From Thermohalobacter berrensis (GTDB lineage Bacteria > Bacillota > Clostridia > Tissierellales > Thermohalobacteraceae): a stretch of DNA of 64,000 nt. The stretch covers positions 248,001 through 312,000 of the forward strand of contig NZ_MCIB01000001.1 of assembly GCF_003609645.1 (NCBI RefSeq). Direction: 5' to 3'. Position numbers and translations under genes: made by a program. The notes under the pieces are model-generated. The model worked only from the letters and a program-made list of their open reading frames with translations, searched no databases and had not been told where the DNA came from. Position 1 is the stretch's first letter. Every line of letters starts with the position of its first letter. Positions 1-64,000 of the stretch are shown piece after piece.

Positions 1-288
1 TCAGCATGGATTGTTGTAATAATAATAGCTAGAGAATTTGCTATTACAGGTCTTAGAGTTTTGGCAGCGTCAGAAGGTATAACAATTGCTGCAAGCTTTT
101 GGGGAAAATTAAAAACTATAACGCAAATAATTGCAATTGTTTCACTTTTAATTAATAATTTCCCATTTAGTCTTATTAATGTACCTTTTGATAAAATAGC
201 TATAACTTTAGCAGTAATATTTACATTAATATCAGGCTTTGATTACTTGTATATTAATAGAAAAGTATTTCATTCAGGGTCAAAATAA
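1..288 (+). CDS. pgsA: Phosphatidylglycerophosphate synthase, 3' part
   Basis: C-terminal part of CDP-diacylglycerol-glycerol-3-phosphate 3-phosphatidyltransferase, the membrane enzyme that commits CDP-diacylglycerol to phosphatidylglycerol synthesis. The frame is open from base 1, so the gene starts outside the window. The visible part reads through the family's conserved IIIAREFAITGLR and AASEG segments and a WGKLKT stretch, followed by two hydrophobic helices and a short tail ending in TAA. The catalytic CDP-alcohol motif lies upstream and is not visible. It is directly followed by cinA after 14 bases, the pgsA-cinA-recA order common in Firmicutes. Identity rests on the conserved segments plus the neighbourhood. 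Confidence 0.9.
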   Translation, partial: SAWIVVIIIAREFAITGLRVLAASEGITIAASFWGKLKTITQIIAIVSLLINNFPFSLINVPFDKIAITLAVIFTLISGFDYLYINRKVFHSGSK

Positions 289-302
289 TTTGAGGTGTTT
301 AT

Positions 303-1547
303 ATGAAGGCTGAAATAATAACTATTGGAACTGAATTACTTTTGGGAAACATAGTAAATACCAATTCAAGATACCTTGCTGAAAAATTAGCTGAATTAGG
401 AATAGATGTATATTACCATACCACAGTAGGAGATAATGAGGTTAGGATTAAAGAAATTGTTATTAATTCATTAAACAGATCGGATATTTTAATTCTTACT
501 GGTGGTCTAGGACCTACAGGAGACGATATAACTAAAGAAGTAGTAAGTGAGGTTTTTGATGCAAAGTTGACATTAGACGATAAAGTATTAACTAAAATTC
601 AAAATTTTTTTAACCAAAAAGGTAAATCTATGAGTAAAAACAATATTAAACAAGCTTATATACCTGAAAATAGTATAGTATTAGACAATGATGTAGGAAC
701 TGCTCCAGGGATATATATAGAAAAAAATGATAAAATTGCGATTCTTTTACCAGGTCCACCAAAAGAGCTTAAAGTAATGTTTCAAAATTATGTAGTACCT
801 TTGTTAAGTAAAAAATCTAGATATATTATAAAATCAAAGGTAATTAAAACTTTTGGCATAGGCGAATCAAAGTTAGAATCCATAATAAGTAATATTATAA
901 ATGATAAAAAGAACCCAACAATAGCAACCTATGCAAAAAAAGGACAAGTTGAAATTAGAATAACTGCCAAAGCAGAAAGTGAAAGTAAAACAGATTGTTT
1001 GATAGAGAGTGCTGTAAAACAACTAAAACCTTTAATAAAAGATTATGTTTACAGTTATAACAATGAAACTTTGGAAGAAGTAGTATTTAATCTTCTTAAG
1101 AGAAATGGCCTTAAAATAGGATTTTGTGAATCTTGCACAGGTGGCTTGATATCAAGTCGTTTTACTAAATTACCTGGAGTATCAGAAGTTTTTGAGCGTG
1201 GTATTGTAACTTATAGTAATAAGTCAAAAATTGAAGAAGTAGGAGTTAAGGATACTACCCTTAAAAGATATGGTGCAGTAAGTAGTTATACTGCATTAGA
1301 AATGGCGAAAGGATTAATGGATAAAGGAAATATAGATATTGCAGTATCAGTTACAGGAATAGCAGGTCCAACAGGTGATACTAATAAAAAACCAGTAGGA
1401 TTAGTCTATATTGGTTTTGCTAGTAAAGATTCAGCTTTTACAAAGAAAATAAACTTAACTGGAGATAGAATACAAATACAAAATAAAACTGCTGACATTG
1501 TTTTTAGCGAAATAAGGAAATATTTATTAAAATTAAACGACATATGA
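303..1547 (+). CDS. cinA: CinA-like competence/damage-inducible protein
   Basis: 414-residue two-domain CinA. The N-terminal half is a MoaB/MogA-type fold (GTELLLG near residue 11, GGLGPTGDD near residue 67); the C-terminal half is the PncC nicotinamide-nucleotide amidase domain (CESCTGG, then SVTGIAGPTGDT). Family members salvage deamidated pyridine nucleotides and some hydrolyse ADP-ribose. The ATG is preceded by GAGGTG with good spacing. It sits between pgsA and recA as in Bacillus, where it is expressed with competence genes. Here recA has its own promoter starting right after the cinA stop, so the two need not be co-transcribed. Confidence 0.93.
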   Translation: MKAEIITIGTELLLGNIVNTNSRYLAEKLAELGIDVYYHTTVGDNEVRIKEIVINSLNRSDILILTGGLGPTGDDITKEVVSEVFDAKLTLDDKVLTKIQNFFNQKGKSMSKNNIKQAYIPENSIVLDNDVGTAPGIYIEKNDKIAILLPGPPKELKVMFQNYVVPLLSKKSRYIIKSKVIKTFGIGESKLESIISNIINDKKNPTIATYAKKGQVEIRITAKAESESKTDCLIESAVKQLKPLIKDYVYSYNNETLEEVVFNLLKRNGLKIGFCESCTGGLISSRFTKLPGVSEVFERGIVTYSNKSKIEEVGVKDTTLKRYGAVSSYTALEMAKGLMDKGNIDIAVSVTGIAGPTGDTNKKPVGLVYIGFASKDSAFTKKINLTGDRIQIQNKTADIVFSEIRKYLLKLNDI

Positions 1548-1576
1548 TTGACCTAAAGCTGGAAATATTATATAAT
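1548..1576 (+). promoter_or_regulatory. recA promoter (vegetative type)
   Basis: TTGACC at 1548-1553 and a consensus TATAAT at 1571-1576, 17 bases apart. It begins one base after the cinA stop codon. The predicted transcription start falls near 1583, immediately before the LexA box. Confidence 0.8.
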
Positions 1577-1583
1577 AGCATTA

Positions 1584-1595
1584 GAACATACGTTC
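1584..1595. promoter_or_regulatory. LexA box (SOS operator) of recA
   Basis: GAACATACGTTC followed by G, matching the Firmicute SOS consensus CGAAC-N4-GTTCG at all core positions except the first flanking base. It lies just downstream of the TATAAT, overlapping the predicted start of transcription, where a bound LexA would block recA. lexA itself is at 15094-15717 in this window. Confidence 0.88.
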
Positions 1596-1640
1596 GAATC
1601 AAATGGAAAGGTGGGTGAATCCAGGAGATCCTGGGAAATT

Positions 1641-2681
1641 ATGATGGAAAAGAAAAAAGCGTTAGAAATGGCTATTAACCAGATTGAAAAACAATTTGGA
1701 AAAGGTTCAATAATGAAATTAGGTGAAGATTCTAAGCTTAATGTTGATGCTATATCAACTGGTTCTTTAGAACTAGATATAGCATTAGGAATAGGTGGAG
1801 TGCCTAGAGGAAGAATAGTTGAAATATATGGTCCTGAATCTTCAGGTAAAACTACTGTTGCTTTACATGTAATTGCTGAAGCTCAAAAAAATGGTGGTGC
1901 AGCAGCTTTTATAGATGCTGAGCATGCATTAGATCCTAGTTATGCAAAAAAACTGGGAGTAGATATTGAGAATCTTATTGTTTCCCAACCTGATACAGGG
2001 GAACAAGCATTAGAAATTGCTGAAGCCCTTGTAAGAAGTGGTGCTATAGATGTCATAGTTATAGATTCAGTAGCTGCTTTAGTTCCAAAAGCTGAAATTG
2101 AAGGAGAAATGGGAGATAGCCATGTAGGATTACAAGCAAGGCTTATGTCGCAGGCTCTAAGAAAGTTAGCAGGAGCTATTAAAAAGTCAAATACGACTGC
2201 AATTTTTATAAATCAGCTTAGAGAAAAGGTTGGAGTAATGTTTGGAAATCCAGAAACTACTCCAGGTGGACGTGCTTTAAAGTTTTATGCTTCAGTTAGA
2301 CTTGATGTTAGAAGAATAGAAACTCTTAAAAAAGGTGATGATGTAATCGGGAATAGAATAAGAGTAAAAGTTGTTAAGAATAAGGTTGCTCCACCATTTA
2401 AAAAGGCTGAATTTGATATAATGTACGGAAAAGGAATTTCAAAAGAAGGTAATGTCCTTGATGTAGGGGTATCTTCAGAAATTATTGGTAAAGCAGGAGC
2501 ATGGTATAGTTATGGCAATAATAAACTTGGACAGGGTAGGGAAAATGCTAAACAATTCTTAAGAGAAAACCCAGATATTATGCAAGAAATAGAAGTGAAA
2601 ATTAGGGAAAAGAACGGACTTAAACCTTTAAAAAAGGTTGAAAATAAAAAAGATAATAGTAAAAAAAACAAAAAGAAATAG
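1641..2681 (+). CDS. recA: Recombinase RecA
   Basis: 346-residue RecA counted from the ATG at 1641, the strand-exchange ATPase that also activates LexA self-cleavage. Visible are the Walker A GPESSGKT (about residues 64-71), the [12 protein letters not shown] Walker B region, [15 protein letters not shown] (loop L2 region) and [10 protein letters not shown]. An in-frame GTG at 1611 would add ten residues unlike any RecA N-terminus and has no spaced ribosome site, whereas AGGAG at 1623-1627 precedes the two ATGs at 1641/1644. Unusually, the C-terminal tail is lysine-rich and basic instead of acidic as in many RecA proteins. Confidence 0.97.
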
Positions 2682-2692
2682 ATAAGACAGAA

Positions 2693-2720
2693 ATAGCCTC
2701 CTTTTTAGGAGGCTATAATT
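2693..2720 (+). terminator. Hairpin between recA and recX
   Basis: Ten-base stem ATAGCCTCCT (2693-2702) with AGGAGGCTAT (2707-2716), loop TTTT, followed by a short AATTTT tail. The tail is weak, so it probably reduces rather than stops read-through into recX, whose ribosome site begins at 2723. Confidence 0.6.
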
Positions 2721-2733
2721 TTAGGAGGTCTTT

Positions 2734-3369
2734 ATGAGAATAACAGATATTAAACAACAAAAAAGGAATAATAATTTTTATTCAGTATATATTGATGGTG
2801 AATATTCTTTTTCAGTAGAAAAAATTGATATTATAAATTATAATCTTCATGTAGGAAAAGTATTAGATGTTGAAAAATATCATGAAATTATACATAATGT
2901 GTGCTTTAAAAAGTGCTTAAATAAAGCTTATAGACTCCTAACTTATAAAGCTAGGACTAAAGATCAAATGTTTAAAAAACTTAGCAAAGCAGGATATGAT
3001 GACCATGTTATTAAAAAAGTAATTAATAAGCTAGAAGACTTGGGCTATATAGATGATAAAGAGTTTGTCAAGTCTTATATTGATAGTCGTTTAAACAATA
3101 AACCTATGGGAAAAATTAGAATAAAATATGAGTTATTGTCTAAAGGCATAAAAGAAGAGACTATTGATTCTATATTAAATAGTCATAATTTGTCAGAGTA
3201 TGAAAATGCAATTAAACTGATTAAAAAAAAGATAAAAGGTAACTATGATATAATGGAGAAAAAAGATGAGTTAAAGATTAAACGCTTTCTACAAAGAAGG
3301 GGCTTTAATTATGAAGTAATAAATAAAGCTGTAAAAAGGGTTAAAGATGAAGAGAGGTGCAAAAATTAA
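2734..3369 (+). CDS. recX: Regulatory protein RecX
   Basis: 211 residues, the usual length for Gram-positive RecX, which binds RecA filaments and modulates their activity. It shows the three-helix repeats typical of RecX (AYRLLTYKARTKDQMFKKL, then LEDLGYIDDKEFVKSYI, then a final KIKRFLQRRGF segment). AGGAGG at 2723-2728 precedes the ATG by five bases. Its stop codon overlaps the ATG of the next gene (TAATG at 3367-3371), so translation of the nuclease gene is probably coupled to it. Position directly downstream of recA supports the call. Confidence 0.9.
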   Translation: MRITDIKQQKRNNNFYSVYIDGEYSFSVEKIDIINYNLHVGKVLDVEKYHEIIHNVCFKKCLNKAYRLLTYKARTKDQMFKKLSKAGYDDHVIKKVINKLEDLGYIDDKEFVKSYIDSRLNNKPMGKIRIKYELLSKGIKEETIDSILNSHNLSEYENAIKLIKKKIKGNYDIMEKKDELKIKRFLQRRGFNYEVINKAVKRVKDEERCKN

Positions 3370-4358
3370 TGAAATTATTGTTCTTTACAGATACTCACAT
3401 AAGGGGGACCACTCCAAGGAATAGAAAAGATAATTTAATAGAAACACTAGAAACAAAGTTTAAAGAAATTTTGTATATCTCTAAAGAACATGATGTTGAT
3501 TTTATTTTACATGGTGGAGATTTATTTGATAGACCAGATATATCTCCTTCTATAGTGAGGAAGTTTGCTCTTATTTTAAATTCTTTTCATATACCCATAT
3601 ATGCTATAGCTGGTAACCATGACATATATGGCCATAACATTGATACACTTCATCGAACCATGTTAGGATTATTTGATGCTATCGGTATAATAAAACTCAT
3701 TAAACAAGATGAGGTTGTTTTTCTTAGCAGGGACAATATTAAAGTTCAATTAACTGGTCAATCTTACAAATATAATATTGATAGTAAAACTAATAAGAAC
3801 TCCTACATTATAAATAAGAAAGATGACGATGTAGATTATGCTATTCACATAGTACATGGTATGCTATTAGATAAACCATTTATAGAAGGAATACCATATA
3901 CTTTAATTGATGATATATTAGATACTAAAGCAGATATAACACTTTCAGGACATTACCACTCTGGTTTTGGAGTAAAGGAAATTGAAGGAAAATATTTTAT
4001 AAATCCGGGAAGTGTTATTAGAATTACTAATAGTCTAAGAGAAATTGATAGAACACCTAAAGTTGTATTAATAAAACTAGATAAAGATATTAATATAGAT
4101 TTAATACCACTAAAAACGGCTAAGCCTGGAAAGGAAATTCTTGATAGAAGTCATATAGAGATGGCAATGCTTAAGAATGAAAGAATAGTGGAATTTAAAC
4201 AATCTATCGATTCTTCAGCAGACTTTGAAAAACTTGACATTGACCATATTGTTAATAGTTTAGCTCAGACTGAGGGAGTTTCTGACTCTGTTAAGAAAGA
4301 GGCTTTAATGAGAATAGGAAATGCACAAATGTATTATGAGGAGGATGAGGATGAGTAA
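3369..4358 (+). CDS. Mre11/SbcD-like metallophosphoesterase
   Basis: 329-residue calcineurin-like phosphoesterase, the probable nuclease subunit of a Mre11-Rad50-type complex. All metal-binding motifs are present in order: DTH near the N-terminus, GGDLFD, GNHD, an isolated HG and GHYH. The C-terminal 80 residues are a divergent cap ending in a very acidic tail (YYEEDEDE). A GTG at 3357 could add four residues but lies in the ribosome site; the ATG at 3369 overlaps the recX stop. Its own stop overlaps the start of the ATPase gene (TAATG at 4356-4360), tight coupling that suggests stoichiometric production. Whether it acts as exo- or endonuclease is unknown. Confidence 0.85.
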   Translation: MKLLFFTDTHIRGTTPRNRKDNLIETLETKFKEILYISKEHDVDFILHGGDLFDRPDISPSIVRKFALILNSFHIPIYAIAGNHDIYGHNIDTLHRTMLGLFDAIGIIKLIKQDEVVFLSRDNIKVQLTGQSYKYNIDSKTNKNSYIINKKDDDVDYAIHIVHGMLLDKPFIEGIPYTLIDDILDTKADITLSGHYHSGFGVKEIEGKYFINPGSVIRITNSLREIDRTPKVVLIKLDKDINIDLIPLKTAKPGKEILDRSHIEMAMLKNERIVEFKQSIDSSADFEKLDIDHIVNSLAQTEGVSDSVKKEALMRIGNAQMYYEEDEDE

Positions 4359-5800
4359 TGATATATATTAAAAAAGTAATATTAGAAAATTTTCAATCTC
4401 ATAAATATACTGAGTTAGAGTTTAATAATAAATTAAATGTTATTGTTGGCCCTTCAGACCAAGGAAAATCAGCAATAATTAGAGGAATAAAATGGGTACT
4501 ATATAATGAACCTACAGGTACCTTTTTTATTAGAAAGGGTACAAAAGAATGTAGTGTAACTTTAGTATTTAATGATGGAACTACAGTAAAAAGATTGAGA
4601 AGCTCTAGTAAGAACTTATATATATATATTGATTCTAATGGTAAAGAATTTGTATACGAGGGGTTTGGTACAAAGGTTCCAATAGATATTATTAAAAAAC
4701 TTAATATTAAAAAAGTTTATTTAGATGGGAAAAATACAAACTCAATAAATATCGGAGAACAGCTAGAAGGCCCTTTTCTCCTATCCGAAAAGGCATCAAC
4801 TAGGGCTAATGCTATAGGTAGATTAGTAGGAGTGCACATAGTAGATAGAGCAGTTACGGATACTCTTAAAGATATTAGAAATTTAAATATAAGCAGAAAA
4901 AATATTGAACGTAATTTAGAAGAACTAGATAACCAACTGAAGAATTATGCATATCTAGATAGGTTGAAATTAACAATAAATAAATTAGAAAAGGCAAATG
5001 AAAAAATAAAAATTAATCAAGAAAAGATAATTAAATTAAATAAGATTAAAAATAAATATATGGCCATAAAGACTGAAAAAAAGGATATTAATAAAATAAT
5101 CTTACATTTAAAAGACTTAGAATCTATAAACAAATATGTTGTGCAATTGGACACAAAAATCAGACATTACAGAAATTTATCAAATAAAAATATACAATAT
5201 AATACTGTCTCTAATAATATAAAAACAAATTTAGATATTTTAACTAGTATGAAATTATTAGATTCAGCTATTGGTAATTTTAATATATTAAATAATAAGA
5301 TTGAAAAACTGAAAAGCTTAAGAATGTTATTTGATAAATATAATAATGTGAATAAGATTAGGACTTATTTAAAAGATTACTTAAAACAAATGGAGAGTTT
5401 ACAATTGGTTGAGCAAATCAATACTAAATTAATAGATAAATATAATAATCTAACTGTACTATTAAAAAACAAGCAGAAGTTAGAGGATATTAACAAAAGA
5501 TTAGCAATAGGTGAAAAATATTTAGATGCTTTTAACCAGATAGGCAAAGTTAAAGTTTATATAGAGAAAACTGAAAATAAAGTAAAAATTTTAAATAAAC
5601 TTATCGAGGTAAAGTCAAATTATAAATCAATTAATAATGAATTTAAAAAGGTTAAACAATATGTTAGGAGACAAAATCAGACTTTAAAAAAATTATTGGA
5701 AGAATATAGTAACTTATTAAAAGAGATAGAAATTTGTCCTGTTTGTCTAAATAAGATTGATTTAGAAGATATAGAAAAAATTATTAATAATTACAAGTAG
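4358..5800 (+). CDS. Rad50/SbcC-like ATPase, N-terminal half with zinc-hook CxxC
   Basis: 480 residues resembling only the first half of Rad50/SbcC. The Walker A motif GPSDQGKS is at residues 31-38, after the family's NFQSH signature. Residues from about 170 to 455 are lysine- and asparagine-rich coiled coil. The protein stops 17 residues after CPVC (C460, C463), which is the zinc-hook motif normally found in the middle of Rad50. No signature motif or Walker B is present; these are on the product of 6074-6736. A TAG stop, then GGAGGT and a fresh ATG, argue for a genuine split and not a sequencing frameshift. The acting partner is probably the nuclease encoded just upstream. Confidence 0.82.
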   Translation: MIYIKKVILENFQSHKYTELEFNNKLNVIVGPSDQGKSAIIRGIKWVLYNEPTGTFFIRKGTKECSVTLVFNDGTTVKRLRSSSKNLYIYIDSNGKEFVYEGFGTKVPIDIIKKLNIKKVYLDGKNTNSINIGEQLEGPFLLSEKASTRANAIGRLVGVHIVDRAVTDTLKDIRNLNISRKNIERNLEELDNQLKNYAYLDRLKLTINKLEKANEKIKINQEKIIKLNKIKNKYMAIKTEKKDINKIILHLKDLESINKYVVQLDTKIRHYRNLSNKNIQYNTVSNNIKTNLDILTSMKLLDSAIGNFNILNNKIEKLKSLRMLFDKYNNVNKIRTYLKDYLKQMESLQLVEQINTKLIDKYNNLTVLLKNKQKLEDINKRLAIGEKYLDAFNQIGKVKVYIEKTENKVKILNKLIEVKSNYKSINNEFKKVKQYVRRQNQTLKKLLEEYSNLLKEIEICPVCLNKIDLEDIEKIINNYK

Positions 5801-5811
5801 GAGGTATAAAT

Positions 5812-6063
5812 ATGAAAGATTATGAAAAACAACTAAATACTTTAAAGGAAGATTTAGAAAAAGCCAAATCTTTAAAATATAAAGCAGAAGCAAGATTAGA
5901 AGAATTAAATAAGCAAGAACAAGATATAATTAACGAATTAAAAGAGTTAGGAGTCAAACCTGATGATCTAGAAAAGGAAATAAAAAAATTAGAAGAAGAA
6001 ATAGAAGAGTTGTTCAAAAAAGCAAATGAAATGCTTCCAAAGGATATATTAGAAAAGAATTGA
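5812..6063 (+). CDS. Small coiled-coil protein of the split Rad50 operon
   Basis: 83 residues, almost entirely charged heptad-like sequence (Lys, Glu, Leu), with a break at LGVKPDD near the middle that could form a helical hairpin. No catalytic motif and no cysteine. GGAGGT precedes the ATG with good spacing. It lies between the two Rad50 half genes, so it may supply or cap part of the coiled-coil arm, since the C-terminal half gene encodes a much shorter coil than the N-terminal half. That role is inference; I do not recognise a named family. Confidence 0.7.
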   Translation: MKDYEKQLNTLKEDLEKAKSLKYKAEARLEELNKQEQDIINELKELGVKPDDLEKEIKKLEEEIEELFKKANEMLPKDILEKN

Positions 6064-6073
6064 GGTGGATAAT

Positions 6074-6736
6074 ATGGACCATATCATTGAAAAGAACGGA
6101 GAACTTGAAAAAGTTATATCTGACCTTAAAGATTTTTATTCAACAGAAAATGGGAAAAGGCAAAGAATTAAGGAAGAAATAACAAAAAATAAAAATGAAT
6201 TGGGTAAGATAAAAGAAGAGCTGGATTTATTAGAAAAAGTAAATGTTTTATTGCAAAAAACATCAGAATATGCTAGAGAACAAGCAAAAAAACAAATTGA
6301 AAGCTTGGTGACTAATTGTCTACAATATGTACTTGATACAAACGTAGAATTTAAAATAGAAATTGAAGAACTTTATGGAAAACCTAATGCTGAATTTTAT
6401 GTCATATCAAAATATGAAAATCAAGAAGTTAAAACAAAGCCTCATCAGTCTAGGGGTGGTGGAATAGTAGATATAATATCTTTAGCTTTAAGAATTGCAT
6501 TTCTTCAAATTCATAAACCACTTATCCAAGGGCCAATAATATTAGATGAACCTGCAAAACATGTTAGTGAGGAATATATATTCAATGTTGCTGAGTTTTT
6601 AAAACAGGTTTCTGAAATGTTTAATAGACAAATTATAATGGTAACCCATAACACACATTTAGCTTCAGTAGCAACAAACTCTTATAGAGTAGAGTTAAAG
6701 GGACTTACAAGTAAAGTTGAAAAGTTGTCTACATAG
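6074..6736 (+). CDS. Rad50/SbcC-like ATPase, C-terminal half
   Basis: 220 residues carrying the second half of an ABC/SMC-type ATPase head. About 70 residues of coiled coil come first, then a signature-like SRGGGIVDIISLALR (about 126-140), Walker B ILDEP with D158/E159, and a switch histidine in VTHN (H192). There is no Walker A and no CxxC, complementing the product of 4358-5800. The signature has RGGG where canonical Rad50 has SGGE. A GTG at 6065 is in frame but sits inside GAGGTG; the ATG at 6074 is correctly spaced. It ends the nuclease operon. Confidence 0.82.
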   Translation: MDHIIEKNGELEKVISDLKDFYSTENGKRQRIKEEITKNKNELGKIKEELDLLEKVNVLLQKTSEYAREQAKKQIESLVTNCLQYVLDTNVEFKIEIEELYGKPNAEFYVISKYENQEVKTKPHQSRGGGIVDIISLALRIAFLQIHKPLIQGPIILDEPAKHVSEEYIFNVAEFLKQVSEMFNRQIIMVTHNTHLASVATNSYRVELKGLTSKVEKLST

Positions 6737-6984
6737 ACCATTACTTGACATATAGAATAAAAAGTAATAAAATAAATACGTAAATATTTGTTAATATTTT
6801 GTAGGAAAGTAGCATAAATATAGATATTTAAGTTGAACTTTGTTTAACTTAAAATCAAAGCCGAGACTACCGAGAATACTCGGTTTATATTTTTACCTAT
6901 TTTAGTATAAATTTAAGTTCGACTTGAAGGAAAATGCTACTACACTAACGGAACTTGAAAATTAAATAGTAGAGGAGGTGCTTT
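6737..6984 (+). other. Leader region of rny with promoter and hairpins
   Basis: Non-coding. A strong promoter (TTGACA 6745-6750, TAAAAT 6768-6773, 17-base spacer) follows the ATPase stop. Downstream are an AAATATT/AATATTT stem-loop (6782-6799), an inverted repeat TTTAAGTT/AACTTAAA (6827-6853), the intrinsic terminator listed separately, and a further TTTAAGT/ACTTGAA repeat (6912-6928). Transcripts would either stop near 6894, giving an RNA of about 115 bases, or continue into rny. Confidence 0.6.
6869..6894 (+). terminator. Intrinsic terminator in the rny leader
   Basis: Stem ACCGAG (6869-6874) and CTCGGT (6879-6884) with loop AATA, followed by TTATATTTTT. It lies about 115 bases downstream of a promoter and about 95 bases before rny, so it may end the nuclease operon or act as an attenuator. 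Confidence 0.65.
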
Positions 6985-6987
6985 ATT

Positions 6988-8523
6988 ATTCTAGAAATAG
7001 TAATACTAGAAATAGCAGGAGCTATAATTGGAATTTTTATTGGATATTTTATAAGAAAATTTATAGCTGAAGCAAAAATCAAAACAGCTGAGGAAGAAGC
7101 AAAGAGAATAATAGATGAAGCAATTAAAAAAGGGGAAACAAGCAAAAAAGAATTGCTTTTAGAAGCAAAAGAAGAAGTTCATAGAATGAGAAATGAAGTT
7201 GAAAGAGAAAATAGAGAAAGAAGAAATGAACTTCAAAAACTTGAAAGAAGACTTGTTAACAAAGAAGAAATGGTTGATAGAAAGAGTGAAATTTTAGAAA
7301 GAAAAGAAGAGACTTTAAACAAAAGATCAAAGGAACTAGAAAAGAAAGAAGAGGAAATTGAACAATTATATAATAAACAGGTAGAGGAACTTGAAAGACT
7401 ATCAGGTCTTACAAGGGATGAAGCTAGAGAATTACTTTTAAATGATATTAAAAAGGAAGTAAGCCATGAAGCAGCTATAATGATTAAAGAAATTGAAAGT
7501 AAAGCAAAAGATGAAGCTAATAAAAAGGCTAGAGAAATAATATCGTATGCAATTCAGAAATGTGCTGCTGATCATGTGGCTGAAACTACAGTTTCTGTAG
7601 TTAACCTGCCAAATGATGAAATGAAAGGGAGAATAATTGGTAGGGAAGGTAGAAATATAAGAACATTAGAAACTCTTACAGGTATAGACCTTATAATTGA
7701 TGATACACCTGAAGCTGTTATTCTTTCAGGTTTTGATCCAATAAGAAGGGAAATTGCAAGGATTGCTTTAGAAAAACTTATTATGGATGGTAGAATACAT
7801 CCAGCAAGAATTGAAGAGATGGTTGAAAAAGCTAAAAGAGAAGTTGAAAATAGTATAAGAGAAGAAGGAGAACAAGCTGCATTTGATGTAGGTGTTCATG
7901 GACTGCATTCTGAGTTAATAAAATTATTAGGAAGGCTAAAATTCAGAACAAGTTATGGACAAAATGTTCTTAAACACTCAATCGAAGTAGCACATTTAGC
8001 AGGTTTAATGGCAGCAGAGTTAGGAGCAGATGTTAGAATAGCTAAAAGAGCAGGTCTTCTTCATGATATAGGAAAAGCAGTAGACCATGAAATGGAAGGC
8101 CCACATGTAACAATAGGGGCTGACTTAGCGAAAAAGTATAGAGAATCTAAAGATATAGTACATGCAATTGCAGCACATCATAATGATATTGAACCACAGA
8201 CAATAGAGGCTATTTTAGTTCAAGCTGCCGATGCTATTTCTGCAGCTAGACCTGGAGCTAGGAGAGAAACATTGGAAGCTTACATTAAACGTTTAGAAAA
8301 GCTAGAAGAAATTGCAAACTCCTTCGAAGGAGTAGAAAAATCATATGCTATTCAGGCTGGTAGAGAGATAAGAATAATGGTTAAACCAGATGAAGTTGAT
8401 GACTTAGAAATAGTCAATGTAGCAAGAGATATAGTTAAGAAAATAGAAAATGAAATTGAGTATCCAGGTCAAATAAAGATAAATGTAATAAGAGAAACAA
8501 GAGCAATTGAATATGCTAAATAA
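6988..8523 (+). CDS. rny: Ribonuclease Y (apparent ATT start)
   Basis: RNase Y, the membrane-anchored endoribonuclease that starts mRNA decay in Firmicutes. From 6988 it has 511 residues, the normal length: an N-terminal membrane helix ([20 protein letters not shown]), a long coiled coil, a KH domain with [12 protein letters not shown] near residue 213, and an HD domain with LLHDIGKA near residue 358. There is no ATG, GTG or TTG in frame between the upstream TAG (6970-6972) and a TTG at 7153, which would delete the anchor. AGGAGG at 6973-6978 is followed by two consecutive ATT codons at 6985 and 6988, so initiation at ATT is the best reading. Confidence 0.9.
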
Positions 8524-8557
8524 AAATAAAGAGAAGAATATTCTTCTCTTTATTTTT
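8523..8557 (+). terminator. rny terminator
   Basis: Near-perfect inverted repeat centred at 8539-8540 (arms AAATAAAGAGAAGAA and its complement) ending in a TATTTTT run. AT-rich but long. Confidence 0.75.
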
Positions 8558-8618
8558 ACATAATAATTTTTAAGAAATTATATTAAATAAAAAATTTTTA
8601 GATTTTTTTAATTAAAAA

Positions 8619-8647
8619 AAAGGATTTTTTTTGTATTTGTAGAATAA
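8619..8647 (+). promoter_or_regulatory. Sigma-H-type promoter of spoVS
   Basis: AAAGGATTT at 8619-8627 and GTAGAATAA at 8639-8647, 11 bases apart, match the Bacillus sigma-H consensus RnAGGAwWW and RnnGAATww. spoVS is sigma-H dependent in Bacillus subtilis, so function and sequence agree. Confidence 0.75.
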
Positions 8648-8706
8648 AGTTATATAAATATAAAAAACATAATAAAAAAATACTATAATATAAGGGGGCT
8701 TTTTCA

Positions 8707-8967
8707 ATGGATGTATTAAAAGTATCAGCAAAATCAAATCCAAATTCTGTTGCAGGTGCATTAGCAGGTGTATTAAGAGAAAAAGGATCAGCAGAAATTC
8801 AAGCAATAGGTGCTGGAGCTATAAACCAAGCAGTAAAAGCAGTAGCTATTGCTAGAGGATTTGTTGCTCCTAGTGGAGTTGACCTAATTTGTATACCAGC
8901 CTTCACAGATATTGAGATTGACGGAGAAGAAAGGACAGCTATTAAGTTAATTGTAGAGCCTAGATAA
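8707..8967 (+). CDS. spoVS: Stage V sporulation protein S
   Basis: 86-residue SpoVS of the Alba-like fold, full length and very conserved (starts MDVLKVSAKSNPNSVAGALAG, ends in IKLIVEPR). In Bacillus it is needed for spore coat assembly and its loss relieves a block on septation; the molecular action is unresolved. AAGGGGG precedes the ATG. It is a single-gene unit with its own sigma-H-like promoter and a strong terminator. In Bacillus ymdB lies between rny and spoVS; here it is absent. Confidence 0.97.
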   Translation: MDVLKVSAKSNPNSVAGALAGVLREKGSAEIQAIGAGAINQAVKAVAIARGFVAPSGVDLICIPAFTDIEIDGEERTAIKLIVEPR

Positions 8968-8991
8968 AGTTTTATAAATTTTTGTATCTCT

Positions 8992-9028
8992 AATAAAAAC
9001 CTGCCATTTTTATGAGCAGGTTTTTATT
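8992..9028 (+). terminator. spoVS terminator
   Basis: Thirteen-base stem (8992-9004 with 9016-9028) with GC-rich CCTGC/GCAGG core and a T run. The A-rich 5' arm makes it potentially bidirectional. Confidence 0.9.
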
Positions 9029-9126
9029 AATTTTATATATTTTTATGTTTTCTTTTTTTTGAATAAAAAATTATATGTGTTGAATAATTATATTAAATAT
9101 AAAACATTTATAAATGAGGGAATTTT

Positions 9127-9984
9127 ATGGATAAAATAGATTTACATGTGCACACTTCTGCTTCCGATAGTCTTTTAACCCCAGAAGAGGTTATTGAATG
9201 GGCAGTAAAAAAAGGAATCAAAGGAATTGCAATAACAGATCATGATACTGTTGAAGGAATAGATAGGGCTATTAATAAGGCTAAAGAATATTCACAAATT
9301 ATGGTTATTCCAGGTATTGAATTTAGTTGTGATTATAAAGACGAAGAAATACACATATTAGGCTATTTTATTGATTACAAATCTACACAAATTAAGGAGG
9401 TAACTAAAAGATTAAAGGATTCAAGATTAAAAAGAGGCAGAAAAATGATAGAAAAACTTTCAAGTATGGGGTTTGATATTTCAATTAAAGATATTGAAGA
9501 TGGAATTAGTTCTGATTTTATAGGCAGACCTCATATTGCTAGAGTTTTAGTTGAAAAAGGTTATGCAGACTCTGTTGAAGAAGCATTTGAAAAATACATA
9601 AACAAAGGAAGACCTGGATATGTAAAACGTAAAAAATTAAGCATAGATGAATCTATTAACTTGATTCATAAAACAGGAGGAGTAGCAGTAATAGCCCATC
9701 CTGGTTTAATAAAAAATAAAGATGCTATTAATCTAGTATTACAAAAGGGTATAGATGGAATAGAGGCGATACATTCTAAACATACAGATGAGGATATAAA
9801 ATATTATAAACATATTGCTGAGGAATTTAAACTTTTTATAACCGGTGGTTCAGATTGTCATGGGAAACTAGTAGATGGAGAACCGATTCTAGGAGATTTT
9901 TTTACAAATTTAGTACAAGTAAAAAAAATGAAAGAAAAATCTAAGTTATATAAATCAAAGGAGGAGGTTAATGTTAAAAAATAG
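9127..9984 (+). CDS. PHP-domain phosphoesterase (TrpH/RNase AM-like)
   Basis: 285-residue PHP protein. Metal-binding motifs run DLHVHT at residue 4, ITDHDT near 38, PGIEFS near 62, HILGYF near 77, IAHPG near 196 and GSDCHG near 241. Family members include E. coli RNase AM and 3',5'-nucleotide bisphosphatases, which clear short RNA ends or pAp. Which substrate is used here cannot be told. The GAGGGAA before the ATG fits initiation. The 3' end overlaps the PadR gene by 14 bases, so they form one unit. Confidence 0.85.
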   Translation: MDKIDLHVHTSASDSLLTPEEVIEWAVKKGIKGIAITDHDTVEGIDRAINKAKEYSQIMVIPGIEFSCDYKDEEIHILGYFIDYKSTQIKEVTKRLKDSRLKRGRKMIEKLSSMGFDISIKDIEDGISSDFIGRPHIARVLVEKGYADSVEEAFEKYINKGRPGYVKRKKLSIDESINLIHKTGGVAVIAHPGLIKNKDAINLVLQKGIDGIEAIHSKHTDEDIKYYKHIAEEFKLFITGGSDCHGKLVDGEPILGDFFTNLVQVKKMKEKSKLYKSKEEVNVKK

Positions 9985-10354
9985 AAGAAACAGACAATTT
10001 CCCTCTAAAATTAGTACAACAGCTTTTGTAAAACTGTATATATTACATTTGTTAAGGGAAAAGAGTTATTATGGTAACGAAATAATTGAAGAAATAAAAT
10101 ATAGATTGGATGAAAAATGGGAACCAAGCCCTGGTATGATTTATCCACTTCTTAGAGAATTAGAAGAAAATGAATATATCAAAGGTTGGTGGCAAGAACC
10201 CGATAAAAGATCAATAAGACGATATAGATTAACAGACAAAGGTTTTGAACATTATAAAAGGATTAAATTACTTTATAAACAAGTTTTTGAAGATTCATTG
10301 ACAATTATAAACAATACATTGTTAGATATATATGGTTCTGACAAAAACATTTAA
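9971..10354 (+). CDS. PadR-family transcriptional regulator
   Basis: 127-residue PadR-type winged helix repressor. The family core is clear: LYILHLLREKSYYGNEIIEEI, PSPGMIYPLLRELEENEYIKGWW and RYRLTDKG. GAGGAGG lies directly before the ATG, which is inside the end of the PHP gene, so the two are translationally coupled. PadR proteins usually repress nearby efflux or stress genes; no such target is adjacent, and it is followed by aspB after 17 bases. The ligand and regulon are unknown. Confidence 0.88.
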   Translation: MLKNRRNRQFPSKISTTAFVKLYILHLLREKSYYGNEIIEEIKYRLDEKWEPSPGMIYPLLRELEENEYIKGWWQEPDKRSIRRYRLTDKGFEHYKRIKLLYKQVFEDSLTIINNTLLDIYGSDKNI

Positions 10355-10371
10355 GTGAGGGGATAAATTAT

Positions 10372-11571
10372 ATGAAATTACAACTTTCGAAAAAAGCAGA
10401 AAGTATAACACCATCTGCTACTTTAAAAATATCTGCTAAAGCTAAGGAAATGAAGTCTAGAGGAATTAATGTAATAAGTTTTGGTGCTGGTGAACCAGAT
10501 TTTAATACTCCTGATAATATCCAAGATGCGGCTGTAAAAGCAATGAAAGAAGGAAAAACTGGGTATACTGCAGCATCAGGAATACAAGAACTAAAAAAAG
10601 CTATTTGTGAAAAATTAAAAAAAGATAATAATCTTGATTATAAAACAGAAAATATTATTGTCTCAAATGGAGCAAAACACTCTATATATAATGCCTTATG
10701 CGCTATATTAAATCCTGGGGACGAAGTTATAATACCTGTCCCATATTGGGTAAGCTATCCTGAGTTAATAAAGTTAGCAGATGGTATACCTGTAAAAGTG
10801 GAAACTAAAGAAGAGAATAGTTTTAAATATTCTATAAATGATTTAAACAGAGCATTGACGAGTAAAACTAAGGCTATAATATTAAATAGTCCTAGCAATC
10901 CTACAGGGACTGTCTATAATAAAAAAGAGCTAGAAGAGATTGCAGAATGGGCTATTAAAAAAGATATACTTGTTATTTCAGATGAAATATATGAAAAGTT
11001 AACTTATGATAATGTTAAACATATAAGTATAGCTTCACTTAATAACATGATTAAGGAAAGAACTATTGTAATAAATGGGATGTCTAAGGCTTATGCAATG
11101 ACTGGGTGGAGAATAGGTTATACTGCAGCAAATAAAGAAATAATAAACCTTATGTCAAATATTCAATCACACACTACTTCTAATCCGGCATCAATATCTC
11201 AATATGCCAGCTTAGAAGGTTTGATAGGCGATCAAGAAGTAGTTAATAAAATGAAATTACAATTTGAAAAGAGAAGAAATTATATGGTAGATAAAATTAA
11301 TTCAATTAATAGACTTTATTGCAAAAAACCTAAGGGTGCATTCTATATTATGGCTAATTTCTCCAAAATAAAAGGGAAAACTATAAAAGGAACTAAAATA
11401 AATACGTCATTAGATTTTGTCAATAGCCTTTTAGATAAGGCTCAAGTAGCTGTAATACCAGGAATTGCTTTTGGGGCAGATGATTATATTAGATTATCTT
11501 ATGCTACTTCATTAGAAAACATAAAAGAAGGATTAAATAGAATTGAAGAGCTTTTAAATCAGATTAAATAA
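10372..11571 (+). CDS. aspB: Aspartate aminotransferase, class I/II PLP
   Basis: 399-residue fold-type I aminotransferase converting aspartate and 2-oxoglutarate to oxaloacetate and glutamate. Visible are SFGAGEPDFNTP, the NSPSNPTGTVY turn, SDEIYEKL, the PLP lysine in NGMSKAYAMTGWRIGY, and the C-terminal RLSYATS. This closely matches the Bacillus/Thermus aspartate aminotransferase subgroup. Starts at ATG 10372 after GAGGGGA. It is followed by purB, which uses aspartate as substrate, so co-location makes metabolic sense. Substrate range of such enzymes is often broad. Confidence 0.88.
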   Translation: MKLQLSKKAESITPSATLKISAKAKEMKSRGINVISFGAGEPDFNTPDNIQDAAVKAMKEGKTGYTAASGIQELKKAICEKLKKDNNLDYKTENIIVSNGAKHSIYNALCAILNPGDEVIIPVPYWVSYPELIKLADGIPVKVETKEENSFKYSINDLNRALTSKTKAIILNSPSNPTGTVYNKKELEEIAEWAIKKDILVISDEIYEKLTYDNVKHISIASLNNMIKERTIVINGMSKAYAMTGWRIGYTAANKEIINLMSNIQSHTTSNPASISQYASLEGLIGDQEVVNKMKLQFEKRRNYMVDKINSINRLYCKKPKGAFYIMANFSKIKGKTIKGTKINTSLDFVNSLLDKAQVAVIPGIAFGADDYIRLSYATSLENIKEGLNRIEELLNQIK

Positions 11572-11605
11572 AGGTATAAAGTAAAAAACGAAAGGAGAAA
11601 ATTAT

Positions 11606-13036
11606 ATGAAAAACTTATACGAAAACCCTTTGATTACAAGATATTCCAGTAAAGAAATGGCTAAAATATTTTCTCCAGATTCTAAATTTAAAACTTGGAG
11701 AGAATTGTGGATAGCTTTAGCTGAATCTCAAAAGGAATTAGGGTTAAATATAAGTGAGGAACAAATAGAAGAGTTAAAAAAATATAAAGACGATATCAAT
11801 TATGATGTTGCTAAAGAAAAAGAAAGAGAATTAAGACACGATGTAATGGCACATGTATATGCTTATGGTGTCCAATGTCCAAAAGCCAAAGGTATTATAC
11901 ATTTAGGAGCAACAAGTGCATATGTTAGAGATAATACTGATATTATATTAATGAGAAAAGGCTTAAAATTAATTAGAAAAAAAATGTTAAATCTAATAAA
12001 AAAAATAGCTGATTTTGCATTGAAATATAAAGATTTACCAACACTAGGATTTACACATTTTCAACCAGCTCAAGTTACAACTGTAGGTAAAAGGGCTTCT
12101 TTATGGTTGCATGATATATATTTAGACTATAACGAATTAGAAAAATTTATAGATGGTTTAAAAATGAGAGGTGTTAAAGGTACAACAGGTACACAAGCTA
12201 GCTTTTTGAAATTATTTGATAATGACCATGAAAAAGTTAAAAAATTAGATAAAATGGTATCAGAAAAAATGGAATTTGAAGAAACTTATCCTGTTACTGG
12301 GCAAACTTATTCAAGAAAGATAGATTATCAAGTACTGTCTATATTAAGTGGAATTGCCCAATCTATGCATAAGATTACAAATGATATTAGATTGTTGCAG
12401 CATTTAAAAGAGGTGGAAGAACCTTTTGGAAAAAAACAAATAGGTTCATCAGCAATGGCCTATAAAAGAAATCCAATGAGAAGTGAAAGGATAGCTTCTT
12501 TAGCTAAATATGTTATCTCAAATACAACAAATACTGCAATAACAACATCAACTCAATGGTTTGAAAGAACACTAGATGATTCAGCTAATAAAAGAATATC
12601 AATACCTCAATCATTCCTTGCTTTAGATGCAATATTGGAAATTGGTATAAACATATTTGATGGTATGGTTGTTTATGAAAAAGTTATAAGAGAGCATCTT
12701 GAAAATGAATTACCATTTATGGCTACCGAAAATATACTAATGGAGGCAGTTAAAAAAGGTGGAGATAGACAAGAGTTACATGAAGTTATAAGACAATTAT
12801 CAATGGAAGCAAGTCGTGAAATAAAAGAAGAGGGTAAAAGAAATAATCTTTTAGATAAAATAATAGAAAGTGAAAAATTTAATTTAACTAAAGAAGAAAT
12901 ATTAGAAATAGTTGACCCTGTAAAGTTTATAGGTAGAGCACCACAACAGGTTGAAGAGTTTATAAGAAATTATATTAAACCAATATTAGATGATAATAAA
13001 GATTTACTAGGAATGAATGTAGAATTAAGGGTTTAA
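11606..13036 (+). CDS. purB: Adenylosuccinate lyase
   Basis: 476-residue fumarase/aspartase superfamily enzyme acting twice in purine synthesis, cleaving SAICAR and adenylosuccinate to release fumarate. The superfamily signature SSAMAYKRNPMRSERI is present, as are RHDVMAHVYAY, HLGATSAYVRDN and GFTHFQPAQ near the substrate site. The length matches the longer, eukaryote-like PurB class found in many Clostridia. AAAGGAG precedes the ATG. No other purine biosynthetic genes are nearby, so it is an isolated purB. Confidence 0.95.
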   Translation: MKNLYENPLITRYSSKEMAKIFSPDSKFKTWRELWIALAESQKELGLNISEEQIEELKKYKDDINYDVAKEKERELRHDVMAHVYAYGVQCPKAKGIIHLGATSAYVRDNTDIILMRKGLKLIRKKMLNLIKKIADFALKYKDLPTLGFTHFQPAQVTTVGKRASLWLHDIYLDYNELEKFIDGLKMRGVKGTTGTQASFLKLFDNDHEKVKKLDKMVSEKMEFEETYPVTGQTYSRKIDYQVLSILSGIAQSMHKITNDIRLLQHLKEVEEPFGKKQIGSSAMAYKRNPMRSERIASLAKYVISNTTNTAITTSTQWFERTLDDSANKRISIPQSFLALDAILEIGINIFDGMVVYEKVIREHLENELPFMATENILMEAVKKGGDRQELHEVIRQLSMEASREIKEEGKRNNLLDKIIESEKFNLTKEEILEIVDPVKFIGRAPQQVEEFIRNYIKPILDDNKDLLGMNVELRV

Positions 13037-13042
13037 TTTCAT

Positions 13043-13094
13043 AATAATCATATAAATGAGGTTATTAATAACCTCATTTATATGATTATTTTTA
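13043..13094 (+). terminator. purB terminator, 24-base perfect palindrome
   Basis: Arms 13043-13066 and 13067-13090 are exact complements with no spacer, containing GAGGTTATT/AATAACCTC at the centre, followed by a T-rich run. Symmetric enough to work in both directions. Confidence 0.85.
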
Positions 13095-13645
13095 TATTGC
13101 AAAAGTTTACATAAAATTATACAATCAACAAAGTTATATTAATATATTTCTAATCTAATTTATATTTTGATTTATATTAAGTAACAAATAAACAATAACA
13201 AAATAATAATTAAACAAAAATCAAATAAAGCTTAAATTCCTTTAGTTAGATTTATATTCTAGGATTTAAAATTATACGATAAAACTAATTATGTTTTTTA
13301 ATATTACTTAATTATCTAGAAAAAGGAGAAAGATCTATACACTAGTAAACATAAAAAAATTATATTCAACTAATCCCCTGAAATTTTATACAGTATATGC
13401 ATAAATTGCGTATTTTTATCAATTATTGCTTTGTAAGCTTTTTAAAATGGGTTTATAGAGGTTTTGTGAATTTGATATACCTATTATACTATGAAATATA
13501 TTTAAGGATATTATAAGCCAAAATAAAAAGCTTTTTAGTAATTAGTTGGAATTTATATTTAAATTTAAAAATTAAGAAGGATTTTAATTAAAAATGTAGA
13601 ATTCTAATTATACAAAATGTATATTTTGCGCAATTAAATATGTCG
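13095..13645. other. AT-rich intergenic region
   Basis: About 550 bases without a credible reading frame or recognised RNA. It is extremely AT-rich. A possible half-site resembling the XerD arm of Bacillus dif (13104-13114) was noted and not accepted. It must contain the promoter of the downstream recombinase gene. Confidence 0.5.
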
Positions 13646-13659
13646 AAAGGAGTGCTTCC

Positions 13660-14616
13660 ATGGAAAAATTACCTCTAATTTTGGAAGATTTTCTAAATTA
13701 TACAGAAACAATTAAAGGTAAATCTGAAAATACTGTTAAGGAGTATTATTATGACTTAAGGACTTTTTTTAGATTTCTTAAAATTAGATATAGAATTGTT
13801 GATAGAAAAACTTCCTTTGACGAAATAGATATTTCAGATGTTAATATGGATTTGATAAAACGTGTTACCCTACAAGACCTACATGCATTTATATCTTATG
13901 TTGACAGAGAAAGAAATAACAGTAATTATGCAAAAGCTAGAAAAGTTGCTTCTTTACGCTCATTTTTTAAATACTTACATACTAAAGTTAAACTTATTGA
14001 AGAAAACCCAGCAGTTGATCTGGAAACTCCTAAAACTGATTCTAGACATCCAATATATTTGACTCTGGATGAGGCTCAAAAATTATTAGATGTTATTGAT
14101 GGAGAGTTTAAAGAAAGGGATTATGCTATTATTACCCTATTTTTAAATTGTGGATTAAGATTATCTGAGCTTGTTAGCATAGATGTAGACAAAATAAAAG
14201 GCGACACATTAACAGTGATTGGTAAAGGTAATAAAGAAAGAACAATTTACTTAAATGATGCTTGTATAGAAGCAATAAATAATTATTTAAAAGTAAGACC
14301 TAAGGATGGACTTAAGGATACAAAAGCATTATTTATAAGTAAGAGAAAGAAAAGAATTAGCCCTAAAACAGTTCAATATTTAGTAAAAAAGTATTTAAGA
14401 TTAGCTGGGCTTGATACAGATAAATACTCTCCTCATAAACTAAGGCACACAGCTGCTACATTAATGTATAAACATGGTAATGTAGATATAAGAGCATTAC
14501 AACAAATTTTAGGACATGAAAATGTATCAACTACTCAAATTTATACACACATTGATGACGATAGGTTAAGGAAGGCAGTAAAAAGTAATCCATTAGCCAA
14601 AAATAAGAAAAAGTAG
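13660..14616 (+). CDS. Tyrosine recombinase, XerC-like
   Basis: 318-residue site-specific recombinase with a SAM-like N-terminal core-binding domain (residues 1-110) and a catalytic domain. Catalytic residues are visible: Arg in LNCGLRLSEL, Lys in GKGNKERTIY, His/Arg in HKLRHTAA, His in LGHENVSTTQIYTH with the terminal Tyr nucleophile. Slightly longer than standard XerC/D because of an insert around residues 45-70 rich in Asp and Ile. A second recombinase, XerD, is encoded at 61801-62688, so this is probably the XerC partner for chromosome dimer resolution, but a dedicated element integrase cannot be excluded. AAAGGAG precedes the ATG. Confidence 0.85.
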   Translation: MEKLPLILEDFLNYTETIKGKSENTVKEYYYDLRTFFRFLKIRYRIVDRKTSFDEIDISDVNMDLIKRVTLQDLHAFISYVDRERNNSNYAKARKVASLRSFFKYLHTKVKLIEENPAVDLETPKTDSRHPIYLTLDEAQKLLDVIDGEFKERDYAIITLFLNCGLRLSELVSIDVDKIKGDTLTVIGKGNKERTIYLNDACIEAINNYLKVRPKDGLKDTKALFISKRKKRISPKTVQYLVKKYLRLAGLDTDKYSPHKLRHTAATLMYKHGNVDIRALQQILGHENVSTTQIYTHIDDDRLRKAVKSNPLAKNKKK

Positions 14617-14644
14617 GCTTATCTAGGCCTACTTTTTCTTATTT
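14601..14644. terminator. Bidirectional terminator between xerC-like gene and yneA
   Basis: Eighteen-base stem (14601-14618 with 14627-14644), A-rich 5' and T-rich 3', with both converging stop codons inside its arms. It serves the recombinase gene on the plus strand and yneA on the minus strand. Confidence 0.9.
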
Positions 14645-14929
14645 TAAAGGAACTTTTAATACATCACCAGGAAATATTTCTGCACTTTCCATATCATTAA
14701 GTTTCATAATTTTATGTACTATTTTTCTAACATCGTCATTGTTTGGATTATTCTTCTTAGCTATATTCCACAATGTATCCCCTCTTTTAACTTTTACCTC
14801 TATAAACTCTGTATAACCTGAACTATAAACTTTTTCTAAACTAGACATTACACCTAATATAGATATTATTATTAAAGTTAAAATAGTAATAAAACATGCA
14901 AATCTAAAGTTGTTTTTTATTTTTAACAT
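14639..14929 (-). CDS. yneA: YneA-like SOS cell-division inhibitor, LysM protein
   Basis: 96 residues from the ATG at 14929: a short basic N-terminus, one membrane helix (residues about 10-28) and a C-terminal LysM domain (VKRGDTLWNIAKKN ... IFPGDVLKVPLK). This is the architecture of Bacillus YneA, which delays division during the SOS response, and as there it is divergent from lexA. GAGGGG precedes the ATG; a longer reading upstream would run through the LexA boxes and is rejected. A consensus promoter with nested LexA sites lies upstream. Identity is based on architecture, location and regulation. Confidence 0.85.
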   Translation of the reverse strand: MLKIKNNFRFACFITILTLIIISILGVMSSLEKVYSSGYTEFIEVKVKRGDTLWNIAKKNNPNNDDVRKIVHKIMKLNDMESAEIFPGDVLKVPLK

Positions 14930-14942
14930 TTTACACACCCCT

Positions 14943-14956
14943 CGAACAAATGTTCT
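14943..14956. promoter_or_regulatory. LexA box 1 (yneA side)
   Basis: CGAACAAATGTTCT, one mismatch to CGAAC-N4-GTTCG. It falls just downstream of the yneA TATAAT, over the predicted transcription start. Confidence 0.88.
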
Positions 14957-14965
14957 TACAATTAA

Positions 14966-14994
14966 ATTATAAACAAACAAGTGTTCGGTGTCAA
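14966..14994 (-). promoter_or_regulatory. yneA promoter with nested LexA box 2
   Basis: On the minus strand, TTGACA (14994-14989) and TATAAT (14971-14966) with a 17-base spacer, i.e. both hexamers fully consensus. A LexA box CAAACAAGTGTTCG occupies 14974-14987 within the spacer. A strong promoter held off by LexA is expected. Confidence 0.88.
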
Positions 14995-15011
14995 GGCTAA
15001 ATTGCATTTCT

Positions 15012-15051
15012 CGAACGGATGTTTGAGTTTTGGTGTTTTATGTGATATAAT
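15012..15051 (+). promoter_or_regulatory. lexA promoter with LexA box 3
   Basis: TTGAGT at 15023-15028 and TATAAT at 15046-15051, 17-base spacer. A LexA box CGAACGGATGTTTG at 15012-15025 overlaps the -35 hexamer, the expected arrangement for autorepression. It has one mismatch in the second half-site. Confidence 0.85.
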
Positions 15052-15093
15052 TTACTTGAAATATGAAGAAATATTAACTTGCGAGGTGTGACT

Positions 15094-15717
15094 ATGTATG
15101 AAGATCTATCAGATAAACAAAAAAAGATACTAGAATTTATAAAAAGTGAAATACAGACAAAGGGATATCCACCATCAGTTAGAGAAATTTGCAAAGCTGT
15201 TAACCTAAAATCTACATCAACTGTACATGGACATTTATCTAGATTAGAAAAAAAAGGATACATAAGAAGGGATTCTACTAAACCTCGAGCTATTGAAGTT
15301 ATAGATAAAGATAGTGGAAATCTTTATTTTTCTAAAAAAGAGATTGTAGAAGTGCCTATTGTAGGTAAAGTTACAGCAGGAACACCGGTTTTAGCCGTTG
15401 AAAATATTGAAGATACATTCCCATTACCAGTAGAGTTTGCAGAAAATAGTTCAGTTTTTATGTTGGAAGTTAATGGTGAAAGTATGATTGAAGCTGGAAT
15501 TTTAGATGGTGATTATGTTCTCGTTAAACAGCAAAATACAGCTATTAATGGTGATATTGTATTAGCTTTAATTGAAGATGAAGCAACTATTAAACGTTTT
15601 TATAAAGAAAAGGACAGTATAAGGCTACAGCCTGAAAATCAATATATGGAGCCTATTATAGTAAAGGATGTAAAAATTCTTGGAAAAATTATAGGTGTAT
15701 TTAGAAAAATAAAATAA
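15094..15717 (+). CDS. lexA: SOS repressor LexA
   Basis: 207 residues from the ATG at 15094, which follows GAGGTG by five bases (a TTG at 15079 is in frame but unsupported). N-terminal winged helix with [12 protein letters not shown] and [21 protein letters not shown]-terminal S24 self-cleaving domain with cleavage site A95-G96 (VTAGTP), catalytic S130 in NGESM and K167 in TIKRF. It represses SOS genes until RecA filaments trigger self-cleavage. Its boxes are visible at recA, yneA and its own promoter. Confidence 0.97.
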
Positions 15718-15739
15718 GCTGGATAATCCAGCTTATTTT
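15711..15739. terminator. Bidirectional terminator between lexA and the gamma-lyase-like gene
   Basis: Thirteen-base stem AAAATAAGCTGGA (15711-15723) with its complement at 15727-15739, loop TAA. Both converging stop codons are inside it. Confidence 0.9.
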
Positions 15740-17028
15740 ATTTTAACCAAGTTATTTATATATAAATTGTTTATGGCTTTTATAATACCAATTTTGCTAT
15801 GTTCATAAGTAAGCCCACCCTGAAAATATACTAGATAAGGCTCCTTTATTGGGGCATCTGCACTAAGTTCAATAGAAGAACCTTGTATAAAAGCTCCTGC
15901 TGCCATAATTACTTGATCATCATAACCTGGCATATCCCAAGGCTGCGGAGTAAAGTAAGAATCTACTGGTGATGCTTGTTGAATACCTTCACAGAATTTA
16001 ATTACCCTTTCTTTGCTTTTTAATTCAACTCCTTGAATTATATCACTTCTTATATCTTGAATATCGGGTATTACTCTAAATCCTAATCCTTTAAAAACGG
16101 TAGCTGCCAAGATAGCTCCTTTAAGGGCACCTGCAACTACATGAGGTGCTAAAAACAGTCCTTGTAATACATTTCTGGTATTTCCAAAAGTTAATCCACA
16201 TTCTTTCCCTATACCTGGGGCTGTGCTTCTATTAGCAATTTGTTCTATTAAACATTTTTTTCCTACAATATAACCACCAGTTAATGCTAAACCTCCCCCA
16301 GGGTTTTTAATTAGTGAACCTACTGCTAAATCGGCACCTACATCTGTAGGTTCTTTTTTTTCAATAAATTCACCATAACAATTGTCGACCATGCAAATTA
16401 GATTATTTCTATAATTTTTAATTTTATGTATTGCTCTTTTAATCTCATCAATTGTTATGGCTTTTCTGTCACTATAGCCAGTTGACCTTTGAATTAAGAT
16501 TAGTTTAGTATTATCATTAATTGCTTTTAATGCTTCATTTATATTAATTGCACCTTTATCATTTAAGTCAACTTCTCTGTATGTTATTCCATATTCCTTT
16601 AATGAGCCCTTTTCTGTTCCTTTTATTCCGATTACTTTTTGGAGGGTATCATAAGGGCTACCAGTAATTGATAATATTTCATCTCCTGGTCTTAGAATAC
16701 CACTGATTGCTAAAGTTAATGCATGGGTTCCAGATACTATAGTAGGCCTTACTAAGGCATCCTCTGTGTTAAATACATATGAATATATTTCTTCAACCTT
16801 TTTTCTACCAACATCATTATAACCATATCCTGTTGTCCAATTAAAATGAGTAGAATCAAGCCTTGCTTTTTGCATAGATGATAATATTTTATAATGATTA
16901 TATTCTTTGATTTTATCAATCTTTGTAAACTTATGTTTTATAGTCTTTTCCTTTTTTAAAATATAGTCAATAACCTTTTTATCAGCCCCGAAATGTTTAC
17001 ATAAAATATTTACCGTTTCTTTATCCAT
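15733..17028 (-). CDS. Methionine gamma-lyase-like PLP protein (YnbB family)
   Basis: 431-residue fold-type I PLP enzyme of the family often labelled aluminium-resistance protein, including Bacillus YnbB. Visible: SGTHALTLAISGILRPGDEILSI, VDNCYGEF for the cofactor aspartate, and SLIKNPGGG with the presumed PLP lysine. C-S lyase activity has been suggested from the fold, but the true substrate is unknown. GAAGGTG precedes the ATG at 17028. In Bacillus ynbB follows spoVK and ynbA; here it follows the spoVK group after a 48-base gap, so the neighbourhood is conserved. Confidence 0.85.
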   Translation of the reverse strand: MDKETVNILCKHFGADKKVIDYILKKEKTIKHKFTKIDKIKEYNHYKILSSMQKARLDSTHFNWTTGYGYNDVGRKKVEEIYSYVFNTEDALVRPTIVSGTHALTLAISGILRPGDEILSITGSPYDTLQKVIGIKGTEKGSLKEYGITYREVDLNDKGAININEALKAINDNTKLILIQRSTGYSDRKAITIDEIKRAIHKIKNYRNNLICMVDNCYGEFIEKKEPTDVGADLAVGSLIKNPGGGLALTGGYIVGKKCLIEQIANRSTAPGIGKECGLTFGNTRNVLQGLFLAPHVVAGALKGAILAATVFKGLGFRVIPDIQDIRSDIIQGVELKSKERVIKFCEGIQQASPVDSYFTPQPWDMPGYDDQVIMAAGAFIQGSSIELSADAPIKEPYLVYFQGGLTYEHSKIGIIKAINNLYINNLVKIK

Positions 17029-17075
17029 TGTTTCACCTTCTTTTAATTTTTTCCTTTGTATTTTATCACATATGA

Positions 17076-17261
17076 TTATTGATTTTCAATTTCTTTATTA
17101 CATATAGGGCATTTCCCTTTTTTTAGCATTTTATTTCGAATACTAATTGGTGCATAATTACTACCCTGTATAAAACCTTCCTTAATTCCTTGTCTTCTAC
17201 CGATACTATAACCTGCTAGAAAAACTAATAGTATTATTATAGAAATATCGATTAATTCCAA
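17076..17261 (-). CDS. Small membrane protein with C-terminal CPIC
   Basis: 61 residues: one N-terminal membrane helix (about residues 5-20), a basic linker (GRRQGIKEG), and a C-terminal CPIC motif that could be half of a zinc site. Start is TTG at 17261, supported by GGAGGAAG with good spacing; it overlaps the end of the upstream gene by 10 bases. I do not recognise a named family. It ends the spoVK-GTPase-membrane protein unit and is probably co-translated with it. A redox or dimer zinc-knuckle role is only a guess. Confidence 0.7.
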   Translation of the reverse strand: MELIDISIIILLVFLAGYSIGRRQGIKEGFIQGSNYAPISIRNKMLKKGKCPICNKEIENQ

Positions 17262-17836
17262 TTGACTTCCTCCACATTTATTATTTTTTCAATAAATTGA
17301 AATACCGAAAAAATAATAGAACAATAAATAAGTTTTTGATAGTTTAACTTTATTGTTATTAAAATAAGAATACAGGCAAAAATTAAAACCTCAATAACCC
17401 CATATTTTATAGCAAGATTCAAGCAATTAAAATATTTATCTTTATTGTAATCTATTAAATCATCTATAATTTGAAAAGTAACAATTATTAGTAAAGAACT
17501 TATCATTTCCATTAGTCCAATTAAAAAAATACCTATAAGTAAAATTATTAATGATTCTTGATATCCTTTTAATTTTAAAGTAAGTCTTCTATTAAAATCT
17601 CCGTACATTCCTACAATATATGAACTTAAAAACAGAGATGCAGAAAGCTTAACATTTATTAAACATGCAATGGCAAATATCAACAGTGAATAAGGAAGTA
17701 TTCCTTCCTTTGTCTTACTTATAAAATCTGTAAAGAGATTATTACTAGAATCTATATAATCATCCATTAATTTTATTATGAATGCATTTAACAAGACACA
17801 TAATAAATACTTGATACTATATAGAATTGATAACAA
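17252..17836 (-). CDS. Polytopic membrane protein with two DDxxD motifs
   Basis: 194 residues with about six predicted membrane helices. Two aspartate clusters, MDDYID near residue 24 and IDDLID near residue 122, occur at loop positions spaced like those of UbiA-type membrane prenyltransferases, which bind prenyl diphosphate-magnesium through such motifs. It is shorter than UbiA (about 290), so this is suggestive only. TTG start at 17836 after GAGGTG, overlapping the GTPase gene by 20 bases. Linked to spoVK and a small GTPase, it could act in the spore envelope. Confidence 0.7.
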   Translation of the reverse strand: MLSILYSIKYLLCVLLNAFIIKLMDDYIDSSNNLFTDFISKTKEGILPYSLLIFAIACLINVKLSASLFLSSYIVGMYGDFNRRLTLKLKGYQESLIILLIGIFLIGLMEMISSLLIIVTFQIIDDLIDYNKDKYFNCLNLAIKYGVIEVLIFACILILITIKLNYQKLIYCSIIFSVFQFIEKIINVEEVNWN

Positions 17837-18425
17837 ATTTTTTCACCTCATTAAATCCCTTTTTATAAAGTGCAGATATTGGGATTATTAGTACATTACT
17901 AAAATTTTCTTTTAAATAATCAACAGCTTCTTTAGTTTCTTTTATATCTATTTTATTTGCAAGTAAAACATATCCTGTTCTTGTACTTCCATATTTAATT
18001 ATCTGTCTATCTATTTCACTAATGAGCTCTTCAGGTCTATCTTTTATAGATTGACTTAAATCAATTATATGTATTAATATTGAACTATTTTGTATGTTTT
18101 CTAATGTTTGTACTATTGATTTTCGAATTTGCATATTTGGATGAATTCCATCACATAATCCACTTGAATCAATTATTTCCACTTTTTTGCTACCTTTATA
18201 TACAGGAATTTCTAAACTGATTGATTGAAGACATGTGGTTTTATATGCTTTGTTAGAGATAAGATTTTTTCTTGCAATATGCAATGAAAACTCTTTATTT
18301 AATATTTTTCCATCAGGATATTTAGATTTTATTAATATTTTACTTAGTCCAATGTAATCAGCAAAATTTATCATAAAAGTTGTTTTGCCTACATTTGTTC
18401 TACCAATAATTATTGCTTTCTTCAA
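17817..18425 (-). CDS. Small TRAFAC-class GTPase
   Basis: 202-residue stand-alone GTPase domain: G1 loop GRTNVGKT at residues 8-15, G3-like DSSG in IIDSSGLCDG, and G4 NKID in LANKID. It resembles the Era/EngB-like 50S-binding group but has no extra RNA-binding domain. TTG start at 18425 after GGAGGGG; this TTG overlaps the spoVK stop (TTGA), so translation is coupled. In Bacillus the GTPase HflX-like YnbA sits at the corresponding place next to spoVK, but this protein is half its size and not HflX. Function unknown. Confidence 0.78.
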   Translation of the reverse strand: MKKAIIIGRTNVGKTTFMINFADYIGLSKILIKSKYPDGKILNKEFSLHIARKNLISNKAYKTTCLQSISLEIPVYKGSKKVEIIDSSGLCDGIHPNMQIRKSIVQTLENIQNSSILIHIIDLSQSIKDRPEELISEIDRQIIKYGSTRTGYVLLANKIDIKETKEAVDYLKENFSNVLIIPISALYKKGFNEVKKFVINSI

Positions 18426-19369
18426 TATTTATCATCCCCTCCAATATCTTCTGCTCTTAACAAAAGTAAATCTTCTCTAGTAACATATTTTCTTTTTTGA
18501 AGCCTTACAGCTTGCTTTCTTATTGCTTTTTCAATAATGTTTCTTACAAGCCTAGCGTTTCCACTATTATATTCATAATTTTTATTTTTCAAAATAGTTT
18601 CTAGCTTTTTAATTGCTTTATTGCTTAATTTGTATTCTCTAGACTTAGCCATTATTTTTGCAATTTCAATTAATTCTTCTATAGTATAATCTTTAAAATC
18701 TATGTGTATAGGAAATCTTGATTTGAGTCCAGGATTAGTCCTAAGAAAAATATCCATTTCCTTTTCATATCCTGCTAAAATTAAGATTAATTTATCTTTA
18801 TTATCTTCCATTGACTTAACTAAAGCATCTATCGCTTCTTTTCCAAAGTCTTTTTCACCTCCCCTTGCAAGAGAATAGGCTTCATCAATAAAAAGAATTC
18901 CTCCTAGAGCTTTTTTAACTTGGCGTTTAACTTTTAATGCTGTATGACCTATATATTCACCAACTAGGTCTGCCCTTTCAATTTCTACTAAATGTCCTTT
19001 TTCCAATACACCAATTTTTTTAAATATTCTACCTAAAATTCTTGCTACTGTTGTCTTACCAGTTCCAGGATTGCCTCTAAAAATCATGTGTAAAACAATT
19101 GGTTCTGTTAATAAGTTATTCTTTTTTCTCTTTTCCTGTATTTCTATAAAAGCTATAATTTCTTTAACTAGTTTTTTCACATTTTTTAGTCCTACTAAAT
19201 TGTACAATTCAGCCATAATGTCTTCTAAAGTTTCATCATCCTCTTTTTGGGTATCATTACTCTTTATTTCTTTTTGACTTTTAGAAACAATATGATCAAA
19301 AGTTTCATTTAAACTAACCTTTCCTAGCTCATATAATGTTAAGATTTCTTTATATTTATTCTTATTCAT
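18422..19369 (-). CDS. spoVK: Stage V sporulation protein K, CbbX-type AAA+ ATPase
   Basis: 315-residue AAA+ protein of the CbbX/SpoVK family. An N-terminal linker of about 60 residues is followed by LVGLKNVKKLVKEI, Walker A GNPGTGKTT, Walker B ILFIDEAYSLA, sensor 1 region ILAGYEKEMD and the arginine-finger segment NPGLKSRFP. In Bacillus SpoVK is made in the mother cell and needed for spore maturation. The gene follows hfq as in Bacillus, separated by a terminator, so it has its own promoter between 19370 and 19430. It heads a four-gene coupled unit. Confidence 0.9.
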   Translation of the reverse strand: MNKNKYKEILTLYELGKVSLNETFDHIVSKSQKEIKSNDTQKEDDETLEDIMAELYNLVGLKNVKKLVKEIIAFIEIQEKRKKNNLLTEPIVLHMIFRGNPGTGKTTVARILGRIFKKIGVLEKGHLVEIERADLVGEYIGHTALKVKRQVKKALGGILFIDEAYSLARGGEKDFGKEAIDALVKSMEDNKDKLILILAGYEKEMDIFLRTNPGLKSRFPIHIDFKDYTIEELIEIAKIMAKSREYKLSNKAIKKLETILKNKNYEYNSGNARLVRNIIEKAIRKQAVRLQKRKYVTREDLLLLRAEDIGGDDKY

Positions 19370-19433
19370 ATTACCACCTCTTAAGAAGTTGCTATTACTA
19401 TAATATGCAAAAAATTAATAAAAAGATTAAAAA

Positions 19434-19456
19434 AACGCCCGCAAAATGCGGACGTT
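19434..19456 (-). terminator. hfq terminator
   Basis: Minus-strand stem AACGTCCGC / GCGGGCGTT with one mismatch and loop ATTTT, followed by seven T residues. Lies between hfq and spoVK. Confidence 0.9.
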
Positions 19457-19510
19457 GTTAATCTTTTACTTTTAACTATATGTATAACTACTTATCTAAT
19501 TAAATATTAT

Positions 19511-19753
19511 TTAGTTATCATCTTTAGTTTTCTTAGTCATAAATTCTAAATTACCTTTTGGTGATATTGTTGATACTGCATGTTTATATATAAGTTGCTG
19601 TTTACCATCTGTTTCAAGAACAATAGTATAATTGTCAAAACCTTTTACTAATCCCTTTAAATGATATCCATTTATTAGGTAAATACTAATTTCAATATCT
19701 TCCTTTCTTACTTTATTTAAAAAAGCATCCTGTAAATTAATATTATTTTTCAA
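19511..19753 (-). CDS. hfq: RNA-binding protein Hfq
   Basis: 80 residues from TTG at 19753: hexameric Sm-like RNA chaperone. Sm1 motif region ([22 protein letters not shown]) and Sm2 motif YKHAVSTI are intact; a short charged tail follows. An ATG at 19768 would add five residues encoded by the ribosome site itself (GGAGGGG) and has no site of its own, so the TTG giving [11 protein letters not shown], the usual Hfq beginning, is preferred. Follows miaA by 29 bases, the order conserved across bacteria. Likely mediates small-RNA regulation in this organism. Confidence 0.95.
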
Positions 19754-19782
19754 ATTTATCCCCTCCATAATATATTTTTATT

Positions 19783-20742
19783 TTAAATATTAATTTTTTC
19801 TTTTACATATTTTATTATATATTCAGTTAATTCATTTTTATTATCAAAATCATCAACATTTATCCATTTTATTCTATTATCCCTTCTAAACCAAGTTAAT
19901 TGTCTTTTTGCAAATCTTCTAGTGTTTCTTTTAAGTATTCTTATAGCCTCTTCATAACTATACTCACCATTTAGATAACCAATTATTTCTTTATAACCTA
20001 ATCCTTTCATTGAAGTTAAATCTTCAGTATATCCCATTTTTAAAAGGTTTTTTACTTCATCAATTAGACCTTCTTCTACCATTATATCTACCCTTTTATT
20101 TATTCTTTTATAAAGTTTTTTCCTATCCATAGTTAAACACACCATTGCAATATTATATTCAGGATTAGGCTTTCTAAAATTATTGTAATAATGAGACATT
20201 GGTTTACCTGTTTCATAATATATTTCTAATGCTCTTACTATACGCTTAGTATCATTAACATGAATTCTTGAAGCTGATTTAGGATCAACTTCTTTTAACT
20301 TATTAAGAAGATATTGATTACCCTGTTCTTTTGCTAAGTTATAAAATTGCTTTCTTAATTGTAGGTTTGACCTAGCTTCAGTAAAATCTAAATCATACAC
20401 TAAAGAATTAATATATAAACCCGTACCCCCAACCACCATTGGTAATTTATTTCTTTTTAGAATTTTATCAATACACTTTTTGGTTCTACTTTGATAATCG
20501 GAAACAGAAAATTTTTCATCTGGATAAACTATATCTATCATATAATGTTTAATTCCTTCTTTTTCATCTTCTGTGATTTTAGCTGTTCCTATATTCATAT
20601 ATTTATATATTTGCATAGAATCAGCAGAAATTATTTCTGCATTAATTTTTTTTGCTATATCTATTGAAATAGCAGTTTTTCCAACAGCGGTTGGGCCGAT
20701 TAAAAGAAATAGAGGTTTTTTGTTTGTATTCAAAATTCTCAC
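19783..20742 (-). CDS. miaA: tRNA dimethylallyltransferase
   Basis: 319-residue MiaA, which adds a dimethylallyl group to N6 of A37 in tRNAs reading UNN codons; miaB at 25415-26749 then methylthiolates it. P-loop GPTAVGKTAIS, ISADSMQIYKYMNIGTAK, GGTGLYINSL, and KRQLTWFRRD near the C-terminus are all present. The GTG at 20742 lies three bases after the mutL stop; a TTG at 20733 is equally possible because the local GGGTGAG would suit it. Part of the mutS-mutL-miaA-hfq unit. Confidence 0.95.
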   Translation of the reverse strand: MRILNTNKKPLFLLIGPTAVGKTAISIDIAKKINAEIISADSMQIYKYMNIGTAKITEDEKEGIKHYMIDIVYPDEKFSVSDYQSRTKKCIDKILKRNKLPMVVGGTGLYINSLVYDLDFTEARSNLQLRKQFYNLAKEQGNQYLLNKLKEVDPKSASRIHVNDTKRIVRALEIYYETGKPMSHYYNNFRKPNPEYNIAMVCLTMDRKKLYKRINKRVDIMVEEGLIDEVKNLLKMGYTEDLTSMKGLGYKEIIGYLNGEYSYEEAIRILKRNTRRFAKRQLTWFRRDNRIKWINVDDFDNKNELTEYIIKYVKEKINI

Positions 20743-20745
20743 CCT

Positions 20746-22644
20746 TTACTGTATCCTTTTAAATTTTCTTTCTAGTTCATATTTACTCATTTTAATAATT
20801 ATAGGTCTTCCGTGTGGGCAAGTATATGGATTTTCACACTGTTTTAAATCTTGAATAAGCCTATCTATTTCAATTTCATCAATAAAATCCCCTGCTTTGA
20901 CAGCACTAGTACAAGCCATTTTCATAACCTTATCTATTTTTAACTCATAGTTATATTTAATATTTTCTTGAATTTTATCAAGCAATTCTAAGAACAATTT
21001 TTTAGAGTTAGGTTTACCTAAGATTGTAGGTACTCCTCTTAATGCAATTGAATTTACTCCAAACTCTTCTATTTCAAAACCTAGACTCTTAAACATTTCA
21101 ATATTCTCTAAAACTACTTCAACTTCACTATTTGTTAAATGTATAATTTCAGGAGCAAGAAGTTTTTGTACCATAACACTTTCATTTTCTAAATCTTTTT
21201 TTAATTTTTCATACATAATACGCTCGTGAGCGGCATGTTGATCTATTATGTAAAATAGATCATTATTTTTTTCTTCTGCAAGTATATAGGTATTAAACAA
21301 TCTACCTATTATATCTAATTTAGGTATTTTTGTATTTGTCTTATTGTTCTTTGAAAGTTTAAAACTGCTACTTTTTTCTTTAAAAAGATTTGAGTTACTT
21401 ATATTTCTATTCTTTTCTTTGAACATTGAATAATTACCACTTTTTTTATTTTTAAAACTTGTTGTATAATCTAAAATTTGTATATTTTTATTTTCTTGGT
21501 CTAATTCAATATAATCTACTTCTAATTCATCATCTTTCGGTGCTTCTTCTATATTTTTCGGTACTTCTTCTAATGAATCTACAAAATTAATTTGTTCTTC
21601 TTGAGAACCATTATCTTTGGACTTATTGTCTATATCAACCTCAGGTATTAAATTTTCCTTATTTATTAACTCTTCTACTATTGAGGTTAATACATTATCT
21701 AATGTTTTTTTATTTTTAAATCTAATTTCTATTTTGGTAGGATGAACATTTACATCTATTTCTCTAGGAGGTATATCAATATATAAAATTATAGCTGGGA
21801 ATCTATTATTAGGTATTAATGGTTTATATATTTTCTCAATTGTTTTAGTTAAAAAATCGCTTTTTACTATTCTACCATTAATATAGAAATATTGATGATT
21901 TCTATTGCCTCTTGTGTAGGAGGGTTTAGAAATAAATCCTTGTATCTTTAAATTCTCACCAATATAATCTAGTTTAAACAATGAATTAGCAAATTCTTTA
22001 CCAAAAATACTGTAAATAGTTGATATTCTATTATTATTCCCAGGTGTTTTCATAATTAATTTGTTGTTTTTTATAAACTTAAAAGATATATTTGGATTTC
22101 CTAAAGCCAATTTATTTACAATATCACTAATATATGAGCTTTCAACAGAATCACTTTTCAAGAATTTTTTTCTAGCAGGTGTATTATAAAATAAATTTTT
22201 TACAATAATAGTAGTACCTTGGGGACATCCAACCTCTTTGTTTTCAACTATTTTTCCACCCATTACCATAACTTGATTTCCTACTACACTATTTGTAGTC
22301 TTGGTTATAAGTTGAAGTTGTGATACAGCAGAAATACTTGATAAAGCTTCACCCCTGAAACCTAAAGAAGTAATATTATCTAGGTCTTCAGCTTTATTTA
22401 TTTTACTAGTTGAATGTCTTAAAAAAGCTATATTTATATCATTCTTTTCTATACCTATTCCATTATCAGTTACACGAATATATTTCTTACCACCTTTTTT
22501 TATTTCTACAGTTATAGAAGTTGAACCTGCATCAATAGAATTTTCAACAAGTTCTTTAACTACAGATGCAGGCCTTTCGACTACTTCACCAGCTGAAATT
22601 TTATTTATAGTCTCTTCATCTAATAACTTAATTTTATTCACCAT
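20746..22644 (-). CDS. mutL: DNA mismatch repair protein MutL
   Basis: 632-residue MutL. N-terminal GHKL ATPase: LVENSIDAGS, DNGIGI, GFRGEAL, and the STSK loop. A poorly conserved Asn/Lys-rich linker runs about 340-440. The C-terminal domain has the endonuclease motif DQHAAHERIMYE and the zinc-site segment CPHGRP, so this is a nicking MutL as in most bacteria lacking MutH. AGGTGAT precedes the ATG. It lies 10 bases after mutS. Confidence 0.96.
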   Translation of the reverse strand: MVNKIKLLDEETINKISAGEVVERPASVVKELVENSIDAGSTSITVEIKKGGKKYIRVTDNGIGIEKNDINIAFLRHSTSKINKAEDLDNITSLGFRGEALSSISAVSQLQLITKTTNSVVGNQVMVMGGKIVENKEVGCPQGTTIIVKNLFYNTPARKKFLKSDSVESSYISDIVNKLALGNPNISFKFIKNNKLIMKTPGNNNRISTIYSIFGKEFANSLFKLDYIGENLKIQGFISKPSYTRGNRNHQYFYINGRIVKSDFLTKTIEKIYKPLIPNNRFPAIILYIDIPPREIDVNVHPTKIEIRFKNKKTLDNVLTSIVEELINKENLIPEVDIDNKSKDNGSQEEQINFVDSLEEVPKNIEEAPKDDELEVDYIELDQENKNIQILDYTTSFKNKKSGNYSMFKEKNRNISNSNLFKEKSSSFKLSKNNKTNTKIPKLDIIGRLFNTYILAEEKNNDLFYIIDQHAAHERIMYEKLKKDLENESVMVQKLLAPEIIHLTNSEVEVVLENIEMFKSLGFEIEEFGVNSIALRGVPTILGKPNSKKLFLELLDKIQENIKYNYELKIDKVMKMACTSAVKAGDFIDEIEIDRLIQDLKQCENPYTCPHGRPIIIKMSKYELERKFKRIQ

Positions 22645-22654
22645 GTTAAATCAC

Positions 22655-25315
22655 CTACATTTTTTTGGCTTCCTTAGATAACTCGTATAATAAATTAATT
22701 GCATCTAAAGGTGTAATTTGCATCATATCAATTGATTTTAGTTTATCAATAATCTGACTTTCTTTTATACTAAATAAATCTAACTGATGATTATTATTTT
22801 TTTCTCCAATTGTTTCATTTGTCTTACTTTCTTCATAGGTATTACTTTTGGTAATAGCAACACTATTTTTTGCAATATCTCTATCTTCTAATTCACTTAG
22901 TATTTCATGGGCTCTTCTGATAACTTCATGAGGCACACCTGCTAACTTAGCAACTTCTATTCCATAGCTTCTGTCAGCTCCACCTTTATCTATTTTGCGT
23001 AGGAATATTATGTCGTCACCTTTTTCTTTAACTAATATGTTATAATTTTTAATGCCTTCAATTTTACCTTCTAATTCAGTTAATTCGTGGTAATGAGTTG
23101 CAAACAAGGTTTTAGCTCCAACTTTATTCTTATCGCTTATATACTCAACAACAGCCCAAGCAATACTTAACCCGTCAAAGGTACTAGTACCTCTTCCAAT
23201 CTCATCTAATATTAATAGACTATTATTTGTTGCATTGTTAAGGATATTAGCTACTTCACTCATCTCCACCATAAAAGTACTTTGACCTTGTGATAAATCA
23301 TCTGAAGCACCTACCCTTGTAAAAATCCTATCGACGATTCCAATATTAGCCTCATCTGCAGGAACAAAACTACCTATTTGGGCCATTAATGTAATTAATG
23401 CTACTTGCCTCATATAAGTCGATTTACCTGCCATATTTGGTCCAGTAATAATTGCTATTCTATTTTGATTATTGTCTAAATGTGTATCATTTGGTATAAA
23501 CAATTCATTTTCTAGCATTTTTTCTACAACAGGATGTCTACCATTCTTAATTTTAATAATACCTTTATTGTTTAGCCTTGGACGAACAAAATTATTTTTA
23601 AATGCAACCTGTGCTAAAGAATTTAAGGCGTCTATAGTTGATACAATTTTTGCTGCCTTCTGTATTCTTTTTACTTCTTGACGGATTGTATTTCTTATTT
23701 CTACAAATAGATCGTATTCAAGTTTCATACTTTTTTCTTCTGCTCCTAATATTTTAGCTTCCATTTCTTTAAGTTCAGGTGTAATATATCTTTCTGAATT
23801 TGCTAAGGTTTGTTTTCTTATATAGTTGTCAGGCACATATTTAATATTTGATTTTGTTACCTCAATATAATATCCAAATACTTTATTAAAGCCAATTTTT
23901 AAAGATTTTATTCCTGTTCTTTCTTTTTCTCTTTTCTCTAATTTTGAAAGCCATTCTTTCCCCTTAGTCATTGCTTCTCTAAGTTCAAATAATTCTTTAT
24001 TATACTCACTTTTTATTATGTTTCCTTCTTTAACTGTTAAAGGAGGGTCTTCAATTACAGATTTTTCAATAAGTTCATAAATGTCATTAAGAGTATCTAA
24101 GTTTTTTGCTAATTTAGTTAATTGTTTAGAATTAGTAGTAAGTAAAATTGATTTTAATTTAGGGAAAACTTTAATAGAATTTTTTAATGATAGAAGATCT
24201 CTAGCATTACAGTTTCCATAAACAATTTTTCCCATTAGTCTTTCTATGTCATAAACACTGGTTAATAGTTTCTTGATATCATCAATAAGTAAAATATTAT
24301 TAATTAATTCTTCTACTGACTCTAACCTTTCGTTTATTTTTTCTATATTTATTAATGGTTCTTCGATCCATCTTTTTAATAGTCTACCACCCATTGCAGT
24401 AGAAGTTTTGTCAAGTAACCAAAAAAGTGAGCCTTTTTTGCTTTTTCCCCTTATAGTTTCAGTAAGTTCTAAGTTTCTTCTTGTATTCATATCTAATACC
24501 ATGAACTTATTAATTGAATATGTAGTGATATTATTTAAGTGATTTAATGACACTTTTTGAGTTTCATTTAAATATTCGATTAATGCACCTGTTGAAGCAA
24601 TACTATATTTTTTATTTTTAAACCCGTATCCTTCTAAAGTTACTACAGACATTTGAGTTTTTATTTTTTGTTCTGCAGTAGATAATTCAAAAGCCCATTC
24701 ATCAAATTTATCTATTACTGTATTAAATCTTTTTCTTATACTGTTAGTTAAATCTTCATTATTATATAAAAATTCATTTACTATAATTTCATTAGGTCTA
24801 ATTTTGGCTAATTCATCAAATAATATCCTTTCTATTTTCTTTTCATTTCCAATTATCTGTGTAGTATACAAGTCACCAATAGAAACATCTACATATGTTA
24901 TTCCAATACCGTCTTTATCCATATATATACAACAAAGATAATTATTACTCTTTTCATCCAACACCTTATCATCAGTTATTGTGCCTGGTGTTATTATCCT
25001 AACTACATCACGTTTAACAATACCTTTTGATTGGGAAGCATCTTCAATTTGTTCACAAATAGCTACTCTATAACCTTTTTCAACTAATTTTGCAATATAA
25101 GAATCAGCAGAGTGATAGGGAACTCCACACATTGGAGCTCTTTCTTTTTTTCCACAATCTCTACCAGTTAGCGTTATTTCTAATTCTTTAGAGGCTATTA
25201 TAGCATCATCAAAAAACATTTCATAAAAATCACCTAATCTAAAAAATAAAATTGAATCTTTGTGTTTTTCTTTGATTTTCATATATTGTTTCATCATTGG
25301 TGTTAATTTACCCAA
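22655..25315 (-). CDS. mutS: DNA mismatch repair protein MutS
   Basis: 886-residue MutS1. The mismatch-binding wedge FFRLGDFYEMF is near residue 25, the ATPase Walker A GPNMAGKST is around residue 620, followed by DDLSQGQSTFMVEM, LILDEIGRGTSTFDG and THYHEL. The C-terminal tail includes QLDLFS, which resembles a beta-clamp binding motif, and a terminal helical dimerisation segment. Start is TTG at 25315 after GGAGGG; no upstream alternative is needed because the usual KLTPMMKQY start is reached at once. Confidence 0.97.
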   Translation of the reverse strand: MGKLTPMMKQYMKIKEKHKDSILFFRLGDFYEMFFDDAIIASKELEITLTGRDCGKKERAPMCGVPYHSADSYIAKLVEKGYRVAICEQIEDASQSKGIVKRDVVRIITPGTITDDKVLDEKSNNYLCCIYMDKDGIGITYVDVSIGDLYTTQIIGNEKKIERILFDELAKIRPNEIIVNEFLYNNEDLTNSIRKRFNTVIDKFDEWAFELSTAEQKIKTQMSVVTLEGYGFKNKKYSIASTGALIEYLNETQKVSLNHLNNITTYSINKFMVLDMNTRRNLELTETIRGKSKKGSLFWLLDKTSTAMGGRLLKRWIEEPLINIEKINERLESVEELINNILLIDDIKKLLTSVYDIERLMGKIVYGNCNARDLLSLKNSIKVFPKLKSILLTTNSKQLTKLAKNLDTLNDIYELIEKSVIEDPPLTVKEGNIIKSEYNKELFELREAMTKGKEWLSKLEKREKERTGIKSLKIGFNKVFGYYIEVTKSNIKYVPDNYIRKQTLANSERYITPELKEMEAKILGAEEKSMKLEYDLFVEIRNTIRQEVKRIQKAAKIVSTIDALNSLAQVAFKNNFVRPRLNNKGIIKIKNGRHPVVEKMLENELFIPNDTHLDNNQNRIAIITGPNMAGKSTYMRQVALITLMAQIGSFVPADEANIGIVDRIFTRVGASDDLSQGQSTFMVEMSEVANILNNATNNSLLILDEIGRGTSTFDGLSIAWAVVEYISDKNKVGAKTLFATHYHELTELEGKIEGIKNYNILVKEKGDDIIFLRKIDKGGADRSYGIEVAKLAGVPHEVIRRAHEILSELEDRDIAKNSVAITKSNTYEESKTNETIGEKNNNHQLDLFSIKESQIIDKLKSIDMMQITPLDAINLLYELSKEAKKM

Positions 25316-25381
25316 TAGAATTCCCTCCAGTTATCTTAGTGCATTATATATATAGTATATCATAATAAAATCTGCAAATAG

Positions 25382-25409
25382 AATAGGCTAAGGGTATCCT
25401 TAGCCTATT
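25382..25409 (-). terminator. miaB terminator
   Basis: Twelve-base stem AATAGGCTAAGG (25382-25393) and complement (25398-25409), loop of four. The minus-strand tail is only moderately T-rich, so partial read-through to mutS is possible. Confidence 0.65.
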
Positions 25410-25414
25410 TAACA

Positions 25415-26749
25415 TTAGTTTTCCTCTACTAAAACTCCTTCTAGAGTCCAAGTTTTAGGATTTGTTATCTTAACAGTAACAATATTTCCAACTAAACTTT
25501 TATCGCCTTTGAAATGAACAACTTTATTTGTCCTAGTTCTTCCAGTTAATTTAGTATCATCAGCTTTACTTACTTCTTCTACTAGCACTTTTATTTCCTT
25601 ATCTTTTAACTTTTTATTAATTTCTAAACTTATTGGATATAAAGTATCAAGAAGTTTTTGGAATCTTTTATGCTTAATATCATCAGGTATTTGATTTTCC
25701 ATTTTTGCTGCTGGTGTCCCCTTTCTAATTGAATAGATAAATGTAAAGGCTGAGTCAAATCTTACCTTTTTTACTACATCTAAAGTATCTTTAAAGTCTT
25801 CTTCAGTTTCACCTGGAAAACCTACGATTATGTCAGTAGTAATGGCTACACCTGGAATTTCTTTTTTTATTTTTTCAGCTAATTCTAAGTATTGTTCTTT
25901 TGTATATTTTCTATTCATCTTTTTCAAAATATTATTACTTCCTGCTTGAAATGGCAGATGTATATGTTCACATACTTTTTCACAATCCCTAATAGTGTAA
26001 ATCAACTCATCTGATAAATCTTTCGGATGTGATGTTGTAAATCTAATCCTTTCAATACCATCTATTTCATTAACCATTCTTAATAACTTAGCAAATGTTA
26101 TTTTATTTTCTAAAGTCTTTCCGTATGAGTTTACATTTTGTCCTAATAGTGTAACCTCTTTGCATCCTTGTTTTGCTAATTGTTCTATTTCCTTAAGTAT
26201 ATTATCTGGATGTCTACTCCTTTCTCTACCCCTAGTATAAGGTACAATACAATAAGTACAAAAATTATTACATCCATGCATTACATTAACAAAGGCCTTA
26301 AAACCGAACTTCCTCCTAACAGGAACATCTTCAACAATGTCTCCAGCTTCTTCCCATACATCTATTACCATTCCTGGATTTTGCTTATGGTTAGCTATAA
26401 GCTCTGGAAGCTTGTGTATATTATGAGTACCAAATACAATGTCAACATGACTATATTTCTCTTTGATTAAATCTCTTATTTCTTTCTTTTGAGTCATACA
26501 TCCACATACTGCTATTATTAAATCTGGCTTTTTCTTTTTCAATGTTTTTAAATGTCCTAGATTACCATAAACTTTAAGTTCAGCATTTTTCCTAACAAGG
26601 CAAGTGTTATATATTATTAAATCAGCTTCCTTTTCATTGCTTGTACTTTCATAACCCATAGTTTCTAACATACCAGCCATTTTTTCAGAATCATGTTCAT
26701 TCATCTGACAACCCCAGGTTGATATGAGGTATTTACTTTTGCTACTCAA
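25415..26749 (-). CDS. miaB: tRNA-2-methylthio-N6-dimethylallyladenosine synthase
   Basis: 444-residue radical SAM methylthiotransferase acting on i6A37 of tRNA. N-terminal MTTase domain with three cysteines ([21 protein letters not shown]), the radical SAM cluster [15 protein letters not shown], and a C-terminal TRAM RNA-binding domain. TTG start at 26749 with AGGAGGAAG. Adjacent to mutS as in Bacillus, where ymcA and cotE intervene; those are missing here. Works downstream of MiaA. Confidence 0.96.
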
Positions 26750-27026
26750 TTTACTTCCTCCTCTGGTAAGTTTATAATCTCTTATAACTACAGTAATAAT
26801 TATAACCTTTTCAATTAACCATTATTATAACATAATAATTTTGTTTATAAAAGGTTTTAAAAGTAGAGTTTTAAACCAACAATAATTATACCTATACAAA
26901 AAATTACATATCTATTCTATGCTTTAAGCTAATTTTATGATATTATATAAATGGAAAGGTTTTCAATAACGATTATTTTTTTAATATTAGCTTTTTTCAA
27001 AATATTAAGATAAGGAGGACTTTATT

Positions 27027-28220
27027 ATGAATTTTTCAAAAAGAATTACTTCTATGCAAGAATCCCCTATTAGGAAATTAGTTCCCATAGCCGAAGAGGC
27101 AAAGAGTAAAGGAAAGAAGGTTTATCACTTAAATATTGGGCAACCTGATATTGAAACACCAGAATCATTTTTTAAGGCTGTAAAAAGTTTTGATGAGGAA
27201 GTATTAGCTTATACTTTTTCACAAGGTATTCCTGAATTAATAGACAGTTTTATAGAATATTATAAAAAGTATGATATTAATTTTGATAAAGATGAGATAC
27301 TTATTACAAATGGTGGAAGTGAAGCACTTCTATTTACTCTAATAGCTATATGTGACCATGGGGACCAAGTTCTTATACCAGAACCTTTTTATACAAATTA
27401 CAATGGTTTTGGAAGTTCTGTAGGTGTTGATGTTGTTCCAATTACAACTAAAGCTGAAGAAGGATTCCACTTACCTAAAAAAGAGGAAATAGAAAAACTT
27501 ATTACACCAAAAACTAGAGCCATATTGTTATCAAACCCTGGGAATCCAACAGGAGTTGTTTATACAAAAGAAGAAATATATATGCTAAGGGATTTGGCTA
27601 AGAAACATGATTTATTTATAGTAGCAGATGAAGTGTATAGGGAGTTTGTTTATGATGGATTTGAATATATGAGTTTTGCCCATTTAGAAGATATAAAAGA
27701 TAGAGTTGTAATTATAGATAGTGTATCAAAACGATATAGTGCATGTGGTGCTAGAATCGGTTCAATTGCAAGTAAAAATAGGGAATTAATTAAACAAATA
27801 TTAAAACTATGTCAGAGTAGATTATGCGTAGCTACAATTGAACAGATAGGTGCAGCAGAATTGATAAATGTACCAGACAACTATTTTACTGAGGTAGTAA
27901 ATGAGTATAAAAGACGAAGAGATGTAGTATATAATGCCCTTAATGAGATTGATGGTGTAATTTGTAAAAAACCACATGGTGCTTTTTATGTAACAGCTAA
28001 ACTACCAGTGGAAAATGCTGAAGATTTTGTGATTTGGTTATTAAGGGACTTTGATGTAGATAATCAAACTGTAATGCTAGCACCGGCTGAAGGGTTTTAT
28101 GCAACAGAAGGATTAGGAAAAGATGAGGTTAGAATTTCATATGTACTTAATGAAGAAGCACTTAGAAAGGCAATGAATATAATTAAAAAAGGATTAGAAG
28201 TTTATCCAAACAAAAAATAA
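27027..28220 (+). CDS. Class I/II PLP aminotransferase
   Basis: 397-residue fold-type I aminotransferase. Visible: LNIGQPDIETP, TNGGSEALLF, SNPGNPTGVVY, VADEVYREFVYD, the PLP lysine in SVSKRYSACGARIG, and a C-terminal RISYVLN. It is related to but distinct from the aspB product at 10372. Annotated homologues are usually called aspartate or aromatic aminotransferase; the substrate cannot be fixed from sequence. GGAGGAC precedes the ATG. Monocistronic, divergent from miaB and ending in a strong terminator. Confidence 0.85.
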   Translation: MNFSKRITSMQESPIRKLVPIAEEAKSKGKKVYHLNIGQPDIETPESFFKAVKSFDEEVLAYTFSQGIPELIDSFIEYYKKYDINFDKDEILITNGGSEALLFTLIAICDHGDQVLIPEPFYTNYNGFGSSVGVDVVPITTKAEEGFHLPKKEEIEKLITPKTRAILLSNPGNPTGVVYTKEEIYMLRDLAKKHDLFIVADEVYREFVYDGFEYMSFAHLEDIKDRVVIIDSVSKRYSACGARIGSIASKNRELIKQILKLCQSRLCVATIEQIGAAELINVPDNYFTEVVNEYKRRRDVVYNALNEIDGVICKKPHGAFYVTAKLPVENAEDFVIWLLRDFDVDNQTVMLAPAEGFYATEGLGKDEVRISYVLNEEALRKAMNIIKKGLEVYPNKK

Positions 28221-28231
28221 AGAAACTTTCT

Positions 28232-28258
28232 AGAGGAAGATTTTTCTTCCTCTTTTTT
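28232..28258 (+). terminator. Aminotransferase gene terminator
   Basis: Stem AGAGGAAGA / TCTTCCTCT (28232-28240 with 28245-28253), loop TTTT, then six T residues. Confidence 0.9.
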
Positions 28259-28285
28259 CTTTTTGTTTATTTAAAAGGAAGTTTA

Positions 28286-28435
28286 TTAATATTCTTGTCT
28301 TAAAGTCCTTTCGAACATTTGACATTTTTCCATATTACAGTATCCATCAATATTATGGATACAAGTTATAGCTCCGCATTTTTTTAACCTACTAATTTCA
28401 GCTGATTTTAGATTTTTTACTATATTTTCTTTCAT
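28286..28435 (-). CDS. Small four-cysteine protein
   Basis: 49 residues, too short for routine gene finding. Minus-strand ATG at 28435 preceded by GGAGGG with six bases of spacing. Cysteines at 20, 25, 33 and 38 (CGAITC ... DGYCNMEKC) suggest one zinc site, with a flavour of the short clostridial DUF1540-type proteins (C..N..DGYC). No membrane segment. It is alone on its strand, tail to tail with the aminotransferase gene. Function unknown; could bind metal or be sporulation-associated. Confidence 0.65.
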   Translation of the reverse strand: MKENIVKNLKSAEISRLKKCGAITCIHNIDGYCNMEKCQMFERTLRQEY

Positions 28436-28449
28436 CTGCATCCCTCCTA

Positions 28450-28859
28450 TTATTATCTTATATATAAATTATAACACTATAAACATATTATGTCAAACTT
28501 GTTTTCTGAAATTTGCATAAGCAAAACTTAAAAATTGCATATAATGCTATCGTAACTAAAATAAAAATAAAATAATGCAATTATATGTATTGTTATATGC
28601 AATTTAATATTCTTTAAACATATAAAAAGAATATATTTTAAGATATAATAAACAATCAATAAAATCTATTTACTCATATCTCCATATAAATAATCAAATA
28701 CATAGAATATTGACAAAATAACTTAAAAAACTACTATAATTATTGATGTTTTAAGATAACTATCTAATAATAAGAATTAGTTTTTTGAAACTTAAAATAA
28801 TTAATTAAATTTAACTATTATAGAAATACTAATTTATATAGGCTTTTGAAAATTAGGCG
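28450..28859. other. AT-rich intergenic region upstream of potassium channel gene
   Basis: No reading frame. It contains a 13-base inverted repeat AAATTGCATATAA (28532-28544) with its complement at 28593-28605, and a promoter-like TTGACA (28710-28715) with TATAAT (28735-28740), spacer 19, which would give a leader of about 110 bases for the channel gene. Confidence 0.5.
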
Positions 28860-29903
28860 GTGATAACAATAACTAGCTTTACAACTTTTTTTAAAAAATT
28901 GCATATATCAATACTTGCTACTAAACTCTATAAATCTTTAGTTATAGCTATTTTATTTATAATATTTTTTTCTAGCTTATTTTATCTTTTTGAAGCCCCA
29001 TATAATAAGAATATTAAAAGTTTTATAGATGCCTTATGGTGGGGATTTGTAACAAGTACAACTGTCGGATATGGTGATATATATCCAGTAACTTCAATCG
29101 GAAGAGTAATTGCTATTTTACTTATGATAATAGGTATAGGAGCATTTGGATTTATTACCGCTTCTATAGCATCGGTTTTAGTTGAAAAAAATTTGAAGAA
29201 AGGAATGGGGCTTATGGACGTAAATTTTAGTGATCACATAATAGTTATTGGGTGGAACTACAGGTCTAAATCAATTATTGAAGAGTTAACACGTGAAGAT
29301 AAAAATATAGAAATAGCGTTAATAGATAATAATTTAGACCAAAATCCTTATAACAATAAAAATATTTCCTATATAAAAGGAGATCCAACTAATGACCAAG
29401 TACTAAATAGGGCTAATATAAAAGAGGCTAAAACAGTAATAGTTTTAGCAGACAAAAAGCTTAACAATGCAGAAATGATAGATGCAAAATCGGTACTCAT
29501 ATGTTTAGCTGTTGATAGAATAAACCCTAATGTTTATTTAATTGCAGAGGTATTAAATCATTTAAATATAGTTCATTTTAAAAGGGCTAATGTTGACGAT
29601 ATAATAATTAGCAGTCAGTTTGAAAGCAGAATACTTATGAGATGTGCCTTATATAAAGGTGTAAGCAAAGCCTTTAAAGAATTAATGACAAATTCCTACG
29701 GTAATGAAATTTACGAAATGAGCAATATACCACAATATAATAATAAACCATATAAAGAAGTGGCTATAGATTTTTTAAATAAAAAAGCCACTTTAATTGG
29801 ATATTATAGAGACGATAAAATTTTCCTTAATCCAGACAGTAATACAATATTGACAAAGGATGATATTCTTTTGTATATAGCTGAGAATAAGATAAAATTA
29901 TAG
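28860..29903 (+). CDS. Potassium channel with RCK/TrkA-N domain (YugO-like)
   Basis: Up to 347 residues. Two membrane helices flank a pore loop with selectivity filter TVGYGD (about residues 68-73); a cytoplasmic RCK domain (IVIGWNYRSKSI, a degenerate GxGxxG as in Bacillus YugO) and a short RCK-C domain follow. It likely mediates gated K+ efflux. The start is uncertain: the GTG at 28860 lies inside the best ribosome site (AGGCGGTGAT), and no ATG, GTG or TTG follows at good spacing until TTG 28899. Its end overlaps the convergent MocR gene by six bases. Confidence 0.85.
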   Translation: MITITSFTTFFKKLHISILATKLYKSLVIAILFIIFFSSLFYLFEAPYNKNIKSFIDALWWGFVTSTTVGYGDIYPVTSIGRVIAILLMIIGIGAFGFITASIASVLVEKNLKKGMGLMDVNFSDHIIVIGWNYRSKSIIEELTREDKNIEIALIDNNLDQNPYNNKNISYIKGDPTNDQVLNRANIKEAKTVIVLADKKLNNAEMIDAKSVLICLAVDRINPNVYLIAEVLNHLNIVHFKRANVDDIIISSQFESRILMRCALYKGVSKAFKELMTNSYGNEIYEMSNIPQYNNKPYKEVAIDFLNKKATLIGYYRDDKIFLNPDSNTILTKDDILLYIAENKIKL

Positions 29904-31397
29904 AATAGGCCTATATGAATCACCTTTTTCTATTTCATTATTTGTCTTTTTTAAAAAACTATTGATTACTTCTGAAAAGTATTTGATACTATTTTCTATT
30001 TGACTTGAATAAATAGAAGCTATACTTATTCTAAAATGATGATCATCTTCTTTATTAACATAAAAAATTGAACCAGGCATAAAAATAATATTATTTTTAA
30101 GAGAAAAATTGTATAAATCCCATGAAGAATATTTATCCGGTAAACTAAACCAGAAATTTAATCCACCCTTTGGTAAATCATATTTAACTTCTTTAGGTAT
30201 ATACTTTTTTATACTATCTGACATAATCTCAAAGCGTTTTTTATATATGTTTTCCATATAATTAATATGTTTTTTCCATATTCCTTTTCTTAGATATAAA
30301 TCAAATGCTCTTTGAATTAAGCCAGATGTAGATATATCAGACATATGTTTAGCAGCAATTACTTTATTATAAATTGAAATAGGTGTAACCATAAAGGCTA
30401 ATCTTAAACCTGGCATGAAAATTTTTGAAAAACTTTTTATATATATAACTTTATTTTCTGTATCTAATGATTTTAGGGTTTGATTATTACTGCTAAAAAA
30501 CGATAAATCGCTTAGATAATCATCTTCTATTATAAACAGGTCATGTTTATAAGCTAATTCTAATAACTTATTCTTTTTCTCCACTGAATATGAATAACCC
30601 GTAGGATTTTGAAAGTTTGGCATAACATAGATAAATTTAGGTTTAAAACTTTTTAACTTATTTTCTAAAGCTTTTATATCAATACCATCTTTTTCTATTG
30701 GAATTCCAATAATCCTTGCACCACGAGATTTAAAAGATGATATAGCACCAGCATATGTTGGATTTTCGGTAAATACTATATCACCATAATCAATTAAAGC
30801 TTTAGATAAAATATCTATTCCTTGTTGAGCCCCTGAAATTATTTGAATACTATCTATAGTTGTTATTATATTACTATTTATTAAATATTTTTTTATAGCT
30901 TTTCTTAATGGCAAGTATCCTTGGCTCTCTTGATAACCAAAAGCATTTCCTCTATCCCTATCGAGAACTTCATTCAGAACTGATTTAAATTCGGTTACTG
31001 GGAATAAGTCAGGAGTTGGGGTAGCACTAGCAAAGTTTATTGTATTCTTATTAATTTGTATTTGATTACTATTAATAATATTCCTGTTCTTTTCATCTAA
31101 ATATCTTTCTTCACTATGAGTTTCTATATAGCGTATATCTTTGTTATTAATATTTTTTACAAAAGTACCACTACCTACTTTTTTGTACACAAGATCTTCT
31201 TGCTCTAATAATTTATATGCATTTACTACTGTTGCATTATTTATTTTCAGTAAATTTGCTAATCTTCTTATCGGAGGAAGCTTGGTGTGTGGTGTTAGAA
31301 CCCCATTTAAAATCATACTTTTCAATTCATTATATAATTGAATATATAAATACTGATTACTTTTTCTATTTAGCTTAATATTGTTATACTCTACCAT
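29898..31397 (-). CDS. MocR/GabR-type regulator (GntR helix-turn-helix plus aminotransferase fold)
   Basis: 499 residues. N-terminal GntR winged helix (LPPIRRLANLLKINNATVVNAYKLLEQEDLVYKK split over residues 40-75), then a linker and a class I aminotransferase-like domain with NPTYAGAISSF, PNFQNPTGYSY, EDDYLSDL and the PLP lysine in SFSKIFMPGLRLAF. Such proteins sense PLP or amino compounds, e.g. PdxR and GabR. No vitamin B6 or GABA gene is adjacent, so the target is unknown. AGGAGG precedes the ATG, and a palindrome overlaps the predicted transcription start. Confidence 0.9.
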   Translation of the reverse strand: MVEYNNIKLNRKSNQYLYIQLYNELKSMILNGVLTPHTKLPPIRRLANLLKINNATVVNAYKLLEQEDLVYKKVGSGTFVKNINNKDIRYIETHSEERYLDEKNRNIINSNQIQINKNTINFASATPTPDLFPVTEFKSVLNEVLDRDRGNAFGYQESQGYLPLRKAIKKYLINSNIITTIDSIQIISGAQQGIDILSKALIDYGDIVFTENPTYAGAISSFKSRGARIIGIPIEKDGIDIKALENKLKSFKPKFIYVMPNFQNPTGYSYSVEKKNKLLELAYKHDLFIIEDDYLSDLSFFSSNNQTLKSLDTENKVIYIKSFSKIFMPGLRLAFMVTPISIYNKVIAAKHMSDISTSGLIQRAFDLYLRKGIWKKHINYMENIYKKRFEIMSDSIKKYIPKEVKYDLPKGGLNFWFSLPDKYSSWDLYNFSLKNNIIFMPGSIFYVNKEDDHHFRISIASIYSSQIENSIKYFSEVINSFLKKTNNEIEKGDSYRPIL

Positions 31398-31411
31398 TTA
31401 TAACCTCCTAT

Positions 31412-31439
31412 ATTGTACCCATACAATTTTTATATTATA
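31412..31439 (-). promoter_or_regulatory. mocR promoter -10 and palindromic operator
   Basis: ATTGTA CCCA TACAAT palindrome at 31412-31427; on the minus strand a TATAAT (31439-31434) places the expected transcription start at its edge. Autoregulation by the adjacent MocR protein is the obvious hypothesis. Confidence 0.6.
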
Positions 31440-31475
31440 ATTTTATCAAATTCCAAAAAGATATTCAAAAAATAA

Positions 31476-31502
31476 AAAATTCAACCTGTAAGGTTGAATT
31501 TT
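31476..31502 (-). terminator. Terminator of the MerR-like gene
   Basis: Twelve-base stem (31476-31487 with 31491-31502), TTCAACCT core, followed on the minus strand by TTTTTTATTTTTTG. Confidence 0.85.
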
Positions 31503-32103
31503 ATTTCTTTTTGAAGATTCTTTTTATAAAACTCTTATTATTTTCCTTTTCTTTTTTTAGTTTTTCTTTTAATTGTATGATTTCATAAGATTTTTCTTTA
31601 ACTTTCATTTTTAATTTAGCATTTTCACAAATTAGCACATCTCTTTCTTTGCTTCTAATTTCTTCCTTTAATTTTTTTACTTCTTCTTTTAATTCTTTAA
31701 TTTCCTTTAAACTAGTATATTCTTTACTTTCTATAAATTCCTGTAGCTGCTGAGAGACTGAGTTTTGAAGTTTGGTAGTAATTTCTTCTATTGATGTATT
31801 ATTTTCCTTATCTATCATAGTTGTTACAGCTGTTTCTCTTTGCTGTTCATTCAAAATTATTTCAGGAGAATTTAAAATTAGCTTTATTTGTTTGTTTGTA
31901 AAGCCTTTTTCTTGTAATGCTTTGATATAATTTAAAGTTTCTATTTCTTTATAGGTATAATATCTATGATTAGCTTCATTTCTAGGAATTTCTAAATCAA
32001 ATTCTTTTTCATAATATCTCAAAACATGAGGCTGATAACCAGTTATTTCAGCAACTTCAGATATACTATATTCTTTTTTTGGATCAATTTGAGATTCTGG
32101 CAT
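31501..32103 (-). CDS. MerR-type DNA-binding protein with long coiled coil (RacA-like layout)
   Basis: 200 residues. N-terminal MerR winged helix: EYSISEVAEITGYQPHVLRYYEKEF, then NEANHRYYTYKEIETLNYIK. Residues about 105-185 are coiled coil rich in Lys and Glu, ending in a basic tail (IKRIFKKK). No cysteine-based effector site typical of metal or redox MerR proteins. The combination recalls Bacillus RacA, which anchors origins at the cell pole in sporulation, but also plain regulators with a C-terminal coil. Single-gene unit with its own terminator. Confidence 0.78.
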   Translation of the reverse strand: MPESQIDPKKEYSISEVAEITGYQPHVLRYYEKEFDLEIPRNEANHRYYTYKEIETLNYIKALQEKGFTNKQIKLILNSPEIILNEQQRETAVTTMIDKENNTSIEEITTKLQNSVSQQLQEFIESKEYTSLKEIKELKEEVKKLKEEIRSKERDVLICENAKLKMKVKEKSYEIIQLKEKLKKEKENNKSFIKRIFKKK

Positions 32104-32247
32104 TTAATCACCTCCATGTAAAATATTACATATTATCTATTTCTCTATAAGTTCAATATGTCCTTCATTTTTTTTTGAATTTTTTTACAACAATATTCGA
32201 TATTTTTAAATTAGAACTTCAAATCATGTAGAAAAATGTAAAATAAA

Positions 32248-32284
32248 AAAACATAATTTCTGTCGATTGCAGAAATTATGTTTT
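32248..32284 (-). terminator. cheR terminator
   Basis: Fifteen-base stem AAAACATAATTTCTG (32248-32262) with complement (32270-32284), loop of seven, minus-strand T run after it. Confidence 0.88.
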
Positions 32285-32335
32285 AAAATCATTTTTCAGT
32301 GTACTTGGATTACAATTTACTTTATGTATTGTAAT

Positions 32336-33112
32336 TTATTTTACTTTTTTATAAAAAAAAGTTTTTATTGGTCTAAAATTATATCTTTCTGGTAAAATAA
32401 TTTGCTCAGTACTACCAACAAAAAAGATTCCATCATCTGCTAAGGATTTATTAAATTTTTTATATAATTTATTTTTTGCTTCTTCCGTAAAATATATCAT
32501 TACATTTCTACAAATTATTAAGTCTAAGTTTGTAGGGTAATCATCCTCTAGTAGATTATGTTTTTTAAATTTGACACACTGTTTTATTGAATTATCAATT
32601 TTAAATTTTCTACCTAACTTAGTAAAATATTTACTTTTAAAATTAGATGGTACATTCTTTAAACTTTTTTCATCATATACTCCTACTTTTGCATTATTAA
32701 TTGCATTATTATCTATATCAGTTGCAAGAACCTTTACATCTTGTAGATTCAGATATTTTGAAAGAATCATAACAAGTGTATATGGCTCTTCACCAGTAGA
32801 ACAAGCACTACTCCATACTTTTATGTTTTTCCCTTTACTTTTAATTAATTTAGGCAATATATAATCTTCTAATACTTTCCACTGCTCAGGATTCCTAAAA
32901 AATTCTGAAACGTTAATGGTTAGATAGTTTAAAAATTCATCTAAAAGATTGTTATCATTTTTTAATGCTTTAAAATAATTATCATAATTTCTAAAATTAT
33001 TTCTTTTAATTAATGAATTAATCCTTCTTTTCATTTGTTTTTCTTTATAAGACCCTAAGTCTATATTTGTAAGTTTATATATCTGTTTCTTAAAAACTTC
33101 GTATTTATCCAT
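32336..33112 (-). CDS. CheR-type chemoreceptor/protein glutamate methyltransferase
   Basis: 258 residues from the ATG at 33112 (GAGGGG six bases before). N-terminal CheR helical domain; SAM-binding core with VWSSACSTGEEPYT and ATDIDNNAI, then DLIICRNVMIYF and the C-terminal GIFFVGSTEQI. CheR methylates glutamates of methyl-accepting chemotaxis proteins. No other chemotaxis gene is nearby; stand-alone CheR genes are common in Clostridia. An ORF extension upstream (25 residues) would overlap the ribosome site and is rejected. Confidence 0.9.
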   Translation of the reverse strand: MDKYEVFKKQIYKLTNIDLGSYKEKQMKRRINSLIKRNNFRNYDNYFKALKNDNNLLDEFLNYLTINVSEFFRNPEQWKVLEDYILPKLIKSKGKNIKVWSSACSTGEEPYTLVMILSKYLNLQDVKVLATDIDNNAINNAKVGVYDEKSLKNVPSNFKSKYFTKLGRKFKIDNSIKQCVKFKKHNLLEDDYPTNLDLIICRNVMIYFTEEAKNKLYKKFNKSLADDGIFFVGSTEQIILPERYNFRPIKTFFYKKVK

Positions 33113-33161
33113 AATAAACCCCTCTACTTTATTTAATAAAATATAGATTAATTTTAACATA

Positions 33162-33189
33162 TAAAAAAAAAGGCGGCAATATGCCACCT
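33162..33189 (-). terminator. ispH-rpsA terminator
   Basis: Minus-strand stem AGGTGGCA / TGCCGCCT (one G-T pair), loop TAT, followed by nine T residues. Strong. Confidence 0.92.
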
Positions 33190-33260
33190 AAAGAATGTAA
33201 AGGGGGTTTTTGTAAGGTTATAAATTATTTTTGACATTAATTTATTTTTTATACATATAG

Positions 33261-35234
33261 CTAATTTTTGCTTTTTATAATATCTCCTATTGTAAATTCT
33301 ATATCTTCATTATATTCTTGATAATTAACATTTTTAGAATCATCTGCTTCTTTAATACTTAAGCTAATTTTTTGTTTTTCTATATCTAAATTCAAAATTT
33401 TAACTTTAACTTTTTCACCAATCTCTAATTTTTCCGAAGGTTTTGCAATATGGTCATTACTAATTTGAGAAATATGAACTAACCCTTCTATTCCTGGCTC
33501 TAATTCTATAAAAGCTCCATAAGACATTAATTTAACAACTTTACCTTCTACTATATTTCCAACTTTGTATTTTTTATCTATATTTTCCCAAGGATGCGGT
33601 TGAGTTGCTTTTAAACTTAAAGAAATTCTTTCATTTTCTTTATCAATATTTTTAATTAAAACTTTAATCCTATCTCCTTCATTAATTAACTCCGTTGGAT
33701 GACTAATTTTAGCCCATGATAATTCAGATATATGTAGTAAGCCTTCAATTCCTCCAATATCAACAAAAGCTCCGTAATTAGTTATTTTTCTTACTATACC
33801 TTCAACTATGGCACCTTTTTGTAATTTTGATAACAATTCTAATTTCTTTCTTTCTGTTTCTTCTTGCTCGACAATTTTTCTTGAAAAAACTAGCTTTTTA
33901 TTTTCTCTATTAAATTCTATAATCTTTACTTCTAGTATTTTACCTATATATGAATCTAACTTGTTTACAAATTTAGTCGAAATATGTGAAATAGGAATAA
34001 ATCCTATAACACCTTCTGCTAAAGCTAAAAGTCCACCTTTAATTTTTCTTATTACTTTAACATTAATTACTTTTTTATTTTTATATAGTTCACTTAGTTT
34101 TTTCCAACCAAGGATTTTATCAGCTCTCTTTTTAGAAAGTAAAACATTACCTTCTCCGTCATCTACTTCCATTACATATACATCTATTTTATCTCCAACT
34201 TTTATTACATCACTTGGATTAACATTTGAATCTACTGAAAATTCTTCACTTTTTACTATTCCATCTGCTTTATAGCCAATATTTACTATTACTTCTTCAT
34301 TATTTACAGAAATTATTTCCCCTTCAACTATATCTCCTTTTTCTAGATTAGCTACATCTGATAAAGAATTTAACATGCTATTCATATTCTCGTTATGATT
34401 ATTAAAATTGCTCATTATATCTATTACCTCCTTAATTATCCAATCTGGAGTTGAAGCCCCAGCAGTTATACCAACAGTTTGGTATTTTTTAAAATCTTCT
34501 AATGGTAAATCTTTTATCGTTTCAATATGATAAGTGTTTGGACAATATTTTTTGCTAATTTTAACAAGCTTTTGTGTATTAGAACTATGAAATCCTCCAA
34601 TAACTATCATTGCATCAACTTTTTGTGCTACTTTTTTACATGATTCTTGCCTTAGTTGTGTGGCATTACAAATAGTATTAAATATTTTACTTTCTTTTGC
34701 TTTTTTTACAATTTCTTTAGAAAGCTTTTCAAATTTTTCCTCAGTTATTGTAGTTTGAGCAACAATACATAGCTTGTTTAACAACGGAATCTTTTTAATA
34801 TCTTCCATAGAGTTTACTATATAAGCAGAATTATTGCACCAGCCGTTTATCCCTATTACCTCTGGATGTTCTTTATCTCCTATAATTACTATTTGATAAC
34901 CTTTATTGTAATATTCATTGGCCTTTTTTTGAACTTTTCTAACAAATGGACATGTAGAATCTATTAATTCAATATTATTTTCTTTAGTCTTATCGTATAT
35001 GTTTAAAGGTACACCATGTGACCTAATTATAACTTTGCCATTTTTTACATCATCAATATTTTCAATAGTTTTTAATCCTTTACTTTTTAATTGTTCTATA
35101 ACTTGTTTGTTATGAATTAAAGGTCCTAAAGAATAAACATTATTCTTTTTATTATTTACTGTTTCATAAGCTGAATCTATAGCTTTTTTCACTCCGAAAC
35201 AAAACCCTGAATTTTCAGCCAAAATTATTTTCAA
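33261..35234 (-). CDS. ispH: IspH-ribosomal protein S1 fusion
   Basis: 657 residues in two parts. The first 285 are 4-hydroxy-3-methylbut-2-enyl diphosphate reductase, the last step of the MEP isoprenoid pathway, with cluster cysteines in NSGFCFGVKKA, DSTCPFVRK and NTICNATQLRQ. The rest has four S1 RNA-binding repeats (e.g. GDIVEGEIISVNNEEVIVNIGYKADG). This fusion is characteristic of Clostridia. TTG start at 35234 after GGAGG; a longer upstream frame overlaps plsC and has no IspH homology. Lies downstream of cmk-plsC, the usual rpsA position. Confidence 0.95.
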   Translation of the reverse strand: MKIILAENSGFCFGVKKAIDSAYETVNNKKNNVYSLGPLIHNKQVIEQLKSKGLKTIENIDDVKNGKVIIRSHGVPLNIYDKTKENNIELIDSTCPFVRKVQKKANEYYNKGYQIVIIGDKEHPEVIGINGWCNNSAYIVNSMEDIKKIPLLNKLCIVAQTTITEEKFEKLSKEIVKKAKESKIFNTICNATQLRQESCKKVAQKVDAMIVIGGFHSSNTQKLVKISKKYCPNTYHIETIKDLPLEDFKKYQTVGITAGASTPDWIIKEVIDIMSNFNNHNENMNSMLNSLSDVANLEKGDIVEGEIISVNNEEVIVNIGYKADGIVKSEEFSVDSNVNPSDVIKVGDKIDVYVMEVDDGEGNVLLSKKRADKILGWKKLSELYKNKKVINVKVIRKIKGGLLALAEGVIGFIPISHISTKFVNKLDSYIGKILEVKIIEFNRENKKLVFSRKIVEQEETERKKLELLSKLQKGAIVEGIVRKITNYGAFVDIGGIEGLLHISELSWAKISHPTELINEGDRIKVLIKNIDKENERISLSLKATQPHPWENIDKKYKVGNIVEGKVVKLMSYGAFIELEPGIEGLVHISQISNDHIAKPSEKLEIGEKVKVKILNLDIEKQKISLSIKEADDSKNVNYQEYNEDIEFTIGDIIKSKN

Positions 35235-35250
35235 AATAAAACCTCCTACT

Positions 35251-35832
35251 CTATTTTTTAAGTTTATATATAGAAGATAAAATTTCTTGGCTAACTTTTT
35301 TATAATCATCTTGGCTATTTTTCTTAGAGTAATAGTTTTTAAACTCAATTTGATTTCCTATATTTATTTTAACCTTATTAAATAACTTATAGTCAGTATC
35401 AATATAAACAGGTATAACAGGAGATTTACTCTTAATACTTATCATTGCAACACCTGGTTTTGCATGTTTAATATTTTCATTATTAACCCTTGTTCCTTCG
35501 GGAAAAATACCTAAAACCTTTTCTTCTTTAAGAATTCTTATAGATTTTTTTATAGCAGATAAATCAGTATTTTTTCTATCAACAGGAAAAGCTCCAAGTT
35601 TTTTCAAAATAATTGAAAAAAATTTATTTTTAAATAATTCCTTTTTAGCCATAAAGTGGACCTTTCTATTTAATGAAATTCCAACAAGAATAGGGTCTAA
35701 AAGGCTTTTATGATTAGAACATATTATTAATCTACCCTTTTTAGGTATATTTTCAAGACCATTTATTTCTATTCTGTATATAAAATTAAAAAAAAGATAA
35801 CTTAAATTTTTAGCAAGTTTATAGAAGCTCAT
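35251..35832 (-). CDS. plsC: 1-acyl-sn-glycerol-3-phosphate acyltransferase
   Basis: 193 residues, a small PlsC making phosphatidic acid at the membrane. Motif I NHKSLLDP (HX4D), motif II region KKLGAFPVDR, motif III FPEGTR and a final PVIPVYI are present. N-terminal hydrophobic stretch (LFFNFIYRI). Starts at ATG 35832, four bases from cmk, and continues to ispH-rpsA, the cmk-plsC-ispH/rpsA operon order well known from Clostridia and Bacillus relatives. Confidence 0.93.
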   Translation of the reverse strand: MSFYKLAKNLSYLFFNFIYRIEINGLENIPKKGRLIICSNHKSLLDPILVGISLNRKVHFMAKKELFKNKFFSIILKKLGAFPVDRKNTDLSAIKKSIRILKEEKVLGIFPEGTRVNNENIKHAKPGVAMISIKSKSPVIPVYIDTDYKLFNKVKINIGNQIEFKNYYSKKNSQDDYKKVSQEILSSIYKLKK

Positions 35833-35835
35833 GAA

Positions 35836-36492
35836 TTACCTCCCTTCCTTAATATAAGTTAAAATTTCATTAACTGTTTCTTCAATAGTTTTATATGTTG
35901 TATCGATTAAAATAGCATCTTTACTCATTTTTAAAGGTGAAAGTTCCCTAGTACTATCTATTTTATCTCTAATTTTTATTTCCTCTATTACTTTCTCCAA
36001 AGTAATATCTTTTTCCTTCTTTATTAGGTCTTTATATCTTCTTTTACCACGTTCTTCTACTGAAGCAGTTATAAAAAATTTAAAAGTTGCATATGGTAAA
36101 ACATAGGTTCCTATATCTCTACCATCCATCACAACACTTTTATTGCAAGCAATTTGACGTTGTTTTTTCACTAATTCTTCTCTAACTTCCTTTATTTTTG
36201 CTACTTTAGATACATTATTATTAACTTTATTGGTTCTAATTTGTTCATTTACTATTTTTCCATCTAAGTATATATTATTATTTTTAAAATCAATAGTTGT
36301 GTTTGTTAGTATTTTTTTTATTGAATTTATATCATCTAAATTAATTTTATTGTCTAATAGTTTCAGAGTAAGGGCCCTATACATAGCACCAGTATCTATA
36401 TATGTGATTTTTAACTTTTTAGATATAATCTTGGCTATCGTACTTTTACCGGCACCTGCAGGACCATCAATTGCAATTGATATTTTTTTCAT
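35836..36492 (-). CDS. cmk: Cytidylate kinase
   Basis: 218-residue CMP/dCMP kinase of the Cmk type. P-loop DGPAGAGKST (residues about 9-18), ITYIDTGAMYRA and MDGRDIGTYVLP are canonical, followed by the LID arginines in FITASVEERGKRR. Provides CDP/dCDP for nucleic acid and CDP-lipid synthesis. Starts ATG 36492 after AAAGGAGG. First gene of the cmk-plsC-ispH/rpsA transcript. Confidence 0.95.
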   Translation of the reverse strand: MKKISIAIDGPAGAGKSTIAKIISKKLKITYIDTGAMYRALTLKLLDNKINLDDINSIKKILTNTTIDFKNNNIYLDGKIVNEQIRTNKVNNNVSKVAKIKEVREELVKKQRQIACNKSVVMDGRDIGTYVLPYATFKFFITASVEERGKRRYKDLIKKEKDITLEKVIEEIKIRDKIDSTRELSPLKMSKDAILIDTTYKTIEETVNEILTYIKEGR

Positions 36493-36518
36493 TTTAAACC
36501 TCCTTTAAGCAAAATTAT

Positions 36519-36539
36519 AACCACCGTTAAAAGGTGGTT
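36519..36539 (-). terminator. aroH terminator or attenuator
   Basis: Seven-base stem AACCACC/GGTGGTT with loop of seven, minus-strand tail ATAATTTT. Located between aroH and cmk. Confidence 0.65.
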
Positions 36540-36547
36540 TGTAAAAT

Positions 36548-36907
36548 TTATAATAAATCTGGTCTTAGCTTGATTGCATCCTTTAAATATACATGTCTAA
36601 TTTCAGATTGCTTTTTATTGCTATTGAAAAGAATTAGAACCCTAATACATTTTTTTAAACTATTCTCTACTTCCATCTCTTGAAAACACATTAAGCCACA
36701 TTTAACAAATCCTAATTTTCTTGCAGCAAAAGCAGGATATTCTTTATTTAAATCTTTGGTTGATGAAAAAATTATACTTATAACTGACTCATTATGTATG
36801 TTATTTTTTATTAATAATTCATTTAAAAGTTCCTCAGTTGATTTAACTATATCTTCTTTTGTGTTTTTTTCTACTGTAATTGCTCCTCTTACTGAAACTA
36901 CCCTCAT
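36548..36907 (-). CDS. aroH: Chorismate mutase AroH type
   Basis: 119 residues, monofunctional trimeric AroH-class chorismate mutase converting chorismate to prephenate for Phe and Tyr. VRGAITVEKNT at the N-terminus and the active-site segment FAARKLGF plus the C-terminal IRHVYLKDAIKLRPDL are typical. Start ATG 36907 is chosen because GAGGAAGTGAT lies just before; the GTG three codons upstream is inside that site. No other aromatic pathway genes are close. It precedes cmk. Confidence 0.93.
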   Translation of the reverse strand: MRVVSVRGAITVEKNTKEDIVKSTEELLNELLIKNNIHNESVISIIFSSTKDLNKEYPAFAARKLGFVKCGLMCFQEMEVENSLKKCIRVLILFNSNKKQSEIRHVYLKDAIKLRPDLL

Positions 36908-36958
36908 GTAAATCACTTCCTCATTTCATTATATATTATTTTTTTTTATAGTACAAGT

Positions 36959-37402
36959 TTATTTTAACAGTACTTTTCCTAAGATTTCAATACTCTTAGA
37001 GGTTGTGACACTTGAATTTAGTTTAGGTGTTTTTATATTTTTACTTACTCCGACAACTTTAACTTCTATATTTTCTTTATACATAGTACCGTTTATTTCT
37101 ATTAGATCATTATTATAAACTTTTATATCAATCTCTTTTTGATTACCAAATTTTTTAACAGTCTCTCCATTTATAAGTACTTCAACATTTCCATAATTTT
37201 TGCTATTTAGAATTTTTAATATGATTATACCTTTATTCTTTTTATTAATAGATTCTAATGGGACTCCTTCAATATTTTTATTTAAAAAGACTGATAAAGT
37301 TTCATTATTCAACACAATCTGTAAAGCTATTAGAAGTAAAATACTAATTATACAAAGCTTTAGCAATAGGGATTCTATTTTATTAAAAAAATTCCTTGAA
37401 AT
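36959..37402 (-). CDS. Membrane-anchored protein of unknown function (apparent ATT start)
   Basis: 147 residues from ATT at 37402: one membrane helix (about residues 15-32) followed by an extracytoplasmic beta-rich domain (NVEVLINGETVKKF, DIKVYNNDLIEINGT). I do not recognise a named family. AGGAGGTG (37416-37409) is a near-perfect ribosome site and the in-frame codon eight bases after AGGAGG is ATT. The longer frame to ATG 37477 would translate through the intrinsic terminator of the preceding gene and has no ribosome site. GTG 37411 is inside the ribosome site. Confidence 0.7.
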   Translation of the reverse strand: MSRNFFNKIESLLLKLCIISILLLIALQIVLNNETLSVFLNKNIEGVPLESINKKNKGIIILKILNSKNYGNVEVLINGETVKKFGNQKEIDIKVYNNDLIEINGTMYKENIEVKVVGVSKNIKTPKLNSSVTTSKSIEILGKVLLK

Positions 37403-37464
37403 ATATAACACCTCCTTTAAAGTACTTCTATTTTTATATGTTATGCATATAAATAAAAAAAATG

Positions 37465-37486
37465 TGCTTAAAAGCACATTTTTAAC
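37465..37486 (-). terminator. Terminator after BaiN-like gene
   Basis: Minus-strand hairpin AAATGTGC / GCACATTT with a TTTTAA-type loop, followed by eight T residues. Its end marks where the next gene's transcript must begin anew. Boundaries approximate. Confidence 0.85.
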
Positions 37487-38705
37487 AATTTAATCCAGCT
37501 AAATATCCTGTAGAAAAAGCAATTTGTAAATTAAATCCACCTGTAATTGCATCAATATCTATTATTTCTCCGGCAAAATACAAACCAGGAATTAATTTTG
37601 ATTCCATTGTAGAAGGGTTAATTTCACTTGTTGAAACACCTCCAGATGTTACAATTGCTTCTTTTATAGCCCTTAAATTTTTATAGGTCATCTTTAAGTT
37701 TTTAATACTATATATACAATTATTTCTTTCAGACTTAGTAATTTGATTGCAAGCCTTTTTGCTGCTAATTTTTGATTCATTTAATATAATAGGTATAATT
37801 CTTTTAGGTAAAATATCTTCTAGAATATTTTTAAATAACTTGCTAGGGTTATTGTTTATTAACTTAATCAAATATCGATCCAATTTTACTTCACTTATAT
37901 CTGGCAATAAGTCCAATTTAAAGTGTATATTTTTATTACTATATTTATTTATAAAACTACTTAACTCTAAGATAATCGGACCAGATATACCATAATGAGT
38001 AAAAAGCATTTCTCCAGATAACTCAAATTTTAATTTATTTTCTATAAAGGTTTTAATTTTAGATTTTCTAAGTGCCAAACCTTGTAATTCTTTTGCCCAA
38101 TTTTCTTTTATTTCTATAGGAACTAAAGCTGGCTTAGGCTTTATTATAGTATGTCCAAATTTTTTAGCCCATTTATATCCATCACCTGTTGAACCTGTAT
38201 TTGGATATGAAATCCCACCAGTTGCTAGTATAATTTTGTTGAAATTTTCTTTATTAGCATTATTAAAAAATAATTGAAATTTGTTATTCACTTTTTTGAT
38301 GTCTTTTACTTCTTTACTTAGTTTTATAGTTACTTTTTTATCTTTAAGATACCTTTTAAAGGCATTAATTACGTCCTTGGCATCATCTGAAATAGGAAAG
38401 CACCTTAAATTATCTTCAGTTTTTGTTTTTACTCCATATGTTTGTAAAAGATTTAAAATATCTTGATTACTGAATGTATAAAATGAACTATATAAAAACT
38501 TTTTATTTGTTACAACACTGTCTATAAGTTTTTCAATGCTACATGCATTTGTAACATTACACCTTCTATTACCTGTTATAGAAAGTTTTTTTCCTAGATT
38601 ATCATTTTTTTCAAATAGTATAACCTTTTTTCCTCTACTTGCTGCAGTACCAGCTGCTAAAATTCCAGCAGGGCCTCCTCCTATAACTGCTATTTTATTT
38701 GTCAA
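37482..38705 (-). CDS. BaiN/HI0933-family FAD-dependent oxidoreductase
   Basis: 407-residue flavoprotein. N-terminal Rossmann FAD site IGGGPAGILAAGTAA, the family signature GNRRCNVTNA, ILATGGISYPNTGSTGDGY, and C-terminal SGGVSTSEINPSTMES then FAGEIIDIDAITGGFNLQIAFSTG (given here in pieces). Members are annotated aminoacetone oxidase or BaiN, but the physiological substrate is unresolved. TTG start at 38705 after AAGGAGG. Lies two bases downstream of the histidine phosphatase gene. Confidence 0.85.
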   Translation of the reverse strand: MTNKIAVIGGGPAGILAAGTAASRGKKVILFEKNDNLGKKLSITGNRRCNVTNACSIEKLIDSVVTNKKFLYSSFYTFSNQDILNLLQTYGVKTKTEDNLRCFPISDDAKDVINAFKRYLKDKKVTIKLSKEVKDIKKVNNKFQLFFNNANKENFNKIILATGGISYPNTGSTGDGYKWAKKFGHTIIKPKPALVPIEIKENWAKELQGLALRKSKIKTFIENKLKFELSGEMLFTHYGISGPIILELSSFINKYSNKNIHFKLDLLPDISEVKLDRYLIKLINNNPSKLFKNILEDILPKRIIPIILNESKISSKKACNQITKSERNNCIYSIKNLKMTYKNLRAIKEAIVTSGGVSTSEINPSTMESKLIPGLYFAGEIIDIDAITGGFNLQIAFSTGYLAGLNC

Positions 38706-38707
38706 GT

Positions 38708-39319
38708 TTATACCTCCTTAATGTATTTCGTATCATTTAATACTCTAATTATGGGGCCATATTTACCATATTCGATAATACTTAATGAACCATTACTAAT
38801 TGTAAGTTTACCATAATTAGATAAATCTGAGCCTAATATACCTAAAATTAAAGTTTTAATAGCAGTACCATGTGAAACTATTAGGATATTACTTTTCATA
38901 TGCACTTTACGTATATTATTTAAAGCTTTAAGCATTCTGTTCTGAACATCTAAAAGAGTCTCAGCTCCTGGAAGTAAAAATTTATGGGGATTGTTTCGCC
39001 AAATAAAATAATCTTTATAATATTTAGTTCTTATTTCTGACAATGTTAGTCCTTCCCAAGGACCGAAATTGATTTCTCTAAGACTTTTTAATTTTTTAGC
39101 TTCTAAATTTAATCTTCCTCCAATTATTTTAGCAGTTTTATACGCTCTAATTAAGTCACTTGAATATATATAATCAATTTTTTTATCTGCCAATGTAAAT
39201 CCTATTTTATCTGCTTGGCAAATTCCCTTTTTTGATAAGTTTATATCTTTTTGTCCCTGAACTTTTCCAGTTTTATTCCATAGGGATTCCCCATGTCTAA
39301 GCAAATATATTTTATTCAT
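38708..39319 (-). CDS. Histidine phosphatase family protein
   Basis: 203-residue phosphoglycerate-mutase-like phosphatase. Catalytic LRHGESLWNKTGKVQG with the phosphohistidine, second Arg in SSDLIRAYKTA, Glu in LREINFGPWEG and the second His in VSHGTAIK. It fits the GpmB/PhoE/CobC type of broad phosphatase rather than a glycolytic mutase, and the substrate is undetermined. Starts ATG 39319 after GGAATGATATA, a weak site. Adjacent to the BaiN-like gene as a two-gene unit. Confidence 0.85.
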   Translation of the reverse strand: MNKIYLLRHGESLWNKTGKVQGQKDINLSKKGICQADKIGFTLADKKIDYIYSSDLIRAYKTAKIIGGRLNLEAKKLKSLREINFGPWEGLTLSEIRTKYYKDYFIWRNNPHKFLLPGAETLLDVQNRMLKALNNIRKVHMKSNILIVSHGTAIKTLILGILGSDLSNYGKLTISNGSLSIIEYGKYGPIIRVLNDTKYIKEV

Positions 39320-39421
39320 TATATCATTCCTTTTAATATTATTTGTAAAATTATATGATATTTATTTTTATATTATTTATCAATTATGATAACATCAATT
39401 ATGTTATATTAAAAAATAAAA

Positions 39422-39444
39422 AATACTGGCATTATGCCAGTATT
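39422..39444 (-). terminator. Terminator of the kor-rpiR operon
   Basis: Ten-base stem AATACTGGCA / TGCCAGTATT, loop TTA, minus-strand tail TTTTTTATTTTTTA. Confidence 0.9.
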
Positions 39445-40348
39445 AAAAATAGTCATTTTTATCTAGATTGTCATAAATATCATACTCTCTCCAAATATAT
39501 TCTAATTTTTTAAAATACTCTCTAATTTCATTCTTTTCTCTCATACCAATGGCAATTATTAAAGCATTAAGTAAACTCATAGGTGCTACTAGTGAATCTA
39601 CAAAAGATGCCATATTGCTTTTAGCTATTAAAGTAAAGTCTGAAATACTTGCAATAGGTGAAATATAACTATCTGTAATCCCCACAATATTAGCTTTTTG
39701 ACTCTTTGCATATCTTAATGCTTCCATAGTTCTTTTAGAATATCTAGGATAACTTATACCTATAACTAAATCTTCCTCTGTAACTCGCAATAATTGTTCA
39801 AAAACATTACTTACACCATAAGTTACAATCTTTACATTATCTAGAATCAGTCCTAAATAGAAACCTAAATAATTAGCTAAAGTAGCTGAACTTCTAAGTC
39901 CTAAAATATATATTCTTTTAGCCTTAAAAATACTATCAATTACTTTATCAAATACTTCCTCATCAATTTCATCTAAAGTTGCTCTAATATTATCCATCTC
40001 TGCTTTTAAGACTTTTTTAATCAAACCACTACTTTTTTTATTAGAAAAATTATTTGACATACTAAGTCTTTGAACTGTTGTTAGTTTATTTTTGATTAAT
40101 TCTTGTAACGCTTTTTGCAAAGTTGGATAACCTGAAAATCCTAAAGCATTTGCAAATCTAACAACAGTAGATTCACTAACTCCAACCATTTCTCCAAGTT
40201 TTGCAGCTGTCATAAAAGCAGCTTTATCATAATGTGATAAGATATATTCTGCTATTAGTTTTTGTCCTTTACTCAATTTATTAAACTTTACCTGAATTAG
40301 TTTTAGTAAGTCTTTTTCGTTTTCATCAAGATTACTATTTTTTTTCAT
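39443..40348 (-). CDS. MurR/RpiR-family transcriptional regulator
   Basis: 301 residues. N-terminal RpiR helix-turn-helix (KLGEMVGVSESTVVRFANALGFSGY in pieces) and a C-terminal SIS domain (RIYILGLRSSATLANYL, VIGISYPRYSKRTMEAL, IVGITDSYISPIAS) that usually binds phosphosugars. It is the last gene after korDABC, 16 bases from korC, so it is probably co-transcribed; that would link a sugar-phosphate signal to oxoacid oxidation, but no operator was identified. ATG start. Confidence 0.88.
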   Translation of the reverse strand: MKKNSNLDENEKDLLKLIQVKFNKLSKGQKLIAEYILSHYDKAAFMTAAKLGEMVGVSESTVVRFANALGFSGYPTLQKALQELIKNKLTTVQRLSMSNNFSNKKSSGLIKKVLKAEMDNIRATLDEIDEEVFDKVIDSIFKAKRIYILGLRSSATLANYLGFYLGLILDNVKIVTYGVSNVFEQLLRVTEEDLVIGISYPRYSKRTMEALRYAKSQKANIVGITDSYISPIASISDFTLIAKSNMASFVDSLVAPMSLLNALIIAIGMREKNEIREYFKKLEYIWREYDIYDNLDKNDYF

Positions 40349-40364
40349 ATAACCATTCCTTACC

Positions 40365-40895
40365 TTAGTTGTTTATTAGATTTAACCCCTTCTCGAAAGC
40401 TGTTTTGTTTATATCTTCTGTCCCCCTTGGTACTCTATTTAATATAGCATTTTCTAAGGAATCTTTAGTAACAATACTTGAAGCCTTACAAATAGCACCT
40501 AATGCAACAATATTTGCAACCATTGGTACTTTTAATTTTTCATTAGCAGTTTCAATAACAGGAAGTTTAAATTTTTTAATATCTTTCCTTTTTACTTCCA
40601 CACTATTATCTACTATTAGTATACCATCTTTTTTTAATGAATCTATGTATTCATCACATGCTTTTTGGGTAAGAGCTAATAATAGGTCACATTTTCTAAC
40701 TTTTGGATAGTTTATTTCTTTATTACTTATAATTACTTCAGATTTACTTGCTCCACCCCTAGCTTCAGGACCATATGATTGAGTTTGGACAGCGTTTTTC
40801 CCATCTTTAATAGCTGCTTCAGCTAATATTATACCGGCTAAAATTAATCCTTGCCCCCCGGCTCCACTTAGTCTAATTTCATATTGATTAGACAT
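40365..40895 (-). CDS. korC: 2-oxoacid:ferredoxin oxidoreductase gamma subunit
   Basis: 176 residues from ATG 40895 (AGGAGA before it; the longer frame by nine residues overlaps korB). Gamma/C subunit with LSGAGGQGLILAGIILAEA and QSYGPEARGGASKSEVI, diagnostic for KorC/VorC. Part of a four-subunit complex decarboxylating 2-oxoacids to acyl-CoA with ferredoxin reduction. Overlap and spacing to korB are minimal. Whether the substrate is 2-oxoglutarate or a branched 2-oxoacid cannot be decided from sequence. Confidence 0.9.
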   Translation of the reverse strand: MSNQYEIRLSGAGGQGLILAGIILAEAAIKDGKNAVQTQSYGPEARGGASKSEVIISNKEINYPKVRKCDLLLALTQKACDEYIDSLKKDGILIVDNSVEVKRKDIKKFKLPVIETANEKLKVPMVANIVALGAICKASSIVTKDSLENAILNRVPRGTEDINKTAFEKGLNLINN

Positions 40896-40896
40896 A

Positions 40897-41718
40897 CTAT
40901 CTCTCCTTTTGAAAACTTTCAATAATTTTTTTATACTCTTCTGTATATTCTGGCTCTTGAGTCTTATAAAGCTCTCCTACTATAATTTTATCTTTTAATT
41001 GTTCGTCTGAAAGTTTTTCTGCTGCTTTTACATTTATTGAATTATTCTTAAGATAATTCATCATATCTACAACATTACCCTTTTTATTTTTTCTACCATA
41101 ATAAGTTGGACAAATACTTAAGGTTTCTATAAAAGAAAAACCTTTATTTTTAATCCCTTCTTCAACAAGTTTGGTAATCATATTTACATGGTATGCAGTT
41201 GACCTGCCTGTGTAAGTTGCACCTGCTGCCTTAACTAAATTGCATAAATTAAAATTTTTATCTATATTACCGAAAGGTGCTGTTGTTCCTCTTTCTCCTT
41301 GAGGAGTTGTAGGTGAATATTGTCCTCCTGTCATACCATATATATTATTATTAAAAACTATAGTAGTTATATCTATATTTCTACGGGCAGCATGAATTAA
41401 GTGATTACCTCCAATAGCTGCACAGTCGCCATCACCTGTTATAACAATAACCTTAAGCTTTGGATTTGCCATTTTTATTCCAGTAGCGAAAGCTAAAGCC
41501 CTTCCATGAGTTGTATGTAAAGTATTGAAGTCCATATACCCAGGAGCTCTTGAAGAACAACCAATTCCCGATACAATACAAATATTATTTTTTTCAATAT
41601 TTAAATTATCTATGGCCTTAACAATCGCTCTCATTGTTATACCATGACTACACCCTGGACACCATATATGTGGTAATTTATCTTCCCTTAAATACTCATT
41701 TATTAATCTACTAGACAA
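40897..41718 (-). CDS. korB: 2-oxoacid:ferredoxin oxidoreductase beta subunit (thiamine diphosphate binding)
   Basis: 273 residues, TPP-binding subunit. HIWCPGCSHGITMRA with CPGC, GIGCSSRAPGY, and the TPP/magnesium motif VITGDGDCAAIGGNH followed by NNNIYGMTGGQYSPTT. This subfamily lacks its own iron-sulfur clusters apart from a single cluster site; electrons pass to the KorD ferredoxin. TTG start at 41718 after GGAGGTC. It sits two bases after korA. Confidence 0.92.
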   Translation of the reverse strand: MSSRLINEYLREDKLPHIWCPGCSHGITMRAIVKAIDNLNIEKNNICIVSGIGCSSRAPGYMDFNTLHTTHGRALAFATGIKMANPKLKVIVITGDGDCAAIGGNHLIHAARRNIDITTIVFNNNIYGMTGGQYSPTTPQGERGTTAPFGNIDKNFNLCNLVKAAGATYTGRSTAYHVNMITKLVEEGIKNKGFSFIETLSICPTYYGRKNKKGNVVDMMNYLKNNSINVKAAEKLSDEQLKDKIIVGELYKTQEPEYTEEYKKIIESFQKER

Positions 41719-41720
41719 TT

Positions 41721-42857
41721 TTAGACCTCCTTAATTTTCTTAAGAATTTCATCAGGAGTAATTAGTTCTCCATTCAATTTACCATATTTATCAACATGTG
41801 CATATTTGCAAGCTTTTCTTTCAACTTCTATAGCGTATTGCCCCAAATTCATTTCAACAGTAATAATCTTATTTACTTTTTTAGCTAATTGTTCTATTTC
41901 AGTATCTAAAAATGGCCAAATTGTTATAGGTCTAAAAAGTCCCACTTTTATTCCTTCGGCTCTAGCCATATCTACTGCACTTTTGGCTGACCTAGCAGTA
42001 CTTCCAAATGATATTAGAGCTATTTCAGCATCTTCCAGTTTATATTCTTCATAAAGGAAAATATCCTTTTTATTGTCATCAATTTTCTTTATTAATCGTT
42101 TTATTAAACTTTCTGCTACCTTTGGTGTATTACTAGGAAATCCTGTTTCATCATGTACTAATCCTGTAACATGAAATCTATATTCTCCACCATATTCAGC
42201 CATAGGTGGTACTAACTCTCCATCTTCAATTCTATATGGTTTATAATCAACAAGTCCACTTGTTGGTTTCTTTCTATCTATTACTTCTAAGTCTTCTCTG
42301 TTAGGTATTTCTACTTTTTCTCTCATGTGACCTATTACTTCATCCATTAACATTATCACAGGTACCCTATATTTTTCTGCATAATTGAATGCCTTAATAG
42401 TTAAGTCAAACGTTTCCCTAACAGATGAAGGTGATAATGCTATAACTGGATGGTCTCCATGTGTTCCCCATTTTGCTTGCATAATATCTCCTTGTGCTGG
42501 CGAAGTAGGTAAACCTGTACTAGGTCCTCCCCTTTGAACATTAATAATAACACAAGGTACTTCAGCAATAGCAGCATATCCAATATTTTCTTGCTTTAAA
42601 GAAAATCCTGGTCCACTAGTTGCTGTCATTGCTTTTAAACCAGTTAATGATGCACCAATCACTGCAGCCATACTACCAATTTCGTCTTCCATTTGTATAA
42701 ATTTACCGCCTACTCTTGGTAATCTTTGCGCAGATATTTCTGCAATTTCTGTAGATGGTGTAATAGGATAGCCTGCAAAAAAACGCATTCCTGCTGCTAT
42801 TGCTCCTTCAACACAAGCCTCATTTCCTTGCATAAGTTTTATATGGTTACTCATCAT
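41721..42857 (-). CDS. korA: 2-oxoacid:ferredoxin oxidoreductase alpha subunit
   Basis: 378 residues. GNEACVEGAIAAGMRFFAGYPITPSTEIAE (in pieces) at the N-terminus, EDEIGSMAAVIGASLTG, TSGPGFSLKQENIGYA, and a C-terminal domain II VEMNLGQ. Standard KorA/PorA pyrimidine-binding subunit. Starts at ATG 42857, overlapping the end of the ferredoxin gene by 11 bases, hence translationally coupled in the order D-A-B-C. Confidence 0.93.
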   Translation of the reverse strand: MMSNHIKLMQGNEACVEGAIAAGMRFFAGYPITPSTEIAEISAQRLPRVGGKFIQMEDEIGSMAAVIGASLTGLKAMTATSGPGFSLKQENIGYAAIAEVPCVIINVQRGGPSTGLPTSPAQGDIMQAKWGTHGDHPVIALSPSSVRETFDLTIKAFNYAEKYRVPVIMLMDEVIGHMREKVEIPNREDLEVIDRKKPTSGLVDYKPYRIEDGELVPPMAEYGGEYRFHVTGLVHDETGFPSNTPKVAESLIKRLIKKIDDNKKDIFLYEEYKLEDAEIALISFGSTARSAKSAVDMARAEGIKVGLFRPITIWPFLDTEIEQLAKKVNKIITVEMNLGQYAIEVERKACKYAHVDKYGKLNGELITPDEILKKIKEV

Positions 42858-43068
42858 CCTTACCCCCTAAGTAAATTGCATAATCAGGGCAACGCATTTC
42901 ACATTGACCACATTTTATACAAGCATCAATATCGACTATTTTAACTATTTCATTTTCAATTGATAAAACGTTTTTTGGGCAGAAAGCAGCACATATGCCA
43001 CATCCTTTACACCATTCAGATTTTACTATGAGCTTTTTCTCATTTTTAATTTTTAATGACGTGGCCAT
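42847..43068 (-). CDS. korD: 2-oxoacid:ferredoxin oxidoreductase delta subunit, 2[4Fe-4S] ferredoxin
   Basis: 73 residues with two CxxCxxCxxxCP motifs (CKGCGICAAFCP and CIKCGQCEMRCP), an integral electron-carrying subunit of the complex encoded downstream. It heads the kor operon. ATG 43068 is preceded by AAAGGGGGATTAATTTA. A 139-base gap to surE contains an AAAACATT/AATGTTTT inverted repeat that may be a surE terminator or an operator. Confidence 0.93.
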   Translation of the reverse strand: MATSLKIKNEKKLIVKSEWCKGCGICAAFCPKNVLSIENEIVKIVDIDACIKCGQCEMRCPDYAIYLGGKDDE

Positions 43069-43207
43069 TAAATTAATCCCCCTTTATTCGATAAAACATT
43101 TTCTACCACTAGAATAACAGAATGTTTTTTGTATTGCAAGCAAAATTTCATAATTTTAATAATTTAATTAAAATTTGCAAGTTTTATTTCAATTTATGCA
43201 TTTTTCT

Positions 43208-43966
43208 TTATAATTCCCAATTTTTCATTTCATCGAGAAAATCATAATTAGTTAAATTAAAATGTAATGGTGTAATTGAAATATAGCCACTTTCAGTTGC
43301 CATAACATCGCTTTCTTTGTTGTTTTCTATTTCTATTAGTTTGCCTGCTAACCAATAATAACTTTTTCCCATTGGATCTTTCCTTTTAATATAATTATTT
43401 TTATATTTCCTAATCCCTAACTCTGTCACTTTTATACCTTTTATTTTTTCTATATATAAAGCTGGAATGTTTATATTAAAAATTATATTGTTTGGTATAT
43501 CTTTTTCTATAATTGACTTTACTAATTTGCAAGAATATATCTTTGCTCCTTCATAATTAATTTTTTCTTTAGAACCAACTGCTGATATAGCAATAGATGG
43601 TATATTATGTATTGCACCTTCAATAGCAGCTGATACAGTACCAGAATATAAAACGTCTGTTCCTAAATTAGGTCCATCGTTTATACCTGAAACAACAACA
43701 TCTGGTTTTTTTTCTAATATTGATTCCACAGCAATCTTTACACAATCACTAGGAGTTCCGTTAATTGACCATGCATCTATTTCTATATCATTAAATTCAA
43801 ATCTATCAACTCTTAAAGGTTTATGTAATGTAATAGCATGCCCTATAGCGCTTCTCTGCCTATCTGGAGCAACAACAGTTACTTTACCTATTTTTTTTAA
43901 GCTTTCAGCTAATTTTCTAATTCCTATAGCATTAATACCGTCATCGTTAGTAACCAATATTTGCAT
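43208..43966 (-). CDS. surE: 5'/3'-nucleotidase SurE
   Basis: 252-residue SurE. N-terminal LVTNDDGINA, the VVAPDRQRSAIGHAIT segment, GTPSDCVK and VSGINDGPNLGTDVLYSGTVSAA contain the metal and phosphate ligands (D8/D9 type, Ser, Asn). It dephosphorylates nucleoside monophosphates and is linked to stationary-phase survival. ATG 43966 after GGAGAGATAA. Divergent from the RNase HII-like gene at 44042, sharing a short promoter region of 75 bases. Confidence 0.95.
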   Translation of the reverse strand: MQILVTNDDGINAIGIRKLAESLKKIGKVTVVAPDRQRSAIGHAITLHKPLRVDRFEFNDIEIDAWSINGTPSDCVKIAVESILEKKPDVVVSGINDGPNLGTDVLYSGTVSAAIEGAIHNIPSIAISAVGSKEKINYEGAKIYSCKLVKSIIEKDIPNNIIFNINIPALYIEKIKGIKVTELGIRKYKNNYIKRKDPMGKSYYWLAGKLIEIENNKESDVMATESGYISITPLHFNLTNYDFLDEMKNWEL

Positions 43967-44041
43967 TATTTATCTCTCCTTTAAATAAATTTTTTTGTAT
44001 AGTTAATAATAATATTACATCTAAATATAGGAGTGGTAGCT

Positions 44042-44680
44042 TTGATTCAAATTGATGATGCTGGTAGCGGAAGTTTAATAGGTGGAACTTGCATTGGAGC
44101 TATTAGAGTAGAAACTAATGAGTACTATTATGAATTTATACCAATAAAATTTTATTCAAAAGAAAATTTTAAAAAAAAGTTATATTTAGATTATGTAGTA
44201 GTTATTATAAAAAGACTATTTTCAAAATTAAATGTAAAAAAAAATGAACAAATTGAAGTATGTAGAGGTTATATGTTCGATAAATTAAGAAAATGGTTCG
44301 AACAAGAAAATTTTAATTACAAAAGTGTTAAAATTGGTGAACCATTACAAACTAAAATAGAGAAAACCTTTGAAGAATATGGAATATCCCTAGGTATTCC
44401 ATCTCCTTTTATACGATACACTAAATATCCTTTTCATTTTCACAGAATATTAAAGTGGGTATATGCGGACTATGAAAATAGAAGCAAGCTATGTAAAACA
44501 GGTTGGAAAAGCTGGGATAAATATGGAAACCTCCCAAAGGAGGTTTCCATAGATTATATCAAAAAATCAAATTATATTTGCTTAAAATGTGGTAGACCAA
44601 TAGAAAATAATTCATGGGTTAAAAAAATTAAATACACAAGTAATAGACCAAATACAATATATTTACATTCTATTTGCTAA
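44042..44680 (+). CDS. Unknown protein with RNase HII-like N-terminal motif
   Basis: 212 residues from TTG at 44042, eight bases after AGGAG (the GTG at 44033 is inside that site). The first residues IQIDDAGSGSLIGGTCIGAI closely resemble the RNase HII opening (IDEAGRGPLxGP) with Asp in place of Glu. A mid-region CRGYMFDKLRKWF and strongly conserved-looking YPFHFHRILKWVYADYEN follow. The C-terminal 45 residues carry CLKC and a final HSIC, a possible zinc ribbon. I recognise no named family; an RNase H-fold nuclease is a hypothesis. Confidence 0.75.
   Translation: MIQIDDAGSGSLIGGTCIGAIRVETNEYYYEFIPIKFYSKENFKKKLYLDYVVVIIKRLFSKLNVKKNEQIEVCRGYMFDKLRKWFEQENFNYKSVKIGEPLQTKIEKTFEEYGISLGIPSPFIRYTKYPFHFHRILKWVYADYENRSKLCKTGWKSWDKYGNLPKEVSIDYIKKSNYICLKCGRPIENNSWVKKIKYTSNRPNTIYLHSIC
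44523..44550 (+). repeat. 12-base hairpin inside the RNase HII-like gene
   Basis: ATGGAAACCTCC (44523-44534) and its exact complement (44539-44550), loop CAAA, lying inside the reading frame. The 3' arm contains GGAGG. No T run follows, so it is not an intrinsic terminator. Confidence 0.8.
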
Positions 44681-44681
44681 A

Positions 44682-46079
44682 TTATACTGGATAAGTTTTT
44701 TCCTCAATATCTAATAACGTGTCATCAATTTTGTATTTTTCCACTTGCCTTATTCTAAAGTAATTTAATGCAACTTGTGGGAATAAAGCATATGTTAAAA
44801 TATCTTCATCCTGTTCAATATATTCTTTTATCTGTTCTTTTAATTTATCTAGTTGTGGTTTTAAAAGGTCTGCTGGTCTACCTGTATAAATATTTTCTTC
44901 ACCTATTATTTTTTTCTTTATTTCTCCAGAAATAGGAATTGTTGGTTTGCCATACAAACCTTTAACATAATTTTTTATTTCTTTAGGAACAACTTTATAT
45001 CTTTCTCCCAAAATTACATTTAATACTGCTTGAGTTCCAACCATTTGACTAAGTGGAGTTACAAGTGGAGGATAACCTAAATCCTTCCTTACTTTGGGAA
45101 CTTCCTCTAATACCTCATCAAACCTATGTAATGCATTTTGTTGTTCAAGTTGAGAAACCAAATTAGAAAGCATTCCACCTGGAACTTGATATATTAAAGT
45201 TTTAGCATTAACCCCTAAAACTTTAGGTTTTAAAATTCCTTTTTCTATATATTTGTCCCTAACAGGTCTTAAATATTCTGCAATCTCATTTAATAAATTT
45301 AAATCTAAACCAGTTTCATAGGGTGATTTCATTAATGATGCAACAAAAGACTCTGTAGCAGGTTGACTTGTACCCATGCCAAAAGGTGATAAAGCTGTAT
45401 CTACTACATCAACCCCTGCTTCTATGGCTTTCATATAAGTTTGATTAGCTATTCCACTGGTGAAATGTGAGTGTAGTTGTATCGGTACATTGACGCGTTG
45501 TTTCATTCTTTTTACCAATTCATAAGCTTCGTAAGGTAATAATATGCCTGACATATCCTTAATACAAATTGAATCTGCCCCTATTTCTTGCATCTGCTTT
45601 GCTAATCTAATATAATAATCAATACTATGAACAGGACTTACTGTGTATGATATAGCTGTTTGTGCGTGTCCACCAGCCTTTTTAGTTTCTTCTACAGCAG
45701 CTTTAAGATTTCTCACATCGTTTAATGCATCAAATATTCTTATTATATCTATACCATTTTCGATAGCCTTTTTAATAAATTCTCTTACCACATCATCTGA
45801 ATAGTTTTTATAACCTAACAAATTTTGTCCCCTTAATAACATTTGAAGTTTGGTTTTTCTTATTACTTTTCTTAATTTCCTTAATCTTTCCCAAGGATCT
45901 TCATTTAAAAATCTTAAACAAGCATCAAATGTTGCTCCTCCCCATACTTCTAAGGAATGAAAACCAACTTTATCTAATTTTTCAGCAATCGGTAGCATTT
46001 CTTCAGTTTTCATCCTAGTTGCAATCAAAGATTGATGAGCATCCCTAAAAATTGTTTCTGTTATCTTTATCTTTGGCAT
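44682..46079 (-). CDS. OadA/PycB-like carboxyltransferase without biotin domain
   Basis: 465 residues: HMGL-like TIM barrel carboxyltransferase (TETIFRDAHQSLIATRMKTEEML in pieces, QMLLRGQNLLGY, VQLHSHFTSG-type metal site LHSHFTSGIANQ, DTALSPFGMGTSQPA with catalytic Thr region) plus the PYC/OADA conserved domain. The family's C-terminal biotinyl-lysine domain is missing and no biotin carrier or membrane decarboxylase subunit is adjacent. It may work with a separately encoded carrier. ATG 46079 after GGAGGGG. Confidence 0.85.
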   Translation of the reverse strand: MPKIKITETIFRDAHQSLIATRMKTEEMLPIAEKLDKVGFHSLEVWGGATFDACLRFLNEDPWERLRKLRKVIRKTKLQMLLRGQNLLGYKNYSDDVVREFIKKAIENGIDIIRIFDALNDVRNLKAAVEETKKAGGHAQTAISYTVSPVHSIDYYIRLAKQMQEIGADSICIKDMSGILLPYEAYELVKRMKQRVNVPIQLHSHFTSGIANQTYMKAIEAGVDVVDTALSPFGMGTSQPATESFVASLMKSPYETGLDLNLLNEIAEYLRPVRDKYIEKGILKPKVLGVNAKTLIYQVPGGMLSNLVSQLEQQNALHRFDEVLEEVPKVRKDLGYPPLVTPLSQMVGTQAVLNVILGERYKVVPKEIKNYVKGLYGKPTIPISGEIKKKIIGEENIYTGRPADLLKPQLDKLKEQIKEYIEQDEDILTYALFPQVALNYFRIRQVEKYKIDDTLLDIEEKTYPV

Positions 46080-46109
46080 ATATGCCCCTCCTATTTACTC
46101 ACTTTTTTC

Positions 46110-46682
46110 TCAACCTTTTTTCTCAACTCCAAAAAGTATAGGTGGATTATTAATTTGGTTTATAAAATCAAATTTTAAAACATTAAATTGTTTCTGGTCT
46201 AAATTTCTGAGATAATTTTCTACTTTTTCCTTTTCTTCTTTACCACCTTTATGTCCATAATAAGCTACCACTAATAAAATTCCATATTTTTTTAATGCTA
46301 ATAAACTTTTTTCAATTGCCTTTATTGTAGATTCAGGTTTAGTAACTATGCTATGGTCTCCACCTGGTAAATATCCTAAGTTAAAAATAACTAAATCAAC
46401 TTTTTCTTTTACATAAGCATCTAGTTTTTCATGGCTATCCTTTATTAGTTCAACTCTGTCAAATACATTATTATTTACTAATCTTTTTTTTGTATTTAAT
46501 AATGCTGAATCTTGTATGTCAAATCCATATACTTTACCTTCTTTTCCAACTTTTTCTGCTAAATAAAATGTATCATGTCCATTTCCTACTGTTGCATCCA
46601 CTACTACACTTCCTACTTTTATTTTTTTTTCAATAATCCATTTAGCCAAATCAGTAGCTTTTGTAAAGTACTTACACTGCAT
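46110..46682 (-). CDS. mnmM: MnmM/YtqB-like tRNA methyltransferase
   Basis: 190-residue class I SAM methyltransferase. SAM site VVDATVGNGHDTFYLAEKVG and GFDIQ, followed by FNLGYLPGGDHSI and YYGHKGGKEE, the hallmarks of YtqB. In Bacillus this enzyme, MnmM, forms mnm5(s2)U at tRNA position 34. AAGGGG precedes the ATG, two bases after the GNAT gene. Assignment is by motif resemblance. Confidence 0.82.
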   Translation of the reverse strand: MQCKYFTKATDLAKWIIEKKIKVGSVVVDATVGNGHDTFYLAEKVGKEGKVYGFDIQDSALLNTKKRLVNNNVFDRVELIKDSHEKLDAYVKEKVDLVIFNLGYLPGGDHSIVTKPESTIKAIEKSLLALKKYGILLVVAYYGHKGGKEEKEKVENYLRNLDQKQFNVLKFDFINQINNPPILFGVEKKG

Positions 46683-46684
46683 AA

Positions 46685-47125
46685 TTAACCCCTTCCATTA
46701 TTACATGTATTTTCGAAAAAAACTGGCACATCACATACTAAAGCAGTTTTTTTATTTATTAGTCTTTTTATATTATCTTCAGCATCAATAATATCTATTT
46801 TTTCAAATCCTTTTTTTAACAAATAATTATCACTTTCTAGATAGTATACCTTGTTAATTCCATTTAAGTAACAGTAATTTAAAGTTGCTCTTAATAAACC
46901 ATCTCCTAAATTATTACCCCGTATATTTTTATCTATAATTAAATATTTTAATATTCCTATATTATCCCATATAGTTAATTTGCTAACTCCTAAAACTTCA
47001 TTATTCTCCTCTATTAAATAAATTACCTCATTTTCTTCTTTTTTATCATCAAAATTGTTTTTTGATAATATTTTTTTTAACTTTTTTCTATCTGTTGATG
47101 AATTTAATCTTCTAATTGTAATCAT
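46685..47125 (-). CDS. GNAT-family acetyltransferase
   Basis: 146 residues from the ATG at 47125 (TGGAGG six to eight bases before; an eight-residue longer frame is rejected). The acetyl-CoA loop region is LIIDKNIRGNNLGDGLLRATLNYC (in pieces), with VIYLIEENNEVLGVSKL in the preceding strands. A C-terminal tail with CDVPVFF and a terminal CNNGRG follows. Substrate unknown. Coupled to mnmM, so a role in tRNA or ribosome modification is possible but unproven. Confidence 0.78.
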   Translation of the reverse strand: MITIRRLNSSTDRKKLKKILSKNNFDDKKEENEVIYLIEENNEVLGVSKLTIWDNIGILKYLIIDKNIRGNNLGDGLLRATLNYCYLNGINKVYYLESDNYLLKKGFEKIDIIDAEDNIKRLINKKTALVCDVPVFFENTCNNGRG

Positions 47126-47189
47126 ATTATTCCTCCATTTGTTTTTCATAAGTCACATTATAGAATAATAATTATTAATTATATAATGT

Positions 47190-47897
47190 TTATAAATTTT
47201 TCAAATATTTGATTTCACTCTTATTTAAATAACGCCAATTCCCTTCTTTAAGATTTCCTAATATTAAATTTCCTATTTTAATCCTCTTTAATTTTACAAC
47301 AGGATGATTAATTTTTTCACACATTTTTCTAATTTGTCTATTTCTACCTTCATGTATTTGTATTTCTACTATGGATGTACTATTATACTTTTTTAAGACT
47401 TTTATCTTTGCCTTTGCAGTAATTCTTCCATCAATTTCAATTCCTTCTCTAAATTTTTTTAGTTCTACTTCATTAGGGATACCTTTAATTTGTGCAATGT
47501 ATGTTTTAACTACTTCGTGCTTTGGATGTGTTAATTTATAAGTCAAGTCACCATCATTTGTAAGTATCAACAATCCTGAAGTATCGTAATCTAACCTTCC
47601 AATAGGATATATTCTTTGTTTTACCCCTTTTATTAAGTCAATAACTGTAGGCCTATTGAATTGATCTGAAACTGTTGTCACATATCCCACTGGTTTATTG
47701 AGAGCTATATAAACTTTCTCGTCTTCTAGTTTTATTAATCTATTATCAACCTTCACAATATCTTTATCAGGATTAACCTTATAACCTAATTCAGTTATTA
47801 CTTTACCATTTACCTTAACTCTTCCATCTAAAATTATTTTTTCTGATTTACGTCTTGAAGCTACACCACATTTTGCCATAAATTTTTGAAGTCTCAT
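47190..47897 (-). CDS. rluB: 23S rRNA pseudouridine synthase RluB type
   Basis: 235 residues: N-terminal S4 RNA-binding domain (RLQKFMAKCGVASRRKSEK) and RsuA-family catalytic domain with the aspartate in PIGRLDYDTSGLLILTNDG, plus GRNRQIRKMC. Gram-positive members modify U2605 region of 23S rRNA. GGACGGGGA precedes the ATG. It sits downstream of the flavoprotein pair and scpAB cluster, the usual scpAB-rluB neighbourhood in Firmicutes, here interrupted by other genes. Confidence 0.9.
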   Translation of the reverse strand: MRLQKFMAKCGVASRRKSEKIILDGRVKVNGKVITELGYKVNPDKDIVKVDNRLIKLEDEKVYIALNKPVGYVTTVSDQFNRPTVIDLIKGVKQRIYPIGRLDYDTSGLLILTNDGDLTYKLTHPKHEVVKTYIAQIKGIPNEVELKKFREGIEIDGRITAKAKIKVLKKYNSTSIVEIQIHEGRNRQIRKMCEKINHPVVKLKRIKIGNLILGNLKEGNWRYLNKSEIKYLKNL

Positions 47898-47984
47898 TTA
47901 ATCCCCGTCCTTTTTCTTTTGTTTTCCAAATTATTCTATAATTTAAGCTTATCATTATCTTATGCTTTTATCAATAGAATAAAA

Positions 47985-49265
47985 CTATAATAACTTTTCA
48001 TTATATATATTAAGCAAGTTCATCCTATCTATTCTTTTTTGTATCTTTTCTTTATCTATTGTATATAGACCTTGCTTTTTCATTCTTTCGAAATATTCAG
48101 ATCCAGCAAATGTATATCGTTTTTTAAGACCTTCCTTAGTTTTAATACGCTCATTGGCATATGCAATCAAATCACCAATAGCAATATTTCTAGGAAGTTC
48201 TAAAAGAGGCATTCCTAAACTTAATCTAACACTATTATGGCCAGCTAATGTACCGGTTACTATTGCCTCTGTATGACCAACAAAAAGTCCAGATTTTTCC
48301 CCTGCACATAATAAATTATCTATTCCTAAAACTTTCATATTGTTATTCCTAGGAGCAATTGATAAATATCTTACTGAATTTCCCTTTCCTCCTGAATAGG
48401 GATCTTCGTATCTTGCATTTTCTAATCCTTTAATTTTTCTTAATTTTTCTAATGGGTAAAAAGGAGTCATAAGTTTAGCATGGCCTGTATCTAAAATAAC
48501 AACATTTTCTGCAAATTCTTTCAGTGCATATTGCTGACAAACTTTCAAATCTAATTTATCTAATTTTACATCTTCTTTTGGAACTGGTAATACTACAACT
48601 CCCTTTTCATTTAATTTATTTTGAATTTCTTTACTTAAAGAATCTTTATTTAATTTGCAAGATCCACTGAAAGCACCGTAAGACTCATCACCTCTTTGTC
48701 CTAAAATATCTTCAATTCCAGCTCTTTTGCTAATACTAATTCTAGGCCCAAAAGATGGACACCTTAAAATACACATTGAGCAACCATTTCCATACTTTAA
48801 GCAATTCCCCATTGGACCAGTTGAACCAGTAGTTTCTATAAAAACATCTCCTTCAATCTTCTTATTATCCGATAATATTATCCCTTTTATACTATTTTCT
48901 TCTTTTTCCACATCAACTGCTCTTACCATTAACCTTACATCAATTTCTAATTCATTTAATAATCGTCTAACTCTTGGTTCCACTTTAGTAACATCATATA
49001 AAGATGCATGTTTATGTCCTGGAAAATTTACATTTGTATGTCTGCTTACAGCGTCAGTAATTTGAAATAATTCCCCTCCACCTAAATAAATATTCTCTTC
49101 TGCAGCAGTATATCTTCCATTATTTCTCATTATTCCGCCAACATTGCCTAGCCCCAATAACATATCTGTTTTTTCTAATAGAATAACTTCTGCACCAGCT
49201 TTTGTTGCAGCTATAGCAGCAGCGCAACCAGACCATCCACCTCCAATTACAATTACTCTTGTCAT
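47985..49265 (-). CDS. FAD-dependent oxidoreductase, TrmFO/MnmG-related
   Basis: 426 residues. N-terminal FAD site VIGGGWSGCAAAIAATKAGAEVILLEK (in pieces), a mid-domain cysteine pair region GNGCSMCILRCPSFGPR that could hold an iron-sulfur cluster or disulfide, and a C-terminal LLCAGEKSGLFVGHTEAIVTG segment like that of TrmFO/MnmG flavoproteins. It overlaps the preceding ferredoxin-reductase-like gene by four bases. Function unknown; probably receives electrons from its neighbour. Confidence 0.78.
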   Translation of the reverse strand: MTRVIVIGGGWSGCAAAIAATKAGAEVILLEKTDMLLGLGNVGGIMRNNGRYTAAEENIYLGGGELFQITDAVSRHTNVNFPGHKHASLYDVTKVEPRVRRLLNELEIDVRLMVRAVDVEKEENSIKGIILSDNKKIEGDVFIETTGSTGPMGNCLKYGNGCSMCILRCPSFGPRISISKRAGIEDILGQRGDESYGAFSGSCKLNKDSLSKEIQNKLNEKGVVVLPVPKEDVKLDKLDLKVCQQYALKEFAENVVILDTGHAKLMTPFYPLEKLRKIKGLENARYEDPYSGGKGNSVRYLSIAPRNNNMKVLGIDNLLCAGEKSGLFVGHTEAIVTGTLAGHNSVRLSLGMPLLELPRNIAIGDLIAYANERIKTKEGLKKRYTFAGSEYFERMKKQGLYTIDKEKIQKRIDRMNLLNIYNEKLL

Positions 49266-50227
49266 CTTAACCCTCCTTTCAATAATTTTTCAACATCGAT
49301 TTGAGTTTTACAAAGCTTAATAATACTTCCATCTTCTAATTGTATACTACAACTACCGCATATACCTTCACCACAGCACATTTCTTTATTATTAGTAATA
49401 ACGATTTTAGGATTTAAATTAAGACCATCAATTTTTTTCATCAATTCATATTGAAATGAACTTGAACCTCCAATAAATACTAATTGTACTTTTTCTTCTT
49501 TTAAAGCTTTTTCAACTAAAAATTTTCCTTTACTACTTTTTAAATTTTCCTGAATAATATTTACATTTAAACCTTTAATGAACTCTTCAATAAATATTTC
49601 ATTAATATTTCCTTTATCGAGGATTACAGTTACGTTATTGTTATTTCTTATTAATTTTTTAACTACTAGAACAGTAGGTGCTTGAGCTATTCCCCTTGCT
49701 ATTACTAAACAATTACTATTACTAGTAGTTTTTAAATTTTTAAATCCTAAAACACCATTCCAATATGGACCCCTTAAAAGTACATTTTTATTTGATTCAT
49801 CTAATTTTTTAGTTTTTGTTCCATGAATTTTATATGCTATATAAATATAGCCATTTAATTCATCAGCATCCATTACTGACATTGGTACATCAAAATATTC
49901 AGAAACATTTGGATTTCTCAAAAAAACATAAGAACCAGGCTCCCTTAATTGCCTTGCTAGTGTTTTTGTTACCTTAAGTTTTAAAAGTACACACTTTTTA
50001 TTAATATTTTTTTTATTTATTATTTTACTACCTATAATTTCTCTACTGTTTTTACTTTTATATCCGTTCCAGACATATTCTTGATATATACATACCCCTG
50101 TCCAATTACAGTCACAAAAATCTTTACCTTGTAGATGTGAACAAGTTATACAATCATTGGTTTCAGCTAGATAGCAAGGACAAAACTCACTCCCAGCATC
50201 AACACATTTAAGTTTTAAATCACCCAA
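49262..50227 (-). CDS. Ferredoxin-NAD(P) reductase/PyrK-like protein with cysteine-rich N-terminus
   Basis: 321 residues. The first 50 have eight or more cysteines (CVDAGSEFCPCYLAE, CITCSHL, FCDCNWTGVC), then a ferredoxin-reductase FAD domain (LREPGSYVFLRNP), a NAD-binding domain, and a C-terminal 2Fe-2S-type site CCGEGICGSCSIQ as in PyrK and sulfide dehydrogenases. TTG start at 50227 after GGAGGGGG. Coupled to the flavoprotein gene, so the pair is likely one redox enzyme. I know of no assigned role. Confidence 0.8.
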   Translation of the reverse strand: MGDLKLKCVDAGSEFCPCYLAETNDCITCSHLQGKDFCDCNWTGVCIYQEYVWNGYKSKNSREIIGSKIINKKNINKKCVLLKLKVTKTLARQLREPGSYVFLRNPNVSEYFDVPMSVMDADELNGYIYIAYKIHGTKTKKLDESNKNVLLRGPYWNGVLGFKNLKTTSNSNCLVIARGIAQAPTVLVVKKLIRNNNNVTVILDKGNINEIFIEEFIKGLNVNIIQENLKSSKGKFLVEKALKEEKVQLVFIGGSSSFQYELMKKIDGLNLNPKIVITNNKEMCCGEGICGSCSIQLEDGSIIKLCKTQIDVEKLLKGGLR

Positions 50228-50303
50228 TGTACCCCCTCCCTCCCAAATTAATCTTGGTTATACTATTAAGTTATTTTTTATCAATTTATTTTGTTACAAA
50301 AAA

Positions 50304-50328
50304 AGACTTCTGACTTAATCAGAAGTCT
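50304..50328 (-). terminator. Terminator of the dacB-like gene
   Basis: Ten-base stem AGACTTCTGA / TCAGAAGTCT, loop of five, minus-strand tail TTTTTTTG. Confidence 0.9.
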
Positions 50329-51442
50329 AATCTACTATTGCACCAATAAAATCTGTAATTTTATCTAAAATACCTTTTTCCTTTATGCTATTAAAAGCTA
50401 TTAAATTGTTTGAAGAAATTAATTTTCCCTCTAAGAAAACTTTTATTTTGCCTATAACTTGACCTTTTTTGATAGGTGCTTTAATTTCCTTTGGTAGTTT
50501 TATTATTGTTTTAATATCTTTCTTTTCCTCTTCTTTTAAGGGTAATAATACTGTTTTATCGGCTACAACTTGTAAATTATTGCTTTTACCATTTAATACC
50601 TTTATGTTTTTGATAAATTGGTTTTTTTCATAAATAACCATAGGCTTGTAATTACTAAATCCATAATCAAATAACTTATAACAATCATTAAACCAAGAAT
50701 AATCGTCTAATACAACTGCAATTAATTGCATATTATTTCTTGTTGCACTAGCCACTAAACACCTGCCAGCACGAGTTGTATATCCGATTTTAACTCCATC
50801 CCCGCCTTCATATTGTCTTATTGTTTTGTTTTTATTATAAAAGTATTTATTTATAGGTCGATTTGCTACCCATAAATTTGTTTTTACTATTTTTCTAAAT
50901 TCTTCGTTTTTTAATGCTTCCCTTGTAATAATTGCTAAGTCATAAGCTGTAGTATAATGATTATCGTTATGAAGTCCATGGGGATTGGTGAAGTTCGTAT
51001 TTTTAGCTCCAATTTCTTTTGCTCTTTTATTCATAAGTTGGGCAAATTTATTAACTGATCCACTAATATGTTCTGCTATAGCAACTGCTGCGTCATTACC
51101 TGACCTTAACATCAATCCATAAACTAGGTCCCTTAATGTAATTTCTTCTCCTGTCTTTAAATATATACTTGATCCTTCAATACCAACTGCACTTCTTTTC
51201 ACCTTTACAATATCATCTAAATTGCCATAATCTAAAGCTAATAATGCCGTCATTATTTTAGTAGTACTAGCCATTGGAAGTTTTAAATGTGGATTATAAG
51301 AATAAAGTATTCTTCCAGAATTTCTTTCAATTAATATACCACTTTTCCCATTTATCATTAAATTATCAGCATATGTTGTATTATAAGAAAATAGTATTAA
51401 AAAAGTAACCAAAATTAATAAATACTTTTTCTGCTTTTTCAT
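50327..51442 (-). CDS. D-alanyl-D-alanine carboxypeptidase, DacB/DacF type
   Basis: 371 residues from ATG 51442 (GGAGTGAGAG before it). Signal peptide (KKYLLILVTFLILFSYNTTYA), then the serine-type PBP5 domain: STTK (SxxK), SGN, and a KIG in place of the usual KTG triad, with a C-terminal beta domain. It trims pentapeptides in the cell wall; neighbours gerW and ytfI suggest spore cortex work. A second such enzyme is at 56194-57348. Confidence 0.88.
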   Translation of the reverse strand: MKKQKKYLLILVTFLILFSYNTTYADNLMINGKSGILIERNSGRILYSYNPHLKLPMASTTKIMTALLALDYGNLDDIVKVKRSAVGIEGSSIYLKTGEEITLRDLVYGLMLRSGNDAAVAIAEHISGSVNKFAQLMNKRAKEIGAKNTNFTNPHGLHNDNHYTTAYDLAIITREALKNEEFRKIVKTNLWVANRPINKYFYNKNKTIRQYEGGDGVKIGYTTRAGRCLVASATRNNMQLIAVVLDDYSWFNDCYKLFDYGFSNYKPMVIYEKNQFIKNIKVLNGKSNNLQVVADKTVLLPLKEEEKKDIKTIIKLPKEIKAPIKKGQVIGKIKVFLEGKLISSNNLIAFNSIKEKGILDKITDFIGAIVD

Positions 51443-51543
51443 TACTCTCACTCCATTATCCATTAAGTTATAGTATTATTATTTCTAGACGTGTATATTT
51501 AATTCAATTGAATAGTTTCTAAATTTTGCTATAAAAAGTAAAA

Positions 51544-51566
51544 AAGAGTAGATTTGCTCTACTCTT
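51544..51566 (-). terminator. gerW terminator
   Basis: Nine-base stem AAGAGTAGA / TCTACTCTT, loop of five, minus-strand tail TTTTTTACTTTTT. Confidence 0.88.
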
Positions 51567-52002
51567 CTTTTTTTTCTTTATCTTCTTTATCTCTATTTCT
51601 TTCTCTTTTCTTTCTAGTGTAATCCTGAAAATTTTTACTTAATTTAGGCAAAATATCAGATAAACTATTTAATATGTTTGTTCCATGATCAACCGGAAGT
51701 AATTTTACATTACCATTGCCTACAACTATAAAGGCAACTGGTTGCACTGAAACTCCAGCACCTGAGCCTCCACCAAAGGGAAGCTTGTTGCTTTGCTCTT
51801 CAGGTTTGTCCTGTTTATTTTTACTTGTACTATTATATTCTCCACCTCCTGCTGCAAAACCAAGTGATATTCTAGATATAGGTATTATTACTGATCCATC
51901 CGGTGATTCTACAGCTTCCCCTACAATTGTATTTACATCTACCATTTCTTTTAAACTTTCCATAGTAGTTTTCATTAAGCCTTCAATAGGATGCTCAGCC
52001 AA
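51559..52002 (-). CDS. ytfJ: Sporulation protein YtfJ/GerW
   Basis: 147-residue GerW family protein: conserved HPIEGLMKTTMESLKEMVDVN start, VIIPISRISLGFAAGGG, a glycine-rich FGGGSGAGVSVQPVAFIVV, and a highly charged C-terminal tail. In Bacillus it is needed for spore germination with L-alanine. TTG start at 52002, immediately after the ytfI stop codon, so the two are coupled. Confidence 0.93.
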   Translation of the reverse strand: MAEHPIEGLMKTTMESLKEMVDVNTIVGEAVESPDGSVIIPISRISLGFAAGGGEYNSTSKNKQDKPEEQSNKLPFGGGSGAGVSVQPVAFIVVGNGNVKLLPVDHGTNILNSLSDILPKLSKNFQDYTRKKRERNRDKEDKEKKEE

Positions 52003-52620
52003 TTATTTCACCACCCTCTTTACTTTACTTTTTAGTCCTATAAAACCTGCAATAATAATATAAACCAATTTAACTCTAATTATACAGTCAAATTTAGTTT
52101 CAAATACTTTTTTATTAAATTCTGGAATAATATTATAACTTATATTTTCAGATTGAATATTATTATTTATAAAAATAATAAGGATATTCTTAAAATTCCA
52201 TAATAATCCAATAGCTATACCAGTTATCGCTGCATCCTCTAAGCCTATTTTGCTGTTCCAATATAATTTTTTTATACTGATTTTTTTTAATAAATAATTT
52301 TTTACTTCTAGAAAAATCTCCCTATTCTTAATTGTTTTTAAATATATTTTCTTTAAAGTCACCATTTGATTTAAAGATAATATATTTTTTTCATTTTTTC
52401 CACCTTCAAGTTTAGGCTCTATATGAAAGAAATAATCATTATGTTTTTTTAATGTTTTAGCAAAAGGTATCTCTATTCCTATTTTTATTAAACCTCTTAG
52501 AGTAATAAATTTTATCTCTAAATTTTCGTTATTATTTTTTTTAGTAAATTTTACATTAATATTAAGTGGTATAAAAAAAGAAAATATACTAAGTAAAAGA
52601 ACTAAAATTAATAAAGTCAA
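52003..52620 (-). CDS. ytfI: YtfI-like DUF2953 membrane protein
   Basis: 205 residues, N-terminal membrane helix (LLILVLLLSIFSFFIPLNI), a soluble middle and a second hydrophobic region (IAIGLLWNFKNILIIF), matching the DUF2953 family next to ytfJ in many spore formers. TTG start at 52620 after GAGGTG. Role unknown; co-expression with gerW suggests spore formation. Confidence 0.85.
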   Translation of the reverse strand: MTLLILVLLLSIFSFFIPLNINVKFTKKNNNENLEIKFITLRGLIKIGIEIPFAKTLKKHNDYFFHIEPKLEGGKNEKNILSLNQMVTLKKIYLKTIKNREIFLEVKNYLLKKISIKKLYWNSKIGLEDAAITGIAIGLLWNFKNILIIFINNNIQSENISYNIIPEFNKKVFETKFDCIIRVKLVYIIIAGFIGLKSKVKRVVK

Positions 52621-52677
52621 ATTATTTCACCTCAATAGGCTATAACTTTATTAACTATTTTTCCCAATAAAACAAAA

Positions 52678-52703
52678 AATAACACAGCTTAAGCTGTGTT
52701 ATT
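52678..52703 (-). terminator. scpAB terminator
   Basis: Perfect 26-base palindrome with ACACAGCTTAAGCTGTGT core, minus-strand tail TTTTTTG. The scpB stop codon is inside. Confidence 0.88.
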
Positions 52704-53225
52704 TTCATGATCTGATAATTTATCTATTTGTGGTAAATCGTTTAATGATTTCAACCCAAAATATTTTAAAAATTCATCAGTGGTACCATATAATATAGGT
52801 CTACCTGTCTTTTCTAACCTACCAACTTCCTTTACTAAATTTTTTTCAATTATAGTACTTAAAGCTTTGTCACACTTAACACCTCTAATGGATTCAATTT
52901 CAGCTTTTGTGATAGGTTGTTTATAAGCTATTATTGATAAAGTTTCTAAAGCTGCATTGGATAAACTTTTATTTTTTTTAGGAGAACACAACTTTTTTAT
53001 CCAGTCATAGTGCTCAGGCCTTGTACTCAATTGATATTTATTATTCATCTGAATTATTTGTATTCCTCTTCTTTGATAATTAAATTCATCAATCATACTA
53101 TCTATGATTTCCTTTACTTTATTTTTATCTATTTCAATTATTGAAGCAATATCTTCTAATGATAAAGGATCTCCCCAAGTAAATAGAAGTGCCTCTATAA
53201 TTGATTTTATTTCTCTTTTATCCAT
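52689..53225 (-). CDS. scpB: Segregation and condensation protein B
   Basis: 178-residue kleisin-partner protein with tandem winged helices (SIIEALLFTWGDPLSLEDIA; ALETLSIIAYKQPITKAEIE; LVKEVGRLEKTGRPILYGTT). Forms the SMC-ScpAB condensin needed for chromosome segregation. AGGAGGTC precedes the ATG. Follows scpA by 20 bases. Confidence 0.95.
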   Translation of the reverse strand: MDKREIKSIIEALLFTWGDPLSLEDIASIIEIDKNKVKEIIDSMIDEFNYQRRGIQIIQMNNKYQLSTRPEHYDWIKKLCSPKKNKSLSNAALETLSIIAYKQPITKAEIESIRGVKCDKALSTIIEKNLVKEVGRLEKTGRPILYGTTDEFLKYFGLKSLNDLPQIDKLSDHENNTA

Positions 53226-53245
53226 ACAAGACCTCCTATTTTATC

Positions 53246-53983
53246 TTAAGTTTTATTTATTTTAATAATTATTTCATCAAAGTTTTTCTTTTGTATAACA
53301 ATAATAAATTTATTTTTTATAAGCTCTAAGATAGACAAAAAGGTAACTACAATAGTTGATATACTCATATTATTATTAAATAGCTCACTAAATTTTACCT
53401 TTCTTTTTCTTTTCATTATACTTTTTAAATTTTCTATACTTTCTTCTATAGTAATTTCATCTCGCTTAATTTCCTTAATATTAACTTTTTTGCCATTTTT
53501 TTTATTCTTAGATATTACCTTGTTAAATGCATCAATTAGGTCCCATAACTTTACACCTTCTAGCACTGGCTCATCTTTTTCTAAAAAGTTATCTAATTCT
53601 TCTTGTGGCTTAAAAAACACTTTACTATGAACTTTTTCTTTACTTTTTAATTTTGAAGCTGCTTCTTTATATTTTTTATATTCTATAAGCTTGTTAATTA
53701 AGTCCTGTCTTGGGTCTACTTCTTCTAATTCAAGCTGCTCTCCCTCAGGTTCTTTTTTTGGTAAGAGCATTTTTGACTTAATTTCTAGTAAATGTGAAGC
53801 CATAACTAGAAACTCACTAGTTATGTCTAAATCTAAATCCTTCATTTGTTCAATATATTCAATATACTGGTCAGCAATTTTAGCAATTGGTATATCGTAT
53901 ATATCTACCTCTTCCTTTTCTATAAGATGATATAACAAATCAAATGGACCTTCAAAAGTTTCTAAAATAACATTATATTTCAT
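53246..53983 (-). CDS. scpA: Segregation and condensation protein A
   Basis: 245 residues from ATG 53983 (AGGGG eight bases before; the ATG two codons earlier is too close). Kleisin N-terminal LETFEGPFDLLYHLIEKEEVDIYDIPI and MASHLLEIKSKMLLP are diagnostic (shown in pieces). It bridges SMC heads with ScpB. A basic C-terminal winged helix ends the protein. Confidence 0.95.
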   Translation of the reverse strand: MKYNVILETFEGPFDLLYHLIEKEEVDIYDIPIAKIADQYIEYIEQMKDLDLDITSEFLVMASHLLEIKSKMLLPKKEPEGEQLELEEVDPRQDLINKLIEYKKYKEAASKLKSKEKVHSKVFFKPQEELDNFLEKDEPVLEGVKLWDLIDAFNKVISKNKKNGKKVNIKEIKRDEITIEESIENLKSIMKRKRKVKFSELFNNNMSISTIVVTFLSILELIKNKFIIVIQKKNFDEIIIKINKT

Positions 53984-54153
53984 AATCATAACCCCTACTT
54001 GTTAGTTTTAAATATTAAAACCATTAATTATAATTACTTTTATAAAAAAGTCTTCTATTTAAATAAAAAAGATTCTCAAGGTTGACTTTTTTAAAAACAT
54101 GACGTAAATTATATTTTATCCATAGTTTTTGTTTGTTTATAATTTCCTATGTG

Positions 54154-54777
54154 TTATAAAAGAATATTTGTAATATTGACTAATAAATTATACCATAAAA
54201 TGATTAGAGGGTTTAATAGTCTATCAATAACATTTGTCATTATTAAAAAGATTAATAGTAAATACGTGTATTTCTCATATCTATAAAATAACATTTCATA
54301 CTTAGTTGGTAAGATACTTGCTAAAATTTTAGATCCATCTAAAGGTGGAAAAGGTAATAAATTAAATACTCCCAAGACAATATTATAAAGAAGAGTTAAT
54401 TCGAAAATTTTTATTATTAATGAATTTGTAATTATACCAGTAACTAAAATAATTGCAGAAATAATAGATAATATAAAATTAGCTAATGGTCCTGCTAATG
54501 ATACCAAAATAGTTCCCATTTTTCTGTTATTAAAATACATGGGATTAACAGGAACTGGTTTAGCCCATCCAAAGCCAGCCACAAACAATAATAGAAAACC
54601 TATTGGGTCAATATGAACTATAGGATTTAATGATAGTCTTCCGTTATTTTTAGCAGTAGCATCTCCCATTAAATATGCAGTAAATCCATGGGCAAGTTCA
54701 TGTAAAGTTATAGCAATTAAAAGTCCAGGTAAAATAATTAATTTGTTAATAAAGGTACTTAATAGAGTACTAATCAT
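54154..54777 (-). CDS. Site-2 protease family M50 membrane protein
   Basis: 207 residues, about six membrane helices. Zinc site HELAHG near residue 27 and the second metal motif NLLPFPPLDGSK, as in SpoIVFB and YwhC. Small, without PDZ domain. ATG 54777 is preferred because GAAGTGAT is six bases before it; the frame also permits ATG 54795. Its start overlaps the CCA gene by eight bases. Targets unknown; may cleave an anti-sigma or pro-sigma factor. Confidence 0.88.
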   Translation of the reverse strand: MISTLLSTFINKLIILPGLLIAITLHELAHGFTAYLMGDATAKNNGRLSLNPIVHIDPIGFLLLFVAGFGWAKPVPVNPMYFNNRKMGTILVSLAGPLANFILSIISAIILVTGIITNSLIIKIFELTLLYNIVLGVFNLLPFPPLDGSKILASILPTKYEMLFYRYEKYTYLLLIFLIMTNVIDRLLNPLIILWYNLLVNITNILL

Positions 54778-56080
54778 TATAATCACTTCTTTCATTATTT
54801 TTTATAACCTCTTTTAAAACTTTTAACTGTTTTTCTTTTGTATTTAAATTATTATTTAATGTTTCTTTTAACATTATATCTAGTATTTTTTTATAAATAG
54901 GACCTTCTTTCACACCTAAGTCTTTAATATCTTTACCATCAATTAAAAGTTTTTTATTTTTAAAGTTAGTCGTATATTGATATATTCTGCTTCTTATAAT
55001 ATTATCATTATAGTTCATAATAAGATAATAGAGTATTTCTTCATATGTCTTTTTATTAAGTGTTTTATATAACTCATAAGAAGATAAATTTGGTTTACTC
55101 AGTATATTTAGTGTTTTACCATAATTTTCCTTTAATTCTAATAGTTTCTTCTTAGTATCTTTTTTAAGGCTTAATTTCTCCAACAAATTTTGAAGTTCTT
55201 TTTCCTTTAAGTTATGAAAAAGTATCATTATTTTAACTTCAGTATCTGATATTTGAGGAAATTTATAGCCTTTCTTTATTTTATTAATTTGTTCTAAATT
55301 ATTAAACTTATCAATTATTACATTATTTATAAACATAGTATTACTGATAAATGAAAATAAGTTAAATTCATCATATTTTTTTAAAACCTTATAACTATTT
55401 CTCTCTTTTATTCCTTTAATTATTTCAGTAAATAATCTATCTTCACTAACTGAAGTTAATACATTGTTTTTTAGTGCTTTGTTAATTAATTTTAATGTGT
55501 TGTCTTCAATTTCAAAATTATATCTACATGTGAATCTGACAGCTCTATATATCCTTGTAGGGTCGTCAATAAAACTATTATCATGTAGCACTCTAATTTT
55601 TTTATTATATAAATCTGAAACTCCATCAAAATAATCGTAAATAATAGGGTTGTCCAAATTTTTAAAATCTAAAAGCAAAGTGTTCATCGTAAAATCTCTT
55701 CTTATTAAATCATCTAATAATGATCCAAACTCCACTTTAGGTAGCTTTCCTGGTTCTTCATAATATTCTTTTCTAGCAGTAACAATATCTATATTAATCC
55801 TATTTCCTAAATTAATAGATCCAGTTCGGAAATTATTATGAACAGTTAATTTGCCCCCCATTCTTTTATGTACCATTTTAGCGAAATTCAAACCATCATC
55901 TAAGGTTACAAAATCTAAGTCTAAATTTTCAAGCCCTAATAGTAAATCCCTCACACATCCACCTACTAAATAAACTATTATATTTTTATGTTTTATAACT
56001 TCATTAATATCACTTAAAATTGATTTTAGTTTATTAGGTAACATAAAATTATGTTTGTAAATTTTTTTATTTGAAATCAT
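54770..56080 (-). CDS. cca: tRNA CCA nucleotidyltransferase
   Basis: 436 residues of class II nucleotidyltransferase. YLVGGCVRDLLLG with Gly/Asp, LDLDFVTLDDG holding catalytic aspartates, RRDFTMNTLL, and RIYRAVRFTCRYNF are canonical; the C-terminal domain is AT-rich coded and divergent. It adds or repairs the CCA end of tRNA, though a poly(A) polymerase cannot be excluded from sequence. AAGGAGA precedes the ATG. Confidence 0.92.
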   Translation of the reverse strand: MISNKKIYKHNFMLPNKLKSILSDINEVIKHKNIIVYLVGGCVRDLLLGLENLDLDFVTLDDGLNFAKMVHKRMGGKLTVHNNFRTGSINLGNRINIDIVTARKEYYEEPGKLPKVEFGSLLDDLIRRDFTMNTLLLDFKNLDNPIIYDYFDGVSDLYNKKIRVLHDNSFIDDPTRIYRAVRFTCRYNFEIEDNTLKLINKALKNNVLTSVSEDRLFTEIIKGIKERNSYKVLKKYDEFNLFSFISNTMFINNVIIDKFNNLEQINKIKKGYKFPQISDTEVKIMILFHNLKEKELQNLLEKLSLKKDTKKKLLELKENYGKTLNILSKPNLSSYELYKTLNKKTYEEILYYLIMNYNDNIIRSRIYQYTTNFKNKKLLIDGKDIKDLGVKEGPIYKKILDIMLKETLNNNLNTKEKQLKVLKEVIKNNERSDYND

Positions 56081-56116
56081 AAGATATTTCTCCTTAATTT
56101 TACAAAAGTTTCATAA

Positions 56117-56179
56117 AATTAATGCTAGATATATTTTATAATTTTATAAAAGAAATTACAAATATACCTAGCATTAATT
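56117..56179 (-). repeat. Imperfect inverted repeat after dacF
   Basis: AATTAATGCTAG (56117-56128) and its complement (56168-56179) with 39 bases between. It lies between dacF and cca. No clear T run follows either arm, so it is a weak terminator candidate or a processing stem. Confidence 0.6.
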
Positions 56180-56193
56180 ATGTTATAAATATT

Positions 56194-57348
56194 TTAATCT
56201 CCTAATATTTTATTAACAATCTTAAGTAACATATCTACAAGTGAAGCTTTTTCTACTTTTTCTTTAGATATTAGGTCTACTCTATTCACTTCTTTACCAT
56301 CTAACATTAAAATCATTTCTCCAACTTTTTGACCTTTATTAATAGGAGCATTTATATATTCTGGAAGGACTATTTTCTTCTCAACTTTTTTTCCTTTACC
56401 CTTTTTAACTAATAAACTGAAATCTTCCTTTGAAATAATATTAACGTTATTAGCTTTCCCTTTGTTAACTGGCAATCTTTTAACTAATTGTCCTTTTTTA
56501 AGTATAGGAATTGATGTGTAATTAGCAAATCCGTAGTCTAATAATTTTTTAGACTCCATAAATCTAATACTAGAACTATCACATCCCATAACAACACTTA
56601 TTAATGTAAGATTTCCCCTAGTAGCTGATGCTGATAGACAAAAGCCAGCTTTACTAGTACTTCCGGTTTTAATTCCATTGGCTCCCTTATAGTCATGAAT
56701 CAATCTATTAGTATTTACTAATACTTGTTCTATATCTTTTTCTTTCCCAACTTTAACTTTACTCATCCATAAGGTTAACCAATTATGAATTTTAGGATAT
56801 TTAAGTAATTCTCTAGACATTAGACTTACATCGTAAGCCGATGTGTAATGACTTTCGTCATCGAGACCAGTTGGATTCATAAAATGGGTATTTAACATTC
56901 CAAGTTCTTTTGCTTTTTCGTTCATCATTTTCACAAATAACTCTTCACTACCTGCTATGTGTTCACCCAAAGCTACAGCAGCGTCGTTAGCCGATCTTAA
57001 AGCTATAGCCCTAATTAAATGTTCAACCTTTTGTACTTCACCTTCCTCTAAATATATCTGACTTCCACCCATTCCTGAAGCATTTCTGCTTACAACCACT
57101 TCATCTTCAAGGCTAATTTTATTATTTTCTAATGCTTCCATTGCTAATAATAGTACCATTATTTTAGTAATACTGGCAGGTGCTAGCTTTTTATGAGGAT
57201 TTTTTTCATAAATAACTTTGCCAGTTGATGCGTCAATTAAAATTGCTGACTTAGCTTTTACATCAAAACTAGTTTCTGCATAAATAAATCCCATACTATT
57301 TAATAAAAGTAACAAAGAGATACAGACACTAACTAATTTCCTTTTCAT
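56194..57348 (-). CDS. dacF: D-alanyl-D-alanine carboxypeptidase DacF
   Basis: 384 residues. Signal peptide (VCISLLLLLNSMGFIYA), catalytic SITK, SAND and GIKTGST triad motifs, and a C-terminal PBP5-like domain. The position after the deoB-punA-pdp operon and near spoIIM/xerD matches Bacillus dacF, a forespore carboxypeptidase controlling cortex cross-linking. A terminator lies before it, so it has its own promoter. ATG 57348. Confidence 0.9.
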   Translation of the reverse strand: MKRKLVSVCISLLLLLNSMGFIYAETSFDVKAKSAILIDASTGKVIYEKNPHKKLAPASITKIMVLLLAMEALENNKISLEDEVVVSRNASGMGGSQIYLEEGEVQKVEHLIRAIALRSANDAAVALGEHIAGSEELFVKMMNEKAKELGMLNTHFMNPTGLDDESHYTSAYDVSLMSRELLKYPKIHNWLTLWMSKVKVGKEKDIEQVLVNTNRLIHDYKGANGIKTGSTSKAGFCLSASATRGNLTLISVVMGCDSSSIRFMESKKLLDYGFANYTSIPILKKGQLVKRLPVNKGKANNVNIISKEDFSLLVKKGKGKKVEKKIVLPEYINAPINKGQKVGEMILMLDGKEVNRVDLISKEKVEKASLVDMLLKIVNKILGD

Positions 57349-57441
57349 ATTTATCTTAAGTACCTCCTTTATTCAATTCTTACAATTAGGTTAACCACTA
57401 CTTATTTAAGTTATACAAAAGGTTAACTCAAAAAATAAAAA

Positions 57442-57462
57442 AGAGGCTAAAACATAGCCTCT
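57442..57462 (-). terminator. Terminator of the nucleoside salvage operon
   Basis: Eight-base stem AGAGGCTA / TAGCCTCT, loop AAACA, minus-strand tail TTTTTTATTTTTTG. Confidence 0.9.
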
Positions 57463-57471
57463 AAAACATAA

Positions 57472-58794
57472 TTAATATTTTTTTATTCCATTTTTATCAA
57501 CTATACCATATATTAATTTTTTCTCTCTTCTATTATTATTTATTTTTATAATATTTTTTAGTTTATTGACTACTTCTTTTCCTTTATTTAAATCATTAGT
57601 ATGAATATAAGCAATGGTATCGCCATTTTCAACTTTATCATTAACTTTCTTATTTAATACAATACCAGCAGATAAATCTATTGAACTCTCTTTAGTTTCA
57701 CGGCCTGCTCCTAAAATTAAAGCACATTTTCCAATCTCTTCAGCATCTATTGAATTTATGTAGCCGGATTTTTCACTTCTTAATTCAAGAATATGTTTTG
57801 CTTGAGGTAATTTGGTTTTATCCTTCACATATTCAGAATCCCCATTTTGAGCTTCTATAAATTCTATAAACTTATCATATGCTTTACCAGTCTCTAGTAC
57901 TTTCAGTAACTTATCTTTACCTTCTTCAATACTTTTAACTTTCTTACCTAAAAACAACAGCCAAGAGCCTAAGTTTAAACATAGTTCCACTAAATCCTTA
58001 GGTCCCTCATTTTTTAGGGTTTCAATAGCTTCCTTTACTTCTAGAGCATTTCCAACTGCATACCCTAATGGTTCATTCATATCAGTTAATAGGGCTACAA
58101 CATCTCTTCCCATATTCGTGCCTATATCAACCATTTCTTTACTTAATAGAAAAGCATCTTCTATTTCTTTCATAAAAGCTCCTTTTCCTACTTTTACATC
58201 TAATACAATAGCATCTGAATCCATAGCTAATTTTTTACTCATTATACTACTTGCTATTAAAGATATATTATCGACAGTCGCTGTCACATCCCTTAATGCA
58301 TATAATTTCTTATCCGCTGGTGCAACATCAGCCGTTTGCCCACAAATAGCTAATTTATTTTTATTTACTATTTGAGTAAATTCATTTATATCAAGATTAA
58401 CATTAAAACCCTTTATTGACTCTAATTTATCTAAAGTCCCACCTGTATGTCCTAGTCCCCTACCAGACATTTTAGCTACAGGTAATCCACATGCGGCAAC
58501 CATTGGTCCTAATACTAAAGAAGTTTTGTCTCCTACACCACCTGTACTGTGTTTATCAACTTTAACACCATTAATCAAAGATAAGTCTATTGTATCACCT
58601 GATTTAATCATTGCTTCAGTTAAATTAATCGTTTCTTCTTTTGTCATTTTATTAAAATAAATAGCCATTAGCAAAGCTGATGCTTGATAATCAGGAATTT
58701 TTCCTTTTGTATAACCTTCTATAAAAAAATTAATTTCTTCTTTAGTAAGTTCTCCACCATCCCTTTTTTTCTTTATAATGTCATACATTCTCAT
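57472..58794 (-). CDS. pdp: Pyrimidine-nucleoside phosphorylase
   Basis: 440 residues. The family signature VDKHSTGGVGDKTSLVLGP and KMSGRGLGHTGGTLDKLES (split) is intact, with the C-terminal domain of Pdp/thymidine phosphorylase. It cleaves uridine and thymidine to base plus (deoxy)ribose-1-phosphate, which DeoB, in the same operon, converts to the 5-phosphate. ATG 58794 overlaps the preceding stop (TAATG); GAGGTG is eight bases before. Confidence 0.93.
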   Translation of the reverse strand: MRMYDIIKKKRDGGELTKEEINFFIEGYTKGKIPDYQASALLMAIYFNKMTKEETINLTEAMIKSGDTIDLSLINGVKVDKHSTGGVGDKTSLVLGPMVAACGLPVAKMSGRGLGHTGGTLDKLESIKGFNVNLDINEFTQIVNKNKLAICGQTADVAPADKKLYALRDVTATVDNISLIASSIMSKKLAMDSDAIVLDVKVGKGAFMKEIEDAFLLSKEMVDIGTNMGRDVVALLTDMNEPLGYAVGNALEVKEAIETLKNEGPKDLVELCLNLGSWLLFLGKKVKSIEEGKDKLLKVLETGKAYDKFIEFIEAQNGDSEYVKDKTKLPQAKHILELRSEKSGYINSIDAEEIGKCALILGAGRETKESSIDLSAGIVLNKKVNDKVENGDTIAYIHTNDLNKGKEVVNKLKNIIKINNNRREKKLIYGIVDKNGIKKY

Positions 58795-59621
58795 TATAAA
58801 TCCACCTCATTGATTATCTCTTTAACCAATTTGATGAATTTAGGTCTTGTTTTATTAGCAACTTCTATAACTTCTTCATGACTTATAGATTCAAGAGTAT
58901 CTGGTATTGCCATATCTGTTACACATGCAATTCCTAAAACTCTTAATCCAGAATGTCTAGCAACAATTACTTCAGGTACTGTAGACATCCCTAATGCATC
59001 AGAACCTATTTTCATTAACATTCTTAATTCTGCTTTAGATAAATAATTTGGGCCACTTATAGCTGTATATACTCCTTTTTCAATTTCAATATTCTGTTTT
59101 TCAGCTACTTTTACTGCCAATTTTATTAGTTCTTTATCATATGCATTTGACATATCAGGAAATCTTGGCCCTAATTCTTCATCATTAGGTCCAATTAGTG
59201 GATTATCACCTGTTAAATTAATATGATCATTGATAATCATTAATGCTCCAGGATATAATTTTTCATTTAAACCTCCACATGCATTAGTTACTAAAAGCAT
59301 TTTCACGCCAAGCTCTTTCATTACTCTTACTGGAAATGTTATATCTTTCATGCTGTAACCTTCATAATAATGAAATCTTCCCTTCATAGCTACAACTTTT
59401 TTTCCTTTTAAAATACCAACTACTAGCTTACCTTCATGTCCTTCTACTGTGGAGACTGGAAAATTAGGAATATCCTCATAATTAAAGATTGTAGCCTCTT
59501 CAATTTCATCTGCTAATGTACCTAACCCGGACCCTAATATTAACCCTACTTCTGGTTTAATATCTAATTTACTTTTAAGAAATTTACTAGTTTCTTTTAT
59601 TTTATCTAATAAATTAATCAT
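58794..59621 (-). CDS. Purine nucleoside phosphorylase paralogue with altered base pocket
   Basis: 275-residue trimeric-type PNP, clearly related to its neighbour at 59639. Phosphate site LILGSGLG and GRFHYYEGYS are conserved. The base-binding loop reads GPNYLSKAEL instead of GPTYETPAEI, and the usual ITNMAAG is replaced by VTDMAIP (D236). That Asn governs preference for 6-oxopurines in mammalian PNP; Asp there favours 6-aminopurines. So adenosine-type substrates are plausible, though unproven. Last but one gene of the deoB operon. Confidence 0.88.
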   Translation of the reverse strand: MINLLDKIKETSKFLKSKLDIKPEVGLILGSGLGTLADEIEEATIFNYEDIPNFPVSTVEGHEGKLVVGILKGKKVVAMKGRFHYYEGYSMKDITFPVRVMKELGVKMLLVTNACGGLNEKLYPGALMIINDHINLTGDNPLIGPNDEELGPRFPDMSNAYDKELIKLAVKVAEKQNIEIEKGVYTAISGPNYLSKAELRMLMKIGSDALGMSTVPEVIVARHSGLRVLGIACVTDMAIPDTLESISHEEVIEVANKTRPKFIKLVKEIINEVDL

Positions 59622-59638
59622 TGTATCCCTCCTAAAGT

Positions 59639-60457
59639 CTACATATTTTTTAAAATTTCTTTAACTAGCTTGATAAATTTATTTCTAACCTTTTGAGTAG
59701 TTTCTATAACTTCACTATGGTCTAATGGTTGATCTAAAATACCAGCAGCCATGTTTGTTATACAAGAAATTCCTAATACTTCTATATTACTGTGAACTGC
59801 AACAATTACTTCAGGCACAGTTGACATACCTACTGCATCTGCTCCTAAGTAAGAGACCATCTTAATTTCAGCTGGTGTTTCATAGGTTGGACCTGTTAAG
59901 AACATATATGTACCTTCTTTTAAATTAATGTCTAATTTATTTCCACTTTCCTTTGCTAACTTAATTAATTTCTTACTATATGCATTTGACATATCGGGAA
60001 ATCTTGGCCCTAGTTCTTCATGATTTTTTCCTATTAGAGGATTGTCAAATGCAAAATTAATGTGATCTTTTATAATCATTAAATCTCCTGGCTCAAATTC
60101 TGTGTTTACTCCCCCGGCAGCATTTGTAATTATAATTTTTTCTACACCTAATTTTTTCATAACTCTTACTGGGAAAGTAACTTCTTCCATTGAATAACCT
60201 TCATAGTAGTGAAAACGCCCTTGCATTGCAATTACATCTTTGTTATCTAATTTACCAATTACCAATTTCCCTTGATGACCTTTTACAGTAGACACAGGAA
60301 AATGCGGTATATCTTTATAAGCTAAGCTAATTGAATTTTGAATTTCATCAGCTAAAATCCCTAAACCTGACCCTAAGATTAAACCAATTTTTGGCTTGCT
60401 TTCCAACTTATTTTCAATAAAATTAGCTGTTTCATTAATCTTGTATATCAAGTTCAT
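59639..60457 (-). CDS. punA: Purine nucleoside phosphorylase
   Basis: 272-residue trimeric PNP cleaving inosine and guanosine. LILGSGLG, GRFHYYEGYS, ITNAAGGVN, GPTYETPAEI and CITNMAAGILDQ (N235) are all canonical. Located after deoB by 16 bases and before a diverged second copy, so purine salvage is split over two enzymes. Corresponds to Bacillus pupG. Confidence 0.93.
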   Translation of the reverse strand: MNLIYKINETANFIENKLESKPKIGLILGSGLGILADEIQNSISLAYKDIPHFPVSTVKGHQGKLVIGKLDNKDVIAMQGRFHYYEGYSMEEVTFPVRVMKKLGVEKIIITNAAGGVNTEFEPGDLMIIKDHINFAFDNPLIGKNHEELGPRFPDMSNAYSKKLIKLAKESGNKLDINLKEGTYMFLTGPTYETPAEIKMVSYLGADAVGMSTVPEVIVAVHSNIEVLGISCITNMAAGILDQPLDHSEVIETTQKVRNKFIKLVKEILKNM

Positions 60458-60472
60458 TATTTTCCCTCCTTA

Positions 60473-61645
60473 CTATTTTAAAATTAAATCTGCAAAACTA
60501 GTTCCTGTATTAATATCGCCTATATTTAACATATCTAATATTGTAGCACCTATATCTGCATAGGTTTTTCTTGTGCCAATATTTACTCCTTTTTTAATCA
60601 TTTCTCCATAAACTAATATAGGAATATACTCTCTTGAATGATCAGTGCTTTCTGTTGTAGGGTCACAACCATGATCGGCAGTTATAATTAAAACATCGTC
60701 TTTATTCATACTTTCCAAAATTTCTGGTAATCTATCATCAAATTCTTTTAATGCATTTCCATAAGCAACTGGATCATTTCTATGGCCATATTTCATATCA
60801 AAGTCCACTAAATTAGTAAAAATCAACCCTTTATTTTTCTCTTTCATAAATTGGATTGTTCTATCTACCCCATCCATGTTATCTTTAGTATGTATACTTT
60901 CTGTAATACCTTTCCCTGCAAAAATATCTTCTATTTTTCCAACAGCAAGAACATCTAAACTAATATCTTTAATTATATCTAATATTGTTTTTCCCGGAGG
61001 TTTTAATGCAAAATCCTTTCTTCTGGCAGTTCTTGTAAAATTCCCTGGTTCTCCTATAAAGGGTCTAGCAATTACTCTACCAACATTATGATTGCCTGTC
61101 AAGATTCCTCTAGCTATTTTACACATTTTATACAATTCTTTTACAGGAATTACATCTTCATGAGCTGCAATTTGAAATACACTATCAGCTGAAGTGTAAA
61201 CAATAGGATAACCCGTTTTAATATGTTCTTCTCCCAATTCTTCAATAATTTTTGTACCTGAAGCAGGTTTGTTGCCAAGTATCTTTGTACCAATGGCTTC
61301 TTCGAACTTTAAAATAATCTCATCTGGAAAACCATTGGGATATGTTGGAAATGGTTTATCTAATATTAGACCACTAATTTCCCAATGACCTGTTGTAGTA
61401 TCCTTACCTGCTGATTTTTCATTGCTTCTTCCATAGCTACCAATTGGATTTTCAGTTTTATTAATTTCAGTAACACCTTCTATTAATCCTAAACCCATTC
61501 TTTCTAAATTTGGTAATCTCAGTCCACCTACATATTTAGAAATATTATCTAATGTGTCACTACCTTCATCTCCATACTTTTTGGCGTCAGGAAGTTCTCC
61601 TACCCCAACACTATCTAACACAATTAAAATAACTCTATTTATCAT
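60473..61645 (-). CDS. deoB: Phosphopentomutase
   Basis: 390 residues from ATG 61645 (AAAGGAGA before it; a 26-residue upstream extension is rejected). Alkaline-phosphatase superfamily metal sites: [13 protein letters not shown] at the start, [10 protein letters not shown] with the phosphothreonine, [16 protein letters not shown] and [10 protein letters not shown]. Interconverts (deoxy)ribose 1- and 5-phosphate. First gene of the deoB-punA-punA2-pdp operon, the order after xerD as in Bacillus (drm, pupG). Confidence 0.95.
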
Positions 61646-61777
61646 TTTTATCTCCTTTCTATAATTCATAATGGGATCTCTATATATATTATTCCCACAA
61701 TATAAAACAATAAATTTAAACAAATTACTATTTTAAATATAAACTTTAATAATTATTAACAGTAAAAAAAACTATCA

Positions 61778-61802
61778 AAACCCACCAGAGAATGGTGGGT
61801 TT
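61778..61802 (-). terminator. xerD terminator
   Basis: Ten-base stem AAACCCACCA / TGGTGGGTTT, loop GAGAA, minus-strand T-rich tail ending in eight T residues. Confidence 0.88.
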
Positions 61803-62688
61803 ATGCCCTAGGATGAGCCTTCTTATAAACTTCTTTAATATTATTTTTAGTAATTTGTGCATATACTTGTGTTGTTGATATATCAGAATGTCCTAGCATT
61901 TCTTGCACGGACTTTAAATCTGCACCATTCTGTAAAAGATGAGTTGCAAATGAATGTCTTAATGTATGAGGAGTTATTTTTTTATTTATATTTGCCTTCT
62001 TAGCATATGATTTAACTATTTTCCAAAAACCTTGTCTTGTCATTTTATTACCATGATAATTAACAAATAAAGATTTTACATTTTTATCTTTTATAAATTT
62101 TTTTCTGTAATCCTTAATATATGTCTTTAATATATTAAGAGCAATTTTACCTATAGGGATTATTCTCTCATTTGAGTTATTTTTAGAACATACTAAATAA
62201 CCTAAATCTAAATTAATATCTTCTAAATTAAGATCAATTAATTCAGAAACTCTTATTCCAGAAGCATATAGAAGCTCTAACATTGCTTTATCTCTTATTC
62301 CCTTTGAAGTAGTTATATCTGGTTGCCTTAATAGTATATCAACCTCTTTTGGTGTTAATATATCTGGAAGCTTCTTTTCTGGTTTAGGTGATTGTAGATT
62401 TAAAGTTGGATCTTGATTAATAATACCTTTATTTAAGAGGTATTGATAAAAAGACCTTAATGAAGCTAAATTTCTTGAAACTGTTGAGGTTGACTTCCCT
62501 ATTTTTTGAAGATGCATTAAATATTTTATTATTGCAGTTTTATTAACTCCTGTTATATCATTAATTTTATTATCTGATATGTATTCTTTAAATTGTCTTA
62601 AATCTCTATTATAGGATTCTATCGTATTTTTTGATAGTTCTTTTTCATTTTTAAGATATTCAATAAATTTTAGTACAATACTTTCCAT
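61801..62688 (-). CDS. xerD: Tyrosine recombinase XerD
   Basis: 295 residues. N-terminal SAM-like domain; catalytic Arg in LYASGIRVSELI, Lys region CSKNNSNERIIP, HTLRHSFATHLLQNGADLK with His/Arg, and LGHSDISTTQVYAQI with the Tyr nucleophile. Neighbours deoB and spoIIM match the Bacillus ripX/xerD locus, so this is XerD proper, acting with XerC at dif. The linker GRI site GK is degenerate (SKNNSNE). ATG 62688 after AAGGGG. Confidence 0.93.
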   Translation of the reverse strand: MESIVLKFIEYLKNEKELSKNTIESYNRDLRQFKEYISDNKINDITGVNKTAIIKYLMHLQKIGKSTSTVSRNLASLRSFYQYLLNKGIINQDPTLNLQSPKPEKKLPDILTPKEVDILLRQPDITTSKGIRDKAMLELLYASGIRVSELIDLNLEDINLDLGYLVCSKNNSNERIIPIGKIALNILKTYIKDYRKKFIKDKNVKSLFVNYHGNKMTRQGFWKIVKSYAKKANINKKITPHTLRHSFATHLLQNGADLKSVQEMLGHSDISTTQVYAQITKNNIKEVYKKAHPRA

Positions 62689-62750
62689 TTTATTTCCCCT
62701 TCTAATTTTCCTTTGTGGTTATACAATTCAACATATAATTTAAAAATCCT

Positions 62751-63008
62751 TCAATTTTTTTGTATTTGTCTCAAAAAAAGAAAAAAAATCTTTTTTACTA
62801 CATAACTTAAGCTCTTATTAAATAAACTATATGATATAACAAATGTTGAATTACCTTTTGGAATATCTGTAATGTTATTTAAATAAAATATATAAAATAA
62901 CATATCTATAATATTAATAAAAAATATTGAAAAAATCAATATAACAAATAATATTTGGACGCCCGAAGACAAAAATCTAAAAATTTTACCAAATCGAAAA
63001 CACCTCAT
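62751..63008 (-). CDS. Small membrane protein of unknown function
   Basis: 85 residues: a basic N-terminus, a membrane helix (GVQILFVILIFSIFF region), then a hydrophobic aromatic tail. ATG 63008 overlaps the spoIIM stop codon (TAATG). The gene is very AT-rich and has no recognised domain; the ribosome site is weak. Retained because of the coupling to spoIIM, but it could be a decayed gene. Confidence 0.5.
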   Translation of the reverse strand: MRCFRFGKIFRFLSSGVQILFVILIFSIFFINIIDMLFYIFYLNNITDIPKGNSTFVISYSLFNKSLSYVVKKIFFLFLRQIQKN

Positions 63009-63646
63009 TAAATTACATAACCTAATATAAGCTTCATAAAAACAGGGGTTATATATGCCTCAACTAAACTGCCAATTATAATTAATAATGAAAATGCTAT
63101 AATTGCTAATGTATGATATATTAACTCTTTTCCAAGATTATATCTTCTAGCCTTCTTTATTTTTTTTGATATAACTAATTTTGAAAAATTTACAGAAATA
63201 ACAGAAATAATCACTAAACCTGGTATAATAAATATGTTTTGTGGTAAAATAGCACAGATTACAAACAAAATTCCTTTTATTCCTATTTCACTGGTTAGAA
63301 ATCCTACTGTAAAGCCTATTATAAAACCTCTAAGTATAACTATTGCAAATAGTACTGGTAAACCAATAATAGTTATTCCCAACAACCATATAGATAAAAT
63401 TGTCTGTAAATTATTAGTTAGTGAATGCTTAAGTAGTAAATAACTATTTATTTTATTGTCTTCATTTAGTATTTTAAAAAAAGAATCTAAAAAACTTATG
63501 AGCTCCTTTTTTTGATTGGCATCTAAAACTTTTATAGTAATTGCTCCAGCTGATATACCGACCATAAGGCAAATTAAAACAATAAAGTAAAGCAAAATTC
63601 TATTTTTAAAATGGTTATATAATAGCTGTTTAAGCCTATATATCAA
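63008..63646 (-). CDS. spoIIM: Stage II sporulation protein M
   Basis: 212 residues from TTG 63646, matching the length of Bacillus SpoIIM. About five membrane helices, with ILRGFIIGFTVGFLTSEIG and ICAILPQNIFIIPGLV, typical of the DUF95/SpoIIM family. It forms the DMP complex with SpoIIP and SpoIID to remodel peptidoglycan in engulfment. GAGGGGG lies before the TTG and forms part of a long hairpin. The longer frame to 63712 crosses that hairpin and is rejected. Location before xerD is as in Bacillus. Confidence 0.93.
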   Translation of the reverse strand: MIYRLKQLLYNHFKNRILLYFIVLICLMVGISAGAITIKVLDANQKKELISFLDSFFKILNEDNKINSYLLLKHSLTNNLQTILSIWLLGITIIGLPVLFAIVILRGFIIGFTVGFLTSEIGIKGILFVICAILPQNIFIIPGLVIISVISVNFSKLVISKKIKKARRYNLGKELIYHTLAIIAFSLLIIIGSLVEAYITPVFMKLILGYVI

Positions 63647-63704
63647 AAAAATCCCCCTCTCATACAAGCCCTTTATCAAATTGTATGCATTAAAGAAGGG
63701 GATT
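63644..63704 (-). terminator. Terminator-like hairpin overlapping the spoIIM ribosome site
   Basis: Minus-strand stem 63694-63704 with 63650-63660 (one G-T pair) extended by CATACAA/TTGTATG (63687-63681 with 63667-63661), then six T residues. It directly follows the EndoQ-like gene's stop, so it may terminate that gene or attenuate spoIIM. The spoIIM ribosome site lies in the 3' arm. Confidence 0.8.
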
Positions 63705-63716
63705 ATTACCAAATAA

Positions 63717-64000
63717 TTAGTCCTTTACTTTCCCATACTTACCTCCTCCACCTGACTTAACTTCTATATTACCTTCTCTGCTTTTTATTATTGTCTTAGC
63801 TATATTATCATTTACTATAGCTCTTAAATCTTCATATTTTACATTATGAATGATATTCATTTCTGTGTTAAATTCCCTTAAAAGTTTTTCTAAGGTCTTT
63901 GGCCCAACCCCCGGTATAAACTCTAACGGAATTTGATGATAATATATTGGGTGTTTATTAGTGTAATAATTATTTCTATCTTTTATTTCATATATTCTAT
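63717..64000 (-). CDS. EndoQ/YqxK-like PHP-domain protein, C-terminal part
   Basis: The frame is open to the window end, so only the last 94 residues or so are seen. They include a helix-hairpin-helix IPLEFIPGVGPKTLEKLL and end in GGGGKYGKVKD, as in the YqxK/endonuclease Q family (PHP-domain proteins acting on deaminated DNA). The Bacillus neighbour of spoIIM is the YqxK family, which agrees. The catalytic domain lies outside the window, so function is inferred from the tail alone. Confidence 0.7.
   Translation of the reverse strand, partial: RIYEIKDRNNYYTNKHPIYYHQIPLEFIPGVGPKTLEKLLREFNTEMNIIHNVKYEDLRAIVNDNIAKTIIKSREGNIEVKSGGGGKYGKVKD

Follow-up and report, generated by a model that had tools for sequence, protein, structure and literature searches.

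The 64,000-nucleotide stretch of DNA analysed here (the window) carries an Mre11/Rad50-type operon in which the Rad50 ATPase is encoded by two genes, and sequence comparison with relatives indicates that this split is an old, conserved design and not a broken gene. The four genes, encoding an Mre11-like protein (MPE), the N-terminal half of Rad50 (N), a small coiled-coil protein (mid), and the C-terminal half of Rad50 (C), probably specify a DNA-end processing complex of the Mre11-Rad50 type in which two polypeptides together form the ATPase head. Whether the family amounts to a third kind of Mre11-Rad50 machine is an evenly balanced question. Such a machine would be an old split-headed form that spread over mobile elements, became established within the recA operon in many Bacillota, where it replaces SbcCD, and has an open-ended arm of ~3–8 modules of 47 residues with a zinc hook, a small arm subunit, a rewritten ATP-sensing signature, and derived armless, hookless nuclease-ATPase chains.

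Genomic setting and conservation of the split

The gene order in the window is recA-recX-MPE-N-mid-C-rny-spoVS. The recA gene (1641..2681, + strand) is preceded by the candidate site AGAACATACGTTCG (1583..1596, unstranded), which we take to be a LexA-type box from the GAACN4GTTC consensus; across the chromosomal loci that were fetched, this core lies near 57 of 80 recA ORFs, a count in which some genomes enter twice. The recX stop (2734..3369, +) overlaps the start of MPE (3369..4358, +; 329 aa) as TAATG, and the MPE stop overlaps the start of N (4358..5800, +; 480 aa) in the same way. They are followed by mid (5812..6063, +; 83 aa) and C (6074..6736, +; 220 aa). The start of C is most likely the ATG at 6074, after GAGGTGG, and less likely the GTG at 6065, which gives a 223-aa reading. 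The conserved right-hand neighbour at 7000..8523 (+; start approximate) is presumably rny, encoding RNase Y.

The sample comprised 60 genomes of the host's order, 299 genomes of the phylum, and 186 fetched loci, at least 12 of which repeat the same genome. C is an ORF of its own in 27 of the 60 order genomes (26 relatives and the window's genome), with frames of 219–249 aa, and the split form is present in 48 of the 299 phylum genomes. The usual site is between recA and rny, and the operon is also found on plasmids, in phages, and on IMG/VR contigs. A viral scan with a single C protein as the query returned no relative; with an alignment as the query it returned 188, and 80 of these were retained. 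N, mid, and C each match a PHROG family of their own (3.2e-72, 4.1e-8, and 2.9e-62, respectively). The relatives examined share the split instead of encoding the normal single-chain Rad50 with the same ends that the earlier note had considered, and joined forms were found in one lineage only.

A single broken or mis-assembled sbcC gene has practically no probability as an explanation. Nothing favours it except the split itself, and it is opposed by separate genes in the 27 order genomes and 160 further fetched loci, by ribosome-binding sites between the split genes of the window, and by one group in which C and MPE-N-mid occupy different sites on the chromosome. N was found in 13 of 14 genomes of this group, and the gene order at the two sites was seen in four fetched genomes. 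The conserved separate frames and the separate sites rule out a frameshift or assembly error.

The earlier description of an Mre11/Rad50-type operon linked to recombination genes holds in its coordinates and anatomy and agrees with the family, PHROG, and relatives data. The proposed coupling to recX is not supported: the partner is recA, which the operon directly follows in the relatives examined. Among the 58 GTDB loci with both recA and MPE, recX intervenes in 2, and it does so in none of 23 relatives.

The split operon and canonical SbcC exclude each other in the sample. The SbcC Walker B domain (PF13558 above its cut-off) was found in 25 of the 60 order genomes but in no genome that carries the split operon (27), and eight genomes have neither. 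The Fisher p of 5e-10 overstates this exclusion because the exclusion is phylogenetically clustered. Both systems are found inside two families. Among the 25, SbcC of G026 was called from a 1404-aa frame, and that genome has no strong SbcD. In the window's genome, neither TIGR00618 nor PF13558 has a match above cut-off, and another SbcD-like gene is present (G000:C34). In genomes without the operon, rny follows recA, as in 11 of the 14 SbcC genomes inspected. Since the two never co-occur in the 60 genomes, the split operon probably replaces SbcCD. From the gene order and this exclusion, we infer that it serves RecA-dependent repair, in which the split complex would do the job of SbcCD beside RecA.

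Alternatively, the operon could mainly be a mobile-element or defence system (anti-phage or anti-plasmid) that settled beside recA. Its presence in phages, plasmids, and IMG/VR contigs would fit this idea, as would the PADLOC matches (Lamassu and others) found with the operon proteins: N to LmuB (1.6e-15), C to mad3 (5.8e-10), PbeC and GajA in part, and one weak match of MPE. These matches to N and C are, however, partial and ATPase-wide. The chromosomal copies of many families share the same conserved surroundings near recA, with only one or two changes needed on the trees, which together with the exclusion of SbcC makes a primary defence role improbable.

A probable two-chain head and its predicted nuclease

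MPE is predicted to be an Mre11/SbcD-like calcineurin-type nuclease. The window protein carries all four Mre11/SbcD motif types (DxH, GDxxD, GNHD, and GHxH) as DTH, GGDLFD, GNHD, and GHYHS. It matches PF00149 (Metallophos) at 2.1e-16 (61.4 bits, above the cut-off of 21.5) and the Mre11 structure 1ii7 at 5.7e-7, and it scores 27.8 bits against TIGR00619 (sbcd), under the cut-off of 77.65. A strict pattern search of 153 MPE homologues found all four motifs together in 78; singly, GNH[DE] and GHxH occur in 135 each, GDxxD in 123, and D[ST]H in 89.

The N protein contains Walker A (GPSDQGKS, residues 31–38), the Q-loop residue Q135, an arm at ~163–460 (297 residues), and a CPVC hook at 460–463 followed by a 17-residue tail, which confirms the earlier placement of these elements in one 480-residue protein ending shortly after the hook. 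CxxC is present in all 87 aligned N proteins (CPxC in 86); among 143 distinct N proteins, 142 have it at a distance of 4–26 residues from their end. Judged by these motifs, the tip of N is a putative zinc hook of the CxxC type, as in SbcC/Rad50. CxxC is absent from the C protein of the window, in agreement with the claim that the hook belongs solely to the N half.

The C protein consists of a long helix followed by RGGGIVD where LSGGE is expected, Walker B (LDEPAKHVS; PIILDE at 157–162 of the 223-aa reading), and the H-loop VTHN. The earlier assignment of the signature and Walker B to a separate 220-residue protein is therefore only partly right: the separate gene, Walker B, and the H-loop are in place, but the signature is non-canonical, xGGG[VI] in place of LSGGE. 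Across 111 C proteins, G131 is found in 110, G132 and G133 in all, and V or I at the next position in 106; the family thus has GGG[VI]xD, and not LSGG[EQ], at this place. In the HMMER alignment, the signature serine of Rad50 stands opposite G131, and the D-loop aspartate of Rad50 is replaced with serine. As both Rad50 residues are absent, ATP hydrolysis is not assured.

Profile matches of N to the Rad50-type PRK03918 (5.8e-17) and of C to Rad50_Sulf (5.4e-9) are far under the NCBIfam cut-offs. In predicted models, both lobes have the fold of a Rad50/SMC-type ABC head. The N model superposes on the Rad50 lobe 1f2u_A (Z 13.8, 132 residues, 2.5 Å) and the C model on 1f2u_B (Z 15.1, 143 residues, 2.4 Å); SMC heads score about equally (1xex_A 14.2, 1xex_B 13.9), which is a tie for N. 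The two chains of the crystallised Rad50 head in 1f2t/1f2u are an engineered construct, and these structures indicate that a two-chain head can fold.

The proposal that two polypeptides form the head also agrees with natural fusions, which join MPE-N, N-C, and MPE-N-C. No ORF joining N and C was found among the 186 fetched loci. In one class of 21 loci, all 11 N-C fused loci are without CxxC and mid, and the arm is gone in 10 (the armless chain of L278 has 700 aa) and reduced to a short stretch in one (L320), while all 10 split loci have CxxC and mid and keep the arm. On the tree, this re-joining is placed as one change nested inside the split forms, so the correlation between fusion and arm loss counts as one event and not as 11. 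MPE-N fusions occur on a Geobacillus plasmid and in 5 of the 80 viral loci. MPE-N-C fusions occur in six genomes, each time adjoining addB. Of the 11 fused forms, 7 are next to addB, where sbcDC is usually located in Gram-positive bacteria.

A modular arm and its proposed small partner

By its sequence, the arm of N is a tandem of 47-residue units, a feature that is newly found here. The autocorrelation of arm hydrophobicity at lag 47 is 0.74 (the maximum over 1000 shuffles is 0.29), compared with −0.10 and −0.01 for SbcC arms. The best lag is 46–48 in 104 of 141 single arms versus 2 of 40 for SbcC; in the N protein of the window alone, lag 47 ranks only third, and the short viral arms show little periodicity. 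N proteins range from 321 to 604 aa, with arms of ~150–393 residues or ~3 to 8 units. Among the 51 distinct arms of lengths away from 297 residues, 28 are within three and 37 within five residues of a whole number of units, and the rest are not. Arm length, measured on sequences, thus varies largely by whole units while mid and C stay constant: the Spearman correlation of N length is 0.00 with mid length and 0.07 with C length (125 distinct loci). This constancy speaks against the earlier suggestion that the 83-residue protein balances unequal arms.

The N model is weak overall (pTM 0.36) and does not fix how the arm runs. We propose that the arm would be a one-way rod, as opposed to the up-and-down coil of Rad50. 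A possible but unlikely alternative keeps the two-chain head and lets the arm fold back, with the 47-residue units stacked as helical hairpins or a solenoid and the hook placed alongside the units or close to the head. The hydrophobic stripe, in our reading, shifts register twice per unit, and each unit has roughly one dip in AF2 confidence. Covariation at separation 47 (z 4.3) has the strongest mean among lags 8–199, as expected if equivalent positions of adjacent units touch, so the stripe and the covariation could also fit packed units. The covariation may, however, stem from homogenised repeats, since the charge correlation at lag 47 is positive. Moreover, unit number changes by one, and in a simple zig-zag each such step would move the hook to the opposite end. 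When hairpin turns of the arm were sought by anti-diagonal (antiparallel) covariation, no clear centre emerged.

It is very improbable that the arm is a usual Rad50 coiled coil for which mid and the helix of C provide the descending strand, as the earlier suggestion would have it. Residues 2–90 of C form a single helix in the predicted model, mid is coiled-coil-like, and wherever N bears an arm in the series of 21 loci, mid is present too. Nevertheless, mid (~80 residues) and the helix of C (~90) are too short for arms of this length, and their lengths do not track it. The mid protein is conserved together with N (G47 and P50 are invariant in 18 aligned mid proteins).

In the one-way arrangement that we prefer, N would supply Walker A, the Q-loop, and the entire arm, whose free tip would carry the zinc hook; two N tips may share one zinc. 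C would supply the modified signature, Walker B, and the H-loop on a short coil packed at the arm base, to which the MPE nuclease would be bound. The mid protein would accompany the arm and may stabilise it or the hook, and ATP-driven closure of the head would use the altered signature.

Comparison with known systems

The role of the long Rad50 arm and zinc hook is a long-standing question. In the split family, the arm comes in lengths that vary by modules and belongs to a subunit apart from the C half, and there are armless relatives as well; if the proposed machine is real, the armless, hookless chains would show which functions need the arm. The altered signature with Walker A and B kept raises the question of how ATP drives such heads, and the distribution suggests that many Clostridia without SbcCD carry the split operon instead.

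In phages, N, mid, and C correspond to PHROGs 16465 (exonuclease), 18563 (unknown), and 15167 (ATPase). The catalogue lists these as separate families and does not describe them as parts of one complex; in Bacillus phage vB_BboS-125 they occur together with an unannotated MPE. A full-text literature search, whose coverage excludes most subscription papers, returned no description of a split Rad50. In the portions available, a jumbo-phage overview (PMC7824862) treats SbcC as one ABC ATPase, and PMC6375668 does not mention SbcC/Rad50. Yoshida et al. 2011 (PMC3175470) describes Mre11/Rad50 fusion proteins in which MPE is joined to a Rad50 part, like the fusions found here; the accessible part of that paper contains no split Rad50, recA-linked operon, repeats, or small subunit.

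Both lobes superpose, as predicted models, on Rad50 of P. furiosus, but in native archaeal and eukaryotic Mre11-Rad50, a single Rad50 chain contains both strands of the arm. Likewise, canonical SbcC/Rad50 is a single chain with both lobes and both arm strands, a feature that the split family lacks. The split system resembles SbcCD in its predicted nuclease, in its ABC ATPase with an arm and CPxC hook, and in its repair-gene neighbourhood. It differs from SbcCD in its two-chain head, its extra small subunit, its arm, which is made of 47-residue units and stops close to the hook, and in having xGGG[VI] for LSGGE and serine in place of the D-loop aspartate.

The split operon in the window

An Mre11/Rad50-like operon with the Rad50 ATPase split into two genes was claimed by the earlier note at 3369-6736, and these coordinates are correct. 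The reading frames there encode an Mre11/SbcD-like nuclease (MPE, 329 aa), the N-terminal half of Rad50 (N, 480 aa), a small coiled-coil protein (mid, 83 aa), and the C-terminal half (C, 220 aa, from the ATG at 6074). N carries the Walker A motif GPSDQGKS and a CPVC hook at residues 460-463, 17 residues before the chain end; C carries LDEPAKHVS and VTHN, and inspection of its protein sequence found no CxxC. Ribosome-binding sites lie ahead of mid and C, and the recX/MPE and MPE/N junctions are both TAATG overlaps. In family scans, MPE matches Metallophos (2.1e-16), N matches AAA_23 (2.2e-13) and Rad50 PRK03918 (5.8e-17), and C matches Rad50_Sulf (5.4e-9); NCBIfam matches of the window proteins are all far under those models' cut-offs. 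Three distinct phage PHROGs correspond to N (16465, 3.2e-72), mid (18563, 4.1e-8), and C (15167, 2.9e-62).

A putative LexA-type box is located upstream of recA. In the recA/recX gap, an inverted repeat at 2693-2716 (10 pairs, 4-base loop, scored on the minus strand), followed by AATTTT on the plus strand, might attenuate readthrough from recA. Three more closely spaced LexA-type boxes (CGAACAAATGTTCT, CAAACAAGTGTTCG, and CGAACGGATGTTTG) at 14943-15025 perhaps mark the promoter of lexA or another SOS promoter.

Conservation, separation, and fusion of the two halves

The split of Rad50 into N and C is conserved. Among 60 genomes of the order (the window's own and 59 relatives), C is matched at E <= 0.001 in 43, the weak matches being longer or other ATPase frames, and a close C (E <= 1.4e-48) stands as its own frame of 219-249 residues in 27. 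The regions fetched from 26 relatives, some of which end at contig ends, contain C (26), mid (26), N (25), MPE (24), and recA (23), with a recA-to-MPE gap of at most 90 nt in 23/23. Among the best 80 of 294 confirmed GTDB loci, N is present at 63, mid at 64, and MPE at 60, and of the 58 with both recA and MPE, 55 have no more than 101 nt between the two; the genomes of 12 or more of the 26 relatives recur among these 80. The best 80 of 188 IMG/VR loci include N at 77, mid at 61, MPE at 76, and a recA-like ORF within 6 kb of MPE at 14. C also occurs in 48/299 genomes of a phylum-wide sample (E <= 1e-25), in nine plasmid records, and in six phage records, five phage records having N. No ORF joins N and C at any of the 186 loci fetched from relatives, GTDB, and IMG/VR; MPE and N are joined in five viral loci and one Geobacillus plasmid. 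When C proteins are labelled as mobile or chromosomal on an unrooted tree of 157, two label changes suffice; it therefore looks as though a family found elsewhere on phages and plasmids settled in chromosomes once or twice.

Some loci show further features. In Bacillus phage vB_BboS-125 (locus L031), a gene with an AP2 domain, which may encode a homing endonuclease, lies between N and mid (7125-7697), and MPE (8965-9945) has no annotation in its record. At loci L084 and L116 the N frame is broken into two pieces, through sequence errors or as pseudogenes.

At 16 of the best 80 of 294 GTDB loci, C occurs without N or mid, and 13 of these 16 adjoin rny. N was found elsewhere in 13 of the 14 such genomes searched (E <= 1.8e-108), in one case (G073) as a frame with stops; the sole genome without it is a 1.6-Mb MAG. 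The distant site reads MPE-N-mid in four fetched regions (two Acetivibrio, Pseudobacteroides, and DTU079), and thus mid travels with N. With N and C at different sites in these genomes, the split there cannot be the product of a frameshift.

In one genome of the phylum sample, C lies inside a 702-aa frame. A 700-aa ORF of that genome, adjoining addB (TIGR02773, 1225.6 bits), encodes a single chain of MPE, the N lobe, and the C lobe, the two lobes being 22 residues apart; it has no CxxC, and there is no mid gene at the locus. The chain is matched in 44/113 genomes of its class, many through MPE only, and 20 further regions of the class, mostly with N or C matches, bring the loci to 21. N and C are joined in 11 of these, with MPE joined too in six and addB adjoining in seven; just 4-22 residues separate the lobes in 10/11, and L320 retains a short coil stretch. 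CxxC and mid are present in all 10 loci of split form and neither is found at any of the 11 fused loci; therefore, mid accompanies the arm and hook. A tree built from both lobes nests the fused forms within the split ones as one change (support 94, with long branches), which means that the split predates them, and fusion with loss of hook and mid is one event, not eleven. The fusion data therefore identify N and C as halves of one machine with MPE.

Head motifs and the periodic arm

The AF2 model of C (pLDDT 94.6, pTM 0.78) predicts a helix at 2-90 followed by lobe II. By VIA-align it resembles 1f2u_B (Z 15.1, 143 residues, 2.4 A) and 9a9j_B (Z 15.2), while the N model resembles 1f2u_A (Z 13.8, 132 residues, 2.5 A) in a tie with SMC 1xex_A (Z 14.2). 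The glycines of GGG (131-133) occur in 110, 111, and 111 of 111 C proteins, D136 in 109, and Walker B D161/E162 together with H195 in all. In a profile alignment, the Ser of the Rad50 signature, which in earlier work (1us8) reportedly matters for ATP binding, falls opposite G131. The place of the D-loop Asp is taken by S168 in 102/111, with Asp in 4, and D34 within the N Walker A (G-x-[ST]-D-x-G-K) is found in 86/87. The split-Rad50 family thus owns a distinct motif set. The otherwise nearly invariant GGG is lost in the N-C fusions L309, L310, and L320, where it is now GSG or NRA; these are possibly decaying or re-purposed ATPases.

Hydrophobicity of the N arm repeats with a period of 47, the autocorrelation over 87 aligned N being 0.67, 0.59, and 0.53 at lags 47, 94, and 141. 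For residues 197-454 it is 0.74 at lag 47 versus at most 0.29 across 1000 shuffles, in which heptads are not kept; for the two arm strands of 20 SbcC proteins drawn from the order, which serve as a better control, the values are -0.10 and -0.01. The best lag (30-64 scanned) is 46-48 in 104/141 single N arms versus 2/40 SbcC strands; for the window's N taken alone, 47 ranks third, and short viral arms give little signal. Arm lengths, taken from D163 to the hook in distinct proteins, largely follow the same unit. They are 297 in 61 of 73 chromosomal arms, 295-301 in 8 more, 250 in 3, and 203 in 1, and 65 viral arms cluster near 150, 197, 245, 297, and 344. Overall, the arm length deviates from 297+47n by no more than 3 residues in 117/143 distinct N. 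Among the 51 arms not near 297, 28 are within 3 and 37 within 5 of whole units, where even lengths would give 15% and 23%. N length shows no relation to mid or C length (Spearman 0.00 and 0.07; 125 loci). In 142/143 distinct N, between 4 and 26 residues separate the hook from the chain end; the exception is L183, a viral MPE-N fused ORF with its last CxxC 138 residues before the end. A second locus of genome G044 (L061), a plasmid/phage-like set that the genome carries in addition to its recA-linked operon, has a second-copy N of 604 aa (arm 393, about 8 units) and an MPE frame of 414 aa.

Mean covariation peaks at separation 47 among lags 8-199 (z 4.3), reflecting either contact of neighbouring units or repeat homogenisation. 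In the AF2 model of N, whose pTM is only 0.36, the helices are interrupted roughly every 47 residues, and the arm may be either a straight rod or folded.

Relation to SbcCD and to described systems

In the 60-genome sample, the split operon and SbcC exclude each other, so the operon probably stands in for SbcCD. The SbcC Walker B family PF13558 is above cut-off in 25 genomes, none of which is among the 27 with the split operon (Fisher p = 5e-10 over 59 relatives, in a test that ignores phylogeny). Eight have neither, five of them less than 90% complete. Both kinds occur inside families f1 and f4, and two split-operon genomes (G024 and G025) have sub-threshold matches, in a 376-aa and a 494-aa frame. 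SbcC is accompanied by a strong SbcD (at least 120 bits) in 24/25; the 25th (G026), with a 1404-aa frame as its SbcC call, has none. In 11 of the 14 SbcC genomes with the recA region fetched, rny follows recA with no operon gene between; of the other three, one region meets a contig end and two do not contain rny. PF13558 and TIGR00618 find no SbcC in the window's own genome, which retains an SbcD-like gene at G000:C34, perhaps yhaO.

We regard the architecture, conservation, predicted fold, and natural fusions as established, along with the mutual exclusion with SbcC within the sample. In the mechanism that we propose, N and C would form an ATP-binding head around MPE, and two such heads would dimerise on DNA ends, with the N tips joined through zinc and mid supporting the arm or hook; the system would feed DNA ends to RecA.

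A literature search found no published description of a split Rad50. Mre11/Rad50 fusions have been described earlier (Yoshida et al. 2011, PMC3175470), and a passage of that paper remarks that two of them are without one ATPase segment; going by that remark, these may be MPE-N fusions of the split-Rad50 family.
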